DNA from: an uncultured Croceitalea sp.
GTDB taxonomy: Bacteria; Bacteroidota; Bacteroidia; Flavobacteriales; Flavobacteriaceae
Length of the DNA stretch: 64,000 nt
Assembly (NCBI GenBank): GCA_947503285.1
Contig: CANNDD010000004.1
Location: 372,001 to 436,000 of the forward strand
Direction: 5' to 3'
Below are positions 1 through 64,000 of this stretch, piece by piece (positions within the stretch are counted from its first letter, which is position 1; each line of letters opens with the position of its first letter). Made by a program: the position numbers and the translations under genes. Below the pieces are notes generated by a model. It was not told the DNA's origin. It did not search any database and saw only the letters and a program-made list of their open reading frames with translations.

Positions 1-49
1 CATTGGCAAAAATCGCGGTTTCCAAATTTTGATATTTTTGTTTACTCAT
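1..49 (-). CDS. Partial CDS, N-terminus only, possibly MsrA
   Basis: An open frame starts at the ATG complementary to 47-49 and runs off the left edge; 16 codons are visible (MSKQKYQNLETAIFAN). The ending NLETAIFAN resembles the start of flavobacterial peptide-methionine sulfoxide reductases MsrA, where a GCFW motif would follow, but that motif lies outside the window. The gene would be divergent from the ABC ATPase, sharing the 50-193 gap. The identification is a guess from 16 residues. Confidence 0.35.
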   Translation of the reverse strand, partial: MSKQKYQNLETAIFAN

Positions 50-193
50 TTTATGTAAATGTTAAACAATTAATCCGATAAAACAATAGAACCAATATAT
101 TTAACTTTTGCTTAGTAATTTGGTCGAAAGACCCGAATCCCATTTTTGTGCAATGCCCACTAATGCTTACTTTCACCATCAATTTAAGAAGCT

Positions 194-865
194 ATGATCA
201 AAGCGGCCACTATTCAAAAGTATTATGGGGACCTAGAGGTACTTAAAGGTGTTGATATACAAATCGATACGGGTGAAATCGTCTCTATTGTAGGGCCTTC
301 GGGTGCAGGAAAAACCACCCTACTTCAAATTTTAGGCACCTTGGATACCCCCACGAATAAGCCGGTTAGCCGTATTGAGATAAAAGGTATTGATGTCACC
401 AAACTCAACGACAAAAAATTGGCTAAGTTTAGAAATGAAAATATTGGTTTCATTTTTCAGTTTCACCAACTATTACCTGAGTTTACCGCTTTGGAAAATG
501 TTTGTATTCCGGCCTTTATCAAAAAAACACCAAAGGCCGAAGCTGAAAAAAGGGGAAAAGAGCTATTGGATTTTCTGGGCCTGTCGCACCGCCATGGCCA
601 TCGCCCCAAAGAATTATCGGGCGGCGAGCAACAGCGTGTCGCCGTTGCCCGTTCACTGATCAACGCACCTTCGGTTATTTTTGCCGATGAGCCCAGTGGT
701 AATCTAGATTCGGAAAGCGCGGAAAACCTGCATCAGCTATTTTTTAAACTACGGGAAGAATTCGGCCAAACTTTTGTCATCGTAACGCACAACAAAGAAC
801 TGGCCGATATGGCAGATCGTAAACTGACCATGGTCGATGGTTTGATCGTAAACCCCATAGCATGA
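194..865 (+). CDS. lolD: ABC transporter ATP-binding protein, LolD-like
   Basis: This is a 223-residue stand-alone ABC ATPase. Walker [10 protein letters not shown] is at residues 34-42, the signature [14 protein letters not shown] at 141-154, Walker B VIFADE at 161-166 with the SGNLDS D-loop after it, and the H-loop VTHN near 200. Size and sequence fit the LolD/MacB-type group that energises lipoprotein release from the inner membrane or MacB-like export. No permease gene is adjacent, so the partner is encoded elsewhere and the exact substrate is inferred. Its stop overlaps the next start by 4 bp (ATGA), so the two are translationally coupled. Confidence 0.85.
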
Positions 866-1626
866 CCAAAGGGGAATTAAAACGCTTTTTAGATGAAAAA
901 GCGGCAGAATACGAGCACCCCAAATTTTTAGAGGCTGATCCCCTACAGATTCCGCATCGGTTTTCGAAAAAGGAAGATATTGAGATCAGCGGTTTTTTAA
1001 CGGCGACCATTTCCTGGGGCAACCGCAAAAGTATTATAAATAATGCCTCTCGATTAATGGGACTGTTGGACAATAGTCCTTATGATTTCGTACTGAACCA
1101 CCATAAAAATGATTTGGATGCATTGAACCCTTTTGTGCACCGAACCTTCAATGGCCAAGATCTGGGTTATTTCATTACCGCATTGCGACATATCTATAAC
1201 CATCATGGTGGCCTTGAACCGATATTTTCATTAGGGCAAGGGCAGAAATCACTGCAAGGGGCCATTTCAACATTTAAACAACTTTTTTTTGAACTGCCCC
1301 ATGAAGTCCGTACCCAAAAACACGTTTCAGATCCCTTAAAGGGTTCAGCGGCAAAACGTATCAATATGTTTTTACGTTGGATGGTACGTTCTTCCATGAA
1401 AGGGGTCGATTTTAATCTTTGGAAAGAAATTCCGCCCGCTAAACTTTCTTGCCCCCTTGATGTGCACTCGGGCAATGTGGCCCGAAAGCTAAAACTGCTC
1501 AAACGAAAGCAAAACGATGCCAAAGCTTTAGCCGAATTGGATGATAATTTAAGAAAATTAGACCCCCTGGACCCCGTCAAATATGATTTTGCACTTTTCG
1601 GATTGGGTGTGTTCGAAAAGTTTTAA
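862..1626 (+). CDS. TIGR02757 (DUF2400) family protein
   Basis: A 254-residue cytosolic protein without signal peptide or membrane segment. The N-terminal third, with [17 protein letters not shown] near residue 45 and the central [18 protein letters not shown], matches the TIGR02757 family that is widespread in Bacteroidota. Its function is not established; the fold is thought to be helical and HhH-like. A conserved-looking C-terminal part holds [16 protein letters not shown] and [16 protein letters not shown]. It is coupled by a 4-bp overlap to the LolD-like gene; this pairing tells little about function. Confidence 0.85.
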
Positions 1627-1793
1627 TAAATCAATCTAGGGGCAAATCCCTTGCCTTTAGTCGAAAACTTCGATATTTTTCCTTACAATCTTTCTTTCGC
1701 TTTGCACAAGACGTAAAGCAATTGGCGGTAACTAATAGTTCTTTAATCGCCTTTGAACGAAACCCAAACCTATTGGTCTTTAGTCATGGTGGT

Positions 1794-3620
1794 TCAGTTC
1801 GATGTTCCATACGCCTTGTCGGTCAATGTGCTCATAAAAGCGATAATGGCCTCGGTCTCTTTTGTTGTGAGGCCAAGGGAATCTGGAGGTAACGTTTGAT
1901 ACGGAACCTCAAGGCCCATACCTTGACCACCACCCACATTATAAAAATTCATGACCTCATCTAGGGTTTGGTAGACCCCATTATGCATATAGGGTGCAGT
2001 AAGTGCTATATTTCGTACCGTTGAAGTCTTAAAGAACGATTTTCTTTCCGCCACCTCATAAGGAAAATATTGTCCTAAATCCCCATCAAGTATGGGATGT
2101 TCAAAACTCGCGTTTTTCGGAACACCCAAATTTTCAAACTCGGTTTCCATGTACTTGGGGGGTACGGTACCGTTAAAAGCCGGCGGAAAATGACAAGTAG
2201 CACAGGCCGCCTTCCCCATGAACAGATTAAAACCAAGTTTTTCTTTAGGGGTCAACGATTCTTCTTTGCCCTGCATGTTTTTATCAAACTTAGAATCAAA
2301 TGGTGCCAAACTTCGTATGTAAGTGGCCATGGCATGTCGCACATTACGATTGGTGACCCCATTGGGGTACAACGAATCAAATTGCGATTGATACATCGTA
2401 TTGTTCTTGACCCTTTCTTCCATAGTGTTCAGGTCTACATGGAATTCATTTTCATTATTGGCCACACTGACGATTTGGGCCTCTAAGCCATCACCCCTAC
2501 CATCATAGAACATGGTGGTCTGATAAACGGCGTACGACAATGTGGGGGTATTTCGCAACAAAGGCCTGCCATCGTTGCCCAAAGCCTTCGGATAACCGTC
2601 TGTAAATGCCTTTTCTTTGATATGACAGGTGGCACAGCTCATCAGGCCATCTTTTGACAGTGCCTTATCGTTGAATAAGGTTCGCCCCAGTGAAACCCTT
2701 TCTTCAGTAATGGGCGGGGAACCGGGTAACGAAAACATTTTAAGATTGAAAAAATCCTTTGCAAAAAGATTTTCAGAAGTGGGGTTTAAAGCCCTTGATG
2801 TATTTAATTTGATATTCAAGTCTTGAGCAGTGCGGTTGACAAGTTTCAATTGTTGGTTCGTATGGTCTTTTATAAACGTATAGCGATCAAAAGAATCAAA
2901 ATCCGAAGCTTGTAAAAATCGTATGGAGGCATCTATCGCTGCGACCCAATCAGACTGTATTGATTTATCAGTATAGGCATCTTTAAAAATGTCCATCACC
3001 TGTTTGAGGGTGATGTAATTTTGAACGGCCTCCTCCAATGAATTCGAGAGCATTGGGGAGTCAAATCCCGTTATTCCCTTAGTAGCGATGTTAACAATGG
3101 CATCCCTCACCATTTTCAAATGATGCCGGTTTGTTTGTCTATATATGATATGGTTTCTTCGTATGTAGGGTATCCTGACTTGAAGATAGTTGATGACCCG
3201 ATGCATTTCTTCATGCTTGATGTCATCTTCCCCAAAAAGCATTTCCTCCAGAACTTGATAGCTTTTTGGTTTTACCACTTTAATGTCTTGATAGTCATCT
3301 ATCTCAACTTTTAAAAGATTTGGGGCGTTCATAGAGAGGTAATTCTGATAGTCATAGGCCATGAGCAAGGGTTCTACCCTTTTGTACCATTTTCTGCTGT
3401 TGAGAAACGCTGTTCTGTTTTTACTTAATGGGTTCAAGGTATCCAATTGTTGCATGTAAAAAGCGGCACTGTCCAGTGTCTTGAAGTAATATTGCCTAAT
3501 AGCTTCGTTATATGGCGAAGCACCATTGGCCACTACTTCTTTTGAAACGGTTTTATTTTTACAGGATAAGACTAAAAAAAATAATACGAATACATTAAAA
3601 AATACGCGATGGATATGCAT
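1794..3620 (-). CDS. Di-haem cytochrome c peroxidase (MauG/CcpA-like) lipoprotein
   Basis: This 608-residue exported protein has a lipobox ending LVLSC (Cys20), so it is probably anchored to a membrane in the periplasm. Two c-type haem sites are visible: CATCH at residues 329-333 and CATCH at 473-477. They are followed by family-typical stretches (LLRNTPTLSYA, and STVRNIALTAPYMHNGVYQTLDEV), as in bacterial di-haem peroxidases that reduce hydrogen peroxide. The first roughly 280 residues form a mostly helical extra domain not found in short CcpA enzymes; it may be imelysin-like but I could not confirm this. A terminator separates it from the gene upstream on the same strand. Confidence 0.85.
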   Translation of the reverse strand: MHIHRVFFNVFVLFFLVLSCKNKTVSKEVVANGASPYNEAIRQYYFKTLDSAAFYMQQLDTLNPLSKNRTAFLNSRKWYKRVEPLLMAYDYQNYLSMNAPNLLKVEIDDYQDIKVVKPKSYQVLEEMLFGEDDIKHEEMHRVINYLQVRIPYIRRNHIIYRQTNRHHLKMVRDAIVNIATKGITGFDSPMLSNSLEEAVQNYITLKQVMDIFKDAYTDKSIQSDWVAAIDASIRFLQASDFDSFDRYTFIKDHTNQQLKLVNRTAQDLNIKLNTSRALNPTSENLFAKDFFNLKMFSLPGSPPITEERVSLGRTLFNDKALSKDGLMSCATCHIKEKAFTDGYPKALGNDGRPLLRNTPTLSYAVYQTTMFYDGRGDGLEAQIVSVANNENEFHVDLNTMEERVKNNTMYQSQFDSLYPNGVTNRNVRHAMATYIRSLAPFDSKFDKNMQGKEESLTPKEKLGFNLFMGKAACATCHFPPAFNGTVPPKYMETEFENLGVPKNASFEHPILDGDLGQYFPYEVAERKSFFKTSTVRNIALTAPYMHNGVYQTLDEVMNFYNVGGGQGMGLEVPYQTLPPDSLGLTTKETEAIIAFMSTLTDKAYGTSN

Positions 3621-3643
3621 AAGGGAAAACGTGTTTTAATCAT

Positions 3644-3675
3644 AAAAGGTTCCCACTTTTCAGCGGGAACCTTTT
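3644..3675 (-). terminator. Rho-independent terminator
   Basis: An 11-bp perfect stem (AAAAGGTTCCC / GGGAACCTTTT) with a 10-nt loop lies just after the stop of the PhoX-like gene on the minus strand. It ends in a short T run, so it should stop that transcript before the peroxidase gene. Confidence 0.7.
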
Positions 3676-3696
3676 GTTTAAGTTATTTCAAAAAAA

Positions 3697-5307
3697 CTAT
3701 CTTGGTAAGCCTGTAATCTTAAACAAGAAGGAACCTTCCAACCTTGCCGATCCTTCATCAATAGCCGTGGGATCATAGAACTTGAGTCCATCGGCCCTTA
3801 CCGCAGTTGCAGGTGTTGTGCTAAAATTCCACCCGTGCACTTGTGCACCGCCTAGAAAGGTCGGTTCACTGGCCCCAATGATATCGGTGACATCGATAAG
3901 ACCCGTAATTTCCCAGTAATTGGTCAATGTGCCATACCCCAATTCCGTCGCAGCGGTCTGGTTACACTCCATGACCTCGATAACAGCGCCTGTGGCAATT
4001 TCATACTGCCATAACTTGGCATAGCCTTGAATATCAGGATTCAAATCTTGGTACCCATTAGGGTCTTCTTGAATGTAAACATAGTTCTGGGTAACCAAAA
4101 TATTGTCTGGGGAATGCATTCCGTCGCCATTACCGCCTTCGCGGTCACCGTCGATGACCACTGTGATCTTGGCATCACCAGTCGGATCATCAGGATTTAG
4201 CTCCAACTTGTACACCCTGCCAAAAGTAGTACCCCTATTGGCCAAATCTGGGTTATCAGAACGGTATCTTCCTGTGGCATTGAAATAAATGTTTCTATTG
4301 TTGTCGGCAGAACCTCGTTGCCAATCAATATCCTCGATACGTTGAAACCCAATAGCAACGGAATCAATAGCCTCTTGGTTCAATTCATCAATGGTTCTTT
4401 CGGTCATCCTCACCCATTCCACCTCATATTCGGCATCTTCAACCATACCCATCTCAAATTTTAGGCCACCACCGCCAATAGCGGTTTCCGTAGTGTCTTT
4501 TCCGCGAAGTACGTAAAGTTCCCCTCCGCTTAAATCGCCACGACTGCCCACATACATGGCAAAGTGTGATTCTGGATAGGAGTTGTTACTGTCATCATCG
4601 CCCATAAAAACCACTGTTTGGCTTGGATAGGCATCTTTTCCAATAACAACGGCATTTTCAGTCGACCACTCCCCAAGGGCCGGCAACCTCTCTGCTTCTA
4701 CACGATCATCAGGACTTCTGAATGGGTTTACCCGGTAAACGCCTTTGGCATTGCCGCCCCATTCGCCACCAGAAAGGTACAACGGTCCAAAACCGTGCTC
4801 TTCGGGAGTAATTGAAGAACCGGAACATTGTGCGGTAAAAGCGGTGGCCGTTGCGCTAACGATATAATCCCCTTCCATAGGTTGAAGGTCACGGTTCATT
4901 CGAATGCGGGCTATTGAAAAATCTGATTCTAAATTGTTGATAAACGCATAGGTACCATCATTGTTTCGATATAAGGCCGCTCCGTCCATAAAAGAACCGT
5001 AAACAAAGGTAGAATCAGAGGGAAGAATGTCGGCGGATGACAAGACCATCTCAAGATTGGCACTGCCTGCGAAACCGCCTTTGAGTTCGAATACCTCATC
5101 AGGGACCACAGAAGATTCTAGGGGTACCAAATCGTCTACGGTCAAATCTTGTCCGTCTTCCCCATCTGCGCCGTCAACGCCATCCTGACCATCGACCCCA
5201 TCGATGCCGTCACGGCCATCTAGACCATCTTCTCCTTCACAACCAACGAACCCAATGGAAAGGGAGGTCAGAAATAAAAGGGTTACTACAATTTTTTTCA
5301 TGTACAT
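3697..5307 (-). CDS. PhoX-like (DUF839) lipoprotein with collagen-like stalk
   Basis: A 536-residue exported lipoprotein: the lipobox is GFVGC (Cys23; a second ATG two codons in, at 5301, is equally possible). Right after the Cys comes a collagen-like GxD stretch of about nine Gly-X-Asp triplets (residues 24-52), probably a rigid spacer. The remaining roughly 470 residues resemble the DUF839/PhoX beta-propeller family: VVFMGDDDSNNSYPESHFAMY and PDNILVTQNYVYIQEDPNGY match positions used by PhoX-type proteins. Phosphatase activity is not shown, since I could not locate a full metal-ligand set. It lies upstream of the di-haem peroxidase on the same strand. Confidence 0.6.
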   Translation of the reverse strand: MYMKKIVVTLLFLTSLSIGFVGCEGEDGLDGRDGIDGVDGQDGVDGADGEDGQDLTVDDLVPLESSVVPDEVFELKGGFAGSANLEMVLSSADILPSDSTFVYGSFMDGAALYRNNDGTYAFINNLESDFSIARIRMNRDLQPMEGDYIVSATATAFTAQCSGSSITPEEHGFGPLYLSGGEWGGNAKGVYRVNPFRSPDDRVEAERLPALGEWSTENAVVIGKDAYPSQTVVFMGDDDSNNSYPESHFAMYVGSRGDLSGGELYVLRGKDTTETAIGGGGLKFEMGMVEDAEYEVEWVRMTERTIDELNQEAIDSVAIGFQRIEDIDWQRGSADNNRNIYFNATGRYRSDNPDLANRGTTFGRVYKLELNPDDPTGDAKITVVIDGDREGGNGDGMHSPDNILVTQNYVYIQEDPNGYQDLNPDIQGYAKLWQYEIATGAVIEVMECNQTAATELGYGTLTNYWEITGLIDVTDIIGASEPTFLGGAQVHGWNFSTTPATAVRADGLKFYDPTAIDEGSARLEGSFLFKITGLPR

Positions 5308-5337
5308 GATTTAAAGTTTTTAGGATTATGTTGGCAT

Positions 5338-5345
5338 CAAAATTA
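5338..5345 (-). promoter_or_regulatory. Candidate -7 promoter element (TAATTTTG)
   Basis: An exact match to the Bacteroidota -7 consensus TAnnTTTG on the minus strand, about 31 nt before the start codon of the PhoX-like gene. No TTG -33 element at 19-nt spacing was found. Confidence 0.4.
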
Positions 5346-5691
5346 GAAGAGGTAATTAAGGCCCTCGTTAATCCCATATTTACTTTAAGTCATCCGTTTT
5401 TTAATAAATCGTTAACATGTTAAGTTATGGTCATCTAGTTGTAATTTAAAACAAAATTTAATGTTAAGTCATTGATTTTTAGAATTTTAAAAATTTACGA
5501 GGATGGATTTGTAAAAAAATGAAAGCTAGTTTAATTCAGGGTGGTAATTTTTTTGATTTGGGATTGCCGGCAGCCATACCCTTTTAAATGTATAGTTTTA
5601 TTCCTGTTTTTAGATTTGAGCGGCTTACTTCCCTATTCTTGGAAAGCTCCAAATAGGGAAACCAACGTATGAAATCATAACTTTTATTAAC

Positions 5692-5913
5692 TAACGTGGG
5701 TTCGACGTAAGAAACCTGTCACTTCTTAGGTTTCTCGCGATTTATAGACTTATGTCAGGTCGGGCCTTTCGACTTCGCTCAAGACAAGCTCCGTCGAAAC
5801 CTCTCTTTACATATACATTCTTTCAAGCCCTCCACTGCGCTCAGGGTTACAACTGTCTATTTTTGTTGACTTTTGTTCCCTTTTGGATCTACTGTTACGT
5901 CGAACCCACGTTA
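5692..5913. mobile_element. MITE-like element with 19-bp perfect terminal inverted repeats
   Basis: TAACGTGGGTTCGACGTAA at 5692-5710 is repeated exactly in inverted orientation at 5895-5913, giving a 222-bp unit. The outer TA pairs could be a TA target duplication, as in IS630/mariner-derived MITEs. Inside are an 8-bp stem (AGAAACCT 5710-5717 / AGGTTTCT 5728-5735), a 7-bp stem TTTCGAC (5767-5773) / GTCGAAA (5793-5799), and a CCCT...AGGG palindrome around 5830-5848. No transposase is encoded; the only long frame is a compositional by-product. Confidence 0.6.
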
Positions 5914-6214
5914 ATTAGTATCCGAGTGACGGATTACGTAAGAAATTGGTCCCGACCTGCATCGAAACTTTTGTGCCCAAAGCACAGGAACTTATCGCCA
6001 TATGATTCCTATCAGTTGTCTTTTTTAGATATGACTATTGATAGGCCAGTATCACCCTTCAACAGGACTTTAAAGTACAAATTCGGTTGAATAAATTTTA
6101 GCAAGGTCTCTGTGGATAACGGATATTAACGAAAAAACAAGGCGAACATTACAATGCAGACGAAAACACATTTAACCCATCTGTTGTAATTGCGAAAAAA
6201 TAGCATTCAATCAT

Positions 6215-7345
6215 TCATTTCGAAAATCCGTATCCAGGCTCAAAATCCAAGGCTTGTTTCCTTCCTCCCGCTGCAATCGATTTATAAATGGCCTCCACAA
6301 TCATCATATCACGTTTGCCCATTTCCCCCGGGGCTAGATTTGGGGCATCAAAAAGAATGTGTTTGGCAAAATCATCCATTTGTAATTTTTGTTGGCTTTC
6401 ATGTGGAAAACTTATTTGGGTTCCCTCAGAGGTCCTGCCTTTTAGAGGCCCATAATTGTTGGCCGGATTCAGCTCGAACCAACCTTGATCGCAAGAAGCA
6501 TACAGCTTGTTCACGTTGGCATTATGAGAGGTCATGATATTGCCTACTGCTCCACTTTCAAATTCAAATTGTGCCGTAATCGTCTCATCCGTATCCTTAA
6601 AATACTCCGGCCTGGTACTATATTCTTGGGCTGAAACCGATATGGGGTTCTCACCCGTTCCATAAATTACACTTTGTATGGCATAAACACCCATATTGAC
6701 CAAAGCCCCACCCCCAGATAAGGCCTTGTTCAGTCGCCACTGGCCGGGGTCGCTGGTGGAATGATACGCTGCATCTGCAGAAATGTATTTGACATTGCCG
6801 AACGTTTTTTCCCTTACAAAGCGTTTTACTTCTTGGGTGTAGGGCTCAGAATGCAAGCGATAGCCCATCCCCAATTTTACACCTTCCTTCATGCATGCCG
6901 CCATTATAGCGTCACATTCCTCAACATTCATGGCCATCGGTTTTTCACAAATCACATGCTTTCCTGCCCTGGCGGCACGTATTGAAAAATCAGCATGCAT
7001 ACTGTTGGGTAAGACCACATAAACGATATCAATAGCATCGTTATTTTTGATGGTATCAAAATTGTCGTAGTTATAGATATTCTCTTTGGGCAACTTATAA
7101 TTATCGGCCCAGATTTGTTCTTTTTCAGGGGTTCCCGTAACCACCCCGGCCAAATAGCAATGCTCGGTATCTTGTAACGCCGGTGCCAACTGGTAGGTAC
7201 TATACTGGCCCAAACCTACAAGGGCGATACCCAATTTTTTTTTGTTCTGTTTGGTATCAATGGCGCAGGCCATGGGTATGTTTGAGGTCAATGCGATTCC
7301 ACTGGAACCCAAAGCCAGTGTTGCGTTGAATTTTCTTCTGTTCAT
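6215..7345 (-). CDS. Gfo/Idh/MocA family oxidoreductase, exported
   Basis: A NAD(P)-dependent sugar-type dehydrogenase of 376 residues. I prefer the ATG at 7345 (MNRRKFNATLALGSS), because it gives a Tat-like N-terminus (RRKF then a hydrophobic stretch); the frame is open 14 codons further upstream. The nucleotide fold begins with ALVGLGQYSTYQLAPAL, and the family hallmark EKP occurs in VICEKPMAMNVEECDAIM. The C-terminal alpha/beta domain contains SGGGALVNMGVYAIQ. The substrate cannot be told from sequence; the exported location suggests sugars or polyols in the periplasm. It is divergent from the S10 peptidase. Confidence 0.8.
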   Translation of the reverse strand: MNRRKFNATLALGSSGIALTSNIPMACAIDTKQNKKKLGIALVGLGQYSTYQLAPALQDTEHCYLAGVVTGTPEKEQIWADNYKLPKENIYNYDNFDTIKNNDAIDIVYVVLPNSMHADFSIRAARAGKHVICEKPMAMNVEECDAIMAACMKEGVKLGMGYRLHSEPYTQEVKRFVREKTFGNVKYISADAAYHSTSDPGQWRLNKALSGGGALVNMGVYAIQSVIYGTGENPISVSAQEYSTRPEYFKDTDETITAQFEFESGAVGNIMTSHNANVNKLYASCDQGWFELNPANNYGPLKGRTSEGTQISFPHESQQKLQMDDFAKHILFDAPNLAPGEMGKRDMMIVEAIYKSIAAGGRKQALDFEPGYGFSK

Positions 7346-7461
7346 TTGATATTTACATGCTAAAGTTCTTTTAAAGATAAAAAACAATCACTTCGAAAAC
7401 CTAGTATTCACAATTTCTTGAACAAAATCATTACTTTTAGAACGGACTAATTGAACCAAAA

Positions 7462-8946
7462 ATGAAAAAAACAACTCTTTCGTTGGCTGCATTATTTGCA
7501 GTGTTTGCCTTGTATTCGCAATCCCGTAAACTTCCTATTGACACTACGGTAACCACACAACATAGCGTCACCATAAACGGTGCATCCATCAATTATACGG
7601 CAACGACCGGCACACAACCTGTTTGGGACGAAATGGGGGAACCCATTGCATCGTTACATTATACCTATTACACTAGAAACAATGTAAAGGATAGAACAAA
7701 GCGACCCTTATTGATTTCCTTTAACGGTGGTCCTGGCTCAGGCTCCGTATGGATGCATTTAGCCTACACCGGCCCTCGTATACTCAAAATCGATGATGAG
7801 GGCTATCCCGTACAGCCTTATGGGGTTAAGGAAAACCCTTTCTCTGTGCTAGACGTTACCGATATTGTCTATGTCAACCCAGCAAATACCGGCTATTCAA
7901 GAACTATTCCTGAAAGTGGTAAGGAAGTGGATCGTGAAAAGTTTTTTGGTATTAACGCCGATATCCAATACCTGGCCGAGTGGTTGAATACTTTTGTGAC
8001 CCGAAATAATAGGTGGCGCTCCCCAAAATATATTGTTGGGGAAAGTTATGGTGGCACCCGTGTCATGGGGCTTTCACTGGCCTTGCAAAACCAACAATGG
8101 ATGTATTTGAATGGGGTAATTATGGTCTCACCCGCTGATTATAAATTGTACAATACCGGTGGTGCCGTCGAAAATGCCATCAGTCTACCGTATTTTACCG
8201 CCGCCGCTTGGCACCACAAGGCTTTACCACCAGAATTACAACAAAAAGACCTTTTAGAGGTGTTGCCAGAATCTGAAGGTTATGCTGTGAACACCCTGAT
8301 TCCGGCATTGGCCAAAGGAGGATTCATCGGTGAGACGGAAAAGAATACCGTAGCAGAAAAAATGGCGTATTATTCGGGACTTTCAAAAAAGGAGATATTG
8401 GATCAAAACCTTGTAGTACCCGTTCAATATTTTTGGAAAAACCTTTTAAAAGACCGCGGTTATACCATAGGCAGGTTAGATTCCCGTTACTTGGGGACCG
8501 ATCGGCAATTGGCCGGTATGCGCCCCGATTATAGTGCGGAACTCACCTCATGGCTCCATAGTTTTACCCCTGCGATCAATTATTATCTACAAGAGGAACT
8601 CAACTTCAAAACGGATATTAAATACAATATGTTCGGACCTGTCCGCCCCTGGAACAATGATGATGACAATACAAGGGATAACCTCCGTCAGGCAATGGCC
8701 CAGAACCCTTATCTCAATGTATTGATACAATCAGGCTACTACGACGGTGCAACCACCTATTTTCAGGCTAAATATACCATGTGGCAGGTTGATCCAAGTG
8801 GAAATATGAAAGACCGATTTGAGTTTAAAGGGTACCGCTCTGGCCATATGATGTACCTCAGACGTGAGGATCTACAAAAAGCCAATGACGACATCCGCGC
8901 GTTTATCAAAAGGACTTCGAATACGGGCAAAAGCGCCAAATACTAA
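7462..8946 (+). CDS. Peptidase S10 family serine carboxypeptidase
   Basis: A 494-residue secreted protein with a signal peptide (residues 1-19, ending ALYSQ). It has the S10 hallmarks: FNGGPGSGSVW (oxyanion region, near residue 88) and VGESYGG with the catalytic Ser195. The rest of the triad is probably the Asp in SGYYDGATTY and the His in YRSGHMMYLR near the C-terminus. It should trim C-terminal residues from peptides in the periplasm or outside the cell. It is followed 10 bp later by a small secreted protein and an SGNH hydrolase, a likely operon of exported hydrolases. Confidence 0.88.
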   Translation: MKKTTLSLAALFAVFALYSQSRKLPIDTTVTTQHSVTINGASINYTATTGTQPVWDEMGEPIASLHYTYYTRNNVKDRTKRPLLISFNGGPGSGSVWMHLAYTGPRILKIDDEGYPVQPYGVKENPFSVLDVTDIVYVNPANTGYSRTIPESGKEVDREKFFGINADIQYLAEWLNTFVTRNNRWRSPKYIVGESYGGTRVMGLSLALQNQQWMYLNGVIMVSPADYKLYNTGGAVENAISLPYFTAAAWHHKALPPELQQKDLLEVLPESEGYAVNTLIPALAKGGFIGETEKNTVAEKMAYYSGLSKKEILDQNLVVPVQYFWKNLLKDRGYTIGRLDSRYLGTDRQLAGMRPDYSAELTSWLHSFTPAINYYLQEELNFKTDIKYNMFGPVRPWNNDDDNTRDNLRQAMAQNPYLNVLIQSGYYDGATTYFQAKYTMWQVDPSGNMKDRFEFKGYRSGHMMYLRREDLQKANDDIRAFIKRTSNTGKSAKY

Positions 8947-8956
8947 ATCATAAAAA

Positions 8957-9544
8957 ATGAAAAGAGCCGTATTCATTGTATTGGGAATTTGTTTGGTTCT
9001 ACCCAGTTTTTCACAAGACGTGCCTTCAGCAGCATGGCAAATCAAAACCGCACTGATGGCCGTTCCGCAAGATTATAAAGAAGGGGCAAAAGTATACGGC
9101 TATGACACATCGGGCAATTTTGTGACCTTACGGGAAGGAAACAATGATTATATCGCCATAGCATCCGATCCCAAAAAAGAAACCTTCTCCACTGCGGCCT
9201 ATCATAAAGACCTCGATGGATTTATGGCGCGGGGGCGTCAACTAAAGCAAGAAGGAAAAGCATTCCAAGAAATCTTTGATATACGCGAACAAGAAGTGAA
9301 ATCAGGCAAATTAAAAATGCCTGACAAAACCACCCTTTGTGTTTTTACCGGTGAGGTAAATGCCAAAACCAACGCAATTGAGAACGGATATGTGCGCTAT
9401 GTATTTTATGTCCCCTTTGCTACAGGTGAAAGCACGGGGCTACCCACAACCCCTACCCCACCTGGCCATGCCTGGTTGATGAATCCGGGTACACACCGCG
9501 CCCATATTATGATAACACCCCCAAAAAGCGAAAAACTAAAATAA
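8957..9544 (+). CDS. Secreted protein of unknown function
   Basis: A 195-residue protein with a clear signal peptide (MKRAVFIVLGICLVLPSFSQ). I do not recognise the family. The mature part has KVYGYDTSGNFVTLREGNNDYIAIAS near its start and a Pro-rich stretch PTTPTPPGHAWLMNPGTHRA near the end; that stretch with two His could be a binding surface, but this is speculation. It lies between the S10 peptidase and an SGNH hydrolase (stop overlaps next start by 1 bp, TAATG), so it probably works with these exported enzymes. Confidence 0.75.
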   Translation: MKRAVFIVLGICLVLPSFSQDVPSAAWQIKTALMAVPQDYKEGAKVYGYDTSGNFVTLREGNNDYIAIASDPKKETFSTAAYHKDLDGFMARGRQLKQEGKAFQEIFDIREQEVKSGKLKMPDKTTLCVFTGEVNAKTNAIENGYVRYVFYVPFATGESTGLPTTPTPPGHAWLMNPGTHRAHIMITPPKSEKLK

Positions 9545-10227
9545 TGACCAAAACCAAAATCATTTTGTTAGTCCTTGTATCAATTTTTACGGCTTCACAA
9601 AAAATAAAAGCCCAAGATTGGCCCAACTTGGAAAAGTACAAAAGCGCCAATGAAAAACTAGAGTCGCCAAAAAGCGATGAAAATAGGGTTGTTTTTATGG
9701 GTAATTCCATCACGGAAAGTTGGCCAAAAAAATTCTTTCATGGAAAACCGTACGTAAATCGGGGCATTAGCGGACAAACAACACCGCAGATGTTGCTTCG
9801 TTTTCGGCAAGATGTCATCAACCTACGGCCAAAAGTGGTGCTGATTTTAGCTGGTACCAATGATATTGCCAAAAACACGGGGCCGATTACCCTTGAAGAA
9901 ATTCGAGATAATATTTTGTCTATGGTAGAATTGGCAAAGGCTAATAATATTACCCCTGTAGTTTGTTCAGTTTTACCGGCATACGACTACCCCTGGCGGG
10001 AAGAAAAATTACAGCCCAATATCAAAATCCCAAAATTGAACGGGATGTTGAAATCCATGGCAGCAAACCAAAAGGTGCCTTATTTGGATTATTTTTCTGA
10101 AATGGCCGACGATAGAAATGGTTTGCCCAAAGAATTGACCACTGATGAGGTACACCTCACCCCAAAAGGGTATGCGATTCTTGGTAAAATGGCGGAAGCC
10201 CAAATCGCCAAGGTTTTAAAAAGATAA
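9544..10227 (+). CDS. SGNH/GDSL hydrolase, secreted
   Basis: A 227-residue esterase-type hydrolase with a signal peptide (residues 1-23). SGNH blocks appear in order: block I MGNSITESW (Ser nucleophile, near residue 54), block II GISGQTTPQM (Gly), block III ILAGTNDIA (Asn), block V DEVHLTPKGY (Asp and His near 210). This arrangement is typical of exported carbohydrate esterases and lysophospholipase-like enzymes; deacetylation of polysaccharide is plausible but not shown. Its start overlaps the stop of the preceding secreted protein gene. Confidence 0.87.
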   Translation: MTKTKIILLVLVSIFTASQKIKAQDWPNLEKYKSANEKLESPKSDENRVVFMGNSITESWPKKFFHGKPYVNRGISGQTTPQMLLRFRQDVINLRPKVVLILAGTNDIAKNTGPITLEEIRDNILSMVELAKANNITPVVCSVLPAYDYPWREEKLQPNIKIPKLNGMLKSMAANQKVPYLDYFSEMADDRNGLPKELTTDEVHLTPKGYAILGKMAEAQIAKVLKR

Positions 10228-10234
10228 ACCTGAT

Positions 10235-11230
10235 TTGGTCAGTATTCTTATTCCCTTTAAAAATACGGCACATTTTCTGCCGGAATGCCTAGGTTCTATT
10301 TGCGCACAGTCTTATCAAGATTGGGAGGTCATTGCCATTGATGACCATTCAGATGATGCCAGTCGCCAAGTGGCGGAAGGTTTTGCACAAAAAGACCCTC
10401 GAATCAAAGTGCATGCCAATGAGGGCAAAGGAATTATCACTGCCTTACGAACCGCATATCGATTGAGTACCGGAAACTATATCACCCGAATGGATTCTGA
10501 CGATATCATGAAACCTGACCGCCTTGAAGTAATGCGAACAGCTCTATTCAAGTTCGGTAAAGGTCATATCGCCGTGGGTCAAGTACGGTATTTTTCAGCT
10601 AGGGGCATTAGTAACGGATACCAACGTTATGAAGCATGGCTCAACGATTTGACCAAAAAAGGGAGCAACTACTCAGAGATTTACAAAGAATGTGTCATAC
10701 CCTCACCCTGCTGGCTCATTCATAGAGACGATTTTGAACTATGTAAGGGTTTTGAACCCAATCGCTATCCTGAAGACTATGACCTTACCTTTCGATTTTA
10801 TGAAAGGGGGATAAAAGTGATTCCATGCGATAAAGTGCTTCATTTATGGCGCGATTATGACACCCGAACCTCAAGAACCCATGAACATTATGCCCAAAAT
10901 TATTTTTTGGATATTAAAATCCACTATTTTCTAAGGCTCGATTACGATAGAAAAAGACCTTTGGTGGTCTGGGGGGCAGGTTTTAAGGGCAAAACCATTG
11001 CCAAAGTGCTCCTAGAGCGCGAAATCCCCTTTTTATGGTTATGTGACAATCCCAAAAAAATCAATAAAAAAATATATGGTAAATGCCTGTATTATTTTTC
11101 AGAACTTGAAAACCTTGATAATCCGCAAAGCATTGTAACCGTGGCCAATGAAGATGCGCAAAAAGACATCAAGGATTACTTTAGAAATCGGAACCAACGC
11201 TCCATGCAAGATTTCTTTTTCTTTTGCTAA
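10235..11230 (+). CDS. Family 2 glycosyltransferase with C-terminal Rossmann-like domain
   Basis: A 331-residue cytosolic protein starting with TTG at 10235, 7 bp after the SGNH hydrolase gene. The GT-A domain begins directly (SILIPFKN) and contains the metal-binding motif in TRMDSDDIMKPDRL (near residue 90). Acceptor-side features include PSPCWLIHRDDFELCKGF and YPEDYDLTFRF. The last roughly 95 residues form a second domain that starts PLVVWGAGFKGKTIAKVL, a glycine-rich nucleotide-binding-like loop. Such two-domain GT2 proteins are seen in Bacteroidota. It transfers a sugar to an unknown acceptor. Confidence 0.82.
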   Translation: MVSILIPFKNTAHFLPECLGSICAQSYQDWEVIAIDDHSDDASRQVAEGFAQKDPRIKVHANEGKGIITALRTAYRLSTGNYITRMDSDDIMKPDRLEVMRTALFKFGKGHIAVGQVRYFSARGISNGYQRYEAWLNDLTKKGSNYSEIYKECVIPSPCWLIHRDDFELCKGFEPNRYPEDYDLTFRFYERGIKVIPCDKVLHLWRDYDTRTSRTHEHYAQNYFLDIKIHYFLRLDYDRKRPLVVWGAGFKGKTIAKVLLEREIPFLWLCDNPKKINKKIYGKCLYYFSELENLDNPQSIVTVANEDAQKDIKDYFRNRNQRSMQDFFFFC

Positions 11231-11280
11231 TACATGCGAATCCTTTCAACAACCCATTCACTCAATACTCATTACTAGCT

Positions 11281-11336
11281 CCCAACTCCTAACTCCCAAC
11301 TCCCAACTCCCAACTCCCAACTCCCAACTCCTAATT
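11281..11336. repeat. Heptanucleotide tandem repeat (CCCAACT)8
   Basis: Eight contiguous 7-bp units; six are CCCAACT and two are CCTAAyT variants (units 2 and 8). It lies in the gap between the glycosyltransferase and the BatA-like operon, about 80 bp before the operon start. Seven-bp units do not keep a reading frame, and the array is outside both genes. It could change length by slippage and alter spacing upstream of the operon. Confidence 0.9.
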
Positions 11337-11415
11337 AAAATTACCATTCCCTTAACAACAAAAGCTAAAAAGGTCAACCGTTTAAAGCCGTATATTTACA
11401 AAATCAATTTGAAGA

Positions 11416-13341
11416 ATGCAGTTTAAACATCCAGAAATTCTTTGGGCCCTACTCCTACTGTTGATTCCGATTTTTATCCATCTATTTCAACTACGAAAAT
11501 TTAAAAAAACACCATTTACCAATGTAGCTATGCTGCAAAAGGTAATCGCCGAGTCACGTAAGAGCAACACCCTTAAAAAGTGGTTGTTGTTGTGTACACG
11601 ATTACTCTTACTGGCTTGTTTAGTGTTAGCCTTTGCGCAACCCTTTTTTGCCAAGGAAACGGCATTACAAGAAAAAGAAACCGTTATCTATTTAGATGAT
11701 AGTTTTAGTATGCAGGCCAAAATAGATGGACTCAGCCTTTTGGATAAGGCCGTTCAAGATTTGATCAAATCGGTTCCGCAAGAAAGTGACATAAGCCTCT
11801 TTACCAACCGAAAGACTTTCAAAAACACCACCTTCGACGCCATACAAAATCAATTGCTTACGTTGAATACAGGCCCAGGTCAGTTGACATACGAAGCCGT
11901 TCTGCTCAAGGCCAACAGCATATTTTCAGATAATACCAATAGTCAAAAAAACCTGATCGTGGTTTCTGATTTTCAAGATTCTTTTTTAAAAGAGCGCAGT
12001 GTGGATTCCACAAAAAACCTCAGGGTACACCTGGCCCAAATGACCCCTGAAAATACCGCCAATATCGCTATTGATTCCGTGTATTTTGGGGAGGAAAAAG
12101 ACAACCAAATAGAATTGGTCGCGGTACTGAGTGGACTGGCAGAAGATCAAAATCTACCCATTTCCCTTTTTGATGACAATACCCTAATTGCGAAGACCGC
12201 CGTTGAACCAAAGGGGAAATCAACTTCAGAGGTTTTGTTTTCGTTACCTATTGGTAACGAGATCAAGGCAAGACTTGCAATTGAGGATAATAGCTTACGG
12301 TACGATAATCAATTTTATTTTAGTATCGCGAAAAAAGACCCTATTAAAGTACTGGCGATAAATGAGCAAAATGATGACTATCTAACGCGTTTATTTACGC
12401 CAGATGAATTCGATTTTCTTTCCTTTTCACTTCAAGAACTCAACTACAGTAAAATCTCAACGCAGAACCTGGTGGTTCTAAATGGACTTAAATCCGTACC
12501 GACCAGCCTTCAAAACATATTGATTTCCTATTACAACAATGGCGGCCATCTTGTTGTCGTTCCTGAGGTCGATCTTGACTTTTCATCTTACAATACCTTT
12601 CTATCGGCATTGGCGGGTATCAAATTCATGGGTAAGACAGCTTCCCAACAGTCGATTACCCAAATTTCATTTGACCATCCACTATACAAAAATGTATTTG
12701 AAAAAGAAGTCACCAATTTTGATTATCCTGAAGTGCAAACGTCTTTTCAAATCGATTACAACGCACCCAGGGCCTTATCGTATGCCAACGGCAGTGGTTT
12801 TTTGGTCGGTGATGATCAATTGCATGTGTTTACGGCTTCTTTAGCTGTTGAAAACTCCAATTTTACCGGTTCCCCACTAATCGTTCCCACATTTTATAAT
12901 CTAGCCCATAACAGTTTGAAAAATGCACAATTATATCAAAATTTGGGTGCTAAAACCTCATTGGATATCGCAGTTGATCTTGACCGGGATCATATTATCA
13001 AATTACGGAAAGAAGGGAAGGAATATGTGCCGATGCAGCAAAGATTCAATGATCGTGTACAACTAAGCTTTTCAGAATACCTTGACGAAGATGGAATTTA
13101 TGCGGCCCTTAACGGTAGTGATACCGTTCAGCACATTGCATTCAACCATGCAAGAACGGAGGGTATTTTAAATTATAGGAATACACAGGACTTGAATGCG
13201 GAAAAGGTAGGAGGTTCCATTTCTGACTTGTTTCAACAACTTCAAGAAGATAATACAATAACCGACTATTGGAAATGGTTTGTTATTTTTGCCTTGCTTT
13301 TTGCATTAACGGAAGTATTGCTACAAAAATTTCTTTCATGA
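11416..13341 (+). CDS. BatA-domain membrane protein
   Basis: A 641-residue protein with the aerotolerance-regulator N-terminal (BatA) signature: MQFKHPEILWALLLLLIPIF is one membrane segment, followed by the HLFQLRKFKKTPFTNVAML motif and a second segment at about 57-75. A von Willebrand A-like region starts at VIYLDDSFSMQAK, with DDSFSM in place of the classical DxSxS metal site. The large periplasmic part ends with a C-terminal membrane segment (YWKWFVIFALLFALTEVLLQ). The family is common in Bacteroidota and poorly understood. Its stop overlaps the dihydroorotase-like start by 4 bp. Confidence 0.85.
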   Translation: MQFKHPEILWALLLLLIPIFIHLFQLRKFKKTPFTNVAMLQKVIAESRKSNTLKKWLLLCTRLLLLACLVLAFAQPFFAKETALQEKETVIYLDDSFSMQAKIDGLSLLDKAVQDLIKSVPQESDISLFTNRKTFKNTTFDAIQNQLLTLNTGPGQLTYEAVLLKANSIFSDNTNSQKNLIVVSDFQDSFLKERSVDSTKNLRVHLAQMTPENTANIAIDSVYFGEEKDNQIELVAVLSGLAEDQNLPISLFDDNTLIAKTAVEPKGKSTSEVLFSLPIGNEIKARLAIEDNSLRYDNQFYFSIAKKDPIKVLAINEQNDDYLTRLFTPDEFDFLSFSLQELNYSKISTQNLVVLNGLKSVPTSLQNILISYYNNGGHLVVVPEVDLDFSSYNTFLSALAGIKFMGKTASQQSITQISFDHPLYKNVFEKEVTNFDYPEVQTSFQIDYNAPRALSYANGSGFLVGDDQLHVFTASLAVENSNFTGSPLIVPTFYNLAHNSLKNAQLYQNLGAKTSLDIAVDLDRDHIIKLRKEGKEYVPMQQRFNDRVQLSFSEYLDEDGIYAALNGSDTVQHIAFNHARTEGILNYRNTQDLNAEKVGGSISDLFQQLQEDNTITDYWKWFVIFALLFALTEVLLQKFLS

Positions 13342-14594
13342 ACCTACTTCTTAAGTCTGCCAAAATATACGCTCCCGCTACTGCTGCACTCCACCATAAG
13401 ACTAGGGACATATTGATTGCCAATGGTACGATAACCAAAATAGCTGCGAAAATAGCCCTACCAAAAAACACCACGGAAATAAAACTGGACAATCTCTGCG
13501 TCTCTGTGGGTTGGTTTGACAGTAGTGTCAGTTTTGGGGAACCCGGCTATGAAGAACGTGAGACTATTGCCAATGGCCTTGAGGTGGCCGGTAAAAGCGG
13601 TTTTACCGATATTTTGCTCAATGCCAATACCAAACCTTTGCCGAATACGGGGTCTGACATAGTTTTTTTAAAGGAAAGTTCTCGAAGTAGTAGTACGACC
13701 CTGCATCCTTTGGGGGCATTGACCTTTGATGGAAAAGGTGATGCACTGGCTGAGCTGTTCAACATGCACACCATGGGTGCGGTAGCATTCTATGACTATA
13801 AACGTGCTATCAACAACAGTAACCTATTAAAAATCGCACTGCTCTATGCACAGAATTTTGATGGGCTTGTATGTTCTTTTCCTGAGGATGTGGCCATAAA
13901 GGGCAGAGGAATCGTTAATGAAGGGGAAATATCCACAAAATTAGGTCTTAAGGGTATTCCGAGTCTTAGCGAAGAACTTCAAATAGCCCGAGACCTTTAT
14001 ATTCTGGAATATACCGGGGGCAAGCTTCACATTCCGACGATTTCAACGGCAGCGTCGGTCAAGCTCATTGCCAATGCCAAGAAAAAAGGATTGAACGTTA
14101 CCACCAGTGTCGCCATTCATAATCTGGTACTTTGCGATGAGGAATTGGAAAGTTTCGACACCAATTTTAAGGTCAAACCCCCACTTCGAACAAAGCGGGA
14201 TACGATATTCTTGGCCAAAGGGGTACAAAATGGAACGATAGACTTTGTGACCTCAGATCACAGACCCATGACCATTGAAGAAAAACGAGTGGAGTTTGAC
14301 AACGCAGGTTTTGGCACTATAGGTTTAGAAAGTGCTTTTGGCGCCTTGAACAATCTCTATGGCGTTGATGGGGCCATTACCTATTTGACAAAAGGCCGGG
14401 AACGTTTCGGAATGGATACCCCTAAAATCGAAGAAGGCCAAAAAGCATGCCTGACACTTTTCGACCCAGAGGTAAAATATGTTTTTGAAGGGAAGGATAT
14501 CCATTCAAAATCGAAAAACGCCATTTTCTTGGGGAAAGAATTGAAAGGGAAGGTCTACGGCAGTATCAACAACGGAAAATCCATTTTGAAGTAA
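13338..14594 (+). CDS. Dihydroorotase-like protein lacking the HxH metal site
   Basis: A 418-residue amidohydrolase-fold protein; the ATG at 13338 overlaps the BatA-like stop (ATGA). Overall it follows dihydroorotase (GEPGYEERETIANGLEVAGKSGF, then VKPPLRTKRD). The canonical D-x-H-x-H-x-R-E-P-G motif reads DSSVSFGEPG at residues 61-70, so both metal-binding His and the substrate Arg are lost. The late TDHAPH motif reads TSDHRPMT. A normal binuclear zinc site is therefore unlikely. It may be a structural or regulatory pseudo-dihydroorotase, or have a new activity. Automated annotation would call it pyrC; I advise against that symbol. Confidence 0.8.
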   Translation: MNLLLKSAKIYAPATAALHHKTRDILIANGTITKIAAKIALPKNTTEIKLDNLCVSVGWFDSSVSFGEPGYEERETIANGLEVAGKSGFTDILLNANTKPLPNTGSDIVFLKESSRSSSTTLHPLGALTFDGKGDALAELFNMHTMGAVAFYDYKRAINNSNLLKIALLYAQNFDGLVCSFPEDVAIKGRGIVNEGEISTKLGLKGIPSLSEELQIARDLYILEYTGGKLHIPTISTAASVKLIANAKKKGLNVTTSVAIHNLVLCDEELESFDTNFKVKPPLRTKRDTIFLAKGVQNGTIDFVTSDHRPMTIEEKRVEFDNAGFGTIGLESAFGALNNLYGVDGAITYLTKGRERFGMDTPKIEEGQKACLTLFDPEVKYVFEGKDIHSKSKNAIFLGKELKGKVYGSINNGKSILK

Positions 14595-14923
14595 TGTCCC
14601 CAAAAGAAATCACTGAAGGAAAAAATGCGGCTTTAATCGCCTATTTCACCATCGTTGGCAGTTTAATCGCCATGACCATGAACATGGAACCTAAAAATGC
14701 ATACGCCCGATTTCATATTAGACAGGCATTCGGTATACATCTACTATTCCATGCCCTGGCGATTGTGGTATCTTTTACGGGTATTGCCTACGTCTCCCCA
14801 ATATTGTTTGTAGGGTATCTTATACTCTGGGGATATGGTTTTTCACAGGCCATAAAGGGAAAAACAAAGCTGCTACCGTATCTAGGGGGGTATTTTCAAA
14901 AATGGTTTACTTTTATTCCCTAA
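14594..14923 (+). CDS. Small DUF4870-like membrane protein
   Basis: A 109-residue protein with about three membrane segments (GKNAALIAYFTIVGSLIAM, AFGIHLLFHALAIVVSF, ISPILFVGYLILWGYGFSQA-like region). The motif YARFHIRQAFGIH between segments 1 and 2 is characteristic of the DUF4870/Tic20-like small membrane proteins. Its role is unknown. The start overlaps the previous stop by 1 bp (TAATG), so it belongs to the BatA-like operon. Confidence 0.75.
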   Translation: MSPKEITEGKNAALIAYFTIVGSLIAMTMNMEPKNAYARFHIRQAFGIHLLFHALAIVVSFTGIAYVSPILFVGYLILWGYGFSQAIKGKTKLLPYLGGYFQKWFTFIP

Positions 14924-14932
14924 ATCACATTA

Positions 14933-15601
14933 ATGGACACTCCCCCACTTTCAATGACATATCTGGTACGCCCGGCTACACCACAAAAAAAGAACGCACC
15001 GGTCTTGATAATGCTGCATGGCTATGGTAGTAATGAAGAAGACCTATTCTCATTCGCAAGCGAACTACCACAAGAACTATGCGTGCTTTCGGTACGTGCC
15101 CCATACGATTTAGACCCTTACGGGCACGCATGGTACGCCATTAATTTTGACGCGGAACAAGGGAAATGGAGCGATGACCAACAGGCCATTGCATCGCGCG
15201 AAAAAATCGTGGCCTTTATTGAAGGGGCCTGCAAGGCCTTTGATCTTGATGAATCAAACATTACCTTACTTGGTTTTAGCCAAGGAACGATACTAAGTTA
15301 TGCCGTGGCACTATCCTATCCTGAAAAAATCAAGAATGTCATCGCGCTCAGTGGCTACATCAATGAAGGGATTTTAGATAGCGCTTATGCTTCAAAAGAC
15401 CATTCCAAGTTAAGTTTTTATATTTCCCATGGGCAAGTCGATCAGGTGATCCCTATAGAATGGGCGCAGAAAGCACCGCCTTTTTTAAACCAAATGGGTA
15501 TCACGCATCAATATGAGGAGTTTCCCGTTGGCCATGGGGTTGCGCCCCAGAATTTCCACTCGTTTAAAAGTTGGCTCGAAAAACAATTGGCTTCCAGGTA
15601 G
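14933..15601 (+). CDS. Alpha/beta hydrolase, carboxylesterase/phospholipase family
   Basis: A 222-residue cytosolic serine esterase of the YpfH/EstB type. LIMLHGYGSNEEDLF (residues 25-39) forms the oxyanion side, GFSQGT holds the nucleophilic Ser near residue 117, HGQVDQVIP supplies the Asp near 169, and FPVGHGVAP the His near 200. It starts 9 bp after the previous gene and closes the operon. A second in-frame ATG eight codons in is possible as start. Substrates are probably short acyl esters. Confidence 0.85.
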   Translation: MDTPPLSMTYLVRPATPQKKNAPVLIMLHGYGSNEEDLFSFASELPQELCVLSVRAPYDLDPYGHAWYAINFDAEQGKWSDDQQAIASREKIVAFIEGACKAFDLDESNITLLGFSQGTILSYAVALSYPEKIKNVIALSGYINEGILDSAYASKDHSKLSFYISHGQVDQVIPIEWAQKAPPFLNQMGITHQYEEFPVGHGVAPQNFHSFKSWLEKQLASR

Positions 15602-15816
15602 CAAGATACTTTCAAAGAAGAATACGCTTTAAAAACGATTCCAGAGGCCAGCTCATGGTTTTACCCTTGTTTTGCACCTAACTAGTTATGGCTTTTGTAT
15701 ACCTAACGCCACAACAGCTGCCACACCATTGGTTCCATCTGACGCTATTTCATAAAATTACGGTATCTTGTAGGTAAGCTTTAGTACCTTACGTAATAAC
15801 CAAAATATCCTATCCG

Positions 15817-17289
15817 ATGAAAAAAAGAGACTTCCTGAAAAAGTCAGCTATTTTAGCTTCTTCGACAGCTGTAATGCCTTCCATTTTATTGGCGTGTAAA
15901 ACGGAGGCCAAAAACAATCCCAAACCACCTACCAATACAAAACGCTTACGCACCGCCCACATTGGTGTGGGCAATATGGGTGCCGAAGATTTAAGGGATA
16001 TCGCTTCACACCAAAAGGTTGATGTAATGGTATTGTGTGATGTGGATGCCAATAATTTGGCAGCAGCAAAAAAATTACACCCTAAAGCAAAGACTTACAC
16101 CGATTATCGCGTGATGCTCAACGAAATGGCCCTAGAAATAGATGCCGTTATCGTCTCTACCCCGGATCACACCCATGCACCCGCCTCTTTAATGGCCATG
16201 AATATGGACAAAGCCGTTTATTGTCAAAAGCCCCTTACGCACTATGTCTCTGAGGCAAGGGAAATGAAAAAAATAGCAGAAGAGAGAGGATTGGTCACCC
16301 AAATGGGGATTCAAGTCCACTCCTTTTATGACTATAAATTGGCAACCCTATTGATCCAGTCGGGTATTATCGGTAAGGTACATACCGTACGGGCCTGGTC
16401 TCCCAAAAATTGGGGGTATGACGGGGCGGAACCAGTGGGACAAGACCCAGTACCGGAAACCTTGGACTGGAACCTATGGTTAGGGACTTCTTCTGAACGA
16501 CCGTACAAAGAAAACGTCTATCATCCCGGTAATTGGAGAAAGTTAATGGATTATGGTTGTGGCACCTTGGGCGATATGGGCGTACATATTTTTGATACGC
16601 CCTACAATGCCTTGGCGCTAGATGTACCGATGACCATTAAAAATGAATGCAGGGCACCGAATGGCTTCGGATATCCTGAAAACAATGTGGTAACCTATGA
16701 ATTTCCGGGTACGGCATATACCGCCGACACCCTAAAATGGGTTTGGTATGATGGTCCGGGAGCCCCTCAACTGCATGAAGACCTTAGGTTACCAGGGGCA
16801 ATGGAAAACAGTGGTACGAAAAATCAGGATGGTAATAGTGGAAAAGACGATGTAAAGGATAAGATTTCTTTAGAGACCAAACAAACCGAACAGGGGCAAC
16901 TCCCTGAACAAGGCGCGATGTTCATCGGTGAAAAGGGGCGCCTATTATTACCACACTTTATGGAGCTCCCAAAAAAAATAGTGAATGGTGAATATGTGGA
17001 TATCTCGGCTGAAATCGCGGAAATGGAAAAAATCCACAACATGGGAAAACCCATTCGCAATTATGCCTCAGAAGGTCCAAAGCATTACCATCAATTTGTG
17101 GACGCCTGTTTGGGAACAGATGAATGTACAGCGCCATTTTCGTATGCGTCACGCCTGACGGAAACCATTTTATTAGGCGTTATCGCAGGTCGCTTTCCGA
17201 ACGAGACCCTACATTGGGACAGTGCGAATGCCAAATTCGCCGAAGCGGAAGCGAACCAATATTTAGGGGGTGATTACAGAACGTTTTGA
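15817..17289 (+). CDS. Gfo/Idh/MocA family oxidoreductase, exported
   Basis: A 490-residue exported dehydrogenase. The N-terminus KKRDFLKKSAILASS is Tat-like, and LLACK at about residues 24-28 could be a lipobox. The nucleotide fold starts AHIGVGNMGAEDLRD. The EKP hallmark is CQKPLTHYVSEAREM, with Q in place of E, as in the group of long oxidoreductases used on glycosides by Bacteroidota. The C-terminal domain carries GNWRKLMDYGCGTLGDMGVH, with a conserved Asp and His. The substrate is unknown. Next on the same strand is a VOC-fold lipoprotein that starts 20 bp later, probably co-transcribed. Confidence 0.82.
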   Translation: MKKRDFLKKSAILASSTAVMPSILLACKTEAKNNPKPPTNTKRLRTAHIGVGNMGAEDLRDIASHQKVDVMVLCDVDANNLAAAKKLHPKAKTYTDYRVMLNEMALEIDAVIVSTPDHTHAPASLMAMNMDKAVYCQKPLTHYVSEAREMKKIAEERGLVTQMGIQVHSFYDYKLATLLIQSGIIGKVHTVRAWSPKNWGYDGAEPVGQDPVPETLDWNLWLGTSSERPYKENVYHPGNWRKLMDYGCGTLGDMGVHIFDTPYNALALDVPMTIKNECRAPNGFGYPENNVVTYEFPGTAYTADTLKWVWYDGPGAPQLHEDLRLPGAMENSGTKNQDGNSGKDDVKDKISLETKQTEQGQLPEQGAMFIGEKGRLLLPHFMELPKKIVNGEYVDISAEIAEMEKIHNMGKPIRNYASEGPKHYHQFVDACLGTDECTAPFSYASRLTETILLGVIAGRFPNETLHWDSANAKFAEAEANQYLGGDYRTF

Positions 17290-17309
17290 ACCAACCATCA
17301 GTGACCTTT

Positions 17310-18539
17310 ATGTTAAAACGGTTTTTAACCTTTTTCGGAATCGTACTGCTCTTTAATTCTTGTGATACAAAAGACCATCAAGCCTTAACAGCTTTTGGGG
17401 TGTATTGTGAAATGGTCGCCAACGATGCCAAACCCGTCGCTTTTCATTATCCGATGCATACCGAAGAAGTGAATGCCCTATGGAATGATTTTGAGGGTAT
17501 TGCCCAAGACTATGATGTAGCATTGTACCGCGAGGAAAACCTTCCGAATTCACTATTATTTCCAGATGATATCGCTAAGGGCAAAGAAGTAGTACTGATT
17601 TATAAGGGAAACCGATTGCACCAATATCTGCAGTGGAAAGAGGATGCACTGGTGATCGAAAGTAAAGATTTCAAAGCCTTAGAGGCGAACTCGAGGCGTT
17701 TAGGCCGTCTATTGGGGTATAGCCCAAAAGGAATCAACGAATTACTTCGTAAAAACTCAGCATACCGCGACCTCACCTCTTTTAAGGTCAAAGAACAAAC
17801 GACACATTTGTATTATGCTGATTTAGAGGGGGCCATTTCCTTTTACAAAAACAGTTTGGGCCTTCATCAAAAGGATAGTAGTACATTTCAAATCAGTAGC
17901 AAGGGGTATATTCAACTACATCCCTTTGATGAAAAGCATACCATCAAAGACCCAAAGTCAACGGCAATTGCACTACTGACCGACGAATTAGCGTCATGGT
18001 ATGCCCATGTACAGCGTGAGGACATACCTATAAAATACACCTACAAACCTCGGGTAGGCGGCCCTCATGATGGTTTCGTAGCTATTGATCCAGGAGGCTA
18101 TTTATTGGAATTTGAACAGTTCAAACAGCACCCTGAAAATGAACTTTTCATGGCTGTCCTTTCCACGGTAAGGCCCGTAAAGACCAAAATAGCCGATTTG
18201 GACTTCCACGGTACCATTACCTGGACCTATCACGATGATATGCTCAAAATGCAACGGTTCTATGAACAAAAGCTGGGTTATGAACTTGTCGCCGATCAAG
18301 GTTGGACCAAGATTTATCAAACGACCAACACTACATTCATTGGCTTGGTCGACGAAAAAAGGGGAATGGAAGATTATGCGGACCAAAAAGCCGTGGAACT
18401 CGAATGGAAAGTCTCAAACTTCGTTGGGTTCCGCGATTATGCCAAAAAGTACCTTATCCCTTTTATACAAAACGATAGTATACTAGTGGGACCTGAGCGC
18501 TATACCTATCGCATCTCCCCAGAAAACCAAGATGAATAA
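17310..18539 (+). CDS. Lipoprotein with two VOC (glyoxalase-like) domains
   Basis: A 409-residue protein. I chose the ATG at 17310 because it directly precedes a lipoprotein signal (LLFNSC); the frame is open to a TTG at 17286. Two vicinal-oxygen-chelate repeats can be seen: one starts HLYYADLEGAISFYKNSLGL (near residue 167) and one starts ITWTYHDDMLKMQRFYEQKL (near 300). In enzymes of this fold such regions bind a metal; here ligands are not clear. An N-terminal region of about 160 residues is not recognised. It lies behind an exported oxidoreductase, which suggests a shared periplasmic substrate. Confidence 0.68.
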   Translation: MLKRFLTFFGIVLLFNSCDTKDHQALTAFGVYCEMVANDAKPVAFHYPMHTEEVNALWNDFEGIAQDYDVALYREENLPNSLLFPDDIAKGKEVVLIYKGNRLHQYLQWKEDALVIESKDFKALEANSRRLGRLLGYSPKGINELLRKNSAYRDLTSFKVKEQTTHLYYADLEGAISFYKNSLGLHQKDSSTFQISSKGYIQLHPFDEKHTIKDPKSTAIALLTDELASWYAHVQREDIPIKYTYKPRVGGPHDGFVAIDPGGYLLEFEQFKQHPENELFMAVLSTVRPVKTKIADLDFHGTITWTYHDDMLKMQRFYEQKLGYELVADQGWTKIYQTTNTTFIGLVDEKRGMEDYADQKAVELEWKVSNFVGFRDYAKKYLIPFIQNDSILVGPERYTYRISPENQDE

Positions 18540-18549
18540 AGGAAATAGC

Positions 18550-19044
18550 CTAATTACTGCGAGTATACAACAAGTGGTCAAGTAGGGTGAAATCGACGCT
18601 TAAATCGTCTTTTAACTCATACTTGATGATCAAATCGCCCCAATATTGGCCGTCTGAAAAATCAGCAACGATCCATTTATGGTTCATTACCTTTATTTTG
18701 TTGATCTTAAAATCACTTTCCATACCCTCATACGGTATCAACGGATTATCGCCCCGGCGCTCGTTGGTTTCCAAAAGCTTATCCTCGATATAACGTGTGG
18801 GCTGCTTCAAACTCAAATGGTCATAGTAGGCCAAGGCATCGTCGTTGTTTTCCAATGAAAAGTACTGCATATCCAAAACCCGCAGTTTTTCTTGCTGTAC
18901 CGAATCTTTTAGTGCCGATACCTCATTCTGTAGTTTTTCGATTTCCATTTGATTGGCGTTTTGTATTTTGTTACCATTGACAATCATATACAACGCAATC
19001 AACGACACGAAGACAAAGAGGTATAGAAAAATATTCTTTTTCAT
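18550..19044 (-). CDS. Membrane-anchored coiled-coil protein, unknown
   Basis: A 164-residue protein with one N-terminal membrane segment (IFLYLFVFVSLIALYMIV), then a heptad-rich stretch (MEIEKLQNEVSALKDSVQQE) likely to form a coiled coil, and a C-terminal domain of about 100 residues with NHKWIVADFSDGQYWGDLII. I do not recognise the family. It is one base downstream of the PhnP-like hydrolase on the same strand, so it is probably translated from the same mRNA. Confidence 0.75.
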   Translation of the reverse strand: MKKNIFLYLFVFVSLIALYMIVNGNKIQNANQMEIEKLQNEVSALKDSVQQEKLRVLDMQYFSLENNDDALAYYDHLSLKQPTRYIEDKLLETNERRGDNPLIPYEGMESDFKINKIKVMNHKWIVADFSDGQYWGDLIIKYELKDDLSVDFTLLDHLLYTRSN

Positions 19045-19045
19045 T

Positions 19046-19822
19046 TTAAATCGTAATTTTCAAATTATCATAGGCCAAAAATACACCTTCGGGTAGTTCT
19101 TTTTGAACTTCTTCATGAAATCCCAAAAGATGGCTAATATGTGTGAAATAAGTACGCTCGGCCCCTACCCTGTTGGCAAACTCCAACGCCTCTTCCAAAT
19201 TAAAATGGGAATGGTGCGGTTCGATTCGCAAAGCATTGACCACTAACACCTTACAATTTTTAAGTTTTGATAGCTCTTCTTCTTCAACGCGCTTCACATC
19301 GGTCAAATACACAAAATCCCCAATACGATAGCCAAGTACCGGTAATCGATTGTGCAGTACTTCAATGGGCGTCACTTTAAGACCTGAAAGTTCGAAAGGC
19401 TTGTGCTTATCTACCAAATTTATAGCTACTGCCGGAGCTCCCGGGTACCTGTCGGCATCAGCAAAAATATAATCAAACCGTCTTTTTAAGGCTTTCACCA
19501 CCCGTTCATGGGCATATATGGGAATGTCGCCCTGTCGAAAGAAAAAAGGTCGTATATCATCGATACCCGCGGTATGGTCTGAATGCTCATGGGTAAATAA
19601 AACACCACTCAATTGATCGATAGGATTTCGCAAGAGCTGCTGTCTAAAATCGGGACCGCAATCAATGACATAATTACAATCTGCCCATGAGACCAGAACG
19701 GAAACCCGCAGTCGCTTATCCTTTTCATCGGCACTTAAACAAACGGGATGTCGGCTCCCCAAAATCGGAATTCCCTGAGATGTTCCCGTACCCAAAAAAG
19801 TGATTTTCAAACTGCAATCCAT
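19046..19822 (-). CDS. MBL-fold metallohydrolase, PhnP-like
   Basis: A 258-residue metallo-beta-lactamase-fold protein. The metal motif is THEHSDHTAGIDDIRPF (HxHxDH near residue 79-84), and further ligands are the Asp in YLTDV and the His in HHSHF and THISH. The start FLGTGTSQGIPILG and the following Cys-containing stretch HPVC are typical of the PhnP-like group (cyclic phosphodiesterases acting on ribosyl phosphates) common in Bacteroidota. There is no phosphonate operon nearby, so the physiological substrate is open. It heads a two-gene unit with the coiled-coil protein. Confidence 0.83.
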   Translation of the reverse strand: MDCSLKITFLGTGTSQGIPILGSRHPVCLSADEKDKRLRVSVLVSWADCNYVIDCGPDFRQQLLRNPIDQLSGVLFTHEHSDHTAGIDDIRPFFFRQGDIPIYAHERVVKALKRRFDYIFADADRYPGAPAVAINLVDKHKPFELSGLKVTPIEVLHNRLPVLGYRIGDFVYLTDVKRVEEEELSKLKNCKVLVVNALRIEPHHSHFNLEEALEFANRVGAERTYFTHISHLLGFHEEVQKELPEGVFLAYDNLKITI

Positions 19823-19870
19823 TTAAGTCAAAATTATAACATATTTGTCTAAAAGATTTTTCTAACTTCT

Positions 19871-19878
19871 TAACTTTG
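19871..19878 (+). promoter_or_regulatory. Candidate -7 promoter element (TAACTTTG)
   Basis: An exact TAnnTTTG match 20 nt before the start of the 487-residue protein gene. A TTTG at 19844-19847 is upstream with 23-nt spacing, looser than the usual 19. Confidence 0.5.
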
Positions 19879-19898
19879 TTAACAACAAAGACATATAC

Positions 19899-21362
19899 AT
19901 GGCTCCTTTAGGTACTAAAGTTGGTGGTTTTGAAAACGTACCATCCATAAAAGCAAAAACCCTTCGTATCAATTTGAATCCGGATATCTACGGAACCTTT
20001 GCCGAAATAGGTGCCGGCCAAGAAACGGCCAGGCATTTCTTTAGGTCAGGTGGGGCCTCTGGCACCATTGCCAAAGCGATGAGCGCCTACGACAAATCGT
20101 TCAGTGATGCCATTTATGGGATTGAGGAGGATGGACGCTATGTGACCCAAGCCCGCTTGAAAACGATGTTGCGCCATGAAATGGATTTGGTGGAAAAGCG
20201 AATCGACAGAAACAGCAATCCTGATTATTTGTTCTTTTCGTATGCCAATACCGTGGCCACCATAGATTTCTCAAAGCGTTACAAAGGGCACGGATGGATA
20301 GGCCTACGGTTTCAATTGGATCCAAAACAGAAAGAATACGATGAGATCATACTTCATGTTCGCTTTAAACAAAATGAGGCACGGTTACAGCAAGAAACCC
20401 TGGGTATACTTGGTGTTAACCTGATTTACGGGGCCTATTTCAAACACGATAGACCGCGTAAGCTCTTGAAATACCTCTATGACCATATCGACAAGGACAC
20501 CCTTGAGATTGACATGATCAACTTTACCGGGCCCAGTTTTAAAGGTGTCGATAACCGTTTAATGAGCCTACAACTTATTAAAAATGACATGACCGATGCG
20601 GTGATGTTCGGCCCTGATGGTAATAACCTTTTGCCTGCATCCATTTTATACAAGAAGAATATTTTGGCTTTAAGGGGCAGTTTTAGGCCGGTTACCAAGG
20701 TAAATATGGATATGTTCCAGAAATCGTATGATATTTTCGTGCGCGAACAAACCGTAGATTACGACAATACCATCGTCATTTTTGAAATTACACTATCAAA
20801 TCTGCGGGCATCAGGTGAAATCGATGAACAGGACTTTATGGACAGGGCCGAATTGCTATGCTCCCTGGGCCATACCGTAATGATCTCTAAATTTCAAGAA
20901 TATTACAAACTGGTAGAATACCTGAACAACTATACCAAGGCACGTATCGGCTTGACCATGGGTGTCAATAATTTGGTCGATGTCTTTGATGAAAAATACT
21001 ATCGCCATTTGAGTGGCGGTATTTTGGAGGCCTTCGGAAAACTGTTCTTCAAAGATTTGAAGGTATACCTCTACCCCATGAAAGATTCCGATACGGGACA
21101 GATCATGACCAGTAACAATGTGAAGGTACATCCACGTATGAAAGAATTGTATAAATTCTTTAAGTACAATAATAAGGTCATGGATATCATTGATTACGAT
21201 CCCGATATCATGGATATCTTCTCAAGGGAAGTCTTAAAACGCATTACCAACGGTGAAGACGGTTGGGAAGAAATGCTACCCGAAGGTATTGCCGAAGTCA
21301 TTAAAGAAAAAAAGCTGTTTGTTCGCAAGCAAATTGAGGCAGAAGAAGTTGAAGAGGAGTAA
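19899..21362 (+). CDS. Conserved 487-residue protein of unknown function
   Basis: A cytosolic protein without signal peptide or membrane segments. Distinct blocks are FAEIGAGQETARHFFRSGG (residues 28-46), GTIAKAMSAYDKSFSDAIYG (51-70) and a C-terminal VHPRMKELYKFFKYNNKVMD. I have seen close homologues carry misleading names such as nicotinate-nucleotide adenylyltransferase, but no HxGH nucleotidyltransferase motif is present, so I leave the function open. It ends with an acidic tail (EAEEVEEE). It stands alone with its own promoter element, and a terminator follows. Confidence 0.75.
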   Translation: MAPLGTKVGGFENVPSIKAKTLRINLNPDIYGTFAEIGAGQETARHFFRSGGASGTIAKAMSAYDKSFSDAIYGIEEDGRYVTQARLKTMLRHEMDLVEKRIDRNSNPDYLFFSYANTVATIDFSKRYKGHGWIGLRFQLDPKQKEYDEIILHVRFKQNEARLQQETLGILGVNLIYGAYFKHDRPRKLLKYLYDHIDKDTLEIDMINFTGPSFKGVDNRLMSLQLIKNDMTDAVMFGPDGNNLLPASILYKKNILALRGSFRPVTKVNMDMFQKSYDIFVREQTVDYDNTIVIFEITLSNLRASGEIDEQDFMDRAELLCSLGHTVMISKFQEYYKLVEYLNNYTKARIGLTMGVNNLVDVFDEKYYRHLSGGILEAFGKLFFKDLKVYLYPMKDSDTGQIMTSNNVKVHPRMKELYKFFKYNNKVMDIIDYDPDIMDIFSREVLKRITNGEDGWEEMLPEGIAEVIKEKKLFVRKQIEAEEVEEE

Positions 21363-21369
21363 AGGAAAA

Positions 21370-21416
21370 ATAGGACCAAATAATTTTGTATTTGATCCTA
21401 TTAGGGTGATTTTTTG
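21370..21416. terminator. Terminator between convergent genes
   Basis: AATAGGAcCAAATA (21370-21383) pairs with TATTTGaTCCTATT (21390-21403) with one internal mismatch and a 6-nt loop. A T6 run follows at 21411-21416. It serves the 487-residue gene and could also help to stop the Bcp transcript from the other side. Confidence 0.6.
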
Positions 21417-21419
21417 AGA

Positions 21420-21875
21420 CTACGCCTCAAGAATCTGCGCAGCATGGTCTTTGGTCTTCACTTTTGAAATGACCCGTTCAACAACACCTTCTCCATTTAC
21501 GATAAACGTGGTGCGATGTAAGCCGTCATAACTCTTGCCCATGAATTTTTTTGGCCCCCAGACCCCAAAGGCATCAATGACCGTATGGTCTTCATCGGCC
21601 AAAAGCGGAAACTGGAACTCGTATTTATTTTTAAAATTAGTCTGTTTTTTTTCAGAATCTTCGCTAACGCCCAAAATATGGTACCCCTGCGCTTGCAGCT
21701 CGGCATAATTATCACGTAGATTACATGCTTCGGCCGTACAACCCGGAGTATTGGCACGTGGATAGAAAAAAACAACAAGCTTTTTACCACGATAATCAGA
21801 TAAATTTATAGTGTTTCCATCTTGGTCTTTTGATGAAAATTCAGGTACTTTATCGCCTTCTTTTAAAGTATTCAT
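21420..21875 (-). CDS. bcp: Thioredoxin-dependent thiol peroxidase, Bcp/PrxQ type
   Basis: A cytosolic peroxiredoxin that reduces peroxides with thioredoxin as electron donor. The start at 21875 (MNTLKEGDKVPEF) gives 151 residues, the usual size; the frame extends 15 codons upstream. The peroxidatic Cys is in PRANTPGCTAEACNLRD, with the second (resolving) Cys five residues later, the PrxQ arrangement. Other family blocks are VVFFYP and LLADEDHTVIDAFGVWG. It is divergent from the endonuclease III gene with 49 bp between start codons. Confidence 0.92.
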   Translation of the reverse strand: MNTLKEGDKVPEFSSKDQDGNTINLSDYRGKKLVVFFYPRANTPGCTAEACNLRDNYAELQAQGYHILGVSEDSEKKQTNFKNKYEFQFPLLADEDHTVIDAFGVWGPKKFMGKSYDGLHRTTFIVNGEGVVERVISKVKTKDHAAQILEA

Positions 21876-21924
21876 ATCAAAATTATTTTTGTTTAAAATA
21901 TTTTTGATAAAATTAAACAAAAAA

Positions 21925-22590
21925 ATGACAAAACAGGATAAGGTTGCCTTTACGATTCAAACTTTACAAGAACTTTATCCGACTATTCCAGTTCCTCTAG
22001 ACCACCAAGACCCCTACACCTTATTGATAGCGGTATTGTTATCCGCACAAAGTACCGATGTAAGGGTAAACAAAATAACCCCCCTACTTTTTGAACGGGC
22101 CGATAATCCTTACGACATGGTCAAATTGACTGTTGAAGAAATCAGGGAAATCATAAAACCCGTCGGCTTATCACCCATGAAATCAAAGGGCATCCACGGT
22201 CTTTCTAAAATTTTGATTGAAAAATACAATGGAGCGGTCCCTCAAGAGATGGAACTGTTGGAAGAACTACCCGCCGTCGGGCATAAAACGGCCAGTGTGG
22301 TAGTTTCACAGGCATTTGGAATTCCGGCGTTTCCTGTGGATACCCATATTCACCGGTTATTGTACCGATGGGGTTTTAGTAATGGTAAGAATGTGGTGCA
22401 AACTGAAAAAGATGCCAAAAGACTCTTCCCCAAAGCACTTTGGAATGATTTGCATCTTCAAATCATTTGGTATGGCAGGGAATATTCACCGGCCCGGGGA
22501 TGGAATCTGGAAAAAGACATCATCACGAAGACTATTGGCAGAAAATCGGTATTGAACGACTATTATAAAACTAAAAAAACCGCTATTTAG
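21925..22590 (+). CDS. nth: Endonuclease III (DNA glycosylase/AP lyase) without Fe-S cysteines
   Basis: A base-excision repair glycosylase of 221 residues. The start is the ATG at 21925; the frame is open further upstream into the divergent bcp region. The helix-hairpin-helix ELPAVGHKTASVVV contains the catalytic Lys, and FPVDTHIHRL the catalytic Asp. The usual C-terminal C-X6-C-X2-C-X5-C iron-sulfur loop is absent: after YSPARGWNLEKD the protein ends in ITKTIGRKSVLNDYYKTKK without any Cys. It should still remove oxidised pyrimidines. Its stop codon lies inside a terminator stem. Confidence 0.88.
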   Translation: MTKQDKVAFTIQTLQELYPTIPVPLDHQDPYTLLIAVLLSAQSTDVRVNKITPLLFERADNPYDMVKLTVEEIREIIKPVGLSPMKSKGIHGLSKILIEKYNGAVPQEMELLEELPAVGHKTASVVVSQAFGIPAFPVDTHIHRLLYRWGFSNGKNVVQTEKDAKRLFPKALWNDLHLQIIWYGREYSPARGWNLEKDIITKTIGRKSVLNDYYKTKKTAI

Positions 22591-22600
22591 CGGTTTTTTT
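22573..22600 (+). terminator. Rho-independent terminator of nth
   Basis: CCGCTA / TAGCGG with flanking A7/T7 pairs and a TT loop, followed by the T run to 22600. The nth stop codon TAG (22588-22590) is part of the stem. Confidence 0.85.
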
Positions 22601-22619
22601 AATTCATTGAATCCGAGGT

Positions 22620-22763
22620 TTAGTTCAAAACCGTTTCGAATTTCATGTTGTTACAATCAATGACCTTCATTGACTTAGAGAATGCGAGCAAAAACGAGAC
22701 TGTCTCAGGTCTAGCCTTTGTGATTCTACAAATTTTTTGTTCTTCAGAGTAAATTTCTTCCAT
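22620..22763 (-). CDS. Small protein, 47 residues, downstream of the ECF sigma gene
   Basis: A complete short frame: it starts MEEIYSEEQKICRITKARPE and ends KVIDCNNMKFETVLN. It lies 72 bp downstream of the sigma factor gene on the same strand, the position often taken by an anti-sigma gene. The product is soluble, has two Cys, and shows no membrane segment. Codon use looks like the neighbouring genes, and the frame fills most of the gap between nth and the sigma factor. I do not recognise the family. It may be a small regulator of the sigma factor, but that is inference from position only. Confidence 0.6.
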   Translation of the reverse strand: MEEIYSEEQKICRITKARPETVSFLLAFSKSMKVIDCNNMKFETVLN

Positions 22764-22835
22764 ATTCTAGCATTAATGTTATGATAGGATAACGCCAGTA
22801 AAATGGAAATATTGCTCCGTTCGACCTAATGCAGA

Positions 22836-23417
22836 TTAATTCGTTAAAACGATATTATGTTTGTCAACGATTTTTCTTAGGTTGATCAAAGCGTAGCGCA
22901 TACGGCCTAGGGCAGTATTGATGCTGACACCGGTGTTTTCAGATATTTCCTTAAAGCTCATATCCTTATAGATACGCATCATCAAAACTTCACGCTGGTC
23001 ATCTGGTAGTTCGTCAATCAATAAGGTCAAATCACTATCGATTTGGTCTTTGATCAGCTGCTTTTCGGCATTCAACTTATCATCTTTGATGACCGAAAAA
23101 ATATTGAAGTCATCATTACCTTCGAACTTTGGCATTCTTTTATTCTTACGAAAATGGTCGATAATCAAATTGTGCGCAATTCGCATGACCCAAGGTAAAA
23201 ATTTGCCCTCTTCATTGTAAGAACCCCTTTTCAGGGTCTTGATGACCTTGATAAAAGTATCTTGAAAAATATCTTCGGTAATATCCCGATCCAGAACTTT
23301 GGAATAGATAAAGCTGGTAATTCTTTGGTTGTGTCGGTTAATTAAGACTTCAAGGGCTTTTTCGTCTCCTGCAACATAATTGCTTACCAATATCGAGTCG
23401 TCGATTTGTAGTTCCAT
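22836..23417 (-). CDS. ECF-type RNA polymerase sigma factor
   Basis: A 193-residue sigma-70 family protein with only regions 2 and 4. Region 2 contains ITEDIFQDTFIKVIKTL (core binding) and LPWVMRIAHNLIIDHFRKNKR (-10 recognition, residues about 72-95). Region 4 contains LPDDQREVLMMRIYKDMSFKEISENTG and the recognition helix SINTALGRMRYALINLRK (about 155-185). No anti-sigma gene with a membrane segment is adjacent; only a 47-residue ORF follows. The target regulon cannot be told from sequence. Confidence 0.93.
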   Translation of the reverse strand: MELQIDDSILVSNYVAGDEKALEVLINRHNQRITSFIYSKVLDRDITEDIFQDTFIKVIKTLKRGSYNEEGKFLPWVMRIAHNLIIDHFRKNKRMPKFEGNDDFNIFSVIKDDKLNAEKQLIKDQIDSDLTLLIDELPDDQREVLMMRIYKDMSFKEISENTGVSINTALGRMRYALINLRKIVDKHNIVLTN

Positions 23418-23638
23418 ACAAATTACTTTTTGGTTAAAATTAGCGCCAGACCACCAAGGGTTTGGACTTTGAGTTATTAGTATAATTTTAAAAAAGTAAT
23501 TATTTCTGTATAGGCCTATCAGGATTTTAATTACACATCAAATATAGTTACAAGGGGCTCCTCATGAAAAACTATGTTGTGATATGCGTTATTTTAGATG
23601 TCAAAGTTAACAATATAGACATTAAGTACAATCAATTG

Positions 23639-23646
23639 TATCTTTG
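23639..23646 (+). promoter_or_regulatory. Candidate -7 promoter element (TATCTTTG) of uvrA
   Basis: An exact TAnnTTTG match, 18 nt before the preferred uvrA ATG at 23665. It overlaps the alternative TTG start at 23644, which supports the ATG. Confidence 0.5.
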
Positions 23647-23664
23647 TTGCTTAAATATACGCAA

Positions 23665-26442
23665 ATGCCCACTGTTTTAGACGTTGACCCCAAGAAAAAC
23701 ATCATCATAAAGGGTGCCAAACTTCATAATCTCAAAAATATTGACGTCGTTATACCCCGAAACAAGTTGGTCGTCATTACCGGATTATCGGGATCCGGAA
23801 AGTCGAGCCTTGCATTTGACACCCTATATGCAGAAGGTCAACGTAGGTATGTGGAAAGCCTCTCGTCTTACGCGCGACAATTTCTAGGGAAGCTCGATAA
23901 ACCTAAAGTAGACTATATCAAGGGCATTGCCCCTGCCATTGCCATTGAGCAAAAGGTAAATTCCACAAATCCCCGTTCGACTGTTGGCACGACTACCGAG
24001 GTTTACGATTACCTCAAGTTGTTGTTCGCCCGTATTGGCAAGACCATCTCCCCCATTTCGGGCGAAGAGGTCAAAAAGAACACGGTCACCGATGTGGTCA
24101 ATTATGTAAAGACCTTTAAAGAAGGTACAAAATTGCTCTTACTGGCCCCTATACATATAAAAGAAGATAGGGATGCCCTAAAATCGTTACAACTATTCTC
24201 AAAACAAGGTTACGCACGTATCAAATATAACGGGGAGATCATGCGTATCGATCAAGTACCCGAGACTATCGGAAAGCAATTTGATTTGGTGGTGGATAGG
24301 ATCGTAGTCAAAACGGACGAAGATTTTTTGAACCGATTGGGTAATGCGGTCGACAATTCCTTTTTCGAGGGAAAGGGAAATTGTGCCATTGAGGAATTGG
24401 AGACTAAAGAGCAACAGCTATTCAGCAATCAGTTTGAATTGGATGGCATGAAGTTTTTAGAACCCAATGTACACCTTTTCAGTTTCAATAACCCCTACGG
24501 TGCTTGCCCTAAATGTGAAGGTTATGGGGACGTCATCGGTATCGACCCCGATTTGGTCGTGCCCAATACGGCACTTTCAGTGTATGAAGAGGCCATATTT
24601 CCATGGCGTGGCGAAAGTATGGGCTGGTATCGTGAACAATTGGTGAACTCCGCCTATAAATTTGATTTCCCTATACACAAACCTTGGTTCGAACTTTCTG
24701 AAGACCAAAAACTCGTGGTTTGGAATGGTAACGACCATTTTATAGGAATCCATAAATTCTTTGAACAGCTTGAGGAAAAAAGTTATAAAATCCAAAATCG
24801 GGTAATGCTTTCGCGTTATCGCGGTAAGACCAAATGTTCCCTTTGTCAGGGTAAAAGGTTACGAAAGGAATCTGATTATGTAAAAATAAATGGCAAGTCC
24901 ATTTCTGATATTATTGAACTTTCGATAAAAGATTTGGTCGTCTTCTTTGCAGAAATGCAACTATCGGAACATGATACCCACATTGCAAAACGCTTGCTAA
25001 AGGAGATCAACACCCGATTGGACTTTTTAAATAAGGTAGGGTTGAACTACCTCACTTTGAACCGTAAATCAAATACCCTATCAGGTGGGGAAAGCCAGCG
25101 AATCAACTTGGCAACATCACTGGGCAGTAGTTTGGTCGGTTCGATGTACATCTTGGATGAACCGAGTATCGGCCTACACCCGAAGGATACGGAAAACTTG
25201 ATCGAAGTGTTAAAATCGTTACGGGACCTGGGCAATACCGTTATTGTAGTGGAACACGATGAAGATATTATGAAAGCGGCAGACGAAGTTATCGACATTG
25301 GCCCAGAGGCGGGTACCCTAGGGGGCAAGGTCGTCGCAACCGGACCAATGAAAGCAATACTACAATCAGATTCGTTGACTGCATCTTATTTGAACGGAGC
25401 AATGGAGATAGCGGTACCTAAAGAAAGGCGTAATTCTAAAAACTATATTCAAATTGTCGGTGCCCGTGAAAACAACTTGAAAAATATTGATGTTACTTTT
25501 CCTTTGAACATGCTGACCGTGGTTACTGGGGTTTCCGGGAGCGGTAAGAGTACTTTGGTCAAAAAAATACTCTATCCTTCCATATTAAAGGAAGTGGGCG
25601 GTTATGGTGAAAAGGCTGGCCAATTCACAAAAGTAGATGGCAAGTATGCCCAAATCAAGCATGTGGAATTTGTCGACCAGAACCCGATCGGTCGGTCCTC
25701 ACGTTCCAATCCCGTAACCTATATCAAGGCCTATGATGATATTCGGGCCTTGTTTGCGACCCAAAAGCTGAGTAAGCTTCGTGGCTACCAGGCCAAACAC
25801 TTTTCATTCAATGTAGATGGTGGGCGCTGTGAAAAGTGTAAGGGTGAAGGTGAGATCACTGTAGAAATGCAATTTATGGCCGATGTACACCTCGAATGTG
25901 ATGTTTGTGATGGCAGACGCTTTAAAAGAGAGGTTTTGGAAGTGAAGTTTGAGGGTAAAAGTATCAACGATATTCTCAATTTGACCATTGATGAGGCCAT
26001 TGCCCACTTTGAAACCCACAAACAAAATAAGATCGTAAACAAGTTACAACCCTTGCAAGATGTCGGCCTGGGCTATGTAACCTTGGGGCAAAGCTCTTCG
26101 ACACTCTCTGGTGGTGAGGCGCAACGTATTAAACTAGCTTCTTTTTTGGTCAAAGGAAATACCAAGGAAAAAGCCCTGTTTATCTTTGATGAACCCACTA
26201 CAGGACTCCATTTTCACGACATCAAGAAACTCTTGAAGTCTTTTGACGAATTATTGGCCAAAGGGCACTCCATTGTTGTTATCGAACACAATATTGAACT
26301 GATTAAATGTGCGGATTATATCATTGACCTTGGCCCTGAAGGTGGTGTAAATGGGGGTTATCTACTAGCGGAAGGTACTCCTGAAGAAATCGTAAAAAGT
26401 AAGGAGTCGTTTACGGCGAAGTATTTAGCGGAAAAGATTTAG
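23665..26442 (+). CDS. uvrA: Excinuclease ABC subunit A
   Basis: The DNA-damage recognition ATPase of nucleotide excision repair, 925 residues, a usual length. Walker A of the first ATPase is GLSGSGKSS at residues 40-48 and of the second GVSGSGKST in the C-terminal half. Two ABC signatures ([17 protein letters not shown] and [16 protein letters not shown]) are each followed by Walker B ([16 protein letters not shown]). Zinc modules are visible: CPKCEGYG with [13 protein letters not shown] in the first half, and [10 protein letters not shown] with [12 protein letters not shown] in the second. I chose the ATG at 23665 over an upstream TTG because the candidate promoter overlaps the TTG. Confidence 0.97.
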
Positions 26443-26655
26443 TTGTACTAACCTCACGCTGTACGAAGTTTTTACAGGTATCTAAATCAAAATCGGGCTA
26501 TTGTTTTCAACCTCGTATAATCGTCAGTTTCGAGTTCTAAGTCGCTATTTTTCGGTTGAACAGCGATGCTACCAATTCTGAGTAGATTTCGATGTGTTCG
26601 GATTACCCAGAATTGCAGTTAGCATTATCGCTTAGCATTTTTTCTAATAATCCAT
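26443..26655. other. Gap without recognised feature
   Basis: This stretch separates uvrA from a minus-strand membrane protein gene. No open frame, strong terminator or repeat was recognised. Confidence 0.5.
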
Positions 26656-27054
26656 TCAGTTTTGATTCTTTAAGATATTCAAGATTATGAAAGAGGTAGT
26701 TATTGCCGATAAAATAGTAGTTAGAGTGATTATTCTTTCAGTTTTAGTCAGCCTGATTTTTTCAACTAGTTCATAATTTGGAAATTTACGATGAAAAATA
26801 AAAAAGAAGGCAAAATATAGTAGGAAATAAAATCCAACTATCCAGTAGATATTTACATCGTATTTTAGATTTACTAAAACATAAATATTCAGACTAACGA
26901 TTAGACTCAAAATATAAGATGGAAAAATAATCCAAAAGTCTTTTTTTCCGCGATAAAATTTGATGTAGATTTTAGATAAAAAAATGAAAGGAAAGTATGT
27001 CCATTTTACGTTTTCATTCATCTTATATTTAGTCATTTTTAAGTCCATTTGCAT
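26656..27054 (-). CDS. Small membrane protein, unknown
   Basis: A 132-residue, very hydrophobic and AT-rich protein with about three membrane segments (WIIFPSYILSLIVSLNIYVL, IYWIVGFYFLLYFAFFFIF, ITLTTILSAITTSFIILNIL). Several ATGs lie close together (27054, 27048, 27036, 27021), so the start is uncertain. I do not recognise the family. It stands alone, and its base composition is lower in G+C than uvrA and the bestrophin gene on either side, which could mean recent acquisition. Confidence 0.55.
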   Translation of the reverse strand: MQMDLKMTKYKMNENVKWTYFPFIFLSKIYIKFYRGKKDFWIIFPSYILSLIVSLNIYVLVNLKYDVNIYWIVGFYFLLYFAFFFIFHRKFPNYELVEKIRLTKTERIITLTTILSAITTSFIILNILKNQN

Positions 27055-27215
27055 TCAGTTTTGATATTAATCACAACGCTTGGATAAGTTGGATTAAAAT
27101 TCCAATTTATCAGTTGATAACGAAGTTCGTTTAAAAACTTTGCAAATCTAGAAGCTAAACCAACTAGTCCCAAAATAGTTTTTACAGTTAGATTTCTTAC
27201 ACTCCTTTTAGTCGG

Positions 27216-27251
27216 TTCGAAATGACAGGGATTATTAACAGTCATTCCGAA
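27216..27251. repeat. Small imperfect inverted repeat (TTCGAAATGAC / GTCATTCCGAA)
   Basis: Two 11-bp arms with one mismatch, 14 nt apart, in the gap before the bestrophin gene. The words GTCATTCCGAA and TTCGAAATGAC belong to dispersed intergenic palindromes that are often seen in Bacteroidota genomes. Confidence 0.45.
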
Positions 27252-27330
27252 TGAGTAAAACGACGACAAAACTCAACAACCATTTAATAGTCATAATTTC
27301 GTAGCTTGTCTCCTAGAAAAAACTGCTTCC

Positions 27331-28386
27331 ATGTACACCAAAAAAACCTATTCCGCCTTTCATATGGCGGTCTGGACCCGTTTTGAGACCCTATTGTTTA
27401 TCATCATCATTTTGGGCGTCGTCGCCACATATTATTTTCTTGACTTGGCCTGGCTAAAAATTCCTTGGACGCCCTTGGCCTTAATAGGTACCGCGGTGGC
27501 CTTTGTCATCGGTTTTCAAAACAACTCCGCCTATGGTAGAATTTGGGAGGCCCGAAAAATTTGGGGTGGGGTGGTCAATACCTCACGAACCTTCGGGATG
27601 TTCGTGCAAGACATGGTTACCAATGAAAAAACTGAAAACCCGTTACAGAACGAAGAACTAAAAAAGGAAATTAAGATATTGACCTATCGCCATATTGCCT
27701 GGATGACGGCCCTAAGGCATGCCATGAGGGCACAACAATCATGGGAGACTACTGCAAAGCACAGAACCAATCAAGATTGGGATGCCAGACCACCAGAACA
27801 TGAATTTGAGCTGAACAGTGACTTAGAACCCTATCTTTCAGAAAGGGATTTAGAGGACGTACTAAAAAAGAACAACAAACAAACTGCTATTTTATACCAA
27901 CAATCACATCATTTGAGGCAACTTAAGGAGCGTGGTCTCATTTGGGAGTTTGCCTTTTTAAAATTGGAAGGGGTTTTAGAAGAGTTGTTTACGTTACAGG
28001 GCAAAAGCGAACGTATCAAAAATTTTCCCTATCCCAGGCATTTTGCCACGCTGAACCATTTCTTTATGTGGATATTCGTATTATTGCTTCCGTTTGCATT
28101 GGTGCCGCAATTTGGTGAAATAGGACGGGATATTGCTGAACACCACCCTCTTGTGGGGGACTTGTTTATTTGGCTTAGCGTACCTTTTTATATTATTGTC
28201 GCGTGGATATTCCATACGATGGAACGCATCGGGCGTACCGGTGAAAACCCTTTTGAGGGTACGGCCAACGATGTTCCGATATCCACCATTTCCAGGGGAA
28301 TTGAAATTGACCTTAGGCAAAACCTCGGGGAAGAAAACAATACCATTCCAGAACAGTTTCCTATGAGACACAATGTACAATTCTGA
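27331..28386 (+). CDS. Bestrophin-family (UPF0187) ion channel
   Basis: A 351-residue inner-membrane protein. It opens with AVWTRFETLLFIIIILGVVA (membrane segment 1), then WTPLALIGTAVAFVIGFQNNSAYGRIWEAR, the family signature (FQNNSAYGRxWEAR) of bacterial bestrophins. Further segments are LNHFFMWIFVLLLPFALVP and LFIWLSVPFYIIVAWIFHTM, followed by the conserved GENPFEGTANDVPIS. Bacterial bestrophins form pentameric channels (cation or anion). No operon partner is evident. Confidence 0.93.
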   Translation: MYTKKTYSAFHMAVWTRFETLLFIIIILGVVATYYFLDLAWLKIPWTPLALIGTAVAFVIGFQNNSAYGRIWEARKIWGGVVNTSRTFGMFVQDMVTNEKTENPLQNEELKKEIKILTYRHIAWMTALRHAMRAQQSWETTAKHRTNQDWDARPPEHEFELNSDLEPYLSERDLEDVLKKNNKQTAILYQQSHHLRQLKERGLIWEFAFLKLEGVLEELFTLQGKSERIKNFPYPRHFATLNHFFMWIFVLLLPFALVPQFGEIGRDIAEHHPLVGDLFIWLSVPFYIIVAWIFHTMERIGRTGENPFEGTANDVPISTISRGIEIDLRQNLGEENNTIPEQFPMRHNVQF

Positions 28387-28574
28387 CCATAACAATACAC
28401 GGTATTTGAACCATATGTAAGCTAGAAATCAAGAACATCCTATCTGCGAATTCGGTTTAGGGTAGGTCGAAATACAACGCAAACACCCGAATTAGTGAAA
28501 ATAGTGTTCTCAAAACCTTTTTTGAGATACATGTGTTCCCTATATCAAAGACTTACCGTCGTAGTTTTGATTCT

Positions 28575-29066
28575 ATGATACGACTAAACGACATTTACAA
28601 ATTGATTTTATGTGGAACATTAGTAACCTTTGGTTCTTGTTCCGATTCAGACGATTCTAAACCCATGGAAGAACCTTCAGTTGAACTTACGACTGCCCTA
28701 AGTGGTTTTTATGTGGGTTCGATAGCTGCCGACCAAGGTTTGGCCGATACGTCGGTCATTATCAGGCCCAATGGCACAGATCGGTTTAATGGGGAATATT
28801 TTGGTACCAGCAACTTTACACCATGCTGTAACGTTGAGGGCAATGATGGCACCCTGAACTTTCAAGTAGAAGGTCTGCAATTATTGAATATGGCCGTACG
28901 GCTTGATTCAGAATTGCCGCCCTGTACGGCCAATATTGACGGTAATGGCGAAGCGATTTTGTCGGAAGAAGGGAATAGATTGGTCTTCAATTTAATACAA
29001 GACGGATGCGGCGTCCAAAACTTTCCAGTGACATTAACGGTGGTCAAGGTCAGAAATCTAGAGTAA
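28575..29066 (+). CDS. Lipoprotein of unknown function
   Basis: A 163-residue exported lipoprotein with lipobox TFGSC. The start at 28575 (MIRLNDIYKLILCG) is preferred, because the 14 codons upstream would bury the signal peptide. After an acidic linker (SDSDDSKPMEEPS) the domain begins LSGFYVGSIAADQGLADTSV and contains CCNVEGND. It resembles small beta-rich lipoproteins of Flavobacteriaceae; the function is unknown. It is convergent with the AraC-type gene, with 7 bp between the stops. Confidence 0.75.
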   Translation: MIRLNDIYKLILCGTLVTFGSCSDSDDSKPMEEPSVELTTALSGFYVGSIAADQGLADTSVIIRPNGTDRFNGEYFGTSNFTPCCNVEGNDGTLNFQVEGLQLLNMAVRLDSELPPCTANIDGNGEAILSEEGNRLVFNLIQDGCGVQNFPVTLTVVKVRNLE

Positions 29067-29073
29067 AATCAGC

Positions 29074-30162
29074 CTACTTTCGTTGCTGGTATTGCAAAGG
29101 GGTCATACCGGTGTACTTTTTAAAAATCCGATAAAAGGTCGCCGGTGATTTAAAGCCCACCGTATTGGCCATACCGATCAAAGAATAGGCTTTCCATTCT
29201 TCATTATGCAACATCCTTTTAAGTTCCTCAACCCGTTTTTGGTTGATATAATCCTTGAAACCCATGTTGAACTTATGGCGCAGATAATGCCTAATGCTCT
29301 GGGGCGGAATCCCGAATAACTTAGACAGGTAACTGATACTTATTTCTGTATTGGTGTATAGCTTTTCTTCACCAAAATACTTTTGAAACAGAGCATCCAA
29401 TTTTTCACTATTCTTCAATGCCCCGCGGGTATCATGCCGTCCTTTCCCAAATAAAACAGGTCTGACCCATTTCATTTCAAGTACCGTATAGACTATCAAC
29501 GACCCATTCACAAAAATCACCATTGGCATGAAAAAGTATCGGTTGATACTTAAAAAGGCCGTTGACCAAAATGGGGATGCAAACATAATAGAAGCCACGT
29601 CATATGTTTTACCGCTCAAGAAATAAAAAAGTAGCAGGTAAAGCAGCAGTTTGATTCTATTGGTCTTAACACTAGTACCATTTTGTTTTTGCAGTGTGGC
29701 CAACAGCTTTACCGACAGAACCGAATAGAAGACCAATAGTAACGACTCGGTAATGAGCAACATGGTGGCAATGGTAACATAATGAAGTGCATAATACTCC
29801 GGAAATATGAATTTTACGCTATAATACGTGAAATGTAACATCACGGGAAGCATCATATGTGTTAGGGTACTATGTTGAACGTTCTTTGGCCCGGGTCGCC
29901 ATGTAGAAAGGTATAGAAAAATAAGGGGGCCAATAAATACATTCTTGCCCGATCCCAGAAGCAAAGACAACAACCAGTCTTTTTTTACCACGGGCCAAAA
30001 AATATTATTGACCAGTGTAACCCCCATCAGAAAGCAAAGTAGACCCAATAAAATGAATCGACTTCTATTTGAAAAAAAGTTGACCACGGCCAAAACAATC
30101 AGGTAAATGCTCGTACAGAGCAGCATGCCATTGTACAAAATATCTGGAAAGGCATCATTCAT
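29074..30162 (-). CDS. AraC-family regulator with membrane-embedded N-terminus
   Basis: A 362-residue protein. Residues 1-230 contain about seven membrane segments (LLCTSIYLIVLAVVNFFS, LLGLLCFLMGVTLVNNIFW, VIFVNGSLIVYTVLEMKWV and others). The last 105 residues are an AraC-type double helix-turn-helix: ISISYLSKLFGIPPQSIRHYL and SLIGMANTVGFKSPATFYRIF, ending KYTGMTPLQYQQRK. It probably senses a signal at or in the membrane and controls DNA directly. The next gene upstream (Arg/Asn-rich protein) is divergent, so it could be a target. Confidence 0.87.
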   Translation of the reverse strand: MNDAFPDILYNGMLLCTSIYLIVLAVVNFFSNRSRFILLGLLCFLMGVTLVNNIFWPVVKKDWLLSLLLGSGKNVFIGPLIFLYLSTWRPGPKNVQHSTLTHMMLPVMLHFTYYSVKFIFPEYYALHYVTIATMLLITESLLLVFYSVLSVKLLATLQKQNGTSVKTNRIKLLLYLLLFYFLSGKTYDVASIMFASPFWSTAFLSINRYFFMPMVIFVNGSLIVYTVLEMKWVRPVLFGKGRHDTRGALKNSEKLDALFQKYFGEEKLYTNTEISISYLSKLFGIPPQSIRHYLRHKFNMGFKDYINQKRVEELKRMLHNEEWKAYSLIGMANTVGFKSPATFYRIFKKYTGMTPLQYQQRK

Positions 30163-30491
30163 GACCTAATAGAATCGTGTTCTTACTATATATGAAAACC
30201 AGTTGTAAGATACATATTGCTATCATTTTACCCCAATCTTAGAAATGGTAATTCAAAACAAATTAGCGATAACACCATGTCGTCCCCCTTGACGGAATCG
30301 TTATATAAAACACACTTTTATAAGCCAATACGAATTCGAAACACCATGCTTTATAATGATTAAGGTGCATATCTAAAATATAAGTACTTGAAATTCAGAT
30401 ATATAAAACTACTTATAAATTTTTGGCACGCTGTTTGGTATAAGTTAACCGGAATGTAAATAGTTACTTCCAGAACTTAAAACCTTATAGT
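30163..30491. other. 329-bp intergenic region between divergent genes
   Basis: AT-rich, without a coding frame. It must hold the promoter of the AraC-7TM gene (minus) and that of the Arg/Asn-rich protein gene (plus). For the latter a sigma-54-like site is at 30423-30439. Confidence 0.55.
30423..30439 (+). promoter_or_regulatory. Sigma-54-like promoter
   Basis: TTGGCACG-CTGT-TTGGT fits the -24/-12 consensus TTGGCACG-N4-TTGCW except for G instead of C in the -12 box. The distance between the GG and GC/GG positions is correct. Initiation near 30450 would give a leader of about 42 nt for the downstream gene. No TAnnTTTG element was seen here. Confidence 0.45.
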
Positions 30492-31676
30492 ATGAAAAAG
30501 TTAATACTTTTAATCGCAGCGGTCTTTTTTGGTACAACCATGACCAAAGCTGAAACACTTGAAGATAAGGTTGTTGTTAATACTTTTCGTAATAGTAACT
30601 CCTTCATCTTCGCAGAAAACGGAGTAACCTTCTCAGTGTATCCCGATGGAGAATTTGACTTCTTCATTGATAGTCAAGTAAATCTTGGTGTTGGTGCAAG
30701 GGTCGGTAATGTTGGTATAACATTTAATTCTGGATTCAATTACAATCCTTTTGTACAGTATGATGATTACGGTGCCATCGTTCAAGTTGAAAATGTACCC
30801 GTATTCTATGACTACTACGGTCGTGTATCACAAATTGGTGGGGTAAATGTTTGGTATAGAAATGGCTTGGTCAGACGAATCGGCGGATTAAATGTCTTTT
30901 ACAATGGTGGAGTATTCAGTCATCACACCGGATTTGTAAATGTGTATAATAGAAACTTCGTCTTTAGACCCCACTTTAGGTGGTTTGCCAGACCGGCAAT
31001 CGGTTTCTGCAATGTATGGACAACCCCCTATAGAAGATTCTATAACCCTATTCGGTATACTTGGCACAGACCTTACAGAAATAATTTTAGGCGTGCTTAT
31101 GTGAACAGGGGTCGTGAATACCGATTCAACCGATCACGAAGGGCGAATATCTATAGAAATGATAGACGGGTAGCTGTTCGTGAAAACAGGGTAAGACGTA
31201 ATAATGTAGTGAGAAACGGACGAAACAATGTCAACAGGGCTACTAACCGAGTGGCTTCTAGAAATACCGTTAATCGTAACCGTAATACGGTAAGAAGAAA
31301 TACCGTAGGTAACACTTCAACGAATAGAAATACGGAGTTGAGAAGAAGTAATACGCGAAGAAATACTACGGTTGCTTCACGTTCAAACCGTGGCAATACG
31401 GTTACACAACGAACAGTGACCCGTACACCGCGAAGCACTTCGGTCACAAAAAGACAAGTAGCACGAACGCCTCAAAAGCGAACGGTAAGCAGGTCTACCA
31501 AGACGTTTAAAAAGCCGAATAGCAGAAACGTTGTCAGTAATAGAAGTTCACAGTCAAGAACGAAACGGGTACAGCGAAGCAGCACCCCACAACGGAAAAC
31601 CGTAAGTAGAAGTGCTTCATCAAACCGAAGTCGTTCCACTGCCTCAAGAACCTCAAGAAGTTCTAGAAGACAGTAA
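30492..31676 (+). CDS. Exported Arg/Asn/Ser-rich basic protein
   Basis: A 394-residue protein with a signal peptide (ending MTKA). Residues 25-150 form an ordered-looking beta-rich domain with Tyr/Gly repeats (QIGGVNVWYRNGLVRRIGG). From about residue 170 to the end it is low-complexity and strongly basic, made of Arg, Asn, Thr and Ser (for example RRNTVGNTSTNRNTELRRSN). No catalytic motif is seen. It resembles basic periplasmic or surface proteins of Flavobacteriaceae with unknown role; the tail could bind polyanions such as LPS, nucleic acid or polysaccharide. A sigma-54-like promoter precedes it and a strong terminator follows. Confidence 0.75.
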   Translation: MKKLILLIAAVFFGTTMTKAETLEDKVVVNTFRNSNSFIFAENGVTFSVYPDGEFDFFIDSQVNLGVGARVGNVGITFNSGFNYNPFVQYDDYGAIVQVENVPVFYDYYGRVSQIGGVNVWYRNGLVRRIGGLNVFYNGGVFSHHTGFVNVYNRNFVFRPHFRWFARPAIGFCNVWTTPYRRFYNPIRYTWHRPYRNNFRRAYVNRGREYRFNRSRRANIYRNDRRVAVRENRVRRNNVVRNGRNNVNRATNRVASRNTVNRNRNTVRRNTVGNTSTNRNTELRRSNTRRNTTVASRSNRGNTVTQRTVTRTPRSTSVTKRQVARTPQKRTVSRSTKTFKKPNSRNVVSNRSSQSRTKRVQRSSTPQRKTVSRSASSNRSRSTASRTSRSSRRQ

Positions 31677-31710
31677 AAACATAGATCGGTGCTTAGAGAA
31701 GCCATAACTG

Positions 31711-31735
31711 CTTCGGCTTCGCTCAGCATTTGTCA
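31711..31735. repeat. Fragment of dispersed CTTCG-CTTCGCTCA repeat
   Basis: CTTCGGCTTCGCTCAG here matches the TTTCGACTTCGCTCAAG word within the MITE-like element at 5767-5783. Such words are typical of short intergenic palindromes dispersed in Bacteroidota genomes. Confidence 0.4.
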
Positions 31736-31813
31736 AACCAACAGTTTTTGTTTCTTGCCCATGCAATTACAAAACAAGGTTTAAACGAAGTTTTTAGGTT
31801 GGTTAGTTGTTTG

Positions 31814-31848
31814 CCCCGTAGTTGGATTTATCCGCTACGGGGTTTTTT
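31814..31848 (+). terminator. Rho-independent terminator
   Basis: CCCCGTAG / CTACGGGG form an 8-bp stem with an inner GGAT/ATCC pairing, followed by T6. It ends the transcript of the Arg/Asn-rich protein gene, about 140 bp after its stop codon. Confidence 0.85.
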
Positions 31849-31861
31849 ATGAAGTACCTAA

Positions 31862-32308
31862 CTACTTTTGAACGGCCATGTCCGTTACCATTTGCCACTT
31901 GTCCTCAGCATTCTTTATCAAGAGTATTGTCACCAATTGGCTGCCTTTTTCAGCTTTAAAATGGGCGACGACGACGGCAGAGTGATCCATGACTTCGACA
32001 TGCTTAAACTCAACATCGAATTTGGTACCCCCTATCACCTCTTTGGCGAGCAATCCGATATAGTTTTCTGCCGGTATGATAGAGGTCTTGTCTGGAGTAG
32101 GGTACTTATTGGCGATTACGCGAAAGTCACTATGTAAGATATCGTCATACGCTTGTATGTTGCGTTCTTCACCTGCCTTTGCAAAGGCATAAACAACATC
32201 CTTTATTTCATTTTTCATGGATTCCAAGTTTTCATTTGTTTGTGATTTACAACCTACACTGCCCAAAAGAAGTGATAACATCAGGGTAAAAAGGGATTTT
32301 TTCATCAT
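31862..32308 (-). CDS. NTF2/SnoaL-like lipoprotein
   Basis: A 148-residue exported lipoprotein with lipobox GSVGC. The mature part (about 125 residues) fits the SnoaL/DUF4440-like cone fold: VVYAFAKAGEERNIQAYDDIL at the start and DKWQMVTDMAVQK as the last strand. In this superfamily members act as small enzymes or binding proteins; no active-site residues can be assigned. The second ATG one codon downstream is equally likely. A candidate promoter is at 32331-32338. The Crp-type gene is upstream on the same strand and may regulate it. Confidence 0.75.
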   Translation of the reverse strand: MMKKSLFTLMLSLLLGSVGCKSQTNENLESMKNEIKDVVYAFAKAGEERNIQAYDDILHSDFRVIANKYPTPDKTSIIPAENYIGLLAKEVIGGTKFDVEFKHVEVMDHSAVVVAHFKAEKGSQLVTILLIKNAEDKWQMVTDMAVQK

Positions 32309-32330
32309 TTTGACTTTATTGATTTCTCGT

Positions 32331-32338
32331 CAAAACTA
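32331..32338 (-). promoter_or_regulatory. Candidate -7 promoter element (TAGTTTTG)
   Basis: An exact TAnnTTTG match on the minus strand, 22 nt before the NTF2-like lipoprotein start. It lies in the gap between the Crp-type gene and this gene. Confidence 0.5.
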
Positions 32339-32392
32339 TGCTGCATAAAGAAGAAAAAGTGTGCGTGAAATCACATAACACACACTTTAAGA

Positions 32393-32968
32393 CTACATTT
32401 TCTTTCTGATCCTGCTTAAGGTTTCCCTCGCAAGTCCTAAATAAGAAGCAAGGTATTTTAGGGGCACTTGTTGCAGTAATTGAGGCCTCTTTTCTTCAAT
32501 AAATGCATATTTCTCTTGTGGGGAAAGGTTTTTCAAGATGGCCGCAAATTGATGTTGTGAAGCTACTAAATGCTCCAACATTTTTCTTCCTAACCGTTCA
32601 TAACTCGGGGACACTTCATAAAGCTCCAATAACTTGGCCCGGGGTATATAAAGTACCGAACAATCAGACATGGCCATAAGATTTTTCTTGGAGGTCGTTT
32701 GCGTACTCAAACTTTCCAAATCACAGGCAAAACTTCCCTGAAGAAAAAACTCCAGGTAATCTTCCCTCCCATCGGTCACTTCAAACAACCCTATGGTGCC
32801 ATCAACCACAAAATAGAGGCCCTTATGATAGTGGCCTTGAGATAGTAAGAATTCCTTTTTTTTAAATTCCTTTAATTGTGAAATTGCCCGTAATTGTTCA
32901 AATTCATCATTATTCAATTTATAAAAACCACCTAATATGGTTCTGAAGAATTCATCTACTGGGTTCAC
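32393..32968 (-). CDS. Crp/Fnr-family transcriptional regulator
   Basis: A 191-residue protein with an N-terminal cyclic-nucleotide-binding-like domain (residues about 20-120; FLLSQGHYHKGLYFVVDGTIGLF is the usual beta-roll start) and a short C-terminal helix-turn-helix (VPLKYLASYLGLARETLSRIRKK). It is of the flavobacterial type that lacks Fe-S cysteines and a clear cAMP site. Its product probably acts on adjacent or stress-related genes. Confidence 0.88.
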   Translation of the reverse strand: MNPVDEFFRTILGGFYKLNNDEFEQLRAISQLKEFKKKEFLLSQGHYHKGLYFVVDGTIGLFEVTDGREDYLEFFLQGSFACDLESLSTQTTSKKNLMAMSDCSVLYIPRAKLLELYEVSPSYERLGRKMLEHLVASQHQFAAILKNLSPQEKYAFIEEKRPQLLQQVPLKYLASYLGLARETLSRIRKKM

Positions 32969-33008
32969 AGGAATCCGTTTAATTTGTAAAATCTTAAAGT
33001 CTTTCTTA

Positions 33009-34460
33009 TCAAAATTTCAATAGTTTTTTTATCAAATCGGATAGGTCTTCTGAAACTTGAAAACGATACAAAAGCCCAAAATAGGGTACCACTATCAAAA
33101 TCGTTTTTAGAACGATATTTAGAATTGGATGAAAATGGAAGGTAATTTGCCCAAACAACACCCCCAACAAAACCAAGAGCACAAAAACCTTAAACGTTGA
33201 ATTGGTATACGGTACTATGCCAAACTTGAGCTTCACGAAAATCATTTTGATCAAGTTAAATATAAAAATCGAACTGAAACTGGCCAAGGCCGCACCCTCA
33301 ATACCAAACAATGGAATCAACCACAGATTCAATAGAATGGTAAATAGGGCCAAAAAGATCCCAAAAACCAAAACTGTCCGGTAAAATCTGGAATAATAGA
33401 GTATGGCGTTGATATTGCCTAAGAAAGCATCGAAGACCTTCGCCATGCCTATCATAAACACGATTACGAATCCATTTCTGTAGGCTTCGGGAATCATAAG
33501 GTACAATGCCTCTATATTAGTTATGATCAGAATGAACAATAGACCCGAAGCGATAAAAGAGGTCAAAGCGGTCTTTTTGTAAAGGTGTTCCAATTCAAAA
33601 TGATTGTCTTGATTGAGGTATTCAGCCGTCATCGGATAGGTAATCTGATTCATGGCTCGATTAGGAACACTTATCACAGTGGCAATATATACCGCAACGC
33701 CATAATAAGCTACATAATCGATAGCTATATACTGATTGATCATGAACTTATCGATCTCTATTAAGATAAGTGCCACGGATCCCCCCAAAACCATCAGCAT
33801 ACCGTATTGTAAGATGACCTTATACGATTTGGGGAAATCAAAATCCAATTTAAGCCTTCGTAGACGATACGCATATACCTTCATGATCGCGGTGCGTAAA
33901 AGATACACGGCCACTATCCCCTTGAGAAATAAAGGCAGTGAAATCATTTGTAAATACAGAAGTACCAATAGTATAGAAATACAGACCCTACCAAAAACCT
34001 CTTTCATAAAGTTACCGAAAACGGATTTCAGGTGTACTTTGCTCCAGGCATAAAACACTTCAAAATAAGCCATTGCAAAACCTACCAAAAAGAAATACCA
34101 AACATAATCAACTACAATCCCATTCTTTCGAGATAGGAATGCGGCAATACTATCGTAAAAAACCCAAGTAAGCCCAGCTGCTGGAATCAAGATCAGTAAT
34201 GGCGACAGCACCACCAATGTCAAGAATGAGTTTTTGGTACCCTCATCTTGCGCACTATAGAATTTAACAAGCGTATTGTGGGCGCCAAAAGCAAATAAGG
34301 GCATCAAAATCGCGCCCGTAGCCAAAATAAAGGTCACCAACCCGTAATATGACGGTCGTAAAATATTAGTGTAGAGAAAAAGGGTGTTTACAGCACCAAA
34401 AGCGAAGCCTATAAAAGTGATGATAGTGTTTCGAAAAGACTGCTTTAAGACGATTCCCAT
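33009..34460 (-). CDS. Polysaccharide flippase (Wzx/MATE-like)
   Basis: A 483-residue protein with about 12-14 membrane segments along its length, beginning SFRNTIITFIGFAFGAVNTLF, and the family pattern IEIDKFMINQYIAIDYVAYYGVAVYI in the middle (residues about 230-255). It should flip lipid-linked saccharides across the inner membrane. It is the last gene of a three-gene surface-polysaccharide unit and overlaps the glycosyltransferase gene by 16 bp, so they are translationally coupled. Confidence 0.87.
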   Translation of the reverse strand: MGIVLKQSFRNTIITFIGFAFGAVNTLFLYTNILRPSYYGLVTFILATGAILMPLFAFGAHNTLVKFYSAQDEGTKNSFLTLVVLSPLLILIPAAGLTWVFYDSIAAFLSRKNGIVVDYVWYFFLVGFAMAYFEVFYAWSKVHLKSVFGNFMKEVFGRVCISILLVLLYLQMISLPLFLKGIVAVYLLRTAIMKVYAYRLRRLKLDFDFPKSYKVILQYGMLMVLGGSVALILIEIDKFMINQYIAIDYVAYYGVAVYIATVISVPNRAMNQITYPMTAEYLNQDNHFELEHLYKKTALTSFIASGLLFILIITNIEALYLMIPEAYRNGFVIVFMIGMAKVFDAFLGNINAILYYSRFYRTVLVFGIFLALFTILLNLWLIPLFGIEGAALASFSSIFIFNLIKMIFVKLKFGIVPYTNSTFKVFVLLVLLGVLFGQITFHFHPILNIVLKTILIVVPYFGLLYRFQVSEDLSDLIKKLLKF

Positions 34461-35731
34461 TTGATGGTATTGGCAAGTTTTCTAGTCAATTCACGACGAC
34501 TGTACTTTTCAATTGCTTCTGAACCTGAAGTCAATTTCCCTTTTTGAAAAGCTGTAAACCACTCTAAAAGTACATTTTTTAAGTCTAATTTATCTTTTGG
34601 GGTAAAGCGCTTTCCTGAATTCGTCTCAAGAACTATCATGCCAGCTTCCCAGTTTTCTGGCCCCAATGCCAATATCGGTCGCCGTGCATTCAAATATTCA
34701 AATAATTTGCCAGGTATTATTCCTTTGGTTTCTTCTGAATCAATTTCCAGCAACAGCAATATTTGCGATTTCGCTTGCAGTTCCAAGACCTTTGAATGCC
34801 GAACATAACCGAATTCGGTCGTGGAATCGTTCAATTGATGTCGGGCCAAAGATTCTTTTACCCCATCGCCGACCACCCCGATCAATTGTATGCTTAATTG
34901 TGCCTTGAAATCGGCATTTTCACGACAGAGTTCTTGTAAAACCTGCCAAAGGACAATCGGATTTCTTGCCGTAAGCAATGAACCGATATGTGACAGTGTG
35001 AATTTGCCATCTAAGGGGGCAATTATTTTTTCCCCATCATACCCATTAGTAATGACATCGATTTTTGTTGGTGTAATCTCTTCAAATTCCCGCTTGGTCG
35101 TTTTGCTGGTCACTACAATTTTATCAGCGGTAGTCAAAACTTGCCGTTCTAATAATTTATGCTTGCGCTTGGATGAGGTTGTGAGTTTCAATTTTTTATG
35201 ATACCCGATACCGGTCCACGGATCCCTAAAATCAGCGATCCACCTAATAGCAAAACGAGATTTTAAAGCCATCCCTATTAAGTGGACACTATGTGGGGGG
35301 CCTGTAGTGATAATGGTTTGAATTTTTTCATCCCTCACTAGTTTTGAGATGGTCTTTACCGAAGGTCTCACCCAATATTTTCTAGCATCCGGAATAAAAA
35401 AATTACCACGAATCCATAAAAATAAGCGCTCCATTGGTGATTGTTTATGGTGTTTTTGAATAATACCTGAACTAATCCGTTTTGTTTTTTTCTTTGAAAA
35501 TAGGGCTGCTAGGCCATGGGGTTCGAAGATAGGTTCTTTGATGATCCGCACACCTTCTGGAATTTCTTTCAACAAAGAGGCATCTACAATGGGATAATTT
35601 GGATTCTCAGGAACGAATACAATGGGTTCGACACCAAAATCAGGCAAATACTTTACGAATTTGAGCCATCGCTGTACACCAGGGCCACCAGCTGGGGGCC
35701 AATAATAGGCGACGATGAGCACTTTCTGCAT
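34445..35731 (-). CDS. Family 4 glycosyltransferase
   Basis: A 428-residue GT-B-fold enzyme. The N-terminal half starts VLIVAYYWPPAGGPGVQRWL, a hallmark of this GT4 subgroup, followed by ITTGPPHSVHLIGMALK. The C-terminal half carries the donor-binding region, seen here as IPGKLFEYLNARRPILALGP near residue 340. It transfers a sugar from a nucleotide donor to an unknown glycan acceptor in the cytosol. It overlaps the YfhO-like gene by 1 bp upstream and the flippase by 16 bp downstream. Confidence 0.88.
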   Translation of the reverse strand: MQKVLIVAYYWPPAGGPGVQRWLKFVKYLPDFGVEPIVFVPENPNYPIVDASLLKEIPEGVRIIKEPIFEPHGLAALFSKKKTKRISSGIIQKHHKQSPMERLFLWIRGNFFIPDARKYWVRPSVKTISKLVRDEKIQTIITTGPPHSVHLIGMALKSRFAIRWIADFRDPWTGIGYHKKLKLTTSSKRKHKLLERQVLTTADKIVVTSKTTKREFEEITPTKIDVITNGYDGEKIIAPLDGKFTLSHIGSLLTARNPIVLWQVLQELCRENADFKAQLSIQLIGVVGDGVKESLARHQLNDSTTEFGYVRHSKVLELQAKSQILLLLEIDSEETKGIIPGKLFEYLNARRPILALGPENWEAGMIVLETNSGKRFTPKDKLDLKNVLLEWFTAFQKGKLTSGSEAIEKYSRRELTRKLANTIKWESS

Positions 35732-38166
35732 TAGTCTTCTGCTTTTCGCTTTGTTCCAATGAAGGAAAAAACCATTCCTGCCAAAATCAATAATCCCAAT
35801 AAAACAGAACTGGCCAAGGTAATGGTACTCCCCGTTTTTACCACTTCAGGTTCAAAAGAAAAAACGATTTCGTGCTGACCCGCAGGAACCTTCATTCCCC
35901 GCAACGCATAATTCACCTCGTAATGTTGCACTTCATTACCATCAAGGGCCACTTTCCATCCCTTTGGATAGTACATTTCTGAAAAGACCGCAAAACCGTC
36001 CTTCATGTTAGTACTGGTGTACTTCAAGAAATTTGGGCGATAATCCACTAAATCAATACGAGCCAAAGAATCAACCGTGAACGACATGTCAGTGATCCCA
36101 GGAAATTTGCGCCCGTTGATAACCGCCGAATTCTTGGTGTTCAAAGAATCCAAAGTTTTTATGGCCACGTCTTCACTATTTACGGTCTTGATTTGTTTCA
36201 CGAACCAGGCATTACCGCTCGCATCAGGGTTTATGGCAGGAAAACTTGCCCCCTCTTCGTCTTGTTGAACAATGTACTTTACGTTCAACATGTTCAATAC
36301 CTGCAGGTTATTCTGATACAAATGGAATTCCACCAAATCTTGCATTTTTCTGGGTTTGGCGGCATGGTATCCTCCCAATGACTTATGGAAATAGGAATAG
36401 CGGGATCCGTTCAAGCCTTCCTGTGGATCGAAAACCCGAAATATGGATTGGTCTTTTAAAATCGCTTGATCGACGGCCGTGGGTTGAAAAGGTTGTTCAA
36501 CGGCACGTTGTCGCACAAAGTCTTCCCCATTTACATATCGTAGGTTGACACCAACCAAATCAAGCACTATAAAGGTTCCGATTAAGATGGCAAAGAGGTT
36601 TTTTTTGATTTTATCCTTTAAAAATAGGAAGGTGATCAAACCAACCAACAAGACATATACTAATGAACGAATGGTATCACTGATGTAAACCGCTTCCCTA
36701 TCGCGTTGAATCATCGCCATCAGTTCTTTTCCGAAATATTGTTCGTACCTGGCATCAGCAAGTCCCTCAAAATCAAAAAATCCTTTTATTAGAAAAATAC
36801 CAATGGCCAGTCCGCCAGTTATCACTGCGCTCCATTTCAACGCTTGGAGTTTTTCTTTTCCAGCAACAGAAGATTTGAACAATTCTTTAAGACCTAATAT
36901 GGCGAGAATGGGAACACATAATTCTAAAATGACCTGAATCGATGACACCGCCCTAAATTTGTCATATAGCGGAAAATAATCGATCATGAGGTTGGTCAAT
37001 ATTGAAAAGTTCTTTCCCCATGAAAGCAGCAGTGAAAGAACGATACCGCCCAATAACCACCATTTTCGTTTCCCTTTTACTAAAAACAGGGACAGTACGA
37101 ATAAAAAGAATATCACCGCACCAATATAGGCGGGACCTGCTACTATAGGTTGGTCACCCCAATACAAAGGCATACTTTCCGTAAATTCAGAGGCCCTACT
37201 GGGGGGGAGTCCCTGTCCGGTTAGGAATTCATAGGCCTTTGAGTCTTTTCCTAATTTTTCACCGTTCGAACCGCCAAACATCCGTGGCACGAATAGATTC
37301 AATGATTCGGCTATACCATAGCTATACTGGGTGATATAATCCTTATCCAATCCGGTACTTACCTCTTTTGCCGAACCATCGGCATTAATGGTCAATTCTG
37401 ATTTACCGCGCGTACTCCAATCGGCATATTCCTTTGTCGCCAGCAATCCTGTAGCATTCGTGGCAATACCCAGTAGAACGGCGGCCAACAAAATACCGAC
37501 CGAACTAAAAAAATGTCGTAATTGCTGTTTTTTGATCGCATTGACCAAATACACCATACCCAAAATCAGTACCAACAGCATAAAATAATAGGTCATTTGG
37601 TAATGATTGGCACTGATTTCCAATGCCATGGCAATTGCGGTAAGTAAAAACCCTAGTACGTACTTTTTTCGAAAGACCAAAATAATCCCCCCCAATAGCA
37701 TGGGTAAATAGCCCAAGGCATGTGCTTTGGCATTATGACCGACACCCAAGATGATGATGAGATAGGTAGAAAAACCAAAGGCCAATGCGCCCAATACGGC
37801 CAGACGATATTCGACTTTCATACATAACATGAGAATGTAGAAACCAACAAAGTACAAAAACAAATAGTCGGCCGGTCGTGGTAAAAACCGAATCAAACGG
37901 TCTAGTTTCTTCACATAATCATGGGGGTAATTGGCACCCAATTGGTAAGTAGGCATTCCGCCAAAGGCACTATTGGTCCAATACGACTCAATGCCTGTAG
38001 TCTCTTTATAGTCATTGCGCTCTTTGGCCATACCCTTGTATTGGGCAATATCGGATTGGTAAATGGCCTTACCCTGTAAGACCGGATAAAAATAAGCCAA
38101 TGCAGCCACGATGAAGAAACCAATGATGATTGCGTTTGTGAGAATTGCCTTTGCAGAAAGCTTCAT
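35731..38166 (-). CDS. YfhO-family membrane protein
   Basis: An 811-residue inner-membrane protein with about 12 membrane segments, a short segment near the C-terminus (LASSVLLGLLILAGMVFSFI) and a large external domain after about residue 540. AIYQSDIAQYKGMAKERN and YWTNSAFGGMPTYQLGANYP in the first loop are the usual YfhO family motifs. In Gram-positives YfhO is needed for glycosylation of teichoic acids; here a glycosyltransferase-C-like role in polysaccharide or glycoprotein modification is inferred, in keeping with the operon partners. Confidence 0.87.
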   Translation of the reverse strand: MKLSAKAILTNAIIIGFFIVAALAYFYPVLQGKAIYQSDIAQYKGMAKERNDYKETTGIESYWTNSAFGGMPTYQLGANYPHDYVKKLDRLIRFLPRPADYLFLYFVGFYILMLCMKVEYRLAVLGALAFGFSTYLIIILGVGHNAKAHALGYLPMLLGGIILVFRKKYVLGFLLTAIAMALEISANHYQMTYYFMLLVLILGMVYLVNAIKKQQLRHFFSSVGILLAAVLLGIATNATGLLATKEYADWSTRGKSELTINADGSAKEVSTGLDKDYITQYSYGIAESLNLFVPRMFGGSNGEKLGKDSKAYEFLTGQGLPPSRASEFTESMPLYWGDQPIVAGPAYIGAVIFFLFVLSLFLVKGKRKWWLLGGIVLSLLLSWGKNFSILTNLMIDYFPLYDKFRAVSSIQVILELCVPILAILGLKELFKSSVAGKEKLQALKWSAVITGGLAIGIFLIKGFFDFEGLADARYEQYFGKELMAMIQRDREAVYISDTIRSLVYVLLVGLITFLFLKDKIKKNLFAILIGTFIVLDLVGVNLRYVNGEDFVRQRAVEQPFQPTAVDQAILKDQSIFRVFDPQEGLNGSRYSYFHKSLGGYHAAKPRKMQDLVEFHLYQNNLQVLNMLNVKYIVQQDEEGASFPAINPDASGNAWFVKQIKTVNSEDVAIKTLDSLNTKNSAVINGRKFPGITDMSFTVDSLARIDLVDYRPNFLKYTSTNMKDGFAVFSEMYYPKGWKVALDGNEVQHYEVNYALRGMKVPAGQHEIVFSFEPEVVKTGSTITLASSVLLGLLILAGMVFSFIGTKRKAED

Positions 38167-38190
38167 GAATATCTATTGAAAGCCTAAAGA

Positions 38191-38451
38191 TCAGTCAATT
38201 TCTTCAAAATCTATATATTCTCCAACTTTTTTTGAGGGATTGGATTTTCGAAAAGGTCGTTTATTGACCGTGGTCTGTCCTTCTTTTGTGGTATTTTGAT
38301 TGAAATCTTCGTAGTTACCGAACTGCTGACCAAACTTTTCTTGGGTCTTCTTAGCTGCATAATGCAGTAATCTAGGGGCCAGCCATTTTAAAAGTAATTT
38401 AATACCATAGTATACGAATATGAGTATTAAAATCGTTTGTAATAAAACCAT
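38191..38451 (-). CDS. DUF4834 family small membrane protein
   Basis: The ATG at 38451 gives an 86-residue protein with one N-terminal membrane segment (VLLQTILILIFVYYGIKLLL) and a basic, polar tail (AAKKTQEKFGQQFGNYEDFN; FRKSNPSKKVGEYIDFEEID). The last block, VGEYIDFEEID, is typical of DUF4834. A longer frame to 38514 exists, but a candidate promoter at 38472-38479 lies inside it. It is 24 bp downstream of the YfhO-like gene start (same strand) as an upstream neighbour. Function unknown. Confidence 0.8.
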   Translation of the reverse strand: MVLLQTILILIFVYYGIKLLLKWLAPRLLHYAAKKTQEKFGQQFGNYEDFNQNTTKEGQTTVNKRPFRKSNPSKKVGEYIDFEEID

Positions 38452-38471
38452 CTTGCTGTTTGCTATTGATT

Positions 38472-38479
38472 CAAAATTA
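38472..38479 (-). promoter_or_regulatory. Candidate -7 promoter element (TAATTTTG)
   Basis: An exact TAnnTTTG match on the minus strand, 21 nt before the DUF4834 start at 38451. It argues against the longer frame, and may drive the whole unit down to the flippase. Confidence 0.5.
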
Positions 38480-38536
38480 CACTGTAAGTCCCATATTCTT
38501 TTAATAAGTTTCATAAAATAGTATTAAAATCAGTCC

Positions 38537-39517
38537 ATGGCGCGTATTATCCGAATTCTTTTTTTGACAATTTTTGTTCCCTCAATGGTAATGGCACAGT
38601 ATACCGATGTCATCAATTCGAATCGACCGGGACAATCGGTCAGCGCCTACGCCGTAGGAAAAAATGTGGTACAAGCAGAGTTCGGAATATTATATGAACA
38701 ACGAGACCGTAGTGATTTGAATACCGAATCGAGTATTCTTGGTAGCGATCTTTCGTTACGTTATGGTTTTTTATTTGAAAATCTAGAAATCAATTATGAG
38801 GGTACGTTCATCAATCAAAATATCAATTTCAACAATTTCAACTTAGAGGAAACCCGTACCGATTTTACTAGAAATCGATTGGGTATCAAGTATTTGGTAT
38901 TTGACCCTTTTAAAAATCCAGAAGCGAACAAACCCAATCTGTACAGCTGGCGAGCCAACCATAAGTTTCAGTTCAAAAACCTATTACCCGCGATTTCATT
39001 GTATGGTGGGACTACTTTTAATTTAGGGGACAATCCCTTTTTTCGTGAGGATGCGACCCTTTCATACCGCGGTATGATCGCCACACAGAGCCGATTGACC
39101 CCAAGATGGGTATTGATCACCAATATTGCCTATGATCGTATTACGACCGATTTTCCCGAGTTGAGTTATATAATTTCACTATCACACGCGTTCAGAAATC
39201 CGAAATGGAGTGTTTTTGGGGAACACCAAGGGATCAATAGCGACCGCTTCTCTGATTCTTTGATTCGAGGTGGTATCGCCCATTTATTCAGCCCTAATTT
39301 TCAGGCAGACCTAAGCGCAGGGGCCAGTTTCAAGAATACTCCCTCCCGATTTTTCATCACGACCGGACTATCGTATCGATTGGATTTTCATAAAGACCAG
39401 CTTATCCCTATCGAAGACCAAAAAAGTGTTGGTAAAATCAAGAAAAGTGATATGAAAAAGAAAAAGCCGAAGAAAAAGAAAAAACGAGGCAAAAAGAAAG
39501 ATAAAATCGATTTCTAA
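38537..39517 (+). CDS. Outer-membrane beta-barrel protein with Lys-rich tail
   Basis: A 326-residue exported protein (signal peptide ending VMA). The body is of the MetA-pathway/transporter type: YTDVINSNRPGQSVSAYAVG at the N-terminus is the family opening, followed by many amphipathic strands to residue 295 (RFFITTGLSYRLDF). The final 30 residues are unusual for a barrel: a poly-Lys tail (KKKKPKKKKKRGKKKDK). Its cargo is unknown. Confidence 0.8.
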   Translation: MARIIRILFLTIFVPSMVMAQYTDVINSNRPGQSVSAYAVGKNVVQAEFGILYEQRDRSDLNTESSILGSDLSLRYGFLFENLEINYEGTFINQNINFNNFNLEETRTDFTRNRLGIKYLVFDPFKNPEANKPNLYSWRANHKFQFKNLLPAISLYGGTTFNLGDNPFFREDATLSYRGMIATQSRLTPRWVLITNIAYDRITTDFPELSYIISLSHAFRNPKWSVFGEHQGINSDRFSDSLIRGGIAHLFSPNFQADLSAGASFKNTPSRFFITTGLSYRLDFHKDQLIPIEDQKSVGKIKKSDMKKKKPKKKKKRGKKKDKIDF

Positions 39518-39569
39518 GTTTTTCTACCGCTTAGAATATTGCTAATATTGACCAACCAAAATACGGGCA

Positions 39570-40688
39570 ATGGTCACAGTAAAAGAAGCTACTTCAAAAA
39601 AGGATTTAAAAGCGTTCGTCAAATTTCCCTTTACACTTTATAAAAACAACGACTACTGGGTACCCCCTATTATCAAAGATGAACTTGAGACCTTTGATAA
39701 AGATAAAAATCCCGCCTTTAAGACCGCAGAGGCCCGTTTTTTCTTAGCGGTAAAAAATGGGGAAATCGTTGGCCGTGTCGCAGCCATTGTCAATTGGATT
39801 GAAGTAAAGGAGCAGAAACTCAAGAAAATGCGCTTCGGTTGGTTTGATTTTGTAGATGACCTTGACGTATCACAAGCCCTATTGGATAAAGTACAGGAAA
39901 TCGGCAAAACGCATGATTTGGAATATATGGAAGGCCCCGTGGGGTTCTCAAACCTAGATAAGGTCGGGGTACTTATCGAAGGCTTTGACCACATTGGTAC
40001 CATGATTACCTGGTATAACCATCCATATTACCAGAAACACTTTGAGCACCATGGTTTTGTCAAGGAAAAAGAATATTTAGAGAACAAGTTCAAGGCGGCA
40101 GCGGCCGATCCCAAACTTTTTGCCAAGGCAAATATGCTTATCAAAAAACGGTTTCAGCTTCGGGAAATGAATTTTACCAAAAGTGCGGAAATCATGCCCT
40201 ATGTAGACCAGATGTTCGATCTTTTTAACGAGAGTTATTCAAAATTGGCTTCTTTTGTAAAGATTACCGAAGTGCAAAAGGCCTATTTTAAAAAGAAGTA
40301 CATCAGTTTCATCAATCCGGAGTATATCAAGTTCGTAGTGGATAAAGACGATAAGCTTGTTGCCTTTGCCATCGTTATGCCCTCTTTTTCAAAAGCATTG
40401 CAAAAAGCCAAGGGCAAATTGTTTCCGTTTGGGCTGTTCCATCTATTACATGCCAAAAAACATAGTAAGGATGTTATTTTTTATTTGATCGGTATTCACC
40501 CTGATTATCAAAATAAAGGGGTCACAGCCATCATTTTTAATGAGTTTCACAAAACGTTTACCGAAAAAGGGATTATCAACTGCATTCGCACCCCAGAATT
40601 GGAAGAGAATACGGCCATACGGCAAATGTGGAAGCACTTTAATCCGGTAACCCATAAAAGACGACGCACATACCGTAGGGCGTTATAG
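39570..40688 (+). CDS. GNAT-fold protein, YghO-like
   Basis: A 372-residue cytosolic protein. The N-terminal part (DYWVPPIIKDELETFDKDKN; ARFFLAVKNGEIVGRVAAIVN) and the central GPVGFSNLDKVGVLIEGFD are typical of a Bacteroidota family distantly related to GNAT acetyltransferases, including E. coli YghO. The C-terminal stretch IGIHPDYQNKGVTAIIFNEF fits an acetyl-CoA-binding loop (Q-x-x-G-x-x). No substrate is known. It stands 52 bp after the beta-barrel gene. Confidence 0.75.
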   Translation: MVTVKEATSKKDLKAFVKFPFTLYKNNDYWVPPIIKDELETFDKDKNPAFKTAEARFFLAVKNGEIVGRVAAIVNWIEVKEQKLKKMRFGWFDFVDDLDVSQALLDKVQEIGKTHDLEYMEGPVGFSNLDKVGVLIEGFDHIGTMITWYNHPYYQKHFEHHGFVKEKEYLENKFKAAAADPKLFAKANMLIKKRFQLREMNFTKSAEIMPYVDQMFDLFNESYSKLASFVKITEVQKAYFKKKYISFINPEYIKFVVDKDDKLVAFAIVMPSFSKALQKAKGKLFPFGLFHLLHAKKHSKDVIFYLIGIHPDYQNKGVTAIIFNEFHKTFTEKGIINCIRTPELEENTAIRQMWKHFNPVTHKRRRTYRRAL

Positions 40689-40895
40689 CCTTTGAAACTA
40701 TTGCTGTTTTTGCTTTACGTATTTTGTATCTCATTTTAAGGATGATATATTTTTTATATATCTAGCACCTAGGCCTTTAAAAATTGGTTTCCCCTAATGG
40801 TATTGGCTTCAAGGCGTTATGACTATATTTAGCATTGGGTAAAACTACACCTACTTTAAAGGTTGTACGTCATTCAAAAAAACATCCGTCAATCA

Positions 40896-41711
40896 ATGAA
40901 CTATCAAACATTTCAACCAAATCCTATTTTGCAATCGCTTATCAGTTGTTATTGGACTTTAGAAGTTCCTGCGGACCCTAATACTAAAAAACAAAGGATA
41001 ATTCCAGACGGAACAATTGAAATGGCTTTTATACTTGGAGATGATATTAAAAGATATACTTCCGAAAATGAATTCATTATACAACCTCGTGCAATGGTTC
41101 TTGGACAAACAATAGCGCCGTTTTATATCGAACCAACAGGATATGTAAATACTTTTGCAATTCGTTTTTACCCTTACGGTTTTGGGAATTTTGTAGATAT
41201 ACCGATTAAAAATTTAGCCAATAAAGAAACACCTATTGAGTTTTTGTTCGGAGAAAAAACGGCTAATGAATTAGAGCAAAAAATAATTCAGGCAACTAAT
41301 AGTATTGAACGAATGGAAATTATTGAAAATTTTCTATTGGATAAATTAAATGATAAAAATACAATTGACAATATAGTGAAAACGACGATTGATGCTCTTT
41401 TAGCAACAAACGGAAGTGCTTCGATAAGTACAATTCTTAAAGAAGATTTATCAAAACGGAGACAACTCGAACGGAAATTTATAAGACAAATTGGTGTTAG
41501 TCCAAAACAATTGGGCAAAGTAATCCGACTACAAACTGCCCTAAAAATGCTACTTAATAAAAAGTCTGAAAAATTGACTGATATTGCGTATGAAAGTGAA
41601 TACTTCGACCAAGCCCATTTTATAAAAGATTTTAAAGAATTTACCGGAATTAATCCAAAGGAGTTTTTAGGTAATGAAAATATGACACTTTCTACCCTTT
41701 TCTACAAATAG
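40896..41711 (+). CDS. AraC-family transcriptional regulator
   Basis: A 271-residue protein; the ATG at 40896 (MNYQTFQPNPILQSLISCYW) is preferred to the TTG at 40863. The N-terminal domain contains RIIPDGTIEMAFILGDD and FAIRFYPYGFGNF, as in the DUF6597 sensor domain. The C-terminal double helix-turn-helix has LERKFIRQIGVSPKQLGKVIR and DIAYESEYFDQAHFIKDFKEF. The gene is much AT-richer than its neighbours upstream (a sampled 60-bp line has about 25% G+C) and belongs to the first cassette-like module with the VOC lipoprotein. Confidence 0.87.
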   Translation: MNYQTFQPNPILQSLISCYWTLEVPADPNTKKQRIIPDGTIEMAFILGDDIKRYTSENEFIIQPRAMVLGQTIAPFYIEPTGYVNTFAIRFYPYGFGNFVDIPIKNLANKETPIEFLFGEKTANELEQKIIQATNSIERMEIIENFLLDKLNDKNTIDNIVKTTIDALLATNGSASISTILKEDLSKRRQLERKFIRQIGVSPKQLGKVIRLQTALKMLLNKKSEKLTDIAYESEYFDQAHFIKDFKEFTGINPKEFLGNENMTLSTLFYK

Positions 41712-41754
41712 TCAGCGTGTCGCATTTTTACAATTTTTGTAATTAAACCTAATT

Positions 41755-41762
41755 TAAATTTG
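41755..41762 (+). promoter_or_regulatory. Candidate -7 promoter element (TAAATTTG)
   Basis: An exact TAnnTTTG match 24 nt before the VOC lipoprotein start. A TTG lies at 41737-41739 (15-nt spacing). Confidence 0.45.
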
Positions 41763-41786
41763 TCTTGTTAAAACAAACAGGACGAA

Positions 41787-42329
41787 ATGAAAAAATCCAT
41801 TCTTTACACAGCCATAATTCTTTCCTTTAATATTACAGCCTGTAAAAATCAAAACAAATCAAAGACCGAAACTATCTCGGTTAAATCTAATATTGATCAA
41901 CAAACAAAAGAAATGAACAGTTATATTTCAATTTTTGAAATTCCAGCAACAGACATTACAAGAGCAGTGAATTTTTATCAAGCAATTTTGGACATTTACA
42001 TTGAGAAAATTGAAATGCCCGGAATGGAAATGGGGATATTCCCTTATGAAGAACAAATGGTTACGGGAGTAATTGTTAAAACAGAAGGAGATAAACCTTC
42101 GGCTAATGGCGTAACTATATACCTAAATGGAGGGGATAATCTTCAAATTATTCTTGACAAAGTTGAGAAAAATGGAGGCGAAATAATGGTGCCAAAATCG
42201 CCTCATGCAGATGAAAGTGGTTATTACGCTCTATTTCTAGACTCGGAAGGAAATAAAATTGGCCTGCATCCCCAAATTAAACACAGGAAAAAGAACGAAC
42301 GCACAACAACGTATATTTCTCATAGCTAA
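41787..42329 (+). CDS. VOC-fold lipoprotein
   Basis: A 180-residue exported lipoprotein (lipobox NITAC, Cys19). The mature part is a single VOC/glyoxalase-like domain: SIFEIPATDITRAVNFYQAI starts the first betaalphabetabetabeta unit and GYYALFLDSEGNKIGLHP closes it. Periplasmic location is unusual for this family, which is normally cytosolic. The upstream AraC gene is its likely regulator. The last codons (TTTYISHS) lie inside a cassette-boundary repeat that starts at 42301. Confidence 0.78.
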   Translation: MKKSILYTAIILSFNITACKNQNKSKTETISVKSNIDQQTKEMNSYISIFEIPATDITRAVNFYQAILDIYIEKIEMPGMEMGIFPYEEQMVTGVIVKTEGDKPSANGVTIYLNGGDNLQIILDKVEKNGGEIMVPKSPHADESGYYALFLDSEGNKIGLHPQIKHRKKNERTTTYISHS

Positions 42330-42631
42330 TTAGTTGCCAATCTTAAGTTAGTGCATATTTGCAAAATTGCCAGATTTTCAAATTTGGCTTGTGCTTAACC
42401 GAAAAAAACTCATTTTTTTACGCTACGAGCCATATACAAACCGGTGATGTCGAATTGTTCATTGTATTTTATTGTTTTTCAAAGGTATTCATGTGTTCGC
42501 TGTGCTCGAAAGCACCGCCTAAGCACAATTCCAATATCGCTGAAAACCCTAACGGGATTTTCGCTATATTTCCATAAAATTGGACGGACTACACAACCTG
42601 CCCACCTACGTAGGATAATGCTGCGTTGTGC
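42301..42631. repeat. Structured cassette-boundary element between two gene modules
   Basis: The element starts with GCACAAC (42301-42307) and ends with its inverse GTTGTGC (42625-42631). GTATATTTCTCATAGC (42311-42326) is mirrored by GCTACGAGCCATATAC (42422-42437) with 13 of 16 matches. Between these arms is a smaller hairpin, GCCAGATTT / AAATTTGGC (42369-42388, one mismatch). The palindrome CCTACGTAGG is at 42606-42615. Sequences with the word GCTACGAGCCATATACAAACCG recur in Bacteroidota genomes at the ends of unrelated accessory genes. Confidence 0.55.
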
Positions 42632-42677
42632 CTCTTTTTAAGGGGACATATTACATAAAAAAGCATATTGAAATTGA
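42330..42677. other. 348-bp intergenic region
   Basis: Filled mainly by the cassette-boundary element described separately. Two short frames cross it on the plus strand but run through the palindromic arms and look like chance frames. The promoter of the next gene probably lies in the last 50 bp; no TAnnTTTG match was found. Confidence 0.5.
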
Positions 42678-43775
42678 ATGAAATTATTTTCTACGATAAT
42701 TGTCATACTTGGAATTGCACAAGGTTTGTTTATAGGCACTGCTTTATTACTCGAAAGAACCTACTCGTCAAAAAAAAATAAATTCATTGGAGCCAGTTTA
42801 ATTTTATTTTCATTACAAGGAATTCTCGATTTACTTTCATTTTGGGAATTGGACACAAAATATCTTTGGGTAGAAATCATAACCAATTTTGGCTTGCAAG
42901 GGTTAGTCTTTATTCCCTACTTTTTTTCAGTTTTAGCAAGTACAAATACCAAGTTGCCCTTACCAAGAATGACCCTTTTTATTCCTTTTGCATTAAGCTC
43001 ATTATATGGAATTCTTGCCACATTCGTTTCGGTTTTTGGAGTTAAGAATTTGTATATAAATCGGTTATGGTTAAATGAGCTTTGGTCATTTCATTGGTAT
43101 TTTAATATGTTATTTGTTTTGATTATGAACTTTTATTTGTTCAGAATAATAAAAAACACAGATTCTAAAAATAAAAAACATGGGGCTTATACATTATATC
43201 TATCATTTACTATTCTGATTGGATTATGGCTTGTTATCAACCTTCTAAACCTGTTCTTTTCTAGTGAGTTGTATTACTTAATCGTTCTTACCATTTTTTG
43301 GGGCAGTTTTACTTGTTTTATTTTTTGGTTGGCCTACAAAGGGGTTGTTCAACAACGACTAATCCATGAACAAAAAAGCTTACATCTTATACTCAGTCAA
43401 TCAGAACCGCAAGGGAACATAAGGCAATCAATCCCAAATACCTATTACGAACAGTTTATTCGATTGATAAGAGAAAATAAAATCTATCGTGATGTTGATC
43501 TAGATAGAGATAAAGTTGCTAAAAAGCTTGGTATTAGCTCAGGTTATTTTTCTACTATGTTGAGCCAATCCTCCGATAAATCATTTAATGAAATATTGAA
43601 CGAATATCGGGTTAAAGAAGTAAAGAAAATACTACAAGACGGAAGTCTTGACCACTTTAGCATAACTGCAATCGGCTTAGAAGTAGGGTTCAAATCTAAA
43701 TCGAACTTTTTCACCAACTTTAAAAGCATAACAGGCTTAACACCAAACGACTATAAAAAAAAGTTTCAGTCCTGA
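42678..43775 (+). CDS. AraC-family regulator with membrane-embedded N-terminus
   Basis: A 365-residue protein of the same architecture as the one at 29074-30162: about seven membrane segments in residues 1-225 (IIVILGIAQGLFIGTALLL; FLYLIMNF-like and YYLIVLTIFWGSFTCFIFWL segments), then an AraC-type DNA-binding domain. The helix-turn-helix pair includes DKVAKKLGISSGYFSTMLSQ and ITAIGLEVGFKSKSNFFTNF, ending ITGLTPNDYKKKF. AT-rich codon use. It is the first gene of the second cassette-like module and probably regulates the two serine hydrolase genes that follow. Confidence 0.87.
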   Translation: MKLFSTIIVILGIAQGLFIGTALLLERTYSSKKNKFIGASLILFSLQGILDLLSFWELDTKYLWVEIITNFGLQGLVFIPYFFSVLASTNTKLPLPRMTLFIPFALSSLYGILATFVSVFGVKNLYINRLWLNELWSFHWYFNMLFVLIMNFYLFRIIKNTDSKNKKHGAYTLYLSFTILIGLWLVINLLNLFFSSELYYLIVLTIFWGSFTCFIFWLAYKGVVQQRLIHEQKSLHLILSQSEPQGNIRQSIPNTYYEQFIRLIRENKIYRDVDLDRDKVAKKLGISSGYFSTMLSQSSDKSFNEILNEYRVKEVKKILQDGSLDHFSITAIGLEVGFKSKSNFFTNFKSITGLTPNDYKKKFQS

Positions 43776-43832
43776 TTTGTTAGAATTGAACAGGTTAGAA
43801 CCGATAATATTTTATTGAACCTAACCATAGAG

Positions 43833-43840
43833 TAATTTTG
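43833..43840 (+). promoter_or_regulatory. Candidate -7 promoter element (TAATTTTG)
   Basis: An exact TAnnTTTG match 27 nt before the first serine hydrolase start. GGTTAG (43793-43798) and CTAACC (43821-43826) form an inverted repeat just upstream, a possible operator for the AraC-type regulator. Confidence 0.45.
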
Positions 43841-43867
43841 AAGCCATAAAATTACAATCACTTCAAC

Positions 43868-45058
43868 ATGTTCAGATTAGTCATTACACCAATTTTTATT
43901 CTATGTTTTCAAGTTAGTAGCCATGCGCAATCAGTTCATGAAAAATTAACTGACGAATTAGAAATTATCTCAAATCGTAATTCCATTAAGGGTTTTGGAG
44001 TTGCAATTTTCTCAAAAGACACACTGCTCTATACTAGGGGTTTCGGAGTTGTGTCTGATAATAAAGATGAAAAATACACCACTAGAACGAGGCAAAAAAT
44101 TGCTTCAGTATCCAAATTATTGCTTGGTGTTTCTCTATTAAAAGCTCAAGAATTAGGGTTACTTCAAATAGATGATAAGATTAATGATTATTTACCATTT
44201 GCAATTGTCAACCCCTACTTTCCATATGAAGACATCACCATTCGACATTTAGCAACCCATACAAGTGGATTGGCAAAAACCCCAAAATATGACCTTAAGG
44301 CGCTATACGCCCCAACAAAGATTCCAAAAATAAAACGAGAAATGCCATTTGGAATAAGAAGGTTATTTTTCAACAGGGCCATAAAAACCATTAATTCAAA
44401 CAAAGAATATCATCTTGAAGACTTCCTTATCAATCTTTATTCCCCTAATGGAAAATGGTATGGTAAAAAACACTTCAGAAAGGTGAAACCCGGTGATATG
44501 ACCGAATATAGCAATTCTGGAGCAAGTTTATTGGCTTTAGTAATTCAAAAAGCAAGTGGAATCAGCTATGCAGCATTTGTAAGAAAGTATATAATCGAGC
44601 CATTACAATTGGAAAGCTCTAAGTTCGATTTTGAACTATCACATGCCGTGAATGAGCCTACCCATTATTATCATGCAGGCATAAATATTCCTAATAACTA
44701 TAAACTTCTTCTGTATCCTGCTGGTGGCTTTGAATCTACGGTAGAGGGTTTTTCAATTTTAATGAATACTGTAATTAATGGGTATTCCATACTCTCAAAG
44801 GAATCTGTTAAAGAAATGCTGACACCGCAGTTTAAAACGGAATACGGCATTCTTTGGGAAGTCTATCCAAGTGGTTTTGTAGGTCATAGTGGTGACATGC
44901 TAGGGGTAAAAACCTTTGCATATTATAACATCAATAAGAACATCGGCTACCTATTATTCTGTAACACGGCAGGAACCAAAACAATTGAAAAAGAAACGGA
45001 AGAGATTAAAAATGTTTTGAAAAGCTACTTCAATAAATTCGCTACAACCCATGAATAA
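43868..45058 (+). CDS. Secreted serine hydrolase of the class C beta-lactamase/PBP fold
   Basis: A 396-residue protein with a signal peptide (ending SSHAQ). The three active-site motifs of the fold are present: SVSK (Ser80-Lys83), YSN in the stretch DMTEYSNSGASLLALV, and HSG in the stretch VGHSGDMLGVKTF. Members act as D,D-peptidases, esterases or beta-lactamases; sequence alone does not tell which. It overlaps the next hydrolase gene by 8 bp, so they form an operon. Confidence 0.85.
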   Translation: MFRLVITPIFILCFQVSSHAQSVHEKLTDELEIISNRNSIKGFGVAIFSKDTLLYTRGFGVVSDNKDEKYTTRTRQKIASVSKLLLGVSLLKAQELGLLQIDDKINDYLPFAIVNPYFPYEDITIRHLATHTSGLAKTPKYDLKALYAPTKIPKIKREMPFGIRRLFFNRAIKTINSNKEYHLEDFLINLYSPNGKWYGKKHFRKVKPGDMTEYSNSGASLLALVIQKASGISYAAFVRKYIIEPLQLESSKFDFELSHAVNEPTHYYHAGINIPNNYKLLLYPAGGFESTVEGFSILMNTVINGYSILSKESVKEMLTPQFKTEYGILWEVYPSGFVGHSGDMLGVKTFAYYNINKNIGYLLFCNTAGTKTIEKETEEIKNVLKSYFNKFATTHE

Positions 45059-46292
45059 TATTTCAAAAGCCTATGGCCAACCCAAAAGATTCTATTTCTA
45101 TTTAATTCTCTTTCTAGTCTTTGGTTGTTCAGGGAAAGAAGATGTTATTGATAGTTATATTGGCTTTGACGTTTCAAGAGAAATGTTAGACCAACATTTA
45201 AAAAAACGAATGGGGGAATTGAATATTCCTGGAATGTCCATTGCTATTATAAATGATGGTAAAATAGCTTATAAAAACACCTTCGGATATGAAAATATTT
45301 TGAAAAGGGAACACGTAACCAGTCAAACTATTTTTGAAGGAGCGTCCATTTCAAAATCTGTATTTGCGTTTTTCATAATGACCTTCATCGAGGAGGGAAA
45401 ATTGGATTTAGACAAGCCTTTGTTTGAATACTATCCCCATCCAGACATTGAAGATGATGAGAGATACAAAAAGATAACCGCAAGGATGGTTTTATGCCAT
45501 CGGTCGGGGTTCCCTAACTGGAGGGAAAGTGAAGATGACAAAAAACTTAAAACAAAGTTTGAGCCAAATACAGACTACTTATATTCAGGAGAAGGATTTC
45601 AGTATCTCGCAATGGTATTAATGCACATAGAAAACACTGACCATCAAGGATTGGAGAAGCTTTTTCAAGAGAGAATAGCTAAACCTATAGGACTTGAGCA
45701 TACTGTCTTTATTCAAACACCATATACAAGAAAACACAAAGCAGAGCCATATGACGAAGATGGAAATTGGATAGATTGGCGTAGTGACTATTGGATTCAA
45801 AAAGAAGATGGAAAATTTTACGCCCCCTCATCAATACATTCAGAATCCGTTGATTTTTCCAAATGGATGATAGCCGTTATGCATAAAGAGTTTTTATCGG
45901 AAGAATCGTATAGTGAAATGCTAAAGCCTCATTCAAAAGTTCCTTTTGATGGCGTAAATGTTTCGTATACATTGGGGTTTTTAACACCTCATTTCCCACT
46001 GACCGATATTTATCTACATTCGGGTAATAACGAAGGGTTTACATCTTGGTATGCTTTAGACACCGAAAAAGATTGGGGATTTGTTCTTTTTACCAATTCT
46101 GAATTTGGCGAACAACTCGGACAAGAATTGTTCTTTTATTTGCTGACCGGACCAGATTTATACAAACTTTATACGATTCTGGGAATCATCGTTATGATAG
46201 TACTTTCGGGATTAATATTTGGAATACGATTGGTATTTAGAAAACTAAAAAACGGAAGGCACAACATTCGTAACCGTTTCGCTAGCCCATGA
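45051..46292 (+). CDS. Serine hydrolase lipoprotein of the beta-lactamase/PBP fold
   Basis: A 413-residue lipoprotein (lipobox LVFGC, Cys26). Active-site motifs: SISK (Ser99-Lys102), YSG in DYLYSGEGFQYLAMVLM in place of YxN, and HSG in YLHSGNNEGFTSWYAL. A membrane segment near the C-terminus (TILGIIVMIVLSGLIFGIRL) would anchor it a second time, an unusual combination with the lipid anchor. The last residues (HNIRNRFASP) are encoded by the GCACAAC-containing boundary repeat at 46259 onward. Confidence 0.83.
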   Translation: MNNISKAYGQPKRFYFYLILFLVFGCSGKEDVIDSYIGFDVSREMLDQHLKKRMGELNIPGMSIAIINDGKIAYKNTFGYENILKREHVTSQTIFEGASISKSVFAFFIMTFIEEGKLDLDKPLFEYYPHPDIEDDERYKKITARMVLCHRSGFPNWRESEDDKKLKTKFEPNTDYLYSGEGFQYLAMVLMHIENTDHQGLEKLFQERIAKPIGLEHTVFIQTPYTRKHKAEPYDEDGNWIDWRSDYWIQKEDGKFYAPSSIHSESVDFSKWMIAVMHKEFLSEESYSEMLKPHSKVPFDGVNVSYTLGFLTPHFPLTDIYLHSGNNEGFTSWYALDTEKDWGFVLFTNSEFGEQLGQELFFYLLTGPDLYKLYTILGIIVMIVLSGLIFGIRLVFRKLKNGRHNIRNRFASP

Positions 46293-46308
46293 TTTTCAAA
46301 ATCACGGA
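46259..46308. repeat. Second cassette-boundary repeat
   Basis: GCACAAC at 46259-46265 followed after 17 nt by TAGC and then a palindrome ATGATTTTcAAAATCAc (46289-46305). The same order GCACAAC-N15-TAGC is seen at 42301-42326. In both cases the stop codon of the last cassette gene is just behind TAGC. Confidence 0.45.
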
Positions 46309-46930
46309 TTGCATATAAGCTGTTTTTAAGAGGCCTTTTTCTTGTCGTTCTAGATATGCAGCGACAATTCTCTATACCTTATGAATGTAACCTTCCCTAA
46401 AAATGAAGCCTTCCCTATTTTTCGGGTAAATTGAAAATCCACGAATTGACTATCCCTGTAGCATTCACGGTTTCTTGCCAAACGGATGATTTCAATGAAT
46501 CGTTGAAAAACATATTGAAATTAAAAAACAACAAACGAAACTATAAACTTAAGGGCGTTACGGTTAAATCACTTAATCGAAAGAAATCAGAGATCCATGT
46601 AAAAGGCTTAAAACGATACTTACAGGTATTCGTTGAGTACACCCTGGTACTTTTTCCTTCATTTGCTTGTGTTCCCTTCAAAATAGTTCTGACAATGGCA
46701 TTAACCTCAATTAGGACTCGAAAAAATTGGAATACGAACATTAAAAACGCAAACAAATAAAAATTGATAAGACTTGTCTAGAATAATAACGTTTGGGTCA
46801 AATTACTTTTGCAGGTTATTTGAAACCTATCCCGGAAAACAAGTTTAGATTTTTCTTAGTCACAGTGCAGCAGGTATCCCAGAGAATGGCTAAGTAAAAA
46901 TGCTATTACGCTATAGCCTGCAGAACTCTC
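46293..46930. other. 638-bp region without a convincing gene
   Basis: The left end carries the boundary repeat of the second cassette. The direct repeat CCTTCCCTA occurs twice near 46390 and 46410. A 109-codon frame from a TTG at 46431 exists (MKIHELTIPVAFTVSCQTDD at its start), but composition and late low-complexity residues make a functional gene doubtful. It could be the remnant of a lost gene. Confidence 0.4.
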
Positions 46931-48190
46931 CTACTCTCCCATAGCGGCGGCAACTGCTGCTGAGAGTCTTTTATAGGTACCATTCTCAAGGCGTTCCCTA
47001 ATCGCTGAAAAAGCGTCCAACGTTTCGGTGACATCTTGTAACGTGTGTGTAGCTGTGGGTATCATTCTCAATAAAATCAATCCTTTAGGTATTACCGGAT
47101 AAACCACTATTGAACAGAATATTCCGTAATTTTCACGCAAATCCTTTACCAAGGCCATCGCTTCAGGGATACTTCCATTTAAATAGACCGGGGTCACGCA
47201 ACTTGTAGTCGTACCGATATTAAAACCACGCTCTTTAAGACCGTTCTGCAAGGCATTTACGTTCTCCCAAAGTTTGTTCTTCAACTCTGGCATCGTACGC
47301 AGCATATCCAAACGCTTCAATGCTCCTTTCACGTAAATCATCGGTAATGATTTAGCGAACATTTGCGAACGTAGGTTATACTTTAGAAAATCAATGATTT
47401 CTTTATCGGCAGCCAAAAAAGCACCGATACCTGCCATTGATTTGGCGAACGTGGCAAAATAAACATCAATATCGTCCTGAACGCCCTGTTCCTCCCCTGC
47501 CCCGGCACCTGTTTTACCCAGGGTACCAAAACCATGGGCATCATCTACCAAAAGCCTGAACTTGTATTTTTTCTTTAGGGCAACAATCTCTTTTAAGATA
47601 CCCTGCTCCCCACGCATGCCAAAAACACCTTCTGATATTACGAGAATACCACCTCCTGTTTCTTGTGCTAATTTTGTGGCACGCTCCAAATTCTTTTCAA
47701 GGCTTTCGACATCGTTATGCTTAAAGGTAAAGCGTTTGCCAACGTGCAACCGAACACCATCAATGATACAGGCATGACAGTCGACATCATAGACGATGAT
47801 GTCATCTTTGGCCACCAAGGCATCAATGGCCGACATTATTCCCTGGTACCCAAAATTCAATAAGTAAGAGGATTCCTTGTTCACAAAAGCGGCCAATTCT
47901 TGTTCCAATTGTTCATGGTAATCGGTATGGCCACTCATCATTCTAGCACCCATGGGGTAGGCAGAACCGTGCTCGTATGCGGCGTCACCATCCACTTTCT
48001 TGATTTCAGGTAAATTTGCCAGGCCCAGATAGTCATTGACACTCCATGTGATGACTTCCTTACCCTGAAATTTCATTCTATTTGAAATCGGTCCTTCTAG
48101 TTTTGGGAACACAAAATAACCTTCAGCCTGCGATGCCCATTTCCCTAAAGGTCCCTTATTCTCAATAATCCTATCAAATAAATCTCTCAT
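46931..48190 (-). CDS. Alpha-oxoamine synthase family PLP enzyme, probable serine palmitoyltransferase / cysteate acyltransferase
   Basis: A 419-residue fold-type I PLP enzyme. The PLP Lys is K250 in YFATFAKSMAGIGAF, and the Asp/His pair is in LLVDDAHGFGTLG (residues 214-225). It belongs with KBL, AONS and SPT enzymes that condense an amino acid with an acyl thioester. In Bacteroidota this subgroup includes serine palmitoyltransferase and the cysteate acyltransferase of sulfonolipid (capnine) synthesis. A cysteine-synthase homologue lies next to it, which favours the latter; this is inference. It has its own full-consensus promoter, and a terminator separates it from that neighbour. Confidence 0.8.
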   Translation of the reverse strand: MRDLFDRIIENKGPLGKWASQAEGYFVFPKLEGPISNRMKFQGKEVITWSVNDYLGLANLPEIKKVDGDAAYEHGSAYPMGARMMSGHTDYHEQLEQELAAFVNKESSYLLNFGYQGIMSAIDALVAKDDIIVYDVDCHACIIDGVRLHVGKRFTFKHNDVESLEKNLERATKLAQETGGGILVISEGVFGMRGEQGILKEIVALKKKYKFRLLVDDAHGFGTLGKTGAGAGEEQGVQDDIDVYFATFAKSMAGIGAFLAADKEIIDFLKYNLRSQMFAKSLPMIYVKGALKRLDMLRTMPELKNKLWENVNALQNGLKERGFNIGTTTSCVTPVYLNGSIPEAMALVKDLRENYGIFCSIVVYPVIPKGLILLRMIPTATHTLQDVTETLDAFSAIRERLENGTYKRLSAAVAAAMGE

Positions 48191-48211
48191 CTACCTAAAA
48201 TATTTCAACTG

Positions 48212-48241
48212 CAAAAATATGTATTTTATTGATCCTTGCAA
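48212..48241 (-). promoter_or_regulatory. Full-consensus Bacteroidota promoter (TTG-N19-TATTTTTG)
   Basis: On the minus strand TTG (48241-48239) and TATTTTTG (48219-48212) are separated by exactly 19 nt, the best match to the Bacteroidota -33/-7 consensus in this window. It lies 22 nt before the start of the alpha-oxoamine synthase gene and indicates independent transcription. Confidence 0.65.
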
Positions 48242-48257
48242 TGATATGTTCACAAAC

Positions 48258-48290
48258 AAAAAAGCAACGGACATAAAGCCGTTGCTTTTT
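48258..48290 (-). terminator. Rho-independent terminator
   Basis: AAAAAGCAACGG / CCGTTGCTTTTT (12-bp stem, 8-nt loop) on the minus strand, right behind the cysteine-synthase homologue, ending in T6. It ends that transcript before the alpha-oxoamine synthase promoter. Confidence 0.85.
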
Positions 48291-48310
48291 CAATTAGTTA
48301 TTCTTAATCC

Positions 48311-49351
48311 TTACTTCACGTACTGTATTTCTTTAGGGACTTCCGCATTTTTTGCATCAAAGAAGCCTTGGTTTTCCATCCACTCATCACTGTAGATCTT
48401 ACTCATATATCGCGATCCGTGATCCGGGAATATGACGACCACATTACTATCTTTGGTAAATTCCCCTTCGGTATGGTATTGCATTACTGCCTGCATGGCC
48501 GCCCCACTGGTGTACCCAACGAACATACCCTCGGTATGGGCAATCTTTCTCGCCATATGGGCACTCTCGGCATCAGTAACTTTGATATAGCGGTCGATGG
48601 TGTTGAAATCAGTAGCCTTGGGAATCAAATTTTTACCCAAACCTTCGATGCGATAGGGATAAATTTCATCGTGATCAAACTCACCCGTTTCATGATATTT
48701 CTTTAAAACAGAACCATAGGCGTCTACCGCGAGTACTTTGATATCTGGATTCTGCTCTTTTAGAAAACGAGCTGTTCCTGAAATGGTACCACCAGTACCA
48801 CTACAGGCTATCAAATGGGTGATCTGGCCACCCGTTTGTTCCCATATCTCAGGGCCAGTAGTCTGATAGTGGGCCTCTATATTCAATGCGTTGAAATACT
48901 GGTTGATATAAATGGACCCCGGTGTGTCTTGATGTACCCGCTTGGCTACCTCATAATACGAGCGGGGATCATCTGCACTCACGTGGGCAGGGCATACATA
49001 CACCTCTGCACCCATGGAACGTAACATATCGATCTTATCAGGTGAAGATTTTGAACTTACGGCCAAAATACATTTGTACCCTTTTACCATACTGGCCATC
49101 GCCAAACTAAAGCCCGTATTGCCAGAAGTAGTTTCTATAATGGTACTACCGGCTTTTAAAAGTCCTTTCTTTTCAGCTTGCTCAATAATATAAGTGGCTA
49201 TTCTATCTTTCGCGGAATGACCAGGATTGAAACATTCCAATTTGGCATAAAAATTACCGGCCAAGGGCTCGACTATTTTGTTCAGTTTGATCAACGGTGT
49301 GTTGCCAACTAAATCTAAAATGCTATCGTAGGCTTTGATGGTATTATCCAT
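48311..49351 (-). CDS. Cysteine-synthase-family PLP enzyme, candidate cysteate synthase
   Basis: A 346-residue fold-type II PLP enzyme. The start at 49351 ([20 protein letters not shown]) fits the family and the promoter at 49400. The PLP Lys is K48 in [12 protein letters not shown], the substrate loop TTSGNTG follows, and the phosphate loop is [16 protein letters not shown]. It makes a C-beta substitution on a serine derivative: cysteine synthase, cystathionine beta-synthase or cysteate synthase are possible. The acceptor-binding residues cannot be read with certainty. The adjacent alpha-oxoamine synthase suggests cysteate formation for sulfonolipids (inference). Confidence 0.8.
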
Positions 49352-49399
49352 AGTATAAGTTAGGTCTTGCAAAATAGTTTGCACTATTGTAAACAAGTG

Positions 49400-49407
49400 C
49401 AAAAATA
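49400..49407 (-). promoter_or_regulatory. Candidate -7 promoter element (TATTTTTG)
   Basis: An exact TAnnTTTG match on the minus strand, 48 nt before the ATG at 49351. It overlaps the alternative upstream start at 49402 and so supports 49351. Confidence 0.5.
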
Positions 49408-49419
49408 ATAATTTTAATT

Positions 49420-51474
49420 TTATGCGATTTTTCCTTCTAAATCAAGGATAAAGGCGTATTCCTTGGCAGTCTCCTTTAAGGCTTCAAAGCGTCCTGAAGC
49501 CCCTCCATGCCCTGCTTCCATATTGGTATCTAAAAACAATTGGTTGTCATCCGTTTTCAACTCCCGCAATTTGGCGACCCATTTAGCAGGCTCCCAATAT
49601 TGCACCTGGGAATCATGTAGCCCTGTGGTCACCAACATATGAGGATACGCTTTTGCTTCGACATTATCGTAAGGCGAATATGATTTCATGTATTCATAGT
49701 AAATGCTATCATTCGGATTGCCCCATTCATCATACTCTCCTGTTGTCAATGGTATGGAATCATCTAACATCGTAGTAACCACATCGACAAAAGGCACCTG
49801 TGCCACTACCCCATTATAAAGTTCTGAAGCCATATTGATTACTGCGCCCATCAGCAAGCCCCCAGCGGATCCCCCCATGGCATACAAATGCTTGGCAGCC
49901 GTATATCCGTTTGCAATCAAATGTTTGGATACGTCGATAAAATCGGTAAAGGTATTTTTCTTCTGCAGTAATTTTCCATTTTCATACCAGGGCCTACCTA
50001 AATATTCCCCACCCCTAATATGGGCTATGGCATACACAAAGCCCCTGTCCAACAAACTCAAACGTACCGTCGAAAAGTACGGGTCAATTGTTGAACCATA
50101 AGATCCATAGGCATATTGCAATAAAGGGGTCTCTCCGTTACGTTCCGTATTTTTATGATACACCAATGATACGGGTATCGCCGTACCGTCCTCTGCCTTT
50201 GCCCATATACGTTCTGAACGGTAATTTTCTTTTCGGAACGTTCCCCCCAATACCTCTTGCTCCTTTAAAATCCGTTTTTCCTTGGTCCGCATATTGAATT
50301 CGACAATAGCGTAAGGCGAAGTCATGGCATTATAGAAATACCGCACGATCTCAGTGTCAAAATCAATATTCGTAGTGGTTCCGGCCACATAGGTCTCACT
50401 TTGAAAAGGAAGGTAATAACTAGCGGTACCATCCCACCTGACCACTTTCATCTTATTGAGGCCCGTTTCACGCTCTGATAATAGGTAATAGTCCTTGAAA
50501 ATATCGATATCCTCTAAAAGCACCTCTTTTCGATGAGTAATAAATTCTTGCCAATTATCATGGGTAGTATGATCCACGGTAGTCCGCATCAACTTGAAAT
50601 TGGTCGCACCATCTTTATTGGTCAATACGTAAAACTTATCTTGATAATGGAAAATCGAGTATTCCAAACCCCGTATTCGCGGCGAGAATAGTTTAAAATC
50701 CCCATCAGGTTCACTTGCGGGTAAAATCTGATATTCTGAGGTCAGGGTGCTTACGGAGCCTATTACAATGTATTCTTTTGACTTGGTTTTATATACGAAG
50801 GTATTGAAAGTGTCATCCTTTTCATGAAATACAAGTTCGTCTTGATCGGTATGAGTGCCCAACACATGTCTATAGATTTTATCGGAACGAAGCGTGACCG
50901 GGTCTTTCTTAGTATAAAAAATCGTCTTATTGTCCGCGGCCCAAACCGAACTGCCTGTTGTATTCTCAATTTTGTCAGGATACAGCTCCCCGGTCCCCAG
51001 ATTTTTAATTTGAATATCGTATTGGCGTCTTGAAACCGTATCCACCCCAAAGGCAGCTAGTGTGTTATCAGGACTTATGGTAGCACCGCGTAAATTAAAA
51101 TAATCATGGCCTTTTGCGAGTTCATTACAGTCAAAGAGCATTTCTTCCTTTGCATCTAAACTACCGTTTTTTCGGGCATAAATGGGATACTCCTTACCCT
51201 TTTCAAATCGTGTAAGGTAAAAATAGCCGTTCATCTTGTAGGGAACCGAAGTGTCATCTTCTTTAATCCGTGACTTCATCTCTTTGAACAGCGATTCTTG
51301 AAAGGTCTTCGTATGCGCCGTGCTTTGCCCATAATACTCATTTTCCGCATTTAGATAATCGATGACCGCCTTATTTTCACGTTGGTTCAACCAGTAATAA
51401 TCATCTATTCTACAATCACCGTGGATTTCGAGTTTTTTGGGTATTTTTTTTGCTTTCGGGGCTTTCAATGCCAT
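49420..51474 (-). CDS. ptrB: Oligopeptidase B (S9 family)
   Basis: A 684-residue serine peptidase from the ATG at 51474; the upstream TTG overlaps the promoter element at 51505. It has an N-terminal beta-propeller (residues about 70-420), then the alpha/beta-hydrolase domain with the nucleophile in [16 protein letters not shown] (near residue 535). The following block [28 protein letters not shown] is diagnostic for oligopeptidase B, and the His is in [13 protein letters not shown]. It cleaves peptides after basic residues, in the cytosol as no signal peptide is present. Confidence 0.93.
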
Positions 51475-51504
51475 AAGAATACGTTTGTTCTGTTCAATAG
51501 CTGA

Positions 51505-51512
51505 CAAAAATA
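51505..51512 (-). promoter_or_regulatory. Candidate -7 promoter element (TATTTTTG)
   Basis: An exact TAnnTTTG match on the minus strand, 30 nt before the oligopeptidase B ATG at 51474. Confidence 0.5.
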
Positions 51513-51579
51513 AGATAGAAAAGAGATACGGATGGCATCAAGGATGATATTTGATTCTTAGAATCTTGGAACGATTTCC

Positions 51580-51587
51580 TAAATTTG
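51580..51587 (+). promoter_or_regulatory. Candidate -7 promoter element (TAAATTTG)
   Basis: An exact TAnnTTTG match 25 nt before the YbaB-like gene. With the minus-strand element at 51505 it defines the divergent promoter region to oligopeptidase B. Confidence 0.5.
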
Positions 51588-51612
51588 AAAACCAAAACTA
51601 AAAAACACGATT

Positions 51613-51939
51613 ATGTTCGGAGATTTAATGGGTATGATGGGAAAATTGAAGGAGACCCAGGCCAAAGTAGAGGAAACTAAAAAACGGCTAAGTACCGTAA
51701 TCGTTGATGAGAGTTCTTCTGATGCGCTTTTGAAAGTTAGCTTAACGGCGAATCGGGAAATCAAGTCCATTTCAATCGATGATACGCTTTTGGGCGATAA
51801 AGAACAGTTGGAAGATTATCTTATACTTACCTTGAACAAGGCCATTGAAAAAGCTACCGCCGTTAACGAAGCTGAACTGGCCGCAGTTGCCAAAGATGGT
51901 ATGCCCAATATTCCGGGAATGGATTCCCTCTTTAAATAA
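51613..51939 (+). CDS. YbaB/EbfC-family nucleoid-associated protein
   Basis: A 108-residue DNA-binding protein. The first helix ([20 protein letters not shown]) is typical, the central strand region is [19 protein letters not shown], and the C-terminal helix is [20 protein letters not shown], ending IPGMDSLFK. In other bacteria this family forms dimers that coat DNA, often encoded with dnaX and recR; here it is followed by a DUF1508 gene instead. Confidence 0.87.
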
Positions 51940-51989
51940 GCTGGAAAACATCGTCCATATTTTCTCGTGTTTCTTGTTTTTCGTACCTT

Positions 51990-52325
51990 ATGGAGATGTC
52001 TCAAGAGAAGAAAATAGAAGTACTGAAAGATGATACCGACCACTACCGATTTCAGCTAAAGTCGAATACTGGAAAAACCCTTTTTCAAAGCATCCCTTTT
52101 GACAAAGAAGGCGATATTCAAAAAACCGTAGGGCTGCTCCATCAAGATATTCAAAGACACTTTCGTTTTGAGCGTAAGACCGATTATGCCGGAAAATTTC
52201 AATTTCATTTAAAAAACAACTTTGGGGAAACCATAGGTCAAAGCAACCCCTACACCTCGGAAGCAGGCATGGAAAACGGTATCAAAAACTTAATCAAAAG
52301 TATTACGGAAACTAAATGGCCTTAA
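51990..52325 (+). CDS. DUF1508 (YegP-like) protein
   Basis: A 111-residue soluble protein with two copies of the DUF1508 unit: YRFQLKSNTGKTLFQSIPFD (about residues 15-34) and GKFQFHLKNNFGETIGQSNP (about 65-84). The second fits the pattern F-x-x-K-x-x-x-G-x-x-I-x-x-S well. The family's function is unknown. Its 3' end overlaps the 3' end of the convergent threonine aldolase gene by 14 bp. Confidence 0.8.
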   Translation: MEMSQEKKIEVLKDDTDHYRFQLKSNTGKTLFQSIPFDKEGDIQKTVGLLHQDIQRHFRFERKTDYAGKFQFHLKNNFGETIGQSNPYTSEAGMENGIKNLIKSITETKWP

Positions 52326-53334
52326 GAATTCGTATGGTCTTTTCGTGCATTTCACTGGTATAATCCAAATGGGTGACCATGCGCAACTTTCCTTGGCCCA
52401 TGCCGATAATCGCAATTAGGTTTTCATTGAGTTTTGCGAGAAAATCATCTGTGCTGAGTTGCTTTTCGTCTATCTCGAAAATAATGATGTTGGTCTCGAT
52501 TGGTTCCACTTTCTTAATGAAATCTAGGCTTTCGAGCACTTTTCCCAGTTCTTTTGCCTTACTATGATCTTCTGAAAGACGCTCTACATGATGTTCTAAC
52601 GCATAGATTGCAGCAGCCGCTAAAAATCCCGCTTGTCGCATTCCACCGCCCAGCACCTTTCTAACCCGAAACGCATTATGGATCAATTCTTCATTACCAA
52701 CCAAAACAGACCCTACGGGACAACCTAGACCTTTACTCAAACAGACACTAATCGAATCAAAGCGTTCGCCATATTGCTTTGGCGATTCTTTCTTGGCGAC
52801 CAAGGCATTCCACAATCGGGCACCATCCAAATGATATTTTAAACCGTGCTTTTTACAAACCGTAGCTATTTTCAGAAGTTCCTGAAAATCCCAACAAGCG
52901 CCCCCACCCTTATTCGTCGTGTTTTCGATGCATACCAGTGAAGTCAAGGGGCTATGGTAAAAATCCGTAGGGTTTATTGCCGCTTCCACTTGCTCAGCGG
53001 TCATCATACCGCGATGACCGTCTATCAACTTGCAAGACACCCCGCTATTGAAACTGACCCCGCCCCCCTCATAATTAAAGACATGGGCATATTTATCACA
53101 GATCAATTGTTCCCCAGGTTGTGTGTGTAATTTTATTGCCGTTTGATTCGTCATGGTGCCGCTAGGGAAATAGAGCGCGGCATCCATCCCGAACAGCTCG
53201 GCCACTTTGGTTTCCAATGCATTGACGGTAGGGTCATTTTTGAAGACATCATCCCCTACCTTCGCGTTCATCATAGCATTCAACATGCCTTTGGTAGGTC
53301 GCGTAACCGTATCGCTGATCAGATTTATTTCCAT
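52312..53334 (-). CDS. Low-specificity L-threonine aldolase
   Basis: A 340-residue fold-type I PLP enzyme that splits threonine or allo-threonine into glycine and acetaldehyde. The start at 53334 (MEINLISDTVTRPTKGML) is preceded by AAGGAG with 9-nt spacing, a rare clear Shine-Dalgarno sequence in this window. The PLP Lys is in SVCLSKGLGCPVGSVL, and the Asp/His region is KYHLDGARLWNA. It lies 21 bp downstream of the metalloprotease gene on the same strand, likely one transcript. Confidence 0.9.
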   Translation of the reverse strand: MEINLISDTVTRPTKGMLNAMMNAKVGDDVFKNDPTVNALETKVAELFGMDAALYFPSGTMTNQTAIKLHTQPGEQLICDKYAHVFNYEGGGVSFNSGVSCKLIDGHRGMMTAEQVEAAINPTDFYHSPLTSLVCIENTTNKGGGACWDFQELLKIATVCKKHGLKYHLDGARLWNALVAKKESPKQYGERFDSISVCLSKGLGCPVGSVLVGNEELIHNAFRVRKVLGGGMRQAGFLAAAAIYALEHHVERLSEDHSKAKELGKVLESLDFIKKVEPIETNIIIFEIDEKQLSTDDFLAKLNENLIAIIGMGQGKLRMVTHLDYTSEMHEKTIRILKAI

Positions 53335-53355
53335 CCCGAAAAACTCCTTCAAATC

Positions 53356-55758
53356 TTAATTAAAACAAGCCATGCCAATTGGGGATCCATCAGGGATCTT
53401 CGGAGCGTCAATCTTCTTCTTATACCCCTTAGGATTTTTAATAAAGCCCTCTACCTCCGTTTTCATCAAAATTGAAGTAGGATCGGTAGCTTTCCCTCCT
53501 AAATAGGTTTTCAAACGCATCATCTCAAAAAGTACGGTCTCCGTTACTTGTGGAAAACTGTTATCATGACTTGCAACATACATCAATTCTTGAAGCACCT
53601 GCCAATTCACTATTTTTTGAATTTCACCCAAATACCCTTTTTGGGGCTTTGACTTAATGGTCGCCTCAATAACGGTATTTACCACATCTGAAAAACTTAG
53701 CTGTTTATCATCCAAAGCTTTTTGTTGCACCAACCTGTTCGCCCTTTCGTGATGGAACAATAACCCAAGGGTGCCATTACTGGCTGTCTCTGCCGCACCG
53801 AACGGATCAAAGGCCACCCCTGTTTTTCCTTTAAAGGATTCCCTGGTCTTTGAATAGCCTATGCTTCGTGGAGGAAAAAGGGATAGTTTTGATTTTGGTA
53901 TGGCCAAGACCTCAGGGTTCAAGGTCTTCATCATAGATTTCAAGGCAGCTTTCTGAATTTCTTTGGGTATGGTAATTACCGAAAGCTGACCATCACCCTT
54001 AATTTTATAATTGTAATCCAAGCCACCTATAACCTTCGACACCGCTTCCATTTGATAACGATGCAAAAAATACAAAGGCACGAAAACATCTTCCAAGACC
54101 GAATAGGGTTCGTTTGATCGTATGTTGTCGGGTGAAAAGTTATCAATGGCGATATCCCTGATTTTTAAAATAGCGTCCAGCTCCTCATTCGCGCTGGTAC
54201 CATTATCCCATAGATGCGCCAAAGCATGCGCTCCGCCAACAGGTCTGGCATCTTGATCTGAGATATACCGCAATCCTTTCTGCTGGGCATTTTCCAAGAT
54301 ATCGTTCAATACCTCTTTCTCATTGACCCCTTTTTCAAAGTCTGAATACGTGTAGGCCACCGTTACCTTGTCCCAAGCCCCAATGCCGGTATCATATGCG
54401 TTGGAGAAATCGATTTGATTGCCTTTAAGCTCAAACTGTGGATGCGGATAATCCATCACGGAGGCCCTGCCATTCGTACTTGCTGCGAAGTTATGGGCAA
54501 AACCTAAGGTATGCCCGATTTCATGCGCAGAGAGCTGGCGAATTCGGGCAAGGGCCAAATCCAACATGGGTTGGTAATTATCGTCGCGCTGAGCAAAGGG
54601 TTTGTTCATCAAGGCCTGCGCGATTAAAAAATCTTGACGAATGCGCAGACTTCCTAAACTAACATGACCTTTCATTATCTCACCGGTTCTAGGGTCTGTT
54701 ATACTACTTCCATAGCTCCAGCCCCTAGTGGAACGGTGTACCCATTGTATCACATTATAGCGTACATCCATTGGATCGGCATCATCGGGTAATATTTTTA
54801 ACTGAAAGGCATCTTTATACCCAATGGCCTCAAAAGCTTGGTTCCACCATTTACCGCCATCTAAAAGCGCAGACCTAACCGGTTCAGGGGTACCATTATC
54901 TAAATAATAAATTATGGGTTCCACTGCTTCGCTTATCGCGGCGGAGGGATCTTTTTTCTTCAAACGATGCCTAGTGACAAAACGTTTCAAAATAGGTTCT
55001 TGTACCGGGGTAGCGTAATCGTAGTACGAAAGTGGGTAAGAACCACAGCGAGGGTCAAATTCCCTTTTTTCATAATCATCATCAGGCAGTGCTATCAACG
55101 AATGATGTTGCGCCACCGTCACCAGGCTCGAGTTTGGGGCCACTGACCTGATGTACCCTCCTTTTGCATTACCCTTAAAGGTCAGCGTAATATCGAACTC
55201 CACATTTTCAGGAAAAGCTTTGGTCCTTTCAAAAGCAAAGGCACTTTTCGATTTGTCCAAACTATACGAACCTTGATTCGTACGTTGTAGGCGATTTGAA
55301 ACACCATGGGCGTCGCGCATCAAGAAATCGGTAAAATCGATCAGATAGCTTCCTTTATCCTCTGCTTCAATCTTAAAGCCATGCAAAACTGACTTTGCAA
55401 AGGCCTGTTCCACCGATTTTCGTTCCAATTCGTTGTCCGTCAGCGCTCGAAATTTAAGATTTGGTTGCACCAAGAGTAGTTTCTGTCCCGCCTTTTTGAA
55501 AAATACGACTTGTTCATTGCCAAGTTGCCCGCGGTCCAATCCGATGTCATTACTCCCAATACCACTACTTAAAGAATAGACATAGAGAAACTCCTTCTCC
55601 AATTCATCTACTTGAAGGTACATTTTGTCTTCGGCATCGTCATAGTAGAAATTAAAATGGCCATTGAACTTTTGAAAATCCTTGGTCATCTCAAAAGATT
55701 GGGTTCTCCCTAAAAGACCACAAAATATGAATGCAATCAAAAGTGTATTGTTTTTCAT
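53356..55758 (-). CDS. Zinc-dependent metalloprotease (DUF5117/DUF5118 type), secreted
   Basis: An 800-residue exported protease with a signal peptide (ending LLGRTQ). The metzincin-like motif HEIGHTLGFAH has His412, Glu413, His416 and His422 as ligands and catalytic base. MDYPHPQF about 25 residues later contains the Met-turn. The N-terminal DUF5118-like region begins FNGHFNFYYDDAEDKMYLQV, and the long C-terminal domain is typical of the family. It probably degrades proteins outside the cell or in the periplasm. Confidence 0.88.
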   Translation of the reverse strand: MKNNTLLIAFIFCGLLGRTQSFEMTKDFQKFNGHFNFYYDDAEDKMYLQVDELEKEFLYVYSLSSGIGSNDIGLDRGQLGNEQVVFFKKAGQKLLLVQPNLKFRALTDNELERKSVEQAFAKSVLHGFKIEAEDKGSYLIDFTDFLMRDAHGVSNRLQRTNQGSYSLDKSKSAFAFERTKAFPENVEFDITLTFKGNAKGGYIRSVAPNSSLVTVAQHHSLIALPDDDYEKREFDPRCGSYPLSYYDYATPVQEPILKRFVTRHRLKKKDPSAAISEAVEPIIYYLDNGTPEPVRSALLDGGKWWNQAFEAIGYKDAFQLKILPDDADPMDVRYNVIQWVHRSTRGWSYGSSITDPRTGEIMKGHVSLGSLRIRQDFLIAQALMNKPFAQRDDNYQPMLDLALARIRQLSAHEIGHTLGFAHNFAASTNGRASVMDYPHPQFELKGNQIDFSNAYDTGIGAWDKVTVAYTYSDFEKGVNEKEVLNDILENAQQKGLRYISDQDARPVGGAHALAHLWDNGTSANEELDAILKIRDIAIDNFSPDNIRSNEPYSVLEDVFVPLYFLHRYQMEAVSKVIGGLDYNYKIKGDGQLSVITIPKEIQKAALKSMMKTLNPEVLAIPKSKLSLFPPRSIGYSKTRESFKGKTGVAFDPFGAAETASNGTLGLLFHHERANRLVQQKALDDKQLSFSDVVNTVIEATIKSKPQKGYLGEIQKIVNWQVLQELMYVASHDNSFPQVTETVLFEMMRLKTYLGGKATDPTSILMKTEVEGFIKNPKGYKKKIDAPKIPDGSPIGMACFN

Positions 55759-55950
55759 AACGATATTGATTTGGTTTTAAAAATAGCTAAAATCAACTAC
55801 TATCACTATTTGAATTGAACTTTCGTTCCGTATTACAATTTTATCAATTTTTACACTTAAACATTAGCATATCCATAAATATTTCGCTCTTTTTTACTGA
55901 ATCCATATGGTGGGTCATTGTTAAAAATGTTATATTAAGAAAAACTAGTT

Positions 55951-57417
55951 ATGGGTGCACGTCACGATAATTCACTGTTCAAATCTTACCTAAAAAAAGA
56001 GGGACTATTAGACGAAGTCTTTGACAACACCGGAGAAGCCAAGGCTATTTATCAAGAACTTTTTAGACTTTACGGAGCGCATTCCATCTCAGACTATGTC
56101 CATTTAAACAATAAGGCCAAAAATTCGTTTTTTAACCAAGGGATTACCTTTCAAGTTTACGGCGAGAACGAGGCGAAAGAAAAGATTTTCCCTTTTGATT
56201 TGTTCCCAAGGATCATAGATTCAAGTGAGTGGGAAATTATTGAATCGGGGTCTATTCAGCGTAGTAAGGCCCTTAATCTATTTTTATGGGATATCTATCA
56301 TGAAAAGAGGATTATTAAAGACAACGTTGTTCCGCTGGACTTGTTGAGTTCTTCTTCAAATTACTTGCATCAAATGATGGGTGTTGACCCACCCAATGGC
56401 ATATACAACCACATTTCAGGAATAGATATTGTCAAGCATTCAGACGGTAATTACTATGTTTTGGAAGATAATATAAGGTGCCCCTCGGGAGTAAGTTACG
56501 TGGTTTGCAACCGAACGGCGCTGAAAAGGGCCCTCTTTGGGGTTTTCAATCATTATCAAGCCCATACCGTGACCGATTATGCCGAAAATCTTTTGGATAT
56601 TCTGGAGAGTGTAAAACCGAAAGGTGTCGACAACCCGACTTGTGTAGTGATCACCCCAGGAATGTTCAATTCAGCATATTACGAACATTCCTACCTAGCG
56701 AAGGCCATGGGAGTGGAACTTGTGGAAGGCCAAGATCTTTTCGTTGAAAATGATTTCGTTTATATGAAGACCATAAACGGTCCTGAAAGAGTCGATGTGA
56801 TCTATAGACGTATTGATGACCTTTTTATTGATCCCTTAGAGTTTAAACCAGACTCCGCATTAGGGGTACCCGGCCTCTTTGCCGCCTACAGAAAAGGAAA
56901 TGTTTGCTTGGCAAATGCCCCTGGCACAGGAGTTGCCGATGATAAGGCCATTTACACCTACATGCCGCAGATCATAAAATATTATTTAAACGAAGAACCT
57001 ATTTTGAATAATGTGCAAACCTATCATTGTTCAAGACCTGACGAATTGAATTTTGTTCTTGAAAACATTGATAAATTGGTGATTAAACCTGTTGATGAGG
57101 CGGGTGGTTACGGCATATCCATTGGCAACCAACTCACTAAATCAGAGATCAAAGCGGTTCAAAATCAAATTAAGGAAAATCCCAGGAAATATGTGGCCCA
57201 GCCTATTTTATCACTTTCCGTACATCCTACATACATTGACAAAAAAGAATCGTTCGAACAAAGGCACATCGACCTTCGAACGTTTACCCTTTTGGGCAAG
57301 GATAAAGAATTTGTCTTGAAGGGAGGCCTTACCAGAGTTGCCCTAAAAGAAGGTAATTTGGTGGTAAACTCTTCACAAGGTGGAGGTTCAAAAGATACAT
57401 GGGTACTTAAAAAATAA
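55951..57417 (+). CDS. Circularly permuted type 2 ATP-grasp protein
   Basis: A 488-residue cytosolic enzyme. ATP-grasp-like blocks are visible as GVDPPNGIYNHISGIDIVKH (residues about 144-163), YVLEDNIRCPSGVSYVVCNR, RRIDDLFIDPLEF, and KLVIKPVDEAGGYGISIGNQ (about 375-395), the order typical of the circularly permuted type. The family is thought to form amide bonds or ligate glutamate-like residues. With the alpha-E and transglutaminase genes it forms a widely conserved cluster (3 bp and 31 bp gaps) whose product is unknown. Confidence 0.88.
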   Translation: MGARHDNSLFKSYLKKEGLLDEVFDNTGEAKAIYQELFRLYGAHSISDYVHLNNKAKNSFFNQGITFQVYGENEAKEKIFPFDLFPRIIDSSEWEIIESGSIQRSKALNLFLWDIYHEKRIIKDNVVPLDLLSSSSNYLHQMMGVDPPNGIYNHISGIDIVKHSDGNYYVLEDNIRCPSGVSYVVCNRTALKRALFGVFNHYQAHTVTDYAENLLDILESVKPKGVDNPTCVVITPGMFNSAYYEHSYLAKAMGVELVEGQDLFVENDFVYMKTINGPERVDVIYRRIDDLFIDPLEFKPDSALGVPGLFAAYRKGNVCLANAPGTGVADDKAIYTYMPQIIKYYLNEEPILNNVQTYHCSRPDELNFVLENIDKLVIKPVDEAGGYGISIGNQLTKSEIKAVQNQIKENPRKYVAQPILSLSVHPTYIDKKESFEQRHIDLRTFTLLGKDKEFVLKGGLTRVALKEGNLVVNSSQGGGSKDTWVLKK

Positions 57418-57419
57418 TT

Positions 57420-58364
57420 ATGCTTTCAAGAGTAGCAAACAATCTTTTTTGGATGGGTAGGTATATTGAACGGTCAGAACACATCGCTCGCTACCTCAAT
57501 GTCAACTATTTTTCATCCCTGGATGCCCCTAATGAAAAATCACAGTCAAGACAGTTTGTCTTGAAATCGATGTTGTTCATGCTAGGGGAACCCAGTGAAG
57601 ATCATACCGTATTGAATGAAGAGAAGGTACTTTTTAACATTGGTTTGAACACTGATTCCTACTTTTCGATAATCAACAATGTAAAGGCCGCAAGGGAAAA
57701 TGCCAATAGTGCCCGGGATTTGATATCAACTGAAATCTACGAAGCCATCAATAAGTTCTATCATTTTATCCTAAACTATGACAAAGAGGTTTTTGTTAAG
57801 AAAGGACTCTATGATTTTACCGTTAATGTTATAGAACAATGCATGATCTTAAGGGGCAAGATAAGGGCCACACTGCTTCATGACCAAGTATATGCCATTA
57901 TAATGATGGGCATCAATATCGAAAGGGCTACCCAAATCATACGAATCATTAATGCCAAGTACCATGATGCCACCGTTGCCAAAGGAAGTTATGGCGATAC
58001 GGTAGCCAATAGCTTTGAATGGATAACGCTTTTGAAATGCGCAGAGGCCTACGACATGATGCGTCGATTTTATAAAAAAACGCCTACCAGTATATCCACG
58101 TTGGAATTTTTGGTATTAAACGGGGATTGCCCCCGATCAGTGATGAACAGTTTGAACCAAATTTGTGACCATATCAATGTTTTGGACCGATCGAAACACC
58201 CTGCGAAAGACTCCACCGCATTTTTGGTCGGTAAATTAAGGGCGGAGTTCCAGTTTAAAAAAGTAGAAGAAATAGAAGAAGATATACAACGGTTCATCGA
58301 ACAAATACTTCAGAAATTATTTGGAATAAGCCAAAAAATGGAAGAAGAATTTTTTAAATTTTAG
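57420..58364 (+). CDS. Alpha-E domain protein
   Basis: A 314-residue all-helical protein. It opens with LSRVANNLFWMGRYIERSEH, the family hallmark; further conserved Glu-containing helices are ARENANSARDLISTEIYEAI and IMMGINIERATQIIRII. Its alpha-E domain is the constant partner of the circularly permuted ATP-grasp protein, encoded 3 bp upstream; in some genomes they are fused. The role is probably assistance of the ligase or binding of its substrate. Confidence 0.88.
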   Translation: MLSRVANNLFWMGRYIERSEHIARYLNVNYFSSLDAPNEKSQSRQFVLKSMLFMLGEPSEDHTVLNEEKVLFNIGLNTDSYFSIINNVKAARENANSARDLISTEIYEAINKFYHFILNYDKEVFVKKGLYDFTVNVIEQCMILRGKIRATLLHDQVYAIIMMGINIERATQIIRIINAKYHDATVAKGSYGDTVANSFEWITLLKCAEAYDMMRRFYKKTPTSISTLEFLVLNGDCPRSVMNSLNQICDHINVLDRSKHPAKDSTAFLVGKLRAEFQFKKVEEIEEDIQRFIEQILQKLFGISQKMEEEFFKF

Positions 58365-58395
58365 ATATCTTCACTCAATTATCCAGCGATTCTAA

Positions 58396-59250
58396 ATGCC
58401 ACTAAAATACTCATTGGTCTACAAGGCCGAGAATACGTATCAAGCTCCAATCACAAGGGCTTTTTGGCAGTTTTTAATACTGCCTGAAGCGAATGAAACA
58501 CAAGAATTGATCCAATGGCATTTCACCAATGATTTGGATGAGACCAGTGGCCTTTCCATAAACGGATTAGGTTTTTCCGTGATCCGGGTACATTCAAGAA
58601 AAAAAATCTCAAAAATTTCTTTTACCGCCAAATTCATGCTTGTCAAAAAAGAGGTAAATCCATTTAATTTTATAATTGACGATACCCCTTACGAAAAGCA
58701 TGAAGCACTTCAAAGTATCGACTTTAGGGCCGAACATGAGGTTTATTTGAGAAAAACGGTATTTACGTCGTTACCAAAGCAGTATATCGGAATTTATTCG
58801 TTTGACCAATCCATATCCATATTTGAGAACTTGAAATTTTTAAACAGCTGGGTTTTCGAGCATCTTTATTTTCAAAGTGGAGTGACCGATGTCTATACGG
58901 ACTTAGAGCAAATTATTGAAAACCGTCATGGTGTCTGTCAAGATTTCACCCATCTTTTTTGCGCTATTTGTCGAGAACATGGCATTCCGGTGCGTTATGT
59001 ATCCGGTTATCTACACCAGGGAAATGGTTATTTTGGTGATTCGCAAATGCATGCATGGGCAGAGGCCCATGTGCCCGAAATAGGTTGGGTAGGTTTTGAT
59101 CCGACCAATAACATCTTGGCCAGCTCAAACCATATCAAGGTGGCCCACGGTAAAGACTACCAAGATTGCGCGCCCATCAAAGGTGTCGTCTATGGCACAG
59201 GTACGAATGAAACAAATTATTCCGTAGAGGTCTATGCCTCACAGCAATAA
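58396..59250 (+). CDS. Transglutaminase-like cysteine peptidase/ligase
   Basis: A 284-residue protein with an N-terminal beta domain (SLVYKAENTYQAPITRAFWQ) and a transglutaminase core. The triad is Cys181 in HGVCQDFTHLFCAICREHG, His219 in MHAWAEAHVPE, and Asp235 in GWVGFDPTNN. No signal peptide, so cytosolic. It is the third gene of the ATP-grasp / alpha-E / transglutaminase cluster and could hydrolyse or transfer the amide-linked product. Confidence 0.88.
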   Translation: MPLKYSLVYKAENTYQAPITRAFWQFLILPEANETQELIQWHFTNDLDETSGLSINGLGFSVIRVHSRKKISKISFTAKFMLVKKEVNPFNFIIDDTPYEKHEALQSIDFRAEHEVYLRKTVFTSLPKQYIGIYSFDQSISIFENLKFLNSWVFEHLYFQSGVTDVYTDLEQIIENRHGVCQDFTHLFCAICREHGIPVRYVSGYLHQGNGYFGDSQMHAWAEAHVPEIGWVGFDPTNNILASSNHIKVAHGKDYQDCAPIKGVVYGTGTNETNYSVEVYASQQ

Positions 59251-59269
59251 AGCATACCAAAAAGAAGTG

Positions 59270-59277
59270 TATTTTTG
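59270..59277 (+). promoter_or_regulatory. Candidate -7 promoter element (TATTTTTG) of prfB
   Basis: An exact TAnnTTTG match 15 nt before the prfB start codon at 59293, implying a short leader. Confidence 0.5.
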
Positions 59278-59292
59278 CCCCAAATAGTAATT

Positions 59293-60388
59293 ATGGTAAC
59301 GACAGATCAACATAAAGGTCTTATAGATCGCCTTGGTGCGTTAAGGAGGTATCTTTGACATTGATGCCAAGTTAATAGAAATAGAAAACGAGGAGGAGAA
59401 AACACTTGCCCCTGGTTTTTGGGATAATCCGCAAGAGGCACAGCTACAGATGCAAGCCATCAAGTCGAAAAAAAGATGGGTGCAAGACTACAATTCGGCA
59501 CAGACTTTGGTAAATGACCTAGAGGTATTGTTAGAGTTTCAGCAAGCCGGTGAGGTAAGTGAGGAAGAAGTGACCCAAAAGTATGACCAAGCGGTGGAAA
59601 TCATTGAAAACCTGGAATTTAGAAACATGCTTTCGGATGAAGGTGATGAGCTTACCGCAGTGCTTCAAATTACTGCAGGAGCCGGTGGTACCGAGAGCTG
59701 CGATTGGGCGGCAATGTTGATGCGCATGTATTTAATGTGGAGCGAAAAAAATGGTTTTAAGGTAAAAGAACTCAACTATCAAGAAGGAGATGTCGCTGGA
59801 ATAAAAACGGTTACCCTAGAGATTGATGGAGAGTATGCTTTCGGCTGGTTAAAAGGCGAGAATGGCGTTCATCGCCTTGTACGTATTTCCCCTTTCGACA
59901 GTAATGCCAAAAGACATACCAGTTTCGCATCAGTCTATGTGTATCCTTTGGTGGACGATACCATCGAGATTGAGGTAAATCCTTCTGACATTGAAATTAC
60001 CACCGCTAGATCAAGTGGTGCGGGTGGGCAGAATGTGAACAAAGTTGAAACCAAGGTACAATTGGTGCATAAGCCTACGGGCATACAAATATCGTGTTCA
60101 GACTCTAGATCACAACATGACAATCGTGCCACTGCAATGAAAATGCTGAAATCACAGTTATACGAAATTGAGCTTCGAAAGAAACAGGAAGCACGACAAG
60201 AAATAGAATCCTCAAAAATGAAAATAGAGTGGGGATCCCAGATTAGAAATTACGTGATGCATCCCTATAAATTGGTGAAAGATGTTCGAACTTCCCAAGA
60301 AACGGGTAATGTTGACGCCGTAATGGATGGGGATATCAATCAATTTTTAAAAGCGTTTTTGATGATGATGGGGCAAAAAGAAGCATAA
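59293..60388 (+). CDS. prfB: Peptide chain release factor 2, with programmed +1 frameshift
   Basis: RF2 recognises UGA and UAA and releases the finished chain. The zero frame starts at ATG 59293 and reaches an in-frame TGA at 59356-59358 after codon 21. The site AGGAGG-TAT-CTT-TGA-C is the classical RF2 recoding signal: an internal Shine-Dalgarno-like sequence and CTT slipping +1 to read on with GAC. The joined product has about 364 residues, the usual size. SPF in [13 protein letters not shown] (stop recognition) and GGQ (residues 244-246) in [11 protein letters not shown] are both present. This is autoregulation, not a broken gene. Confidence 0.95.
59344..59359 (+). promoter_or_regulatory. 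prfB recoding site (AGGAGG TAT CTT TGA C)
   Basis: The AGGAGG at 59344-59349 sits 3 nt before the slippery CTT (59353-59355), and TGA C (59356-59359) follows. This is the same arrangement as in most bacterial prfB genes and links RF2 level to frameshift frequency. Confidence 0.92.
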
Positions 60389-60489
60389 AAGTTAAGCTAT
60401 TCCTAATTTGTTTAACGTTTAATTGAATTTAACAAACAATTAACCAAGCTCTTTTAAACCTTGGTCTAATTTCGAAATCGAATAAAAAA

Positions 60490-60948
60490 ATGAAAAAACA
60501 AGTCAAGTTTACCGCGCTACTGTTACTCCTCTTGGGCACCCAGATCATTACTGCCCAGTTTCGTAACAACAATAGATTCGGCAGACAACAACGAACGGCA
60601 ATACCCCAAGCGCAAACTCCACCACCTGAACCAGAAGCGAAAACCGCTGACGAGTTGGTTGATGAACAAATGCCGAAAATTACCGAGACCCTAGAATTGG
60701 ATCCTTTTGAAGAAGCCGTGGTTCGGGCTACATTGGTCAAATATGTTCAAAAACGTCTCGAACTTCAGATTTTAAAACTAGAGCCGAAAAAAATGAAGGA
60801 AGAGTATGATAAGCTGGCTGAACTACAGAAAGAAGAGTTACGGGCCGGTTTACCAGAAGATAAATATGTGGCATACATCGATTTAGAGGAAAGACGTTTT
60901 CAAGGTAAACGAAAAAAGAAAAAGAAGAAGAAGAAAAACAAAGACTAA
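60490..60948 (+). CDS. Exported protein with Lys-rich tail, unknown
   Basis: A 152-residue protein with a signal peptide (ending IITAQ). After a Pro-rich linker (AQTPPPEPEAKTA) comes a helical region (residues about 55-130; IKYVQKRLELQILKLEPK-like heptads) that resembles small Spy/CpxP-like chaperone-type proteins; this is a loose likeness. It ends in a run of Lys (KGKRKKKKKKKKNKD). It overlaps the TonB-dependent receptor start by 1 bp (TAATG), so it is co-translated with it. An ACCAAG/CTTGGT inverted repeat at 60443-60465 upstream may be an operator. Confidence 0.7.
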   Translation: MKKQVKFTALLLLLLGTQIITAQFRNNNRFGRQQRTAIPQAQTPPPEPEAKTADELVDEQMPKITETLELDPFEEAVVRATLVKYVQKRLELQILKLEPKKMKEEYDKLAELQKEELRAGLPEDKYVAYIDLEERRFQGKRKKKKKKKKNKD

Positions 60949-63380
60949 TGAAAAGACTGTTCCTGGTCGCGTTTTTATGCACGACCACCTTGTTATTAGC
61001 CCAAAGGCCACAAAATACTTCACCGATTAAAATCAAGGGAACAGTCATCGATAAAGACACCGGGCAACCTTTGGAATATGCGACCTTCATCTTGGAAAGT
61101 GTTCGTGATACCAAAAACGTTACTGGGGGAATTACGGATTTAAATGGAAAGTTCGAAGTTGAGACCATGCCGGGCATGTACAATCTTTCCGTAGAATACA
61201 TTTCTTATACCACCTTTCAACAAGAACGACAGCTCATGCGCAGTGATACCGATTTGGGTGTTATTGGGCTTTCGATTGATGTGGCCCAACTAGATGAAGT
61301 GGATGTCATCGCAGAACGCACTACGGTAGAACTGCGTCTCGATAAAAAAATATACAACGTAGGCTCTGATTTGACCGTGAGTGGGGGCACCGTGAGCGAT
61401 GTCTTGGATAACGTACCTTCGGTTTCCGTTGATGTTGAAGGCAACGTGCAATTACGCGGCAATGATGATGTGCGTATTTTAATCAATGGCAAACCTTCTG
61501 CTATAACGGGATTGAACAGTACGGATGCACTTAGACAGTTACCGGCAGAATCAATAGAAAAAGTTGAGGTCATCACATCGCCGTCGGCACGTTACGATGC
61601 GGAAGGTTCGGGCGGAATCATAAATATTATTTTGCGCAGAAGCAAGCTACAAGGGCTCAATGGTGCTTTAACCACTAATTTCGGATACCCTACCCAAGCC
61701 GGAATCAATGGAAACCTTAATTATAGAATGGGCAACCTTAACATCTTTACGAATACGGGGTATAACTATCGTGAAAATCCCGGTAACTCACTCAACGACA
61801 CCGACTTTTTTGATGATATGGGTGTATTTACCAATGCGATTCTTGAGGAGCGTGACTTTGAACGAATTCGTAAGGGTTTCAACATGAACCTAGGCGTGGA
61901 ATGGTACGTTAACAAAACGGCGTCCATTACGCAATCCATTTTTATACGTGATTCTGATAATAGCAGCAATACCACCAACGATTTCGCACAGTTGAATGCC
62001 GATGGTGGCACCTCTTCAGGATTTCGGTTTGACCCTGAGACAGAAGATGATAAAACCTTTCAATATTCATTCAATTACGACAAGCAGTTCAATGGGGACT
62101 CCGACCATAAATTGACCTTCGCGTTCCAATACGAGACAACCGATGAAGTGGAGGAATCCTTAATCATCCAGAACGGATTCGATAGCGAAAGTGTGCGGAC
62201 CGCTGAAGACCAGCAACGTGTTTTCATGCAAACGGATTATGTGGTTCCCGTCGGAAAAGCAGGGCAGTTCGAAATAGGTTATCGAGGCGATTTCAACCAA
62301 TTGGAAACCGATTATGACGTCATTTTTATTGAGCCCACACTAGATGAACTTGGCATTACGGACCCTAGCAACCTGCTTGATTATAGGGAGACCATAAACG
62401 CGGTCTACAGCCAATACGGTAGCAAAATAAATAAATTCTCATTTTTAGGCGGTTTGCGATACGAAGCCACCCGATTGATCATCAACCAGCTTGAAACCAA
62501 TGATTTTAACCGAAACAACTTTGATGGGTTCTTTCCTACGTTCAACCTAAATTATGAGATGAATGAAAGAGAGAATTTTCAGTTAGGCTATAATAGGCGT
62601 ATCAGAAGGCCAAGATCTCGATTTCTAAATCCATTTCCTTCAAGGTCCAGCCCCACGAACCTGTTTCAGGGTAATCCAAACTTGACACCTTCCTTTTCCA
62701 ATCAAGTTGACCTAGGGTACTTAAAACGATTCGATAAGCTCACTATAAACAGTTCAGTTTACTTTCAAAGGGCTACCGACGTTATCACATTTATAACCGA
62801 AGATTCTGGGGAAACAACTTTTTTTGATGGGGAAGAAGTGCGCATTATCAGAAGAACGCCTGTCAACCTAGCCCGTAACGATCGGTATGGCTTTGAATTC
62901 AACACGAATTACCGACCAACAAGAAAATGGAACATTAACGGTAATATCAACATATTCAACCTAATCACTAGAGGTGATTTTAATGGTCAAAATTTTGATG
63001 CCGAAAATCTGAGTTGGTTCATTCGTTTGAACAATAAAGTAACGCTTCCGGGTAATGTCGATTGGCAAAGCCGCTTATTTTATAGGGGTCCTACTGAAAA
63101 TGCGCAAACCACAACAGAAGGAATCTTCTCTCTAAGCCTTGCTTTCAGCAAGGACTTATTTAAAGAGAAAGCTTCTTTGGCCCTTAATGTCAGTGATGTT
63201 TTCAACAGTAGAAAAAGAAGAAGCGAGACAATAACCCCTTCATTTATAAACAATAGTGAGTTTCAATGGCGGGAACGCAGTTTCAATTTAACCTTCACAT
63301 ACAGATTCAATCAGAAGAAGAATAGAAACGGCAATAGAAATCGTGATGATGATGGCGGTGGGGAAGAATATGGGGCGTAA
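60948..63380 (+). CDS. TonB-dependent receptor, outer-membrane beta-barrel family
   Basis: An 810-residue outer-membrane receptor with signal peptide (ending LLLAQ). An N-terminal carboxypeptidase-like regulatory domain (IKGTVIDKDTGQPLEYATF, residues about 28-110) is followed by the plug (VSDVLDNVPSVSVDVEGNVQ; ILINGKPSAITGLNSTDALR; DAEGSGGIINIILRR) and the barrel from about residue 230 to the end, with a polar Arg/Asn-rich tail (NQKKNRNGNRNRDDDGGGEE). This CarboxypepD_reg-like group is typical of Bacteroidota. The substrate is unknown; the small Lys-tail protein gene before it may be a partner. A terminator follows. Confidence 0.9.
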   Translation: MKRLFLVAFLCTTTLLLAQRPQNTSPIKIKGTVIDKDTGQPLEYATFILESVRDTKNVTGGITDLNGKFEVETMPGMYNLSVEYISYTTFQQERQLMRSDTDLGVIGLSIDVAQLDEVDVIAERTTVELRLDKKIYNVGSDLTVSGGTVSDVLDNVPSVSVDVEGNVQLRGNDDVRILINGKPSAITGLNSTDALRQLPAESIEKVEVITSPSARYDAEGSGGIINIILRRSKLQGLNGALTTNFGYPTQAGINGNLNYRMGNLNIFTNTGYNYRENPGNSLNDTDFFDDMGVFTNAILEERDFERIRKGFNMNLGVEWYVNKTASITQSIFIRDSDNSSNTTNDFAQLNADGGTSSGFRFDPETEDDKTFQYSFNYDKQFNGDSDHKLTFAFQYETTDEVEESLIIQNGFDSESVRTAEDQQRVFMQTDYVVPVGKAGQFEIGYRGDFNQLETDYDVIFIEPTLDELGITDPSNLLDYRETINAVYSQYGSKINKFSFLGGLRYEATRLIINQLETNDFNRNNFDGFFPTFNLNYEMNERENFQLGYNRRIRRPRSRFLNPFPSRSSPTNLFQGNPNLTPSFSNQVDLGYLKRFDKLTINSSVYFQRATDVITFITEDSGETTFFDGEEVRIIRRTPVNLARNDRYGFEFNTNYRPTRKWNINGNINIFNLITRGDFNGQNFDAENLSWFIRLNNKVTLPGNVDWQSRLFYRGPTENAQTTTEGIFSLSLAFSKDLFKEKASLALNVSDVFNSRKRRSETITPSFINNSEFQWRERSFNLTFTYRFNQKKNRNGNRNRDDDGGGEEYGA

Positions 63381-63384
63381 AACT

Positions 63385-63415
63385 AAAAAAGGAGCTTTAA
63401 AAGCTCCTTTTTTTA
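63385..63415 (+). terminator. Rho-independent terminator
   Basis: AAAAAAGGAGCTT / AAGCTCCTTTTTT with a TAA loop, directly behind the TonB-dependent receptor. The T run overlaps the stop codon of the small minus-strand gene, so it lies between two convergent genes. Confidence 0.85.
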
Positions 63416-63586
63416 TTCGTTTCGTGCAGCTCTTTTGGCTTCACGTCGCTCTTTCCACATTTCCAATAAATTTCCTCCTAACCAGTAAGGAACGACAAAA
63501 GTCAATAAAAATATCATCAACCAAAATCCAATGGTCAAGATGGTCAAAAATGCTAAAAATCCGAGATATTGGTCAAATTCTACCAT
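63413..63586 (-). CDS. Small membrane protein, 57 residues
   Basis: A complete short frame from ATG at 63586: MVEFDQYLGFLAFLTILTIG is its start. It has one long or two short membrane segments (residues about 8-35), then a basic amphipathic tail (EMWKERREAKRAARNE). An exact -7 element (63606-63613) with a TTG 21 nt upstream of it precedes the gene, which supports that it is real. I do not recognise the family. It is convergent with the TonB-dependent receptor. Confidence 0.65.
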   Translation of the reverse strand: MVEFDQYLGFLAFLTILTIGFWLMIFLLTFVVPYWLGGNLLEMWKERREAKRAARNE

Positions 63587-63605
63587 GAAATCTTATTTTA
63601 CACGA

Positions 63606-63613
63606 CAAAGATA
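63606..63613 (-). promoter_or_regulatory. Candidate promoter (TTG-N21-TATCTTTG)
   Basis: An exact TAnnTTTG match on the minus strand with TTG (63637-63635) at 21-nt spacing, 19 nt before the 57-residue ORF. Confidence 0.55.
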
Positions 63614-63725
63614 CCCTGAAAAGGTCAGAAATTACAAATGAATTATGAAAAAATATTAGAAACCTACAAAAATCAGGAATATATAAAACCACGATATTTT
63701 AACTTTACACTTATAAATCGATACT

Positions 63726-64000
63726 ATGGAATACCGGATAGAAAAAGATACAATGGGCGAGGTAAAAGTACCCTCGGATAAATATTGGGGAGCCCAAACG
63801 GAGCGTTCGCGTAATAACTTCAAAATTGGCCCAGCGGCCTCTATGCCCTTAGAAATTGTCTACGGTTTTGCTTATTTAAAAAAAGCGGCTGCGTATACCA
63901 ATCATGAACTTGGGGTGTTAGCAAAAGAAAAAAGGGATTTGATTGCAGCTGTCTGTGATGAAATCCTGGCTGGAAAACATGACGATCAGTTTCCTTTGGT
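63726..64000 (+). CDS. fumC: Fumarate hydratase class II, N-terminal part
   Basis: The first 91 residues of a gene cut by the right edge. The start [20 protein letters not shown] and the following [15 protein letters not shown] are the N-terminal hallmarks of class II fumarase, the iron-free TCA-cycle enzyme that converts fumarate to malate. Aspartase shares this region in part, but the GEVKVP[16 protein letters not shown] pattern with NFKIG favours fumarase. The active-site regions lie outside the window. Confidence 0.88.

Follow-up and report, generated by a model that had tools for sequence, protein, structure and literature searches.

The five-gene block described here, part of the 64,000-nucleotide stretch of DNA that was analyzed (the window), very probably consists of two cassettes of accessory genes that belong to an integron-like system for site-specific recombination. 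Judged by its edges in other genera, module 1 (the AraC and VOC genes) is a movable gene cassette, and the ends of module 2 indicate that it probably is one as well. By the family of sites to which they are attached, the modules belong to a large integron-like gene-capture system running through Flavobacteriaceae. The features of the block are as follows.

40862..40874, + strand: start core of cassette 1, GTT-GTACGT-C-ATT, with the crossover inferred at G^TT
40896..41711, + strand: AraC-family regulator of cassette 1 (DUF6597 and HTH_18; Pfam)
41787..42329, + strand: VOC (glyoxalase-fold) lipoprotein-like protein of cassette 1 (Pfam PF00903)
42295..42442 (end approximate), + strand: attC-like site, from a covariance model, an HMM, and half-site scores
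42295-42307, + strand: R'' box of the attC-like site, ACGAACGCACAAC
42308-42326, + strand: L'' box of the attC-like site, followed by its variable middle
42422-42437, + strand: L' box of the attC-like site, GCTACGAGCCATATAC; the R' box after it is broken
42443..42624, no strand assigned: insert inside the R' box; sites of genome G082 carry homologous inserts at the corresponding point
42625..42637, + strand: start core of cassette 2, GTT-GTGCCT-C-TTT, positioned relative to the insert as is GTT-n7-ATT in G082
42678..43775, + strand: AraC-family regulator of cassette 2 with an N-terminal membrane region (Pfam HTH_18)
43868..45058, + strand: serine hydrolase of cassette 2, beta-lactamase-like family PF00144 (Pfam)
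45051..46292, + strand: second PF00144 serine hydrolase of cassette 2 (Pfam)
46253..46265, + strand: end core of cassette 2, CGGA-AGGCAC-AAC, from its core match to 42625-42633

A preliminary description had delimited the modules by GTTGTrC and GCACAAC boxes, and all four are present where it placed them: GTTGTAC at 40862-40868 and GCACAAC at 42301-42307 for module 1, and GTTGTGC at 42625-42631 and GCACAAC at 46259-46265 for module 2. The five genes, as it had said, all lie on the + strand. The block is indeed poor in G+C (33.8% versus 40.4% for the window), the contrast of 25% with 47% given earlier being one of single-line extremes. Taken by itself, the box 7-mer shows no enrichment in the window (13 observed versus 10.8 expected); the signal above chance there lies in the pairing of the boxes and the structure of the site, not in the number of 7-mers. 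Thus, GTTGTGCGTCATT, with at most one mismatch on either strand, occurs once in the window, at 40862 (0.10 expected), and this is the sole place within one mismatch of the complement of cassette 1's own end. Likewise, AGGCACAAC occurs exactly twice in the window, once at each end of module 2 (0.33 expected), with nine bases at 42625-42633 complementary to 46257-46265.

The attC-like site between the modules is the only recognizable one in the window. Its 5' half, at 42305, scores 23.5 bits versus −0.5 bits for the runner-up place in the 64 kb, and of all + strand half-sites in the window the top-scoring 5' and 3' ones both belong to it. A covariance model built from other genomes only recovers it from the whole genome with an E value of 6.5e-6, and the HMM gives it 66 bits. 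The reading frame of the VOC gene extends into the site. The insert of about 180 bp that follows is 77-79% identical to several copies in G082, with which it shares both junctions (CC|G.TGATGT and GCTGC|GTT). Hence, what had been described as one element at 42301-42631 is a composite of the site and this insert. As a whole unit it has no second copy in its own genome by blastn, which first seemed a refutation of the cassette reading; its site part is divergent and is found by profiles only, and the element does have relatives in other genomes (G082) and so is not unique. The short pattern GCACAACNACGTAT, with two mismatches allowed, gave matches no more numerous than those of its reversed control. 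A 346-nt piece of the element folds only modestly because the R' arm is broken.

Several lines of evidence bear on the mobility of module 1. Its AraC protein has counterparts with 71.6-88.6% identity in six other genera, with a VOC gene adjoining in each, and its VOC protein has counterparts with 58-79% identity in seven other genera; no VOC homologue was found in the window's own genus. Several copies of the pair have matching GTT or GCACAAC edges, so that the boundaries originally drawn for module 1 recur in other genera. The homologous cassettes begin with GTTGTGTGTCATT (G026), GTTGTGCGTCACT (G070), and GTTGTGTGTCAAT (G028), with similar spacing to the start of AraC; the flanks before them are unrelated. 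In the same-genus genomes (sister species), both modules are absent from the corresponding locus and hence are not a feature of all relatives. At its upstream edge, module 1 has no resemblance to an array junction, and the 24 bases before the cassette start show no likeness to a site half (rank 126 in the window scoring).

Reading the whole block as ordinary operons was considered and rejected. A narrower alternative, which we regard as the less likely one though deserving serious attention, is that module 1 is the sole cassette and that module 2 is an unrelated operon with the insert on one side and a fortuitous GCACAAC on the other. At that box, earlier taken as the right-hand limit, module 2 retains its core match and lacks a recognizable site: none lies downstream of 46265, where the half-site does not score (rank 1717). 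Further, module 2 is 3.6 kb long, for which the 95th percentile among cassettes is 2.0 kb, and no homologous cassette for it was found in 148 genomes. Among these, the hydrolase at 43868..45058 has no match at an E value of 1e-60 or below, except at 35-39% identity in G033. No close homologue of module 2 turned up elsewhere, so its boundaries rest on nine matched bases. Against this operon reading, module 2 starts at the exact point predicted by the G082 inserts, its two ends share the 9-base core match, it is AT-rich and regulator-first like module 1, and it is missing from relatives.

Sites of the 42301 family, numbering in the hundreds, are present in 94 of 148 related genomes. Array sizes in relatives are 45-58 sites within 44-52 kb, with every set on a single strand (58/58 in G075, 51/51 in G047, and 45/45 in G021). 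Between neighboring sites lie cassettes of about 770 bp (median, 769 bp; n = 253 from 19 genomes), usually with one gene each, and the ORF runs in the array direction in 220 of 224. The sites, measured from AAC to GTT, fall into two sharp length classes of about 115-129 and 180-194 bases. Within a cassette, the first bases following GTT (approximately 7) match, as their reverse complement, the last ones preceding AAC; this holds for 250 of 280 consecutive pairs. With the sites called by the HMM of the family itself, at least five core bases are common to 73 of 79 consecutive site pairs less than 1.5 kb apart, versus a maximum of 13 and a mean of 3.1 in 10,000 permutations; between different loci core sharing is 2.3%. 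The paired cores are extended to about 10 bases with a fixed A.C mismatch. The search pattern itself imposes GTT and AAC; of the core boxes, 24 of 330 fit GTTRRRY and 18 of 322 fit RYYYAAC. Covariation is observed at 8 of 12 stem pairs in 40 sites. Reconstructed circle sites fold with a z score of −5.3, with the bottom strand more stable in 74 of 83 (p = 2e-12, by an energy model only). Against Rfam, the three arrays match no family apart from one tRNA.

These arrays are linked to a tyrosine recombinase. With its N-terminal domain as the marker, sites are found in 59 of 60 recombinase-bearing genomes versus 35 of 88 others (p = 3e-15); a loose TIGR02249 cutoff also catches XerC/D in most genomes, and its counts were therefore not used for linkage. 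Recombinase-led arrays occur in Winogradskyella ursingii, Seonamhaeicola aphaedonensis, and Algibacter onchidii. In about half of the examined loci, the first cassette starts 36-111 bp past the recombinase stop, often directly behind a dyad just after the gene, and at one locus (L109) the neighboring recombinase is oriented away from the array. No site was found around the non-Bacteroidota recombinases returned by the search. The catalytic core has its best sequence and structure matches in XerA/XerC/XerD (NF040815; PDB 5hxy and 4a8e), although Xer proteins, which act in chromosome dimer resolution at dif, are not linked to cassette arrays. For the first 80 residues, the predicted fold has as its top structural neighbors the N-terminal domains of HARP and UvsW and the XPB damage-recognition domain, which sit on helicases. 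This match is weak (Z up to 6.8, under 8; 64 aligned residues, 2.7 Å; best Foldseek E value, 0.07), and in most members Pfam gives no match to the domain, with no family common to members; hence, we describe it as weakly HARP/XPB-like from the predicted structure.

The preliminary description had likened the order of the block to integron cassettes, and this likeness is borne out by the family-wide arrays of homologous sites with a linked tyrosine recombinase. By its sites and recombinase, the system is integron-like and not a textbook integron. As in the IntI/attI/attC integrons, including sedentary chromosomal ones such as that of Vibrio cholerae, there is a putative attachment site beside the recombinase, a long one-directional array of small one-gene cassettes, an apparent G^TT crossover, complementarity between the two cores of each cassette, and imperfect hairpin sites that, by the energy model, fold better on the bottom strand. 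That this is simply an ordinary integron, with a divergent IntI and ordinary attC sites scored low by standard tools, is unlikely, though this shared logic favors it, as do a TIGR02249 match with an E value of about 1e-60, structural closeness to VchIntIA, and the title of NCBIfam NF040815, “site-specific tyrosine recombinase/integron integrase.” However, all seven array-type proteins fall below the TIGR02249 cutoff (188-208 versus 265) and skip positions about 180-239, the IntI-specific domain region, where the alignment to VchIntIA (2a3v) also breaks; a further alignment (A4) contains no insertion of the IntI-specific type. On these alignments the array recombinase is devoid of the IntI-specific domain, and it carries the additional N-terminal domain. 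Moreover, its gene reads toward the array with the first cassette close behind its stop, the cores misfit GTTRRRY/RYYYAAC and pair over about 10 bases rather than 7, and the sites come in two sharp length classes. In the chromosomal integrons of Treponema, likewise outside Proteobacteria, intI also reads in the array direction, but it is a canonical IntI, unlike the recombinase here.

Homologous recombination between dispersed repeats, with no dedicated recombinase, is a highly improbable origin for the arrays. Site similarity would suffice for it, and 35 site-bearing genomes, the window's own included, have no detected recombinase of the array-linked kind. Yet in most pairs of duplicated cassettes identity is about 60/60 inside versus about 20-30/60 outside, with both edges at CG^TT instead of being scattered over the 120-190-bp repeat; on these edges and the matched cores this origin was rejected, and linkage to one recombinase family also speaks against it. 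Despite the short inverted repeats at module ends, a transposon or MITE-like element is still less credible and was rejected, since the repeats vary between cassettes and match only inside one, which is incompatible with a transposase of fixed end recognition, and all units share a hairpin that is confined to one end, within one-directional arrays.

Family-wide sites, one-directional arrays, matched cores, recombinase linkage, and an attI-like dyad are evident at the sequence level, as are the limits of module 1 as a cassette and whole-unit duplications with CG^TT edges. We propose that an Xer-type tyrosine recombinase, whose gene immediately precedes the first cassette, joins an attI-like dyad behind that gene to the attC-like hairpin sites that end the cassettes. 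The crossover would be at G^TT, as suggested by where duplicated cassettes end and by the edges that module 1 has in other genera, giving a cassette of the form TT-n7-A...gene(s)...C-n7-AAC-hairpin-G. In the putative circular intermediate, the two n7 boxes would become the outer arms of a single extended hairpin. The bottom strand would pair best, as the A.C mismatches of the top strand become T.G wobbles below, and single-stranded bottom-strand DNA is the likely substrate. The recombinase would catalyze the reaction, and its HARP/XPB-like domain might grip the folded site.

Integrons have been reported to be scarce among Bacteroidota; all that the IntegronFinder 2.0 survey mentions there are integrase-only elements and a single complete integron, that of Salinibacter (PMC9024848). 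The search for earlier accounts of this site/recombinase system, which covered open-access papers and left subscription journals and preprints outside, returned no description; the probable reason why the system was overlooked is that the IntI-specific domain is a requirement of detection tools. The chances seem about even that it is a second, independently assembled integron class, in which an Xer-core recombinase lacks the IntI-specific domain, has acquired an N-terminal domain for binding branched DNA in its stead, and acts on its own hairpin sites, with large cassette reservoirs across Bacteroidota. With sites in so many relatives and arrays of 40-60 cassettes or more, it amounts to a large uncharted mobile gene pool whose hosts are abundant bacteria. 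Moreover, the system could serve to test whether integron chemistry depends on the IntI-specific domain or can manage with another module in its place.

A tyrosine recombinase linked to the repeats, which the preliminary description had suggested looking for, exists in relatives, whereas a search by N-terminal domain found no member of that family in the window's own genome. Its absence suggests that the two cassettes are a stray pair away from the main array and probably immobile. The same genome carries 13 sites at C2:714-731 kb. Such site arrays and stray cassettes with no linked recombinase resemble CALINs (attC clusters without integrase), although these sites belong to the new family and not to the canonical attC family.

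The preliminary description had read a block of the window as two AT-rich, cassette-like gene modules delimited by GTTGTRC/GCACAAC boxes. All four boxes are present exactly where it had placed them, the five genes of the block are indeed co-oriented, and the G+C content of the block (33.8%; positions 40689-46930) is lower than the 40.4% of the whole window. The GTTGTRC 7-mer, on the other hand, occurs 13 times in the window versus 10.8 expected, showing no enrichment, and the box alone is therefore no proof. The features considered are as follows.

Features of the block (window positions; genes all in the same orientation)
40862-42307: module 1, genes for an AraC regulator (DUF6597) and a VOC lipoprotein-like protein
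42295-42442, + strand: putative attC-like hairpin recombination site
42443-42624: insert of about 180 bp inside the R' box of this site
42625-46265: module 2, genes for an AraC regulator and two PF00144 serine hydrolases

The element at 42301 belongs to a family: in a blastn search against 148 related genomes, many Flavobacteriaceae contained matches to its initial ~145 bases. Full copies of this site start with NNNNAAC-A..G..TATA.. and end with ..CATA....CGTTRNNN, and they fall into two sharp length classes, about 115-129 or 180-194 bases from AAC to GTT. Among 40 short sites, 8 of the 12 predicted stem pairs show pair-keeping changes on both sides. When every site was completed with the start of its own cassette to mimic a circle, the restored sites folded more stably than shuffles (z -5.3; 39/40 below -2), and the bottom strand was the more stable in 74 of 83 (mean -30.6 versus -27.1 kcal/mol, p = 2e-12). 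Conserved A.C mismatches in the top strand correspond to T.G wobbles in its complement, a plausible cause of this strand bias. The window copy (E 6.5e-6) has both halves scoring best on the + strand of the 64 kb.

A cassette would run from the G^TT of one site to that of the next, and its ends usually match. Comparing the bases after GTT with those before the AAC of the next site, we found at least 5 complementary core bases in 73 of 79 consecutive pairs less than 1.5 kb apart, versus a maximum of 13 and a mean of 3.1 in 10,000 permutations; sites from different loci agreed in 2.3% of cases and a site's own two ends in 7%. In a larger set, the cores agree in 250/280 pairs. The usual match comprises 7 bases, then a fixed A at the start (319/330) facing a C at the end (288/322), then two further pairs. 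A second form pairs GTT-n6-C-ATT with ACGA-n6-AAC, and both modules are of this form: module 1 has GTT-GTACGT-C-ATT and ACGA-ACGCAC-AAC, with one mismatch, and module 2 has GTT-GTGCCT-C-TTT and CGGA-AGGCAC-AAC.

In relatives, the sites form one-directional series, which comprise no fewer than 58 sites over 46 kb in G075, 51 over 44 kb in G047, and 45 over 52 kb in G021, each with all sites on one strand. The 253 cassettes with matched cores, from 19 genomes, have a median length of 769 bp, site included, and among the 224 whose ORF measures 80 aa or more, the ORF follows the array direction in 220. Cassettes duplicated within one genome are near-identical from CG^TT to the next CG^TT and unrelated beyond; an 807-bp example in G063 is identical at 60/60 positions inside both edges versus 26/60 and 25/60 outside. 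G004 and G021 have one cassette in common (85% DNA identity). Near-identical small cassettes recur four times within one array in G021 (about 557 bp; stretches L107 and L156) and in G075 (474 bp; L103 and L158). One exception to the single direction is contig C25 of G046, where sites at L065 8611-8801 (-) and 9710-9901 (+) face apart with about 1 kb between them. A mini-cassette of about 230 bp, with ends GTTGTGCATA and TATGCACAAC, lies at L111 ~10454-10680 (G000:C13 ~42454-42680), near a 264-aa Xer-like recombinase without the N-terminal domain described below.

Module 1 is the decisive case for the window, and its description as a cassette is borne out by the same gene pair, with matching edges in several instances, in other genera. 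Six other genera also carry the AraC-VOC pair (AraC identity 71.6-88.6%), and a seventh has just the VOC gene, which was not otherwise found in the window's genus. In G026, G070, and G028, unrelated flanks change to GTTGTG.GTCA.. about 30-36 bp ahead of the AraC start. The module ends in GCGAACGCACAAC in G070, G066, and G028, followed by a complete site in G070 and G066; its edges are eroded or absent in G025, G082, and G084. The VOC reading frame continues into the site (42260-42329), homologues of other genera ending about 60 bp earlier, which looks like the effect of a small frameshift close to the 3' end. Module 2 is probably a cassette as well: its start lies where expected and its cores match over 9 bases, but no recognizable site follows 46265, and no close homologue of it was found. 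The space between the flanking GNAT and aminotransferase genes is filled differently elsewhere, with 0.7-6.7 kb of other genes in same-genus genomes and just 0.1 kb in G008. This interval (40689-46930; orthologous stretches L124-L129) is a general insertion hot spot, and its contents vary among same-genus genomes, mostly without recognizable sites.

The R' box of the window site is broken by its insert, which is homologous (77-79% identity) to those that interrupt G082 sites at this position, where copies reach about 470 bp; past the insert, GTT-n7-ATT resumes in G082 and GTTGTGCC likewise in the window. Besides the window copy, members lie at ~3290-3720, 4420-4760, 9606-10000, and 14030-14165 of stretch L076, and the family may be a mobile element aimed at attC-like sites. 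About 37 bp of it are also found in G003, G005, G039, and G018.

In relatives, a tyrosine recombinase is encoded directly upstream of arrays on the same strand. It is an Xer-type enzyme with an extra N-terminal domain, mostly 372-399 aa long, and its alignments show no variation at the catalytic residues. At roughly half of the examined loci, the first matched cassette begins 36-111 bp past its stop codon, often right behind a dyad (e.g., ATAAACGCAATTGCGTTTAT or GGCTAAACGTAATATTACGCTTAGCC); the remaining loci have their first recognized match at a greater distance downstream, or no match was found. Its best matches are XerA and NF040815, with IntI next, and its modelled catalytic part resembles XerA and VchIntIA. 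The alignment to TIGR02249 skips the region of the domain called IntI-specific and required by IntegronFinder (PMC9668308), with every score under the cut-off. Pfam holds no family common to members for the N-terminal ~80 residues; modelled alone (pLDDT 87), these have as best structural neighbors, with weak matches (Z up to 6.8), the DNA-recognition domains of UvsW, XPB, and, lower, SMARCAL1 HARP. The window's own genome has 30 candidate sites, with a main array of 13 on one strand (contig C2, 714-731 kb), and lacks a recombinase carrying this N-terminal domain. In G026, the same dyad-bearing sequence of about 65 bp, ending ATAATT|GTTGT, precedes two cassettes (L245 ~515-579 and ~2160-2226), the first being the AraC-VOC module; this sequence is similar to the attI-like site that follows recombinases in other genomes, although no recombinase with the N-terminal domain is listed for G026.

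The proposed likeness to integron cassettes holds for the mode of operation, as the sequence organization argues that the system works like an integron, but not for two usually tested features, the IntI-specific domain and GTTRRRY/RYYYAAC cores; hence, we name it integron-like. It is possibly an independent class. For Bacteroidetes, IntegronFinder 2.0 reported nothing beyond integrase-only elements and a single complete integron, that of Salinibacter (PMC9024848), and no description of these arrays was found in the open journal papers searched.

Sites (E <= 0.01) are found in 94 of the 148 related genomes, which belong for the most part to the same family. The N-terminal domain is present in 60 genomes; 59 of these have sites, versus 35 of the 88 others (Fisher p = 3e-15). 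A scan of named genomes recovered the recombinase in records of Flavobacteriales, Cytophagales, Saprospirales, Sphingobacteriales, and Bacteroidales, and it was followed by arrays in, among others, Winogradskyella ursingii, Seonamhaeicola aphaedonensis, and Algibacter onchidii; around the non-Bacteroidota recombinases of that list, the search gave no site. Homologues with the N-terminal region are also carried by Bacteroidota plasmids, including those of gut species. Near-full-length relatives that include this region occur on NZ_CP081918.1 (Bacteroides ovatus), NZ_OY725747.1 (Parabacteroides distasonis), and NZ_CP094530.1 (Chryseobacterium oryzae).
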